Assembly (NCBI GenBank): GCA_016946835.1
Contig: JACVTC010000003.1
Coordinates: 802,501-847,500 of the forward strand
Length of the DNA stretch: 45,000 nucleotides
Direction of reading: 5' to 3'
From: Neocallimastix lanati (nom. inval.)
Lineage: Eukaryota > Neocallimastigomycota > Neocallimastigomycetes > Neocallimastigales > Neocallimastigaceae
The notes under the pieces were generated by a model. That model ran no database searches. It saw only the letters and a program-made list of their open reading frames with translations, and was not told the origin of the DNA. Shown one piece after another: positions 1 through 45,000 of the stretch (the first letter of the stretch is position 1; the number at the start of each line of letters is the position of its first letter). Made by a program: the position numbers and the translations under genes.

Positions 1-2553
1 TTTTGGGTTAAAGATAAAACTTTAGTATGCGTTTTTGGACTAGGAAATGGACTACCAATAGTTTTTACTGTTTTCCTATTAGTTTTTGAAGTAGAAGATT
101 CATTTTCATCAGTAGGAATATCTGATTTTTTGTTCTATTCATATTATAAATAACAATTATTGATAAATTTAAATATTTTATATTTATTTATGATAAAATA
201 TAAATTAAAAATATAATATAATATAATATAATATAATATAATATAATATAATATAATATAATATAATATAATATAATATAATATAATATAATATAATATA
301 ATATAATATAATATAATATAATATAATATAATATAATATAATATAATATAATATAATATAATATAATATAATATAATATAATATAATATAATATAATATA
401 ATATAATATAATATAGAAAAATATAATAATATAATAAATTATAATATAATATTATTTTGATGAAGAAAATATAATTAATATATATATATATATATATACA
501 TTATATAAAGATATAAATTTAGATAAAGATAAAGATATAGAAATATAATAATGGTATAATTATAGAAAACAGATAAAGATTGATATAATAGTAAATGAGA
601 TTTATATTTTATATTTACTGATTTATCCTTTATTGAATCTTCTTCAGTTTTACTTGTTGATGAATTAGATTCTTCCGTACATTGGTCAGTTAATAAATTA
701 TCTTTTGATTGTATCAATGATATCACTGAGGGTGAATTATTATTAAGTTTACTAGTATTCGTTTTAGAAGTAACACCGGTAGTATTTGGATAGTGACTGT
801 TTTCATTATAATTAAATGAAGAATTCATACTCACAGGTTTTGAAATAGTATGTGACATATTAGTTGAAGGATTACTATTATTGATATTAGCATCATAAAC
901 AACTGATATATGTAAATTTCCAAGAGTGGTGGATGCCTTCGTAAATTTATAGACTTTTAATTTTGCTGATAAATCAAAACCTGAAGAGCCTACATCACAA
1001 AATTCTATATCACTATTTTCACCTTCGAATAGTGGTAAAAGCAAGAAACCATCCGCTGTTGATATACAATATTGGAGATCATTTTTTTTTATAGATTTAT
1101 CCGTAAGAAGTGAATGAAGTGGCATTAAACGAATATAGGAATACAGTGATTGAACTAAAAGAATTAAATCGGTAGTATCGACTTTTGAATTTCTACCTTT
1201 ATTGTTTAATTGTTGATTATTATTTGGTTCATAGGAAACTACCCAACGTTCTAAAAGTCTTTTGTTATTAAATTTTGTTGCAAAAGGATTCGAAGACATT
1301 GGAGCTTTCACTGGATAAATATTTGATATGGATGAAGATCTTGTTCTTGTTGAAGTGGATGGATTATAACTAGAATCATTTCTATGATCATAAATACCTT
1401 CATCACCCTCATTAGCATTATTAAAATCTTTACTTCTTCTTCTACAGCCATCATTTCCCATTTTACCATATGTATAACTTGAATTTCCATTACTGTTTGC
1501 AAATATATCAATATTAATAGGAATACAATTTTTCCAAAATTGTACTCTATCCAAAAGAAGACTATGCAACTGTTTGATATTATCGATAGAAGGTGTTGGA
1601 ATGTAAACATCATTATTTCCAGTGCAAGTATTTGGAGGAGTGTAAACACCATTAGGATTAAATCTATAAGAACTTTCAAAAGATGAATTATATGATGAAT
1701 TAATTGACATAGAATATGGAATTGAGTGAGCTTGAGAATCAATTGAAGAAACAGACGAGGCATAAGAAGATTTAATATTCAAATTAGATATACAATTTGA
1801 AAGTAAATTTAATTGATTATTAATAGAATCCTTAGTATGATTCTTTTCATTTAATGATGTATAATAATTGTGATTATAGCTAAGACCAACACGAGAACGA
1901 AGAATTAACTGAGCAATTTTACAAATAAAGTTTGTAACGCTTTTATAGGTATTTAGTTCTTCCTCAGTGTAATAAAATCCATAATCATTAATGTACTCTT
2001 CATATATATTTGAAGAATCTGAGGAATTAAAATTTGGGTTGTAAGAGTATGACGGTAATGGGATGGTATTAGCTTTTGTAACTGCTCTTGATTTTGGTGT
2101 AGGAATAGGTGATGAGGAATAATATTCATTTAAACTTGTTGAACTATTACTTCTTGAAGTATGTTTTGGACTAATACTAAATTGAGTAGCTTTATTAATA
2201 TTACTAGTAATATTAAAATTATCATCATATTTCATGATATTTGTATTGTTAACATTATTACTATCTCTCTTTGTATTAATTTCACTTTCAGAATTATTTA
2301 TTATTTGACTCGTTGCTACTGTTGAACTAATAAGAGATGAAGTTGTAGTAGCTGATGTTACTGATGTCATTGAAGAAGATTTCATCATTGGAATTGGTGA
2401 AGACGAAGCACTATTTGAAGATAAAATTTTTATTATCGATGAATTTAGTTGTGCTGAATTTGAACCTGATAATATTTTTGTTCCTCCACCATTGTCATTA
2501 TCTATTATATAGTGTATAATTAAATATTTTTAATTTTTTTCATATCATGTGAA

Positions 2554-2641
<88 letters not shown>

Positions 2642-2752
2642 TATTTATATTTATTAATATACTTGATTAAGTTTAAAAACATCATAAATAAGTAATTAAA
2701 TATACAATCATTAATATAATCTTTTACCATTTTCTACATTTTTCATCTTCAT
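1..2752 (-). CDS. ATG13: Autophagy-related protein 13 (HORMA domain), 3' partial
   Basis: ATG13 is the HORMA-domain subunit of the Atg1/ULK1 kinase complex that starts autophagosome formation. Exons read 2752-2728, 2501-619 and 134-<1; both introns are GT-AG and both junctions keep frame. The main exon has no in-frame ATG above 2388, but a 25-nt first exon (MKMKNVEN) joins in phase and is the likeliest start. A Ser/Asn-rich N-terminal stretch of about 185 residues precedes the HORMA domain (about 185-545). Visible family landmarks, in order, are YKSVTNFICKIAQLILRSRV, LLERWVVSYEP, LILLVQSLYSYIRLMPLHSL and LGNLHISVVYDA, matching the ATG13 helix, strand and RLxPxxxL-type motifs. The Ser/Asn-rich tail continues in exon 3 (GSPFPSPKTHT) and leaves the window. 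I cannot see the Atg1-binding region. Family call is firm; exon 1 is inferred from splice phase. Confidence 0.86.
211..415. repeat. (ATATA)n pentanucleotide microsatellite inside ATG13 intron 2
   Basis: About 41 almost perfect copies of a 5-bp unit fill much of the 484-nt second intron of ATG13 (618-135). Confidence 0.95.
2554..2640. repeat. (AAT)n trinucleotide repeat in ATG13 intron 1
   Basis: About 29 perfect AAT units lie inside the 226-nt first intron of ATG13 (2727-2502). Confidence 0.93.
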
Positions 2753-3003
2753 TTTGAAATTTGAATTTTTATTATGAAAAATAATATCCTTTTATATATA
2801 TATATATATATATATAATATTATAATATTGCTTTTATTTTTCTTTGTATTTTAATTTTTTTCTTTACTTTTGTTTAAAGGGAATTTGTTATTTTTAATAA
2901 AAAATTTATCTTAATTTAGAACTTTTCTTTATTTAAAACGAATTGAGCAAATATTTATTACTTTTATAATAAATATATATTTTTTTATTAATACGTCACT
3001 AAA

Positions 3004-3035
<32 letters not shown>

Positions 3036-4259
3036 AAAAAAACTTATTAATATAATTGAATATTATAGTTTTAATTTATTTAACATTATCAATAAAATTG
3101 AATTCTATTGATTTTTGAACGATTTAAAAATATAAATATTTATTTTTATATTAATAAAATATTAGTAATATAATATTTAAATATATTATACACACACAAA
3201 AAAAAAAAAAGATTTAAGATAATTAATAAATTTATTTATGAAATTTATATTTTTTTAAATTTATATTTTTTTTTTCTTTATTTTTTTTAATTTTTTATTT
3301 TTCAATACCTTTGAATTATATTTAAGAACTCTTTAGATAAAAATATTAATAATTTTAAAATAAAATAAAATAAAATAAAATATATATATATATATACCAT
3401 TTAATTTATAAAACCACAGATTAGAAATTTCATTGTAAAATATATAAATTATTAGAAATAATATTAATAATTGTTCATTAAGAAGAATAAAGCGGAATAT
3501 TTATAGCAATTTTAATTGATTTAATTTGTTATTAAATATTAATTTTATTTAATAATTTGTAATATTATTGTTTTATTATATATATATATATATAAAGTTC
3601 TATGAAATAAAACAAAAAAGATTAATTTCAATTTATTTAAAGGTTTAATTTTTGTTTTTATCTGTTTGTCCTTTTTAAAGTTTAAAAGTTTTTTTTTTTT
3701 TTTTTATAAGTTCTAACTTATTAAATATTATATTTTAAAAAACCGTATAAAATATATTTTTTCTTATTATTGATTAAAAATTAGTTTTTAATTTTAACTT
3801 TTAAAAATAAAAAATTATATTTTTAGACTTTTTTTTTTTTATGTACATACTAAATTTAATAAAATTTTAATAACTATTTTATTATTATTATTATTATTAT
3901 TATTATATTTATATATCATAATTATAATCAATAATTAATAATTTAAAATTAAAAAAAAAAAAAAAAAAAAAAGTTATAATAATAATTCAATTATTCTAAT
4001 TAATAATAAATTTATTTTAAAAAAATATATATATAAATATAAATATAAATATATATGATTATATAAATGAATAAATCTATATAAATTAAATATGTATATA
4101 AGCTATATAAATATAGTTATAAAATATAAATGGAACTAATGAAATATAATAAATTTTTATAATTATCATTAATAGTTTAATAGTTTACTATTTAATTTTT
4201 TTTTTTTTAACTTTACTAAATAAACATATATCAATATATTATTATTATTATTATTATTA

Positions 4260-4332
<73 letters not shown>

Positions 4333-4842
4333 TTACTTCTTACTAGAAAATATTTTATATAAATATAAAATAGACACTCTTTAAATAATTCAAAAGTTAT
4401 TGTTAATATATAATAAATATACTTCACCTTTCCAATATATAATCAATATATTTTCATGAAAAATATCAATCCGGAAATAATAAAAATTTAATATAAAATT
4501 AGTCAAACAATATATAAAAAATATAAAAAAATATATATTTATTTATTTATATGGAAAGTATGTTAATGTCTTTACCTATATAATTTAATATAAAAAAAAT
4601 ATATTTATAATATATTATTAAATTTAATTTGTGAACTATATATTAAGAATATTAATTCTAAATAGATAAATAATAGGCCTATATTGGAAATATATTAGGT
4701 AAATTTCGTAAGCAGAATAACTTAAAAATGAAATAATTGGACGAACCATTAACCATACATTTAATTTAGTTAGCATTTATTTATCTCTTTATGAATGCTA
4801 ATAGATTTGTTATTTGATAATTTATTATATTTCATTATTTAA

Positions 4843-5068
4843 TTGTTTATTATTTATTATTTATTATTTATTATTTATTATTTATTATTTATTATTTATT
4901 ATTTATTATTTATTATTTATTATTTATTATTTATTATTTATTATTTATTATTTATTATTTATTATTTATTATTTATTATTTATTATTTATTATATATAAT
5001 TTATTTATTATTATTTATTTATTATTATTTATTTATTATTATTTATTATTTATTATTTATTATTTGTC
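4843..5068. repeat. Heptanucleotide repeat (TTTATTA)n
   Basis: About 150 bp of near-perfect 7-bp period, then a degenerate TTTATTATTA tail. The repeat stays open in several frames as FIIYYLL-type runs, which are translation artefacts. Confidence 0.9.
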
Positions 5069-5796
5069 ATTTATCATTGTTTCTTGGACATTGCTCATTT
5101 TAATCTATTTATTTTCTTACATTTTGAAGAAGAAACATGATCTATGACTTGTAAGATGGATAGCTACTATTTAACATGCACTATTTAACATGCACTATAT
5201 AAAAAAGAAAAAATAATATGTACTATAAATTAATTATTTATATAAACAATATATATATATATTTTTTTAAAAAAAATAAAACTTATATTTAATTTTTTTT
5301 TTTTTTAGTTCTTGTTCTTTAAGTAATAAATAATAATGTAATAAATTATAACATATAATATATATATAATATAATACATCCTTTCGTATATTATAAATTT
5401 AATACAATTATTCCATAAAATAATTTAAATTTATATAATGAAAGCTATTTCCAAAAAAAAAAAAAAAAATAATAATAATATAAAAAGGTTTAAGAAATTA
5501 ATATAATATGTTTATATTTTATATATAATTTTTAATATTACAGAATATATATATAGAGTAAATTTAACATTTTAAATCAAGTATATGCAAACTGTATTAT
5601 ATTGAAATTAAAGTTTCATTGATTATATTATAATATACATTACTTTCTATAATATTATTAAATTAATTTTTCAATAACTTTATTATTATATATAATAAGC
5701 CAATATTAAATAGTGAAGTAGAAAAAGTAAAAAATGGTCACAATTTATATTAATAATAATTAAAATTTAAAAACCTTTTTTTTTGTTCCAATTATT

Positions 5797-5822
5797 AACT
5801 ATTTCCTTTTTAGGAAATAGTT
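5797..5822. repeat. Short perfect hairpin
   Basis: Arms AACTATTTCCT and AGGAAATAGTT pair perfectly over 11 bp around a TTTT loop. It is in intergenic DNA. Function unknown; a transcript stem or mobile-element remnant are both possible. Confidence 0.6.
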
Positions 5823-5942
5823 AGAGTAATATATTTATTCCATAGTTTAAATTAAAAAAAAAAAGCATTTAATTTATTTATATATGAATAATTAAAGAAT
5901 AAAGATTTTATGTACTTTTTTTTTTTTTTTTTTTTTTATATT

Positions 5943-6156
5943 AGCATTTAAATCTAATTATTTAAAATGAAAGAGTTTTTTTACATCATAAAAAAAAAAA
6001 AATAGTATTGTTAAGCATTTAAATCTAATTATTTAAAATGAAAGAGTTTTTTTACATCATAAAAAAAAAAAAATAGTATTGTTAAGCATTTAAATCTAAT
6101 TATTTAAAATGAAAGAGTTTTTTTACATCATAAAAAAAAAAAAATAGTATTGTTAA
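5943..6156. repeat. 71-bp tandem repeat, three copies
   Basis: Copies start at 5943, 6014 and 6085 with AGCATTTAAATCTAATTATT and end in an A-tract followed by TAGTATTGTTA. They are almost identical, differing mainly in A-tract length, so the duplication is recent. Confidence 0.93.
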
Positions 6157-6182
6157 GTATTATTAAAGTATCTATGAAAAAG

Positions 6183-6235
6183 AACTTTTGAACTTTTTAT
6201 AATGCAATTATTATTTTATAAAAAGTTCAAAAGTT
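6183..6235. repeat. 20-bp perfect inverted repeat
   Basis: Left arm 6183-6202 and right arm 6216-6235 are exact reverse complements around a 13-nt loop. It lies just downstream of the 71-bp tandem repeat and may be a MITE remnant or structured RNA. Confidence 0.8.
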
Positions 6236-6850
6236 AATTCTTAGCATTACGTTTTTAGAGTGAAATGATTTTTTTGTTATTTTGTTTAATATATCTAATA
6301 AAATTTGTTAATAAAGTACTATAGACTTAACATTAGTTAATAATTTAAAATTTTTATAATTATCATAATTAAAAAAAAATTTTTTTTACTATTTATAATT
6401 ATAAATTATTACTTTCATAATAAATAAATATAATAAAAAATGATTAATCATTATACAGACATTATAAATATTTTATTAAGATACAAAAATTTATTATAAA
6501 AAAATAAAAAAATAAAAATAAAAATTAAAATGAAATAATAAAAATAAAAAAAATAATAAAAAATAAAATATATTCTAATTTCATTAATCAAAAATATTAA
6601 ATTAAAAAAAAATTTTTTATTATTATTAATATTATTATTTTATTAATAATGAAATTTTTTTTGTTCTGTTAAACTATTTAATAAACTGTAATATATCATT
6701 TTATATGAATAATAAATATATATATATCTTTTTTAAAAAAAAAATTCATTTTCTAATAAAAATAAATATATATTAACCTGACATTAATTTAAATGACAAC
6801 AATAAATAAATAAATAATAAATAAATAAATAAAAAAATAGTAATAAACTT

Positions 6851-6899
<49 letters not shown>

Positions 6900-6935
6900 T
6901 TATCCTTTTTTCAAAGAGTTGAAAAGTAACATGAT

Positions 6936-9810
<2,875 letters not shown>

Positions 9811-9832
9811 TCCTTATAAAACCATTACAAAA

Positions 9833-9895
<63 letters not shown>

Positions 9896-10454
9896 TAAGG
9901 AAAGTTATATATTAATTTAAATTTTAATATATGTTCAATTAAATAAAATAGTAAATTATTTATTTAAATATTAATTTTGGAATTTTTGATTTTATTACTT
10001 TTAAATAATAAAAAATAAATTTTAATTATAAATAACAAAATTTAATAATAAATAATAAAATATAATAATATTAATAAGAAAAAATTGAATAATTGTTTCG
10101 ATTTGATGTGTTTATTTGTCTGACATCAACGATAGCACATTCCCTGTGGCAATTTTTTCAGAGTGATTAAAGAATTAAAGACAACAATACTTCACTTATT
10201 GAGTATTATCTCAGAAAAAAAAAAAAAAAAAACTATCACCCACAACAAAAGAATTACTAAAGTATCGTTCACTAGTTCTTACCACAACAAGAAGAAAAAT
10301 TATTTAAATCTAATAAGTTACAAAAAACAAAAAAATATAAAGTATATCCTTTTAAAGACTTCAAGTCGAAAAGCCAATATATTTTTTGCATAATAACAGT
10401 ATAATATTCATTTCGATTATAAAAATATAAATATGTGAAATCAATCAAGAATAT

Positions 10455-10521
<67 letters not shown>

Positions 10522-11104
10522 TGTTAATATAATTAATACAATAAACTTTATGTTAAGAATAAAAAAAAATAATTATTTTCTTTATTTCCTCTCAATTTAC
10601 TTTTTGAATTTCGCTCTACTTTATCATAAATCCAATAATAATCAAAAAATGAAAATTAACCAATCACAGTAATATATAATATATAGTATAATATATACTA
10701 ATATACAAATAATTTATATATTAATTTATAAATTATTTGGTGGAAAATAAAAATAAAATTTTTTTTCAATTAATTCTCGTTAATTAGTAAAGTATAATTG
10801 TACACTTTACTAATATAAATATTCTTTCTCCATACATAATAGTTACACATAATTTTTTGAACAATTTTTTTTTTATATAAATATATATATTTAATTATTA
10901 AAGCCTATATTGTTTAATCTATTTTCGTTTATTATGTAAAGTTATTAATAATAAATAATAATTTAAAATTTTATAAATGATAATAAAATATATACTTTAA
11001 TAATAAAACTTATAAAAAAAATTAAAATTAGAAATTTATTTAAATTAAATATTATTTTTTATAATATCAAGTTAATATTTGAAAATTTTATTTTTTAATA
11101 TTTT

Positions 11105-11140
<36 letters not shown>

Positions 11141-12530
11141 TCAAAGGTTAAGTTTTTATTTTTTAATTTTGTAGCAATCATTATCATAAGAAAATTAAAA
11201 TCTTATTGGTCGGAATCTTAATTAGATCAACCAAAAAAAAAAAATATATTTATTATAAAAAAAAAAAAAAATTAATTAAAAATATATATATTTGATAATA
11301 AGAAAATTTTAATGGTAACCAAAAAAAAAAAAGACTTATAATGAGTTATTATTTTCTAAAAATTATTAGTACAATTTTAATTTCGAATTGTATTTGAAAA
11401 TTACTTCATTATAGTGTTAAGTGTTAATTATATTTCATATATATAAACTTTTAATATTTTGTCAGTCAAAAGAAAAAAAAAAAATATATATATATATATT
11501 CATGTTAAAAAATATAATAATTTTTTTTAATATATTAATTTTAATTATTATATTATCGAGCAATAATGAATTATATCTAAAATTTGGAACAACATACATC
11601 AAATAAATATAATTATTTTAATAAAAGATTCAAAATTGTTTTAATTTTTTATTTTTATTTTTATTTTTATTATTATTATTATTATTAATATCAATTTGTG
11701 AATATAATTATAATTATAAAATTTATATATTTACTATTGACAAAAAATAGGAAAGAAAAATTAAAAATAAAAAATAATTAAAACAAAATATAAACAATTT
11801 TATAATTAATGTATTTAAATTATTATTAAATTATAGAAATTATAAATTTAATTCTTTTATGTATTTTTTTTTGTATATTAATTTATTTATTATATATAAA
11901 TTGTATATATATATATATTAAAAAAAAAAAAATACATAAAAGAATTAATTATAAAATTTTCATTTTATATTTTTGCTTTTATCAATTCTTTGTTTCATAA
12001 ACTTTATTTTTCTATAAAAAATAATTGAAATACCAAAACAACTTTTATTACTTTTATATATCTATATATAAATAACATAAAATATAAAACAAACAATAAT
12101 AAATTTAATAAAAATATATTAATAGAGTAATATAAGATAATAAAATAATTTCAATAATCAATTTAATATTTTACTTTATCAAGATAAAAGGTAAAAATAT
12201 ATTTTTATTAGAATATTCATCAGATATTAGAAATATTTTTTAATACTAAAAAGTAATTTAATATTACTAATATTATTTAATAATAAATATTGAAAAATTA
12301 ATTAGAAAAAAAATAATAAAAATAAAAATATAAAAAAAGTATATACAATTAAAAATAAAATTGAATTAAAGTTAATAATTTATTTTTAATCTTACTTAGC
12401 ATTTTTATTATTACTATAATTATTTTAACTTTTTTTTTTTTTTTTTTTTATAAATTTATTCATATAAACATCGAATTTAGAAATTTCGTATTATATATAA
12501 AAGTAATTTATATAATATAATTTTACCAAC
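9811..12530. other. Intergenic region upstream of importin-9
   Basis: No convincing gene. It contains (AAAT)n with poly(A) at about 9835-9893, (TTTA)n at about 10451-10521, a modestly GC-richer stretch at 10086-10395 without an interpretable frame, a 10-bp hairpin (10784-10793 with 10804-10813) and a 24-bp hairpin at 11849-11947. The importin-9 promoter must lie in the right part, but AT bias makes TATA-like calls meaningless. Confidence 0.7.
11849..11947. repeat. 24-bp perfect inverted repeat with 51-nt loop
   Basis: Arms 11849-11872 and 11924-11947 are exact reverse complements with the core AATTCTTTTATGTA, not just an A/T run. No coding capacity inside. A MITE remnant is the simplest reading. 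Confidence 0.75.
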
Positions 12531-15202
12531 ATGGACTTCAATACTACAGTTTTCCAAACTTTATCAGGATGTCTTGATCCAAATCCAAATATTCGTTTAG
12601 AAGCAGAATTAAAATTAAAAAGTTTAGCCTTAAATCCAGGTAATTAAAATTTTTCAAGAAAAGAAGGAATATATTGAAAAATTAGAATTATTATTATACT
12701 ATATTGTATAATTATTAAATGTATATTTGAATAGTTTATTTCCTAATCAAAATGATTAATTATCATTTTCTTTTATATTTGAATAATTGTATTTGTCATA
12801 ATATTGTAATTCTAATAACAATTATTTGTTTTTAAATAATAAATTATAATCTGCTTATTTGTCATCTATTAATATATATGTAAACAGAATATGCTTTATC
12901 CTTAATTAACATTGCTCTTGCTAAAGAATTACCTTTTGCTCAAAGACAAATATCCTTTTGAAATATATTTAATACATTTTTAAAAAATGTATTTTTTTTT
13001 TTTTTTTTATAATATATAATAATATTTATTTTTCTTAACTTGTAAATTTTGCTTTAATTTAAATATGTATATTTTACTATCTATCTGTTTATTTCTGTCT
13101 TCCTATATCTTTATCTATATTTATATCGATATCTATATCTATATCTATATATTTTTTTTTTATTTTGAATTTACATGGCAGCAATTACTTTAAAGAGTTT
13201 GGCCGCTACACACTGGTCACCAAAGGATGAAAAATTTGTTGGACCAGAAGTTCCAGAAACTGTAATGAATTTTATAAGAATATTAATATACATAATAATC
13301 AATAAAATACAATATATAAAAATATATATATTAATTAAAAATTTAATATATATATATATTAATTATAGACTAAAGCTGCTGTTCGTGAAAAACTTTTAAC
13401 TGGTTTATCCGACGATTTAAATAAAATTAGAGTTGCAATTGTATTTATCTTAAAAAAAAAATACAAGGAATATTAAATATTGTTAATAATAAAATGAATA
13501 AAACTATTGATTACCTTTTTTTCTACTTTTTTTTTTTTTATTTTTTTATCTTTTATTTTTATATAAAAATGATACCATTTAAATTATAACATATATTATA
13601 TTATTATTATTACTATTATTATTAATTTTTGTTTTTTAAAAGGCTTATGCTATTTCAAGAATAGCTCAACATGACTGGCCAGAATCATGGCCACATCTTT
13701 TTGATTCATTACTTGAAAATCTTCGTAGTGGTGATTCAAAACAAGTTCATGGAGCCATGCATGTATTAAGTGAATTTATTCGTAATGACATTACTGATCA
13801 ACAATTTCCAATTGTTGCACCACTTCTTTTCCCGGAATTATTTAAGATTTTCAATGAAGAAAAAGTAATAAATAAATATATATATTATAATTATTATAAT
13901 GATGAAATCAATTTTTTTTTTTTATAATTGTTAAATATGTTAATAAAAATATATTATAATCCATTATTTATTATTATAAATTAGTTATATTCCCCACAAA
14001 CTCGTGCTCGTGCTGTTGCTATTATGAGAGATTTCGTTGAAATGTTAAATACTGTTAAGGAAGAACATCCAGATGCTGCCCAATATTATCTTGGTCCAAT
14101 TTTAAATGATTGGATGACCAATATGCTTCTTTTCTTAAAAACATCACCTAGTACAGAATTTGGTGATTATGGTTTAAGACTTGAAGTTTTAAATGTATAT
14201 AATAAAATTAGAAATTTTCATAATATATATATATATTTATAATGTTACATTATTATCAAATTATTAAATTTTTTTTTCTGTAATAAATAATTATTATAAT
14301 ATATATATATATATATGATATAGCTTGTTTGTAAACTTTTAGAAACATTCCCAAAAATGGTTGCTCAATATATTACAGGATATATTCCAGTTGTTTGGGA
14401 TCATATTACTGGTTTATCACAAAGATATGTTAATGAAGTTGTTAATGATGGTGATGGAGAATTTGCTGAAGAACATTCTGATGGTGAATCTTTTGGTATG
14501 GAAAACTTCCTTTACATTCTTTTTGAATTCTTTAATCTTTTAGCTTCTAAAAAAACTTTCAGACCATTATTTACTACTAATTTCAAGAAAAATGAAAAAA
14601 TTAATATTCAAATCCCAGAAGGTCATAATCAACAAAAATTCTTAGAAGAAATTATTTACTACTGTTTAATTTATATGGAAATGACACAAGAGCAAGTTAG
14701 TTATTTAATACAGTATAATTCAATATAATATCATAAATTAAAATAATTATTATCAAAATAAATTATTTAATATATTAATGAATATATTATTATACTATCA
14801 TTATAACTCTGATAATAATATTGAAATATAAAATTTCTATCTTTAATATAATGTATTATCAATAGATGGATCTTTGGATTTCAGATGTTAATCAGTATGT
14901 TCAAGATGAACATGAAGAAACTTATAGTTTTAATGTTAGAATTTCAGCTCAAGAATTAATTATTGATTGTCTTTCCATATTTTATCCATTTGAAACGGTT
15001 AATGCTTTAATTAATGCTACTAATCGTCATTTCCAAAATGGTATTAATGCTCGTAATAATGGTGATCCAAATTGGTATGTATTCAATATTTATTTATAAT
15101 AATAATATATTATTATTATGATATATATTATTATTATGATATATATACATAATTTTTTTTTTATATCTATTATTATTATTATTATTATAATTATTATTAT
15201 TA

Positions 15203-15247
<45 letters not shown>

Positions 15248-15530
15248 AAATAAAGGTGGAAGATTCATGAAACATGTCTTTTAGCTATTGGTAGATCTTC
15301 AGTTATTATTACCGATGGTGTGGAACAAAATCAAATTCAATTTGATTTAGGTGGTTTATTTAATCATGTTATTTTAGAAGATATTAGTTATTCAGGTATA
15401 TAATGTTATTATAATTAGTATAGCTTTTTTTTATTTTTTTTATAAAAAAAAAAAAATAGTAATGATTCTTGACATACTTTTTAATTTTATTTAATCTTAT
15501 TTGATTTTGTTGTTTTATTATTTTTACTTA

Positions 15531-15566
<36 letters not shown>

Positions 15567-15785
15567 ATTATTTTTTTTTAAAATAGATCTTCCATTCCTT
15601 CAAGGTAGAACCCTATGGTTTACAAGTCAATTTGCTAAATCATTACCAAACGAATTAGCATCACAATATATTACTGCTGCTGTTAATGCTTTACAACCAA
15701 ATCAACCATTCCCAGTTAAGATTTCTTCTGTTAAAGCATTAAAGAGGTAGCCTATTTTAGAATATAATATTTTAATTTTATTTAA

Positions 15786-15830
<45 letters not shown>

Positions 15831-16309
15831 GTAATTATTATTATTTTAATTATTATTTTACTATATTAATATAAATATATATACATATTATATTATTAGT
15901 TTTTGTTCATATTTAGAAAATGAAAAACTTCAACCATTCCAATCTGCTATTTTAGAAAACATGGCACCAATGGTTAATGATGCTTCTGATGATATTTTAT
16001 TCTTAATCCTTGAAACTTTCACAGATATTATTATGGTACATATTTACCCATCGAGCATTATCTATATTATTTTAATACATTTGAAATATATATATATATT
16101 AATTAACTATACATTATTATTGGCAATAAATCTGTTTACTTTTAGATTAATCCAGAAATTACTGCTCAATATGAACCAATTATTATTCCAATTATTATTA
16201 ATGTTTGGGTTAAAAATTGTGATGGTAAATAATTATAAATGTTACTATAGTTTTACTAAAATATAATAATGATAATTATATATATATATCATAATAGTAA
16301 TTCTAATTT

Positions 16310-16342
<33 letters not shown>

Positions 16343-16589
16343 AATTGCTATTTCAAATAATAATTAGATCCATTAATGTCCAGTTTTGTAACTGATTTAT
16401 TTGAAATTCTTGCCCCAAATCCAGGATATGTTGAACCACTTCAAACCAAGGTTATTCCTGTAGTAATGCAATCTCTTTTAGAAACTGAAAAAGAAACTTT
16501 CTCTGGAGTTGCTACTGTATCTATATATATATATTAATTTTATTATTATTACTAATTACTATTATTATATATATACAACAATTGAGAAA

Positions 16590-16620
<31 letters not shown>

Positions 16621-16973
16621 TATTTAATAAAATAACTAATTTTAATATTTAAATATTTATCTTTTTTATATTGAAAATAATAGTCATGTATTGAATTAAT
16701 TACTGTTTTAATTAGAAAATTGTGCATTAGTCCATTACCATCATTATATGTTGAACAAATTTTCCCTAATCTAATGCATTTATTATCTACCACAGATGAT
16801 CAATCCATTTTACAAGTAAATATAAAATATTTAATTTATTATATATATACCTACCTACCCACACATATATATAACAACACAAAAATTTTAAATATTAATT
16901 TAATAAAAAAAAAATTTCTTTTTTTATTTCATTTTTTATTTTTGTTATTTTTTTTTCTTTTATTTTTATTATA

Positions 16974-17005
<32 letters not shown>

Positions 17006-17527
17006 GACTGGTCAAGATTATTTAAAATATATGATTCAAAAGGCTTTACCACAATTAATTGCTTGGTATATTTTAATATATTAAATTATATTTTATAAAA
17101 TTATTTATTATTTGAATCTTAAAATTTTTTTTGAGGGTTTAATTTAAAATAATTAATATGATAAATGTTTTTTTATAATAAATATATAAAAGGGTTGAAC
17201 CAAATACTGGCAAGAATGGTATTGTTTTAATCGTTGAATTTATTGCCAAGATGTTAGAACCATCTCAATCCGATAACGCTTCTATTTTCTTGGGTGATTT
17301 AATTAATAAATTAATCTTGAAAGGTGGTAATGATATTGCTCAAATTTTACCAGATTTATTATCAGCTATTACTAGTCGTGTTGCCATTTCAAAGAATACT
17401 ATATTCATTCAAGTATATATCAATAATAATTAATTTATTAATTAATGATAAATTATATTATTTAATTAAATAATAATATTAAATATGTATTATATTTCGT
17501 TATATTACATTATATGTATATATTATT

Positions 17528-17567
<40 letters not shown>

Positions 17568-18093
17568 ATGATTTGCGTTTTTGCTCAATTAATTCAATCC
17601 CAAATGGAAACTGTTATTTCTTTCTTAGCTCAATTAAATATTGATGGTAAAAGTGGTTTAGAAATTATTTTAAGAGCATGGTGTGAACATTATGATAGTT
17701 TCCAAGGTGTATATAAGACTAAATTATGGTAAGAATTTTTTTTTTTTTATTTTTTATTTTTATTTTTAAATTTACTAATCAAATAAAATAAGATTATTGT
17801 TAATTTTATTATCATTATTAGTAATACTAGTAGTATTAGTAGTAGTATTAGTGACTCTATTTATATTAATCTGTAAATAAATATTAAATATTTATTTATT
17901 TATTAATTATAAATCAAATTAATATGATTTTATTTAGTACTATTGCCTTAAGTAAATTATTTACTTCTAATGATCAAAACTTACAAGGTATTACAGTTCA
18001 AGGTGATTTAATTTTGAATGAAAATAAAGGTATGATTATTATATAAATATTTTAAATTATTATTATTATTATTACTATTATTATTATTATTAT

Positions 18094-18137
<44 letters not shown>

Positions 18138-18730
18138 AGAAATATTAATATCTTTTCTTTTTTAACATATTTAAATTTTTTTTTTTTTCTTCATTTTTTC
18201 TTCTAATATTAGGTATAATGACACGTTCAAAGAGTAGTACTGGTAAATATACATAATTAATTTTAATACATTATACATTAATAATATAGTTTATAAAGTT
18301 TAACTGCATAATGGATTTTTTATTAAAATATTTTATATTTAATATAGCTAAGCAATACAATGAATTACCTTTCTATGTTAAAGCAATTAAATTATTAGCT
18401 AATGAATATCAACGTTCATTACAAGAAGAAGATAGTTATGTTGAAGGATATGAAGAAGTAAATTTCTAATCATTATCTATAACTGTCTCTATCTTTGTAT
18501 TATTTATTATAATTAAAAAATTTTTAATATATTTAAAATAATAAAATAATAGGAGGAAGATACATGGGAAGAAGACGCTGCTGACGGTGATTTTAAATAC
18601 TTATCAGGTAAATAATTATTAAATAAAATTCTATATAATATATATTAATTTTTATTTTAATCTATTTAAAATAATAATTATTATTATTATTATTTTCCTC
18701 CCTTCATTTTACTTATTTATTTATTAATTA

Positions 18731-18769
<39 letters not shown>

Positions 18770-19121
18770 TTTATTATTATTAGAAATTGTTGATTATGGC
18801 TATATTGATGATGATGGAGGTTACGAAGAAGAAGATGAAGATATTAAAAATGATCCAATTTACGAAGTCAAAATTAATGTAAAATGATATTTTTCAAATT
18901 TTTTTTTTTTGTATAATCTATTATAATTATAAAAAATTTTCTTATTAGTATTTATTAATTTATCAAAAAAAAAAAATTTTTTTTTTTGTTAAATATAGGA
19001 ATATTTACAAAATTTCTTTAAAAAATGTGCCAGTGAAAATACCAATAATTTCATGGGAATTTGTGAACAATATTTAAATGACTCTCAAAAGAAGATAATA
19101 GAAGGAGCTCTTAAGAATTAA
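12531..19121 (+). CDS. IPO9: Importin-9 (Kap114-type karyopherin beta)
   Basis: Nuclear import receptor; relatives carry histone H2A-H2B, TBP and ribosomal proteins through the pore in a Ran-GTP-controlled way. 23 exons: 12531-12639, 12888-12949, 13175-13261, 13369-13440, 13643-13864, 13985-14194, 14324-14695, 14866-15074, 15256-15395, 15587-15746, 15900-16035, 16146-16224, 16368-16516, 16684-16815, 17007-17065, 17193-17412, 17565-17728, 17938-18029, 18213-18242, 18348-18457, 18553-18607, 18784-18878, 18999-19121. All 22 junctions keep phase and give 1028 residues (human IPO9 about 1040). Landmarks: N-terminal importin-beta repeat (LPFAQRQ|MAAITLKSLAATHW), IAQHDWPESWPHLFDSLL, WWKIHETCLLAIG, the GIMTRSKSS motif in a 30-nt microexon, an acidic loop (EEDTWEEDAADGDFKYL) as in histone-binding importin-9, and DPIYEVKINEYLQNFF near the end. 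Intron 2 is AT-AC; the others are GT-AG. Confidence 0.95.
12950..13174 (+). other. U12-type AT-AC intron (intron 2 of importin-9)
   Basis: The 225-nt intron starts with ATATCCTTTT directly after codon CAA (Gln57), a perfect match to the minor-spliceosome 5' site, and ends GAATTTAC directly before ATG (Met58). Exon 2 contains no GT, so no conventional donor exists. A consensus branch site is not evident: the nearest candidate is degenerate (TTTTGAAT at 13163-13170), while a better one (TTTCTTAAC at 13031-13039) is unusually far from the 3' end. Confidence 0.85.
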
Positions 19122-19503
19122 ATATAATATTGACTTTTTATTTTCCATTTTAAATATTTTTTTCATAATTTATATAATAATTATACTATTCTTAAAATTT
19201 ATCAAAAATTTTTTTATATAGTTTGTAATTAATATATATATATATACATATATATACAATTATAATATAATGCAAATATTAAATAATTAATAAAACATAT
19301 ATATAACAATTTTACAATATTAAATAAATAAATAATAAATAAAATATTCATAATATATTAATTATAATATAATAAATAATAAATAAATTATATTTATTTT
19401 ATTTTCTTATTAGAGTGGTATACAGTTTTTTTTTTTTTTTTTTTTTTTTAATCAAATAGTAAAAGCAGTAACATTAGCTTCAAATCATATTGTATATATA
19501 TTT

Positions 19504-19565
<62 letters not shown>

Positions 19566-19921
19566 TTTATATACATTTTAAATAACTACTATTTTATATT
19601 ATTATCTTTTATAGATATATATAAATAAAATAAAAAAAAATTTTTTTTCTTTTCTATTCTATTCTATTCTATTCTATTCTATTCTTTTCATTTCATTTCT
19701 TTTCTTTATTATCCTCTATATTTATTTATTATTATAATAAAAGAAAAAAAAAAAAAAAAATTAAAACATATATATATAGTTTTAATCATAATTATTATTA
19801 AATAATTATGATGAAAAAATAATTTTTATTATCTTTGTATATATAATATATATATAATATATATACATATATATTTTTTTGTATATTTATTTATTTCCTA
19901 ATTTATTTATATTACTATTAC

Positions 19922-20003
<82 letters not shown>

Positions 20004-20051
20004 TTTTGTTTTGTTTTGTTTTTATTTTTGTTTTATTTTAAATTTTAAATT
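19122..20051. other. Intergenic region between convergent genes
   Basis: 3' flanks of importin-9 and the 823-residue gene. It contains poly(T) at about 19508-19563, a (TCTAT)n tract at about 19650-19685 and (ATT)n plus poly(T) at about 19912-20002. No gene seen. Confidence 0.8.
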
Positions 20052-22523
20052 TTATATTTTCTTTGTTTGAGATGATTGTGGCGGAATCGCTGAATCATTT
20101 ACCCATGAAGCAATTTTATCTTCATATTCTTGATGCTCTTTTCTTTTTTGCTTTTTGTATCTAAGATTTTCAATTTGCATATAATTATGATCTTTCGTTT
20201 CAATGGGTATAAATGTTTCTTTTGGGGCTTGGACTTCAATGGCTAAACTTCTTCTTTGAACTTTATCTCTTTTCGATTGTCCTGGAATTACTCGTACTGA
20301 GGCTGTAGCTGGGAATGTATTAAATTCCAATGGGGTAAATGTAATGAATTTTTGTCCTGGATATTCTTGTATTTCATTTTCATATATTTTGCCATATCCA
20401 TTTCCAGGCTTATTCAATTTTTCATTGGAATTCAATTTTTTATGACTACTACCGCTACTGTTTCCACTTTCAATACTGTTACTGCTACCGCCTTTCTTCA
20501 TTCTATCATTTGGAATGTAGTTATTCATCATAATTTGTGACCTTCTTTTGTTACTTTCTATAATTGATTGTCGTTTTCTTTGTAGTTCTTGTTCATTAAA
20601 TGCTTTATTATATTCTGCAAAATTCATGGAGCTTCTTGAATTCTTTATTCCATTATTACTCATTATAGATGGTCTTTTCCCTCCTACTTCATTGGATCTT
20701 AACAATGGACTATTTATTGGACTATGTCCTGGACTAGCTCTTAGCATGTTACCGGGTACAGTATTTAATAGAGAACCACTAATAGGTATCCCATTCTTTA
20801 CCATTCCAGTTATTGGGATTCCATTAAGAGGTGAATTATTCATTGGTGCTCCGTTCATCATCATTCCATTCATTTGTCCTACCATTAAACTATTATGTAT
20901 TGTAGGATTATTGATATTTAAATAACCTGTACTAAACGAATTTTTCAGGGCAGAATTACTAAAAGTATTTCTATTATTCGAATAAATGGTATGATTATTA
21001 TTATTGGGTTCAGCTGTTGGATTCAAAACCGAGGCTCTTTTTTGTTTTAGAGCCGCTAATGATAATTCATCTTCATCATCATCACTAATAGGTTGCAATA
21101 TATTTAAACTTTGAACTTGTGGGATATTAGCCCTATTAATCGCTGTTGATTCACCAGTATTAAAATATGTACTGTTTCGTAAAGCCATCGAACGTCTAAC
21201 ACGACTTAAAAGATCACTTGCCGATACACTTTTTCTCATTTCATTACCATTTAACATACTTCTTCTATTACTATACCTTAATTTCACTTCGTATAATGGT
21301 TTGTCTTCATCTTCATCATCATTTGTATTTCTCATTCTATTAAATTTATCGTATTGTGGATTTTTATAACGTAATATAGCTAATGGAAGTTCATCCTCAA
21401 TTTTTTCAATTTCTTGTTTTTTTTTTTCATCCTGTACATTCAAACTTTTATCATTTTCATTTTCATTTTTATTTTCATTTTTATTTTCATTTTTATTTTC
21501 ATTTTCATTTTTATTTTTATTTTTATTTGGTTTTTCATTTTCATTTTCATTTTCATTTTCATTTACTTTTTTATTTTCTTTTTCTTTTTCATTTTTATTT
21601 TCATTTTCATTTGGTTTTTCTTTCAATTCTTCCATTTTAATTTTTTCATATTCTTTTTCTCTTACTATTTCTTCTTTTTCCTCTTCTTCTATCTCTTTTC
21701 CTTTTTCTTTTACATTTTCATCATTTTCATTTTCATTAATGTTATCCTTTATTTTCTTTTTATTATTATCTTCCTTATTCTCGTTATCATCTAGATTTCT
21801 CGGTGAGTTATCATCTACGTTTAATGATGGACTCAATGATTCTGAACTTTTATTCATATCAAATATATTATTTTTATTTTTCTTCATTTTTTTATATTCT
21901 TTCTTTATTTCTTTTCGCTTTTTATCACTATTAAGAGCATAGAATTCACCTTTTTCTAAATTTTTTTGTTTTTTTCTTTCTTTCTTTTCTTTTTTCTTTT
22001 GTTCTTTCAATTCCTTCTTCTTCTTCTTTTCTTCAATTTTAAATTCTTTTTTTAACTCTTTCTTGCTTTTCTGACGAGTAATTTGTTCCTCATCTTCTGA
22101 AAAATTTGGATCTTTCCTTGATGGACTAATTACTGGCATACTGGTACTAGCTCCAATTTCCTTTAAAGTTCTTATAGTAGGTAATTTTTTATGTGATATT
22201 TTATGATCTTTACTATCTACATTTTCATTTGGTATATTATTTCCATTTACATCATTATCATTTAATAAATTTACATCATTAGTTATTGCTTTTTCTTTTA
22301 ATTTATCAGTTGACTCATTTTCTAATCCAATATTTGAAATTCTTGAAGAATGTCTACTTAAATTTTTAAGAATATTATTATTACTTTTTCTACTCTCATT
22401 TTTTTTTATTTCTTTAGATTTTTTCTTATTTTCTTTTCCTTCATCATCTGAAATACTCGAATCATTTAATAAAAAACCTTCACTTTTACTTTTATGTTTA
22501 AAAATACCTTTTATACTATGCAT
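20052..22523 (-). CDS. Lys/Glu/Asn-rich protein of unknown function, 823 aa
   Basis: Single uninterrupted frame ending in TAA. I do not recognise a family. The N-terminus MHSIKGIFKHKSKSEGF is basic and could touch a membrane or nucleic acid (inference). Residues about 140-380 are a highly charged KKEKKERKKQK and NENKNEN region likely to be disordered or coiled. Residues about 385-500 hold acidic-Ser clusters (NDDEDED, SDDDEDELSLAALKQKR) and basic SRVRRSMALR, resembling phospho-regulated linker. About 575-660 is Met/Gly/Pro-rich with repeated GIPI/GAPM. The last 110 residues look most structured and could be the conserved part: PGQKFITFTPLEFNTF, VRVIPGQSKRDKVQRRSLAI, YEDKIASWVNDSAIPP. No signal peptide or membrane segment. 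It is a real gene: the opposite-strand frames are only its repeats read backward. Confidence 0.85.
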   Translation of the reverse strand: MHSIKGIFKHKSKSEGFLLNDSSISDDEGKENKKKSKEIKKNESRKSNNNILKNLSRHSSRISNIGLENESTDKLKEKAITNDVNLLNDNDVNGNNIPNENVDSKDHKISHKKLPTIRTLKEIGASTSMPVISPSRKDPNFSEDEEQITRQKSKKELKKEFKIEEKKKKKELKEQKKKEKKERKKQKNLEKGEFYALNSDKKRKEIKKEYKKMKKNKNNIFDMNKSSESLSPSLNVDDNSPRNLDDNENKEDNNKKKIKDNINENENDENVKEKGKEIEEEEKEEIVREKEYEKIKMEELKEKPNENENKNEKEKENKKVNENENENENEKPNKNKNKNENENKNENKNENKNENENDKSLNVQDEKKKQEIEKIEDELPLAILRYKNPQYDKFNRMRNTNDDEDEDKPLYEVKLRYSNRRSMLNGNEMRKSVSASDLLSRVRRSMALRNSTYFNTGESTAINRANIPQVQSLNILQPISDDDEDELSLAALKQKRASVLNPTAEPNNNNHTIYSNNRNTFSNSALKNSFSTGYLNINNPTIHNSLMVGQMNGMMMNGAPMNNSPLNGIPITGMVKNGIPISGSLLNTVPGNMLRASPGHSPINSPLLRSNEVGGKRPSIMSNNGIKNSRSSMNFAEYNKAFNEQELQRKRQSIIESNKRRSQIMMNNYIPNDRMKKGGSSNSIESGNSSGSSHKKLNSNEKLNKPGNGYGKIYENEIQEYPGQKFITFTPLEFNTFPATASVRVIPGQSKRDKVQRRSLAIEVQAPKETFIPIETKDHNYMQIENLRYKKQKRKEHQEYEDKIASWVNDSAIPPQSSQTKKI

Positions 22524-22643
22524 CTTATTTAATAAATTTTTTTTTATATTAATAGATTCTTATTATTGTTATTATCGTTATTATTATATATTTATTCAAT
22601 ATTTACAATTAAATTTTTTTTAAAAATTAATATAATATTTCTA

Positions 22644-22685
<42 letters not shown>

Positions 22686-22690
22686 TGTTA

Positions 22691-22727
<37 letters not shown>

Positions 22728-23322
22728 ATTATACCTTTATCAAAAAAATATAAATTACAGATATTATAGATATTATATATGTATTTTGATAGTAACGTAG
22801 AATTGAAACTTATTAAAATAAAAAAAAAATTTTTTATATCTATATTTTATATTAATAATATATATTGTAACGATAAAGAAATCGATGGTAATTATAATAT
22901 CATATTTAATTCATTCTATAAATTTCATATCCTTGATGTTGTGATCAGTAACAATGATTAATTTATTACTTATTTATATTACAATATTATAAATATTATA
23001 TTTTAAATACGTTGACACCTTTATTTTTTCTTTTCTTTTCTTTTCTTTTCTTTTCTTTTCTTTCCTTTTCTTTCCTTTTTTTTTTTTTTTTTTTTTTTTT
23101 ATACATATATATATATAATAAAAAAAAAATAATAATAATAATTTTGTATTACAAATTGATATATTATTTAATATGAGAAATTTTAAAAATCTTATAAAAC
23201 TTTCATGAAATTATAATCATAATCATAATCATTAAGATTTTATTATAATTATAATATAAAAATAGTAAATAATTTTAATTTTTATGATTTCTTTTTGTAT
23301 TAATGAATTTTGTTTAATATTA

Positions 23323-23380
<58 letters not shown>

Positions 23381-24698
23381 TTTTTATTATTATTATATTA
23401 TCTTTATTATTGCTTTTTATTTTTACATTAATAAACAAATAATAATTAATAATAAATAATGATAAATAATTAAATATAGGAATAAATATCATATAAATAT
23501 TTATAAATACGAACATATTATTTTATATATATATATATATATAACTTAAGAAATCATTAATCATAACCTCTTTAATAATAATAATATTATTATATATATT
23601 TTTATATATTTATGTATATAATATTAAAATATTTTAAATACGAAATGATCATTATATTAAATTATAAATAATAATAATTATATTTTTATGTTCAATAAAA
23701 GTTAATGCTGAAAAACTTTTTTTTTTTTTAAAATAAATCAATGGTTCAAAATTTAATTAAAAAAAGATAAATTATATAATAATTATATATATATATTATA
23801 TATAATATATATATTTTTTTTTTAATTTTAATCATAATTTAAATTTATATTAATTAATGTTTGTAGGTTAATTATACTATATTTCTTATAATTATTAAAT
23901 TATTATAGGTACTTTTTAAAATTTTTTATTTAAAAATTAAAGCGTAAATATATAAATTAACTTTCCATATTATTATAACCAAATAAAAAAAAAATAATAA
24001 TAATAAAAATAAAAATTAAAAGATGAAGTTTGGATCAGATGAGAAAACGAAAAAACTTGTAGCACAATTTAATTCTATTAATTTAAATGAATACCAGAAA
24101 AATTAATATTGTGGCTTGTAAGGTTAAGTGATATTTTTAATTTAAATAAATAAATGAATTGATGAATAAATAAATAAATAAATTTATTTTTTTTTTTACT
24201 AATAAATTATTAAAAAGCAAAAGAAAAAAAAAAAAAATATATATATATATATATAATATATAATTATATTTATTTATAAATAATATCTAATAAATAAAAT
24301 TTCAATATTATAATAATAAATAATAATAATTATAATAATAATGAATAAATAAATAAATAAAATATCTTTTAGAATAGAAATTAAAACTTCATTTATAATT
24401 TTATTAATTCAATAGTTTATTATTTACATTTTAGTATATACACTATATAAATATGTATTTAATAATTATTTTAAAACAATATATTTATTATATTTATATA
24501 TAAAGTAAATAAAAAACTAACAGACTTTTTTTTTATTAATTATAATAAATTGTTAATATATCAATTATGTATAATTGATATGTATACATTTATGTACATT
24601 TATTATTGTTTATATATATATATTTAATATGTAAATTGCATTAGATGTAAAAATAATTTATATATTTTTTATTGTTTAGTATTTATAAAATTGTTTAA
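22524..24698. other. Intergenic region, simple repeats only
   Basis: Contains (AAT)n at about 22647-22684, (TTTTC)n at about 23029-23080 followed by poly(T), (TTA)n at about 23325-23370 and TA runs. A 27-codon frame at 24023-24106 is too short to call. Confidence 0.75.
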
Positions 24699-25199
24699 TT
24701 ATTTTTTTTCTTCCTTTTCTTTCTTTGTTGCTTTTTCTTCATTTTCTTTAATCTTTTCTTCCAAATTGTCTATATCAATATCAATACCTGGTGGCATGAT
24801 TCTGCCTTTACCAATTTTAAAGTCTATAAATATTTATAAATATATATTTTGTATATATATTATAAATAATATATAAATGTATTAATAAAATATTAAAAAA
24901 AAAAAAAAAGGTAAAATAAAATAAATAAAATTCATATAAAAGAAATAATAAATAATCCATTAATTAACTAATTTATTAAATTTTAAAATTAATAAAATTT
25001 CACTTTGAAATAATTATAAAAATTTTGTTTGTTTAATTTGTTTATTATACTTATATATTTATATTATGAATTATAGTAATTTACTTTTTCCAAAATCATC
25101 GAGTTCTTCAATATTCAAGTTCCTTCTAACAAGTTTTCCACTTGTTGCTAAGAAGAAAAGTCCAAATGAGAAAAATAAAATTAAATTATTAGCTTTCAT
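24699..25199 (-). CDS. Small signal-peptide protein, 79 aa, unknown function
   Basis: Two exons, 25199-25085 and 24823-24699, joined by a 261-nt GT-AG intron that keeps frame. The start MKANNLILFFSFGLFFLATSG is a textbook signal peptide (hydrophobic core about 5-20). The mature part reads KLVRRNLNIEELDDFGK, then across the junction NFKIGKGRIMPPGIDIDIDN, and ends in a Lys/Glu-rich tail EKATKKEKEEKK. No cysteines and no further membrane segment. It could be a secreted peptide or ER-lumen protein; no KDEL-type signal is present. The conserved-looking core KIGKGRIMPPG is the part to search with. I do not recognise the family. The intact signal peptide, clean splice phase and absence of stops favour a functional gene despite its size. 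Confidence 0.65.
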
Positions 25200-26175
25200 C
25201 TTTTTGAAGATTGTCCTATTTAATTACTATTATTATTATTTACTGAATATTAATTTTAAAATCTTTGGTAATTTTTAATTAACAATTATTTTTTCTTATG
25301 TTATTATTTATTTATTTATCTATTGATACAAAATTTATTAGAAATCTAATTTCAAATGAAATATTTTTTTAAATAAAAACTTTTAGAAAATGTTATGTTA
25401 ATATTATTAATAGAAGAAAAAAATTTAGTACTTCTTTAATTACAAAATTTAAAAAAAATAAAAAAAAAAAGAAATTAAATAAAATTATAAATTAATAAAA
25501 ATTAAAAAATTAAAATTTTTAATATATATTCTTTTTTGTATTTAATATAATTCTTTTAAATTTTATTTATTATAAAAAAAATTTTTAAAAATTTTATATA
25601 AATAAATATATATATTTTAATTTAAAAAAATTCGTATTGATATTTATATATTAATTTTTAATCACATAATTTTTATTTACACGATTATATTTTGAAAATA
25701 AAATTTTAATGTTATTATTAACAAAGTTCTTTTAATATTTTTAAAGTGAAAATTTTACTTAATAAATTAAATAAAGATTAAATTTATTATTATATCTTTA
25801 TCTATAAATATAAAGTATTTTAATTATTTAGATGTTAGGTATTATTTTTATAAGTACCTCATAAACTTTTTTATAATAAAGATTAGTAATATTCTTTATG
25901 AAAAGAACTTTTTTTATTTATGTTAATAGTAATTATTTAGATATATAATAATAATTAATGAAATTTATTAATATGTAATTTATAAATTATATATATATAA
26001 TTATTTTCTTTATTCTCTATATCGTATTTATATATATATAATAATATTTAAAAATGAAACAAATTAAAATTTTTAACTTAATTTTAACCAATCATATTTT
26101 TTTTAACTTTAAATTTTGTTTTAAAAAAATATTTATGTAAATAATTAAGGCATTAAAGCAATTTTTTTTTCATTA
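25200..26175. other. AT-rich intergenic DNA
   Basis: I see nothing beyond A/T runs and scattered TA repeats. Confidence 0.8.
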
Positions 26176-26470
26176 TTTCCGGTGTACCGCCCTTTAGCCC
26201 CCCCTCAAAGTGTGGGAATATTAAGGTAGTCACAACACTTTGGGATGCTTTCACATAGGCAGATATTGTCCCTGTTGGACGGTCTTACTGAGTGTTCAGC
26301 ATTAGTGCTTTGACATGTATATAAATTGATGAGAATTTTCATGTGTGCTTTTTCTCGGAGTGCCTCTCCAGTTCCTAACTTCCCTTTGAAGAGAGCCAAT
26401 ATAAACTAACCCAAATGAGATAGATTCTCTATTATTTGTTTCCTTAAATGCTGGAGGCCCCAAGAGAGCT
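26176..26470. other. GC-richer sequence island
   Basis: Begins abruptly with GGTGTACCGCCC and a CCCCCC run, and has roughly balanced base composition, unlike everything around it. No intact frame spans it on either strand. It runs into the PRPP-synthetase remnant, so part may be older coding sequence from the same source; the left 200 bp match nothing I recognise. Confidence 0.7.
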
Positions 26471-26687
26471 ACTGCTCTTAGTGAAACTCTTAATACAAAC
26501 TTTTTATTTAATTCATAAAGATCGTAAAAAAACAAGAATAATATGCAACTTATTGGTTATTGGTAATACTATTCCACAAGAAAAACATGTTGAAAAATGT
26601 TCAAAAATTAAAGTTATTGATTATTATTCTATGTTTGCTGAAGCTATCAGAAGAATTTGTAATGATGAAGGTGTTTCAAAAAAATAA
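26391..26687 (+). pseudogene. Ribose-phosphate pyrophosphokinase (PRPP synthetase) remnant
   Basis: PRPP synthetase makes phosphoribosyl pyrophosphate from ribose-5-phosphate and ATP for nucleotide, His and Trp synthesis. Collinear C-terminal pieces remain: EPI, then after a stop NPNEIDSLLFVSLNAGGPKR (the family's VSPDAGGAKR segment), ATALSETLN, a frameshift at about 26500, LIHKDRKK, and finally IGNTIPQEKHVEKCSKIKV and FAEAIRRICNDEGVS before the natural stop. Between IHKDRKK and NTIPQE the family normally has about 80 residues, including the PRPP-binding DDxxxTGGT-type loop; these are deleted. The N-terminal ATP-binding half is missing too. With stops, a frameshift, an internal deletion and no active-site loop, this cannot encode an enzyme. 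Confidence 0.8.
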
Positions 26688-27596
26688 ATAAGAAAACAAT
26701 AAGAAAATAATAAAATATTTTTATTCCTTTTTTAAAATTATTTTATTTAATATTTTATTTATTAATATTATTTTAATGTTTTATCTTTTTAAACAATTGA
26801 AAATAATTCAAAGAGAAATATATTAATACCTAGTTAGAACAATCCTAATCAGAATTTTATAATAATAATAATAAAAAAAAGTAGTGAATATATTTTAATT
26901 TTATTTTTGCAAAAACAAATAAAATGAAATTATTATGTTTTAATAATAATAATATTGTATATATTAGAACATTTTTTTAATAGTTTCAAAAAATAGAATA
27001 ATTTAATACAATAATGAAAAAAGATTTTATATATTAAACAAAATAAATTAAATTATAAATAAAAAACAAAAATAATAAAAATTAAAATAAATAATTATAA
27101 AAAAATAAAAGTAAAAGTAAAATAAAAATAAAAAATAAAAAAATTCAAAAAGAATGTATTTTTAATTTAATTTGTGTTATTTTATGAATAGAAAAGAAAA
27201 AAAAATACATATATTAGTTATATAATTTATTAAATTATTATTATTTCTTAAAAAAAAAAAAAAAACAAGATTATTAACGTAATGAAATGTTTCAATATTA
27301 TATAAATATAGTTTTCCATTTTTATTTTTAAATTGATAATAGAAATTAAAATTTAATAAAAAATAATAATGTTATTTTTTTTTTTTTAATTTATTTTTTT
27401 TTTTTAAAAAATAAAAGTTTTAAAATTAAATTATATCCAATCAATATTTTAAATTAATTTAAAAAAATATATATATTTTTTTTTCTTTAATAAAAAATAA
27501 AAAATATTATAAATTGAATTTTGTTAATATAACTAATATTAATATTATTTTTTTATATTTCATTAAAATTTAAACATTTATCATCATAAGATGATA
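26688..27596. other. AT-rich intergenic DNA
   Basis: Only A/T runs and AAT/AAAT tracts; no coding signal. Confidence 0.8.
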
Positions 27597-28359
27597 TTAT
27601 AGAATAAAATTGACCATTTTGTTTAATAAATCATTATTCATTTTATTATTTATACATTTATCATTAGTTTTGATGAATTCTTGTAATTGATTTTGTTCAC
27701 TAACTGTTGTTTTACGTTGAAGACAAGCTATTTGAGATTTACGATTATTTTTTGTTGACAATTGTATATAATATTCAAAATCAGTATAAATTAAATAATC
27801 GTCAATTGAATGGCATTATTTTATAATTCATTTCTTTTACTCACACTAAAATCATGATATAATTATCATGAATTTTACATATTAAATTAATGGTTGAGAA
27901 ATTAATTATCTAATATAATTAACTAAATGACCATTTATATATTCAGCATATTGTTTTATACTACATAGATCAATATAACATGCTACATTCATAAAATTCA
28001 TGGTAAGTACATTATCATCTTTATAAAACATCGTAGTATTAGTATGATGTTCCCCACAAACGTAATAAATATCTTTTTTTTTTTTTTTTTTTTTGTTTAA
28101 TGATAGAAGTTGATTATCTAAAAGAGCATTAACAAAATACCATTTTTTTATTCATAAAGTAAATTATAATTTTCTTGTATAATAATATTAGTAAGATTAT
28201 CATCAGATAAAGTTTTTGGTGGATAACATATTTCGCGGTATATATCATTAATTTTAACAGTATCATTATCAGATATATTTACAGATGATTTTATATTCCA
28301 AATATCAGTATTACAATCACCCATACCTGGTATATGTACATTTTTTTTCCACTACTATT

Positions 28360-28400
<41 letters not shown>

Positions 28401-29245
28401 TATATATTTAAATTTTCCACGAGTAAAAAGAACTATTTTAACTTTAGCTTTTTCATAAGTTGGAAACAATTCATCATCTTGATAAAAGTATTTATTATAT
28501 GATCTATTATATTAATTGATTCATAAAATTCATTTTGTCCCAAATAATATGAATCACCAGGAATTACAACATTAATATTTTCGATTTTATTAGTATTTCT
28601 CAATAAATAATAATAATTATCATTCTATAAATTATCATTGTCCATTTTTAATGTTTTAGTTGGATTAAGACCCAAAAAATTAATAGTTTCATTAAATACA
28701 TTTTTTAAAACAATATTTCTTGTCATTTTTTTTAATACAATAAAGATTACCATGACCAATATAAATTTCTTTTTTTGAATTAGCTTAAAGTCTTATATCT
28801 AAATTTCTAATTTCATATATTAATTGTTCATATATATCTAAAATTTTGTGATTTTCCCCACCAACCTCAAAATGAATTAATAATAGATAATTCATTTACA
28901 TCAACAACATATGTACCACTATCATGAGTTCCAGGAATGTTAATCTGATTAAATTTAATCTTTGGATTATCAGAAAATATACTCATCTATCTAGCTCCAG
29001 CTGGACCAAATATTTCATTTATTTTTTTTATTTTTACAATAACAGCTACTTATACCATTTCCAAAATTATATGAATTAAAAACTTTGTCTTTACACATAT
29101 ACATTCTTCTATAATCATTTTCAGTAAATAAATATGCATGTTTAATTTCATCAATACCATTTAATTCAAAGTATCTACCTTTATCGATAGCATTAAATGC
29201 ATATTCAAATAATGTAATTAAAAATATTGATAAACGATAATTTCA
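27597..29245 (-). pseudogene. PI-PLC X-domain phospholipase-like gene, decayed
   Basis: Read downward from about 29245: a signal-peptide-like start (LSIFLITLFEYAFNA), then KGRYFELNGIDEIKHAYLF, then the phosphatidylinositol-specific phospholipase C X domain: FNQINIPGTHDSGTY (catalytic His region), GWWGKSQ/NLDIYEQLIYEIRNLDIRL, IYIGHGNL (second His region), NETINFLGLNPTKTLKM, and KVKIVLFTRGKF. The tail ends near QLQEFIKTNDKCINN. Active enzymes of this family cleave phosphoinositides or GPI-like lipids. At least six frame changes and several in-frame stops are needed to connect these pieces (for example TAG after GPAGAR, TGA before GWWG, TAA after NLDIRL). A homopolymer T insertion breaks the SQN-LDIYEQL segment. 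The copy is dead. Low-complexity AAT insertions (about 28364-28400) sit inside it. Confidence 0.8.
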
Positions 29246-29420
29246 TTTTGAAAAATAATTTTTTTTTTATTTTATTTATTATTTTTTTAATAATTAAATA
29301 AATAAATGAGTAAATAAATAAATAAATAAAATCATTCTATTTATTTAATTTAAAAAATACAATTCAGATTTTAAATATTAAATTTATATTATAAAATTTT
29401 AAAAAAAAATAATTCTTAAT

Positions 29421-30147
29421 TCATTTTTTAGTTTTATAACATTCACAAAAACAACAACAACAACAACAACTGATAACTATTGAAATAATAAGCAATGCTA
29501 TTATTAATCCGAATTTTATAAAACCTAAAGTTAATTCATCACTATCGGAAGGTTCATAATGAATATCAGAACAGTTTTCATTTTCACAATTTTTATACGA
29601 ACAATTTGAATCTTTTGTATAATACTCACCAACCTTTCAACCACAATAAAATTCTTCCTCACTAAATGAAAAAATAGTAGATTTTGTATATATAATATCA
29701 TAATGTTTAATATTAGTTTCTATATTATATGTACAAATATTATTAAAACATTTATTCGAGAAACACTGAGTATCAATTTTTCAATTAGTAGAAACATAAA
29801 TAGTTTCATTGTTAATAGATTTAATATATTTTGATATTACATTTTTATATCCATACGCATAAGGATTTAAAATATATTTATGATTATAACCATTTCTATC
29901 TGGAAGTTCAATAAAAGGCTTATTATAATATAAATCCACACATACACACATTGTCTTTACAGTAAAATGAATTATTTAATTCACATTCAATAGAATAATC
30001 TTATGAATTATTTTTAATATAACTTGTAGTTATATCAGAATGATAAATAAGTTCATCCGGAATATTAGCAGATTCAATATTTATAATACAAGTATAACAA
30101 TATTGAAGAAATATTATGAAAACACTTACTAAGATAAAAAAGTTCAT
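29421..30147 (-). pseudogene. Cys-rich single-pass membrane protein gene, decayed
   Basis: Starts MNFFILVSVFIIFLQYCYTC (signal peptide), followed by an ectodomain of about 170 residues with regularly spaced cysteines (SIECELNNSFYCKDN, KIDTQCFSNKCFNNICTY, EEEFYCG, DSNCSYKNCENENCSD). It ends in a transmembrane helix (LGFIKFGLIIALLIISIVIS), a run of six cysteines, and a short basic tail FCECYKTKK with a TGA stop. Three in-frame stops (TAA near 30003, TGA near 29790 and 29639) and one frameshift near 29945 break it. No named family recognised; the cysteine run beneath the membrane suggests palmitoylation in the intact relatives (inference). It lies about 175 bp upstream of the PI-PLC remnant on the same strand. 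Confidence 0.7.
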
Positions 30148-31391
30148 TATAATCTATTTTGTAAAATTTATCAAATAATTTTTAAATTGTAATTTGTTTT
30201 ATTCTTGTTATTTGTTATTAAAAAAGTTTTATTTTTTTGAATTTATTATTTTTTTTTTGAAAATCATTTTAATAAAATGTATTATATAACATTTTATTTT
30301 ACTTATTTAAACAATATTTAAGATTATTTACTAAAATGTCATTACTTTTATTAAATATCTAAAATATTGTTTTATTTTTTTAGAATAATTAGAATATTGA
30401 TTTTTAAATAATATTAGCGTTTATTTATAATAGAATTTACTAAATATTTTGTTTATGATTAACAAAATTGACATATTATTTATGATTTATTATTATTAAA
30501 ATTATTTTATTTAAATTATTTATTGTTTTCTAACTATGAAATTATTAGTTATTTTACCTATCTTTAGCATTAATTATCTTAATATAATTAATTATATTAA
30601 TATATTTCACATTTTAATTTATTTTCAATAATTGTTAAAGATAAATATTTAAAATATTTATAATAATTATATTTCCAAATTTTTATTTATTATTCATTAT
30701 TATTTATTTATTTAGATGTATTTATTTATATATTACCAAATTTTTATTTATTATTTATTATTTATTTATTTTATATTTATTTATATGAAAAAATATTTTA
30801 TGGCGTATAATTTATGTTATCGAAAAGTCATGTCGCACTGCGAAATCCAACGCCCAATACATTTTAATATATAATATATAATAGATATTATATTATATAT
30901 ATATTATAATATATAAATGTGATTCATTTTGTGATGTGGCGTTAAGTTGTAATATAATGCCATGATTTTTTAACATAAATAAATATATATTTACAATTTA
31001 TATATTTATTTATTAATACAATTTTATTTAAAATATTTTTTTTTTTTCTTCATTTCTTTATTAAATATAATTTGTAAAATGAGTATATAATACAACAAAA
31101 AATATATATAAAAACATATATTTTTATTTAAATAGATATTTAAATTTTATATTATGTGATAAATGTTTTATACATTAAAGAAAACTTTTTTTTTTTTTTA
31201 ATAATTTATTTTATTTTATTATTATATGATTTAAATTTAAAAAATTTTTTTTCTTATTACTATTTTTATTATAATAAATATTATAGCTTGAATTTTAATT
31301 TTTTAAATATTTTTTTCATTACAATAATAATATTTATTATTATTATTATCATTATTTTTAAATAGATATATTATTATTATTATTATTATTA
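30148..31391. other. Intergenic region with a palindromic element
   Basis: AT-rich spacer without a gene. The GC-richer palindrome at about 30809-30982 is annotated separately. Confidence 0.75.
30809..30982. mobile_element. MITE-like imperfect palindrome, about 170 bp
   Basis: Outer arm ATTTATGTTATCGAAAAGTCATG pairs imperfectly with CATGATTTTTTAACATAAAT, next arm CCAACGCC with GGCGTTAAG, and the inner arm ACATTTTAATATATAATATA with its near-complement around the centre at about 30895. The arms carry most of the G+C for a kilobase. No transposase is encoded. I could not identify a target-site duplication, so the mobile-element call is inference. Confidence 0.5.
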
Positions 31392-34300
31392 TTAATTTGC
31401 AGGCATTGAATATTTCATTGCATATTCATTCATACAATTGACACATTTTACTTTACCATCTTTAAATAATTTAAATTTATTCATACCACATTCACTACAT
31501 CTTAATTCATCTTCAGCTTCATTATTTATAACTTGTGATGGGGTATTTAGTTGTGAATTTTGTTGAGATGAATCATAGGAATAATCTAATGCTGAAATAG
31601 ACGATGGTGGGAACATCGCAATATTATTAGGATTCAAATTACTATTATTATTGTTGTTATTATGTATGTTTGGATTGATATTATTATTATTGTTATTAGT
31701 ATTATTATTTTCATTATATATTGAGGGTGTTGTACTACTTGTATTATGAGGACAATTATATAGATGAGAATGGGCACAATTACAAATTTGACATACACTA
31801 AAGGAACTATTTTGGTCATTTGAGAAAGATAAAGAATCTTGATTTTCAATATTAAGTGATGAACTACTATTACCTCTATTCAAATTAATCATATTTACAG
31901 ACATAGATGATTTCATTAAATATGGACTTCTATTAAATTCATTATTGTATTGATCCATCTCCATTAAACTATTACTCATGCTACTTTGAGAATATGCTCT
32001 TGTTGGTCTTCTGTGATAAGGAGAACTACTTACACTGCTACTACCACTATTATAATTTGGAGGTAAATCTTGAGGTCTTGGATTATATGGAATATTTGAC
32101 AAGGTATTGGATTTTTTCTTACTGGAAAGCATTCTATTAAAGTTATGAGAATCATCTGCTGAAACTTTTCTACGTGTCAGTGCAGCCAAGTTAGTTTCAC
32201 TATGAAAAGATGGAAATCCTCTCTTTTCTTCACGCTTTGGTGGTTTAATAACATTTTCAAAAACTCTGATACGACCATTAAAATCAGCAGAAACAATAAT
32301 CATACCTACAGCATTATTTCTTTTCTTTTCTGGTTTAGCAACATTTTTTACAATATCTGCTGGATTAGTAATTTTATATTTGGCGCTTCTGTTATGTTTA
32401 ATAACATTATGAACACTCATATGGTCAATTTTACTTTCACGAAGATTGGCTGTTTCTAAAATAATTCTTGTTCTTCGAGGAGCAAAGACTGTAGCAGTTA
32501 CAGCACTATTACTTGCAACAAAAGTTTCATATGTGTTAATGGTCATAGCATCTCTTCCTCTAATAATATTTTGTAATTTTTCCACCATTTCACGACGTGA
32601 GGTCTGAGGAGGCTCGACATTCCATATATAGACCTGTCGATCTTCACTACCACAAATAATATATTTACCATCATCACTAAAACTGGCCTTGATTTGACCA
32701 CTTTTATTAGTTAAACCTTTGTATTCTTTTGTACAACTCTTATCATCTAATTGGAAAAGTCTAATTCTTGAATCTGTAGTTGTGAAAAGAATACTATCAG
32801 CTCCGGAAGAGAAACGTGGAAAAGGTTCAATACCTGTAATTTTCTTTTGAACTTTAGGATTACAAACCTTAATTTGGGTATTATATTTTAGTTTATCAAA
32901 TTCATAAAAGATAGCATCTCCTTGGAAAGTACCTGCAATAGCAAATGAACCATCCTGTGAAAATCCCACTGAAGTAATTAATTGATCATTAGATAAATCA
33001 TTCCAATAAACCACTTTTTCTTCTTGAATAGACCATAAACGAATTTTTGAATCAAGAGAACCACTTAAAAAATAACGATCATCTTTTGGATGAAATTTGA
33101 TAGAGGTTACAAAGTCTTCATGTTGAAAAATTCTTAAACATTCATTGTGCATAACGTGCCATAAACGTACAGTTTTATCCATAGAAGAAGAAATTAAAAA
33201 ATCTGTTTTTGACCATGATAAATCCAAAATATCAGAAGTATGACCACGATAGTAACGATAAGGATAACTTCTGAACACTGGTGATAATTTCTTTTTCTTC
33301 ATTATATTTTGTTTGGTATCACTCATTTCTGGTGAGGAAAGATAATCCTGAATTTCCGAATATAAAATCCAGACACGAATAATCATATCTTGGCCACCAC
33401 TAGCCAAATATTTACCATTTTGACTGAAACTCAATGCCCATATAGGACCTTCAATATCTTTCATTTCATTAATAGGTGTAGTTTTTGACTTAATACTGCT
33501 ATTACTGCCTAATTTCAAACTTTCACCAAGATTTTCATTAAATGAGGTACTATCTGTAGCCATGCTTATATTATTATTTACGTCTGAACTATTAGGATTA
33601 GGATACATATTTGATGGTAATTTACCTAATTCTTGAATAAATCTTAAACTATTAAATTCTTTTACTGTTTTATGTTTTGTTCTAACATTGACATATTTTG
33701 ATTGTTTCTTTTTCGAAGCAAGTATTTTCGATACTGATGATAGTTTTCTGCCTGATTCTTTATTTCCATCAGGAACTTTTATTTTACTTTTATCATCCTC
33801 TCTATCAGAATCATTTGAATTAATACTACTAACATTATCAAACATTTCAGAATTCACACTTTTTATATTATCAGATGACATAGAAATTCTCATTGTTTTA
33901 CCATTACCAAGATCATAATAATTATCAAAGGTATTTAATTCATTATTTTTTTGATAATATGCTTCTTCACTATTATATTTTGGTAAAATACTAGATTTTG
34001 ACTTCTTTCTTGGTTTCTTAAAGAACCAACCTTTTTTATTTACAGACTTTTTATCAGAATCTAAATCAATTTTTTCTAGCGATACTTCTACACTTTCTGT
34101 TGAATTAATAGTATTATGTACACTTTGATTGCAATTTATTTCATTTTCTTTACTCAAAATAGAACTATTAGTATTTATGTTATTGTTATCTATTGATTCA
34201 TTTTTATTAATTTCTTCTTTTATAATATTATTGGATTCCTCATCATTATTATTATTAACCTTATTATCATCTACATTAACATCATTATCATTATCATCAT

Positions 34301-34754
34301 TGTTATCATCGTTGTCATCATCGTCATCTTCATTAATTAATTCTGATGACAATGAATTTCTTAATTCGTCAATATCCTTCTGATTTAATATTTCATTTTC
34401 ATTGTTATCTTCTTTCTCTTTATCGTTTTCTTCACCATTCTAATAATATTTCAAAAATTTTTCAAAAAAAAAAAAATATATATATATATATATATAAATA
34501 GTTAATAAGATTAAAATATTAATAATTGTCTTTTTATAAATTTAAATTATGTATAAAATTCAAATATATATAAATTTGTTTAAATTCTTGTTTACGTTTA
34601 CCTGTTCTTTAATTTTGCTTTCTATTAAAAGATTTAATGGATTTGTTGAATAACGCTTAATTGAATCTCTAATGTTGTTTATTTTATTTTCTACTGTAAA
34701 GTAATCTTCTCTTGTCTGTACATCATAAAAAGATTCCGAACTATCTGAGTCCAT
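31392..34754 (-). CDS. WDR44-type WD40-repeat protein
   Basis: Two exons, 34754-34602 and 34439-31392, joined in phase by a 162-nt GT-AG intron; 1066 residues. The start MDSDSSESFYDV is preferred over an ATG 12 nt upstream because WDR44 proteins begin with an acidic-Ser stretch followed by FYD. Human WDR44 binds Rab11-GTP and tethers tubular endosomes to the ER. WD40 blades run from about 384 (GPIWALSFSQNGKYLASGGQ) through DKTVRLWHV, FLSGSLDSKIRLWSI, DSRIRLFQL and YIICGSEDRQVYIWNV to about 660, with another blade near 767 (GMIIVSADFNGRIRVFENV). The N-terminal third is Asn/Asp-rich and basic. The C-terminus has Ser/Asn tracts, a CQICNCAHSHLYNCPH cluster and a CxxC-17-CxxC zinc ribbon (about 1034-1060). 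The fungal counterpart is the Dgr2 group. Family is clear; the Rab partner is inferred. Confidence 0.88.
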
Positions 34755-35193
34755 TTTATTATACACTGTTTATATTTATTTTAAAAATTCTATTTTAATT
34801 TTGAATTAATGCTTAATTAATTATGTTGATATTTTTGATATATTATTATTATTATTATTATTATTATTTTTTAATAAAACATTAAATATGATTATTTCAT
34901 AAATAAATAACTTTATATATTTATAAAAACTTCTGTAATGCAATTATTATGTATGTTGTTTCAATATTATAAATAATTATACTATATTATGAAAACTTTA
35001 TTAATTTCAAACACTGTTAAATTAACGTTTTTGAAAGTTATTTTATCATATAATTTATTGAATTGTATTATAAAATACATAAAATATTTAAAAAAAAATA
35101 AAAATAAAAAATCATATACTTATATAAATAAATTCAGAAAATTATATTTATTTAAAAAAATAAAATATTATAAGATATATATTTTTAAATCTG

Positions 35194-35270
35194 TATTTAT
35201 ATTTATATTTATATTTATATTTATATTTATATTTATATTTATATTTATATTTATATTTATATTTATATTA
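35194..35270. repeat. (TATATT)n hexanucleotide array
   Basis: About 13 perfect 6-bp units; read as protein they give FIFIFI artefacts. Confidence 0.92.
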
Positions 35271-35929
35271 CTTTATTTTTATTTTATTTTATTTTATAAT
35301 ATTAAATTAAATTATATTTTATCTTATTATACTTTGATTTATTTTATTTTACTTCATTATTTTTTTTTTTTTTTTTTTTTTTCTTTTTTATTTTTATTTT
35401 TCTTAGTTTTATTTATTTAATTTTATTTTATTTTTGTCTTTATCTTATTTTATTTTACTTTATTTTTATTTTTATTGTTATTGTAATTTCATTTTTATTT
35501 CATTTTGTATGTGAATATCAAAATATAATTGGAACATAAATAAATTAATAATTCAATAATAAAATTTTACATCTATTGTGTATATATAAATATATATATA
35601 TTTTTTAGTTTAATTTATTTATTTATTTATTATTTTATTCCTTCATTTATTTATTCATTTCATTTTTTTATTTATTTATTCATATATATATAATAGTTTC
35701 AAGAATCTTTAAAATTTATTAAAAATTATTATATAAATTCTATTATAATATTTTTTTCATTAATATTATAATTAATATAAATAATAAATTATATAATGTA
35801 CTTCAAAAGTAATAAGGTAATTAAAATTTTAGAATGATAAATATTATATTATTCTACTAATAATTGTTGATAGTTGTTATATGAATATAATATTTTTTTT
35901 TTTTTTTTTTTTTTTTTGACTTTTGTATA

Positions 35930-36165
35930 TCTACTGTGAGAGCTGTGTATTGTTCAATATATATTGGTCACCACAAGTATATATTATGTATTGCACAGCC
36001 ACAATGGTTGCTAATTGGTTATATCATGACGAACTTCCAACTTCATTTATAAGGAAAACTCAAGGGTAAGGAGAAAATACCTCATATAAATTAAGAAGAC
36101 ATACGTAGGGTCGACCCAGAAATCTTATGTGTGCTAGCTTCGATTACTAACCACCATGGAAAAAA
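35930..36165. other. GC-richer non-coding island, possible solo LTR
   Basis: Starts TGTGAGAGCTGTGTATTG and ends around ACTAACCACCA, with GGTCGACCC and TATAAATTAAG inside. No frame of useful length and no tRNA cloverleaf. The TG...CA-like ends and sharp composition change fit a solo LTR or fragment, but no target duplication or second copy is visible. Confidence 0.4.
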
Positions 36166-37143
36166 TGGAAAGTCTTATTATTTATTGATGTATTATTAAA
36201 TTAACATGTATTATTTTTTTGTATTGGAAATGGAAAATTTTGAGACTTAGTTTAAAAATATATAAGTTTGTATGTTATAAGAATATTAAAATATTTCCAA
36301 AAGTCATTAATATATGTAATTATTTAATTATTTAGTAGAATTTAACATATGATTCAATATTTGAAAAATTGTAAAAATTAAATCGAAAATTTTATAAATT
36401 TTTAATAGTATTTATTTATAAATATTTAATATATAATTCAAATAAGATATTATAAAAATTTTTATTAATAATTATTAAATATACAAATATTTTACTATAT
36501 TTGTTTTATATCGTATTGAAATAAAAAAAATATAAATAATATTAAATAATATTTGTATAACTTAACATTTATTGAAATCTTTGCATTATATCTTTTTTCA
36601 ATTATTGATTTATTTGGGCTTTCTTTTTATTTTTATTATTTTTTTTTTTTTGTTTTTCACTATATTTATATTTAATAAATATTTATTTTCTTTAAATTTT
36701 TTTTTTTTTATTTCCATTTTTATTTATATTATCATATATATATTTATTTTATTTAATATAGCAATAATTTAATAAATAAATAAAGTAAATAGTAGAATAT
36801 GAATATAAAGTACAGATTGAATAAAAAAAATAAAATAAATAATAGAATATGAATATAAAGTAAAGGTTGAATAAAATAAAATAAGATAAAATAAAATAAA
36901 TAGCGAAGTACTATAAAAAATTGAAATATTAATAAAAATAAAATAAAATAAAATTAATGGTAAAATATTAAATATTAAAGTATAGATTGAATAAAATAAC
37001 ATAAAAAAAAATATATATAAATAAATTCATATTAAAATATTCTATCTTCATAAAAAATTTAAAAACATATATTTTGAAATTATAATAATATATTTATTTT
37101 TTAATAAAAATATATTTTTTATTTAATTATATATTAAAATAAA

Positions 37144-38028
37144 TTGGAATTGCGTAATATTAGCATGGCAGAGAAACAAAAATGCTTAACAATTAAGACG
37201 TATAGCTTTCATAATGTATTATTCGAAACTAAAAATAATCTCTTCACAACAAAGCTATTAATTATTTGTTCAGGTTCAGATGGTAATTTTGAAAATATCA
37301 AATATAATGCAATATTACTTATTGAGAAAAGCATAAGCGCTCTTGCAATAGGTTACTTTAATATACTTAATGATCCAGCAGCAATAAATAACACACTAAT
37401 AGATTATGTAGAAATGCTGCAAATTATTTAAAATTAGGTTATGAAAAAATTGGAGTATGGGGTATTTCTCTGGGTTCAATTTGTGTTTTATCAAATGGTT
37501 GTCTATTGCCAGGATTAATAACTCTAGTTATTACTGCTTGTTCATGCTATTTTGTTGTTCAAGGTATAGGTAGTAAGAAAAAAGTTTTATTTAATGCTAG
37601 TAGTTACTCATATAGAAGTAAAGAAATACTTTATGAACCTTAAACTGTAAAAATGTTAATGTTCAAAAATGTTTTTGAATCTTTGAAACATTTGGAACTA
37701 AATTTTTTTATATATATGAACCATTAATAGGTAAAGTACCAGATTCCAGTCGAAAAAATGAAAGTACTAATTATATCATTTTCAGAAAAATTAGAACATT
37801 TATGGTCATCTACTCAATTTGGTGAATAAATATAGAACATTTAAAAGAAAAAAAAATTATGATTATCCACTTGCCCATATAATTCAAGAATATAGTAATC
37901 ATATAATGGTACCATTACCAACAAAATTATATTTTCTATTGTTAATGGTAAATATAAAGAAAAAAAAGCTGAAACTTACAGAAAAGAACATTTATAAAAA
38001 ATTTTGGAAACTCTGGATAAAAAAATAA
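37144..38028 (+). pseudogene. BAAT / acyl-CoA thioesterase-like alpha/beta hydrolase, decayed
   Basis: The family (bile acid-CoA:amino acid N-acyltransferase and acyl-CoA thioesterase C-terminal hydrolase domain) cleaves or transfers acyl groups from CoA thioesters. In order: KTYSFHNVLFETKNN, the oxyanion segment LLIICSGSDGNFEN, ALAIGYFN, IDYVE, frameshift at about 37410, NYLKLGYEKIGVWGISLGS with the nucleophile-elbow Ser, CSCYFVVQGIGS, stop, KVLIISFSEKLEHLWSSTQF (acid region), stop, and YSNHIMVPLP (catalytic His region), ending in KIYKKFW-type helix and TAA. At least one frameshift and three or more in-frame stops (for example after ILYEP and after STQFGE) break it. The N-terminal beta-sandwich domain of long family members is absent. 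Family is clear from the order of motifs; the original substrate is not. Confidence 0.78.
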
Positions 38029-38067
38029 TAATAATAAAAATATAATTAAATAAATAAAAGATTAGCG

Positions 38068-38119
38068 AATAATAATACTAAATAATAATACTAAATAATA
38101 ATACTAAATAATAATACTA
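38068..38119. repeat. 13-bp tandem repeat, four copies
   Basis: Four perfect copies of AATAATAATACTA, just after the hydrolase remnant. Confidence 0.9.
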
Positions 38120-38665
38120 TCACTCTAAAAAAATTTTTTTTAAATATTGACTTAAAAAATTAAAGGGTAATTAATGTTTGTATTTATGTAACCTCAAAAA
38201 ATATTAACCAATAATATAATTATAAAATTTTTGATTAAAGGAAAGTTTAATTTACATTATTAAAGGAATTTTAATTTATAATATTTTTTTTTTTATAAAA
38301 TAATTAAATAATAAAAATACTATTTAAATTGTATTATATATTATATATACTTAAAATTTATATAATTAAAAAAATTATATATATATATATAATATATTGT
38401 ATATTTTAAGAATACTTTTATATTTTTTATATAAAAATAAATTTTAAAAATTAATTCAAATTATTAATATTATATATATTATATATTAAAAAAAAAAAAA
38501 TAAAAATAAGAATAAAATAAATTTAATGCTTAAAAGTAAGGATGATTTTTATTATTTATTTATTTATTTATATAATTTTATATTTGGATTTTAAATGATA
38601 AGTAAATGTATTTTCTTTTTAATTATTGATTAATATCTAAATAAGATTATTAATATTTAATATTT

Positions 38666-41600
38666 TCAATTAAAATTTCTTTTGAAAGCATAGTGATATC
38701 CTGAAAAGGGAGTAGAAGATCCATACATAAAATTGCTATTATTAAATATATTATCTGGAATTTTATAATATACCTTTTTATAATAAGAACGAAATTGAAA
38801 TAGGCTATATTTATTAAAATCATACATATTATTATTAATTATTAATAATTATTTAAATATTAGCATATCATTATTTTATTAATTATTAGTTATATATTAA
38901 TAAATTTTTAATTTTTACTTTTGCATTGATGTATAATCATTTTGAATTTTATTACTATAATCATCATCTTTTTTTTTATCCTGGTCAATAGATGAATCAC
39001 TAATTCTTTTACTACAAGGTACTGGTGATTTCGTAAAGTAATTATCAAAATCATTTTGTTTTTCAAAAAAACTAATAGTATGATTATATTTCTTTGTTTT
39101 TTCAAATAATTTACTATACAAATATTGTTTTATTTTTCTTTTAGTAAGAAATGATATTTTAATAATAATTGCTACTGCAAGATTAACTATTACATTCTAT
39201 TATATAATAAATATTATCAAAATAAAATTTGTTAATTTATTTTAATTAAATTTATTTTATATCTTATATTAATTATCAAGATAATTCAATATTTTAAACT
39301 TATAAATAAATATTATACATTTCTACAGATATTGATAATATCATCTAGATTTTTTTTATCTGATAAAATGTAAATAATACCAATATTAATCATATTAGCT
39401 AATGTCAAAAAAAAATAAAAAAAAGAATATTAGAATTTTAGTATTACTATTTCAATTGTTGATTTTTATTTATTTATTTCTAATCATATATTATTATTAT
39501 TTTTTAAAATAATCTTCTATTACTAATTTAATATTATTAAAATGAATTTAATAATTAAGTTTATTTAATAATTTATTTATACTATAATCTTACCCATTAA
39601 TAATATATTTCTTATATATCTAAATAGAGAAACTGAACTGAAGATTAATGAAATAATTAATAATGCCATATTACTAAAAAGAAAAATCCCCTTTTGCTTG
39701 AGTAAAACTTTAATTTTTTAAAATTATCAAATATAATTTGATTCATTAGCTATTTTATATTTATTATTAATCCCATAATATTTTTATTACATTAACACTT
39801 TATCAATTTCATTAATAATTATTACTATTACCATATTTATTATTTAATAATATCAGTATTTGTTTATTATTAACTAACTTTTACATATCACTATTTAAAA
39901 TTTTCAATTGATTTACCTATAATTTTATAAAATAAATTTTGAAGCATATTAGCAATAAGAACAATACTATCTTTTTTCATCTCAATTTCATATAAAGATG
40001 TTTTTATTCCATCTAAATTCTAAATATAATATAAGAAGATATATTACTCAATAAAATATAATAGAATAATATATATAATTATATATATATATATATATGT
40101 ATATAAATAGATCGATAGATATTTTATTTACCTTTGAAATTATTGTAATATTTTTATTCCAAAAATTTTCATATTCCTTATTTACATTAATATAAATATA
40201 TTGATTATTTAATTGTATATTTTTAGTTTATTTATAATTCATACTTAGAGAATATTAAGTAAAATAATAATAAATACTTTTACTAATTCAAATATATTTT
40301 CTAATTTGAAAGAAAATTTATTCGAAAAATCACTCCATTCCTACAGAATTATATTACGTATAAATTATTAATAAAATTTAATTACATCTTATATAAATAC
40401 TATTAATCATTAATATATATTTTATTATAATAAAAGTCCTTAATACCATTTTTGAATTATTAATAGTTTTTAGTAATCTTTCAGTACTTTCTTCTATATT
40501 ATTTTGCTTGTTTATTAGATTATCATAAGAAATATTTAAAGATTCTATATTTGAATTTATTTTTTTCATAAAATTTATAGTATTTAATGTATTTATATGA
40601 TTCTTTTTCTTTTTATTATTATATAATTAATTTTTAAAATTTAGAACATTAAAAATAAAGAATGAAAAAATAATAAAAAAAGAAAATTTTCAGTTTCTTT
40701 TCTTTTTTTTAATATTGAAATATATAATTAATTAATAAACCTCATAATCTTCCGAGAGTTCAATTATTTTTAAGAATTCCCTTTTATAAAGCGATGTAAT
40801 AATATGCATATTATTAAATTGATATTTTGTAATATTTCTATGAATATTTTGTAATAGGTTTCTTTCTAAAGGATATCTAATAGCATAGCACATATTAACT
40901 TTTAAAATATTTTTAATTATTTTTAAATGTTATTTTTTATATTTAATATATATATATATATAGTATGGCTATAATTAATATTCAAAAAATAATTTTTTAA
41001 ACTAGAAATGCTTTTTATAATTTTTTGATATTTTTTAAAAATTTTAGATTAGAAAATACTAACCAACATCCTTAAAATATCCACTATAAGAGGTCCATAA
41101 CTGATTATATCTTGAAATTGTTCTAATAATATTTTATGTAATATTTTATTTTAGTAAAGCAATAATATAAATTGATTTGATTAATAATGAAAAAGTTATT
41201 CCATTAATAGTTAAATTATTATATTTATTTACTCAACACATTTAGCCATATTTTTAGTTTTTTGATTTTTTTGGCACTCAGTAGGAATAGAAATATTTGC
41301 TGAAGTTAATTCACAAAGAGTTAATTCAACAGAGTCTTTAAAGAATTTTTATAATTTATATAATTTTTTAATTTAGTTGCTTTTATTAATTTACCAAGAA
41401 ATATATATATATATACATAAAGTATATGCAATATTATAATTAATAGTTTATGAAGAAAAATTCATACATTCCATTTTTTTATTGTCATCTAATTCCATCT
41501 CAAGACAACCATATTTAAGAGTTTTAATAGAATTTTGAAAACAATCTTCTTTTGATGTATATTTATTAAAAGAATTCATTGCTCTATTATAAATATTGAC

Positions 41601-42002
41601 ATATTCAGCATCAATATTACTAGGATTTATAGCAATATCAAAATCTAAGATATTATTCATTATAACAACAACAAAAAAAAGTCAACAGAAAATAATTTTA
41701 TTATTATATATATGTAATAATTTCTCTACAATATATATATATATAATTTAATTATTACCTGTGAGAACATCATGATTAATATTTTCTTGCTGAATACCAT
41801 AATTTTCACTTAGAAAATCTTCATATTTTTTTGACATTAAATATAAATTATTGTACTTAATTTCTTTCTTTGGTTCTTCTGATATATGTTGGCTATTTTC
41901 GAAGTTATTTTCATAAGATTTCTTTTTATTGAAAAAAAGAAATCCATAAGCTAATGTTACTAAAAGGTTGTAAATAATGAGATAATTAAATTTTTGTTTC
42001 AT
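38666..42002 (-). CDS. KAR5/Tht1/Brambleberry/GEX1-family nuclear membrane fusion protein
   Basis: The family acts in karyogamy, promoting fusion of nuclear envelopes after mating. 13 exons: 42002-41759, 41644-41468, 41335-41233, 41122-41064, 40898-40741, 40608-40447, 40340-40284, 40176-40132, 40019-39917, 39707-39594, 39398-39319, 39196-38919, 38804-38666. Every intron is GT-AG, all 12 junctions keep phase, giving 572 residues. A signal peptide (about 5-25) precedes the family's Cys domain: DCFQNSIKTLKYGCLE (C116, C128), EYSVELTLCELTSANISIPTEC (C148, C161), KCVETISRYNQLWTSYSGYF (C173), VVNMCYAIRYPLE (C198). A coiled-coil-prone region follows (about 200-368), then three closely spaced hydrophobic segments (about 377-398, 408-420, 436-447) and a basic, Ser/Asp-rich tail ending SGYHYAFKRNFN. 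The TAA at 38917-38915 lies inside the last donor GTAAAA; with it as stop, the protein would be 527 residues. Head-to-head with the next gene. Confidence 0.88.
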
Positions 42003-43407
42003 CTTTTTAATGACTTCTTTATTGATTTTAAATGATATAACTTTCCCAAAATATATTAGTATTGTTTATAAAAAAAAAAAAGATTTAAAGAAAAAAAAAA
42101 ATTTTAACTTCAATTTTAATTTAAGTAATATGTGTAAAAAATAATTTTAATATATATAATAATTTGGAATAATCACAATTTTTAATAATAATTTTGCAAT
42201 TTTATTAAAAATTTTCAAAATCTTTAAAATTTATCGTTACACAATAAATAGGTAATTTATATAATTTATAATAATCAAATTATTATTGTAATAATAATTA
42301 ATAATAAAATCTTTTTTATTATTATTATTTATTATAATTATTTAATATTATTTATTTCTTATCATATTATTAAAATTTATTTTATTTTATTTATTGCTTT
42401 TAATACTTTTTTTATATTAGTTTTACTGATTTATTTATTTAATTGTTTATCAAAATATCTATTAAATATTGTGAAACATATATTGCATTCGTACTTTTAT
42501 TCAAACATGTAAATATAAAATACAGTTAAAGAAGAATAATATGCTAATAAAATTTATTTTATTCAATATTAATTTAACATTATTAATAAACTAAATTCAA
42601 TGAGCTAATGTTAAGTTTTATTTGATATTATATATAAGAAAGATATAATTCGTAATTAATTATTATATAATATAAATAAAAGATTTTAACTTAAAAATAA
42701 ATCATATATTGATATTAATTAGTTAGTTTAAGAAAGGAGAATACATTTAAATATTAATAAAATGAAAATTCATAAATGTTGATGTAAAATATGAATTCAT
42801 TTATTGGAATGAAAAAAAAGATAATAATAAAAAAACAATTTTTAATCAAAAGTAAACCAATTACAAGATTATATATATATTAAAATAAATTATTTCAACT
42901 TAATTATATGAATTTATTAATTTTTTTTATTATTATAATCATAAATTAAAAAATATATATATATATATTTATTATAATAAGGTGAATCTTATTTCTTTAC
43001 TGGATATTCAAAAAATTCTGAAATTTTTAAATAGCATTTTTATATTTATTGTATAAATTTACCAAAAATTTGAAGTTACACTAGTAGTTTTATTATTTAT
43101 ATATGATTATATATAACAGTATTATTAATATTTTTATTTTAATTATTATTTAAAATATAAATATTTAATTTTATTATTTTAAAAATAATAATATTATTAA
43201 GGTTATTAAAAATATAAATAATAATTATCCATATTAATTTTTAATTATAATTATTATTTTGTTAATTCAATGCTTTTTATTTATTTATATAATAATGTAT
43301 GAAACCTGGAACTAAAATAATTTCAATTTTATATTTTAAAATAGTTTTATCATGAAAATATATAATTTAAATTTTATAATATTTTTATTAATAATTATTA
43401 TGAAGTA
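42003..43407. other. Shared upstream region of two divergent genes
   Basis: 1.4 kb between the KAR5-family start and the next gene's start, so it holds both promoters. Only A/T-rich DNA is visible; no operator-like motif stands out. Confidence 0.7.
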
Positions 43408-44061
43408 ATGATAAATAATATACCTTCGGATAATGATTTTATGAATATTACTCAAAATACTATAAAAAAAAAACATTATATTTTTGAAAAAATGGAACCT
43501 GAATCAAATATTTATTCTTCTGTTAAAAAAATGAATAAAAAAGAAACAAATTTAAAGTATTCTCAAAAAGATAATACTAAAGAAGTAATAATTATTGATG
43601 ATGATGATGATGATGATGACATTGATTGGTATATATAAATTTATTATTATTAAAAGTAAGATAGTTTTATTGAATATTTATATATAAAATTTTGTTTAGA
43701 AAATAACATTTTATTTTTTATAGTTATACTTTACCTTCAAATAAAAGCAGAGATATTAAGAAAAAGAAGAAAATGAAGAGGTAATTTTATTATATATTTT
43801 TTAATATTTAATGTAAATATATGTAACTTATAATTAATTTAATTAAAATCATTCTTTTAATTATTTTATTTTATTTTATTATTATTATTATTATATTAAA
43901 AAGCTCTAAAATTATTAATATTGATGAAGATTGTACTTTTAGAACAATAATTAATCTGGATTCAGATTCAGACGAAAATACTAATACAATGGAAATATAT
44001 AATAAATTAAAAGATTTATTAGAGAAGGATGAAGATTTTTTAAATGATTCAAGTAATTTAG

Positions 44062-44092
<31 letters not shown>

Positions 44093-45000
44093 TGATGATT
44101 TAACAATTTTAGATAAAAATTCTTCAGATGAATTTTTTTCCAATTTAAATAAGAGGAATAAAAATAGTAAAGGAAAAGAAAAATTAATCAATGAAGAAAT
44201 AAAAAATAACATAGAAAATGAAAATGAAATAAAAAAAGTAAACTTAATAAAAAAAGAAAAGGTAATAAATAAGAAAATAGAAAAAGAAAAAGTAATAAAA
44301 GAAAAAATAGGAAATGAAATAAAACGAGAAAATTTAATGAATAAAGAAATGGGAAAAGAAAAAGGGAAAGGAAAAGTGATAGAAGTAAAAATAGAAAATG
44401 AAATAAAACAAGAAAATGAAATAAAACAAGAAAATAAAATAAAACGAGAAAATGTAGTAAATAAAGAAATGGAAAACGAAAAAGGAAAAGGAAAAGGAAA
44501 AGAAAAAGGAAAAGTGATAGAAGAAAAAATAAAAAATGAAATAAAACAAGAATATGAAATAAAACAAGAATACGAAATGAAACAAGAAAATGTAGTAAAA
44601 CAAGAAAATATAATAAATAAAGAAATGGAAAACGAAAAAGGAAAAGAAAAAGAAAAAGTGATAGAAAAAAAAATAGAAAATGAAATAAAACAAGAAAATG
44701 TAGCAAATAAAGAAATGGAAAGAGAAAAAGGAAAAGAAGAAGTAATAGAAAAACTAATACTAAATAAGATAAAAAAAGAAAAAGAAAAACAATATAACAT
44801 TTATTCGTATTTTTCAAGTGATAAACATTTATATATGAAAAATAACAAGAAAAAATATGATGACACTAATATAAATATTTTAATTCCAGAAAGGGAAGAT
44901 AAAGAAGAGAATAATATCCTATACGATAATTTAGATTTAAATAAAGATGATGATAGTATATCATCAGATGATTTAATGTTTCTATATATGGATAAAAATG
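43408..45000 (+). CDS. Charged protein with SUMO-interacting motifs and PIP box, 3' partial
   Basis: Exons 43408-43628, 43724-43780 and 43904->45000, GT-AG, in phase; about 457 residues lie in the window and the frame is open at the edge. Three hydrophobic-acidic motifs fit SUMO-interacting motifs: KEVIIIDDDD (core 60-63, followed by eight Asp), KIINIDED (96-99) and TIINLDSDSDE (108-111). Residues about 165-385 are imperfect repeats built on KQENxxxKEMENEKGKEK and VIEEKI, likely disordered or helical. Then QYNIYSYF (389-396) matches the PCNA-interacting box Q-x-x-I-x-x-aromatic-aromatic, in a basic context. An acidic-Ser stretch follows (DDDSISSDDLMFLYMD). SIMs plus a PIP box suggest a replication or repair factor; Elg1/ATAD5-, Srs2-, SLX4- or nuclease-type proteins are candidates. 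The catalytic part would lie outside the window, so no family is claimed. Antisense frames here are shadows of the Glu/Lys repeats. Confidence 0.72.

Follow-up and report, generated by a model that had tools for sequence, protein, structure and literature searches.

The window analysed here, a stretch of 45,000 nucleotides from the genome of the anaerobic gut fungus Neocallimastix lanati, carries a gene for importin-9 (IPO9), the second intron of which departs from the rest of the gene (Table 1). The rebuilt gene model has 23 exons and 22 introns and encodes a protein of 1028 amino acids with no internal stop codon. As stated in a preliminary description of this DNA, 21 of the 22 introns are GT-AG and a single one is AT-AC. 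The donor of the latter, ATATCCTTTT, is a perfect U12-type match, and the exon that precedes it (12888-12949) contains no GT dinucleotide. The same description had proposed a join between Gln57 and Met58, and this join is ungapped in the alignments to P0001, P0002 and the Piromyces finnis protein P0003.

Table 1. Features of the IPO9 gene and of its AT-AC intron, with positions counted along the window.
Feature	Position	Strand	Remarks
importin-9 (IPO9) gene	12531..19121	+	23 coding exons, ATG to stop
IPO9 exon 2	12888..12949	+	last codon Gln57
U12-type AT-AC intron 2 of IPO9	12950..13174	+	225 nt, phase 0, after codon 57
U12-type 5' splice site, intron 2	12950..12959	+	ATATCCTTTT
U12-type branch site, intron 2	13031..13039	+	TTTCTTAAC; branch adenosine probably 13037 or 13038
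stretch from branch site to acceptor	13040..13172	+	AG 0, AC 1; 69% pyrimidine (whole segment)
first AC past the branch site	13076..13077	+	skipped in the in-frame model
3' splice site AC, intron 2	13173..13174	+	followed by AT
IPO9 exon 3	13175..13261	+	first codon Met58

The protein obtained with this model is 90% identical to P0001 and P0002 (JGI), 87% to the Piromyces finnis protein and 85% to that of Anaeromyces robustus. The source sequences of P0001 and P0002 (3432 and 3087 nt) have approximately the length of a coding sequence and, judged by length alone, are probably transcripts. Around the Gln57|Met58 junction the protein also aligns without gaps to the solved importin-9 structure. 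Retention of the intron would lead to a stop four codons into it, and use of an acceptor at 13077, the sole other AC 3' of the branch site, to a frameshift and a stop. The exact cut within the repeated AT could not be located from mRNA alone; shifted cuts yield identical mRNA. A search for a second IPO9 allele or paralogue in the genome returned, among the 40 of 797 candidates that were scored, just short matches in AT-rich pieces besides IPO9 itself.

By its defining sequences, intron 2 of IPO9 is a U12-type AT-AC intron, with a donor of the form RTATCCTT(T), AT-AC termini and a branch sequence that is near UCCUUAAC and complementary to the U12 snRNA. U2-type AT-AC introns carry a U2-like donor, e.g. 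ATAAGT, and the IPO9 donor ATATCCTTTT is not U2-like. It is scarcely credible that the major spliceosome handles the intron as a U2-type AT-AC intron, or that the gene is a decaying copy which retains it. All other introns of the gene are indeed major, but intron 2 has a U12-type donor and branch site, the frame is open over 1028 codons, the protein is 87-90% identical to its relatives and the genome contains minor snRNAs.

These snRNAs were sought with Rfam models in the host genome (199 Mb, 762 contigs). Two genes for U6atac were found at 57.4 and 56.4 bits, U12 at 56.8 bits and U11 at 40.5 bits, while U4atac reached 47.2 bits and stayed below its gathering score of 53. U12 has an intact branch-binding element, GUAAGGA, and co-folding of U4atac with U6atac gives an 11-bp stem plus further pairing. 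All four of the snRNAs for which the preliminary description had advised a search are therefore represented, U4atac below the cut-off, and these families point to a minor spliceosome in this genome, as had been supposed. Minor introns and minor snRNAs have been reported in the Neocallimastigomycetes, for Piromyces finnis and Neocallimastix californiae, in the available text of PMC10639083, so the earlier supposition was right and not new. The same text describes the loss of minor introns as complete in Dikarya only, with retention in other fungal lineages.

The branch site of the IPO9 intron had been characterised as degenerate or unusually placed. The former has to be given up, as TTTCTTAAC is consensus-like and differs from TTCCTTAAC by a single C-to-T change. 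The latter stands, with 135 nt between the end of the branch site and the end of the intron. The sequence TTYCTTRAC occurs twice in the window over both strands, on the plus strand only at this site, and is absent from the 21 other IPO9 introns. A consensus branch site nearer the IPO9 acceptor was not found; the best candidate has three mismatches and is equalled or bettered by 97% of shuffles. The pyrimidine-rich character of the intervening stretch, in which the longest run is 10, is to be read against a T content of 51% in the introns of this gene anyway. Reviews of U12 introns (available text of PMC3584512 and PMC8199999) place the branch site 10-20 nt before the acceptor, ideally 11-13 nt, and note that a polypyrimidine tract is lacking. 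The IPO9 distance is outside this range, as are, with IPO9 included, those of eight of the 14 introns accepted in the genome survey described below.

The genome was searched for RTATCCTTT and TTYCTTRAC separated by a gap of 19-142 nt, with the 3' site left free. An earlier pattern that required a near AC had given 10 matches (13 in the reversed control), including three real introns (L023, L026 and L027), and the search was repeated without the demand for AC because that version could not test spacing. The free pattern gave 7, 12, 13 and 10 matches at gaps of 19-49, 50-80, 81-111 and 112-142 nt, and the reversed control 9, 14, 6 and 4. There is no excess in these raw totals (42 against 33), so acceptance rests wholly on the coding flanks as judged by eye. 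All 42 matches were inspected, whereby 14 were accepted as U12 introns, 27 were dismissed and L073 was left uncounted. Of the dismissed matches, 11 fall within long open frames, most of which are antisense, and three of the 11 are copies of one sequence; in the other 16 the coding flanks do not fit, by eye. No intron was found among the 10 matches that start with GT. The survey covers exact donor and branch motifs only, and hence excludes GT-AG introns with imperfect motifs. All 14 accepted introns are AT-AC, and their lengths range from 86 to 225 nt (Table 2).

Table 2. The accepted U12-type introns, ordered by the distance from the end of the branch site to the end of the AC.
Gene	Distance (nt)	Support for the junction
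ATXN2/PBP1-like	10	Pfam matches flank junction
BRCT protein	10	Pfam model matched at equal lengths across junction
DRC11	13	ungapped at junction against solved homologue
SGF73-like zinc finger	14	partial Pfam match across junction, below curated cut-off
gene on C500 without name	15	reading frame alone
CLASRP-like	17	reading frame alone
RasGEF_N protein	32	partial Pfam match across junction, below curated cut-off
eIF2A	34	ungapped over whole matched stretch against solved homologue
eL27 copy b	39	ungapped at junction against solved homologue
CDC24-like	41	Pfam matches flank junction
eL27 copy a	52	ungapped at junction against solved homologue
RPC3	73	ungapped over whole matched stretch against solved homologue; weak match, E 0.005
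WDR19/IFT144	89	ungapped over whole matched stretch against solved homologue
IPO9	135	ungapped at junction against solved importin-9

The distances fall into a short group of six introns at 10-17 nt and a remote group of eight at 32-135 nt. Between 18 and 31 nt there is no intron in this small sample of 14. The altered minor-spliceosome rules at which the preliminary description had hinted, with AT pressure as a putative cause, would concern the 3' end and extend beyond IPO9, its remote spacing being common to seven other introns. With regard to the gene names, SGF73-like is the authors' own tentative reading of a weak zinc-finger match, and IFT122 was rejected for the gene at L040, for which the solved-structure search ranks IFT144/WDR19 first. 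The two copies of eL27 (L057 and L058) each contain a U12-type AT-AC intron, with acceptors 52 and 39 nt past the branch site; a single query served for the alignment of both copies, the translations of which agree.

The stretch that follows the remote branch sites has a distinct composition. From 8 nt past the branch site to the acceptor, the eight remote introns contain one AC and no AG in 415 nt, compared with 14 AC and nine AG in the 611 nt between donor and branch site. This depletion (1/415 versus 23/611 nt) gives a Fisher p of 7.6e-5 and, in same-letter shuffles, p values of 0.003 and 0.004, although it is possibly favoured by the RasGEF_N and CDC24-like acceptors, which were chosen by frame among few ACs. 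The T content is 65% after the branch site and 47% before it. The acceptor is the first AC in seven of the eight remote introns, the exception being IPO9, and in the short group two introns pass over an AC just 6 or 8 nt past the branch site. The eL27 introns have diverged, yet both copies have kept the donor, the acceptor end, and the branch site plus a few bases that follow it. Branch sites of the CCTTAAC type are found in seven of the eight remote introns and those of the TCTTAAC type in five of the six short ones (Fisher p 0.026, post hoc), as if a near acceptor could compensate for a weak branch site. The IPO9 site is TCTTAAC, against the pattern of its remote group.

Two further ideas about the 3' ends were set aside. 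An obligatory AC|AT acceptor is contradicted by eIF2A, ATXN2/PBP1 and the BRCT protein, although 11 of the 14 introns have it. It is also unlikely that a GT-AG intron is nested in the segment from branch site to acceptor, as this segment is free of AG in IPO9 and RPC3 and free of GT in WDR19.

The remote introns could instead branch near the acceptor, at a degenerate, AT-rich site to which U12 binds by means of G-U pairs; the distal sites would then be relics or products of chance. The best proximal pairing with U12 averages -4.2 kcal/mol in the eight remote introns and -2.8 kcal/mol in 21 major introns. Within the IPO9 intron, looser pairing gives -7.5 kcal/mol at 13104-13115 against -5.3 kcal/mol at the 13031 site, and with the 11-nt U12 element a slight advantage over TTTCTTAAC is seen for the best site no more than 30 nt from the acceptor (-4.1 versus -3.6). 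Compared with shuffles of the same stretch, however, the proximal pairing of the eight introns has a mean z of 0.1 and -0.3; the interval scanned overlaps the branch site itself in two of the eight. Three introns were compared with the branch-site consensus, and in all three the best proximal site has three mismatches, which is matched by 96-99% of shuffles. The chance of an exact branch site over the 124 positions searched, computed from the base composition of the 21 major introns, is about 0.0017 per intron (about 0.17 per 100), and at least eight exact distal sites are improbable even if the genome held 1000 U12 introns (p 4e-4). The distal site is moreover conserved between the eL27 copies, and the depletion of AC and AG starts at it. 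Proximal branching is accordingly judged quite unlikely.

Folding of the RNA, by which branch site and acceptor would be brought together over a short effective distance, is a still weaker candidate and very improbable. In IPO9, 13042-13049 could pair with 13167-13174, but the fold is no better than that of shuffles (z -0.9, 37/200) and the helix would bury the AC. A predicted helix that bridges the whole stretch is absent from RPC3, WDR19 and both eL27 introns.

The reading that is preferred here, and that is probably correct, is that in this fungus the minor spliceosome copes with acceptors far from the branch site, which it locates by scanning. Intron 2 of IPO9 would be excised by the U11/U12-dependent minor spliceosome, with the perfect donor and the branch sequence TTTCTTAAC as the sites that U11 and U12 recognise. 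In spite of an acceptor 135 nt away, step one would take place at the branch adenosine of TTTCTTAAC. Step two would involve passage through the T-rich, AC- and AG-poor stretch to an AC, preferably the first one at least about 10 nt away. The intron and its join, the matches to the branch site, the spacing, the scarcity of AC and AG and the snRNA genes are read directly in the DNA, whereas splicing itself, the use of the distal branch point and scanning are inferred. With remote acceptors in eight of the 14 accepted introns, the 10-20 nt rule of animals and plants would be relaxed in this genome.

IPO9 is the extreme and, on its sequence, the least regular of the remote cases, with the weaker branch site and one AC skipped. 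It is off the branch-site pattern and the sole remote intron to skip an AC; it may therefore be spliced inefficiently or have a non-productive alternative. In one version of this, which is compatible with scanning, the branch site would naturally be joined with the first AC, at 13077, to yield a non-productive mRNA, and 13174 would be used inefficiently or under regulation. The AC at 13077 lies 38 nt from the branch site, comparable to the 39 nt of eL27 copy b, and is the first AC, the choice of seven of the eight remote introns; its use would bring the frameshift and stop described above, and the IPO9 branch site is of the weaker type. On the other hand, the sequence of three close relatives is obtained with the 13174 acceptor only, and 13077 is followed by TA, in contrast to the AT that follows 11 of the 14 acceptors. 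This version is unlikely, if less so than proximal branching.

The U12-type AT-AC introns of animals, plants and non-Dikarya fungi resemble those described here in the donor ATATCCTTT, the T(C/T)CTTAAC branch site, the AT-AC ends and the accompanying minor snRNAs. In major introns, the acceptor can be reached by scanning from a distant branch point through a pyrimidine tract and an AG exclusion zone. U2-type introns of this kind share with the remote group a T-rich zone poor in acceptor dinucleotides and the use, mostly, of the first acceptor; unlike them, the introns here are of the U12 type in donor, branch site and termini and end in AC. Published U12 introns, as far as the available texts describe them, have a spacing of 10-20 nt and no polypyrimidine tract, whereas eight of the 14 found here lie at 32-135 nt beyond a T-rich stretch. 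The minor introns of Neocallimastigomycetes in PMC10639083 belong to the same fungal class and are likewise accompanied by minor snRNAs; the available text concerns their presence, whereas the present results concern spacing and 3' architecture. Minor introns of Blastocystis, according to the same text, are similarly rich in AT-AC (196/253 there, 14/14 here) but very short, with a median of 39 bp compared with 86-225 nt here. No literature on the spacing of branch site and acceptor in gut-fungal minor introns was found in a search that left most subscription journals outside. The spacing and 3' architecture look new, with support for the remote group and less for IPO9 itself.

In the available text of PMC3584512, short spacing is held to be a functional constraint of U12 introns and a possible reason for their little alternative splicing. 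If the preferred reading is true, more than half of a sample breaks the spacing rule, the constraint would be lineage-specific and these introns would offer a natural system for studying how the second step finds its acceptor. One published U12 classifier scans for the branch site from -40 to -5 (PMC2846911, available text), and classifiers that seek the branch site near the 3' end only would miss such remote introns. A wider proposal, tentative and somewhat less likely to be right than wrong, is that the minor spliceosome of this lineage is restricted to AT-AC introns, with branch recognition uncoupled from the acceptor, a 3' plan of the U2 type (a T-rich zone, with the first AC reached by scanning), remoter acceptors where the branch site is stronger, and a U6atac whose 5'-splice-site element is altered in both copies found.

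The position of the intron was followed in other lineages through IPO9 proteins grouped by name; those without a species name were left out, and 44 of 58 proteins of Mucoromycota and 12 of 13 of animals, in which both flanks are covered, were kept. In these gene models, gaps at residues 55-60 occur in 15 of 44 Mucoromycota, one of five chytrid-like fungi, seven of 24 Dikarya and none of 12 animals. The highest gap frequencies of the comparison lie elsewhere, at about residues 347-356, where the query has an insertion. Public IPO9 models (P0004 and 15/44 Mucoromycota) often lack the residues of the Gln57|Met58 junction, and several skip exon 2; in the Anaeromyces robustus model the part encoded by exons 2-3 is missing. 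The gaps are perhaps due to annotation that expects GT-AG, and an intron that is not GT-AG and has a remote acceptor suggests why automatic IPO9 gene models break here. Junction gaps are not specific to minor introns, however, because they are also shown by Dikarya, which are reported to be without minor introns, and by the one chytrid-like protein. The Dikarya models concerned are P0096, P0101, P0103, P0107, P0108, P0111 and P0121, in which the gap possibly reflects an annotation error, or an intron that has become major and whose splice sites have shifted.

Several peculiarities of the minor snRNAs were noted in addition. The two U6atac genes found, on G000:C246 and C588 (L009 1501-1649, minus strand; L010 1501-1646, plus strand), both have GUAUGAGCCGAGAGA in place of the Rfam consensus GUAUGAAAGGAGAGA. 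In the presumed register, this would remove two of six potential base pairs with UCCUUU of the 5' splice site, though the introns retain ATATCCTTT. Pairing of U6atac with the 5' splice site is termed required in vivo by the title of a paper cited in PMC3584512. The 5' end of U11 (L013 1501-1512, G000:C50) reads AGAAUAGGC, compared with the consensus AAAAAGGGC; this one mismatch would interrupt the pairing with the donor, if the 5' end of the RNA lies there. Finally, both U6atac genes have GUUGGC (consensus GUUAGC) opposite GCC (consensus GCU) in the U4atac gene (L012 with L009 and L010), a change from A-U to G-C that is possibly compensatory.
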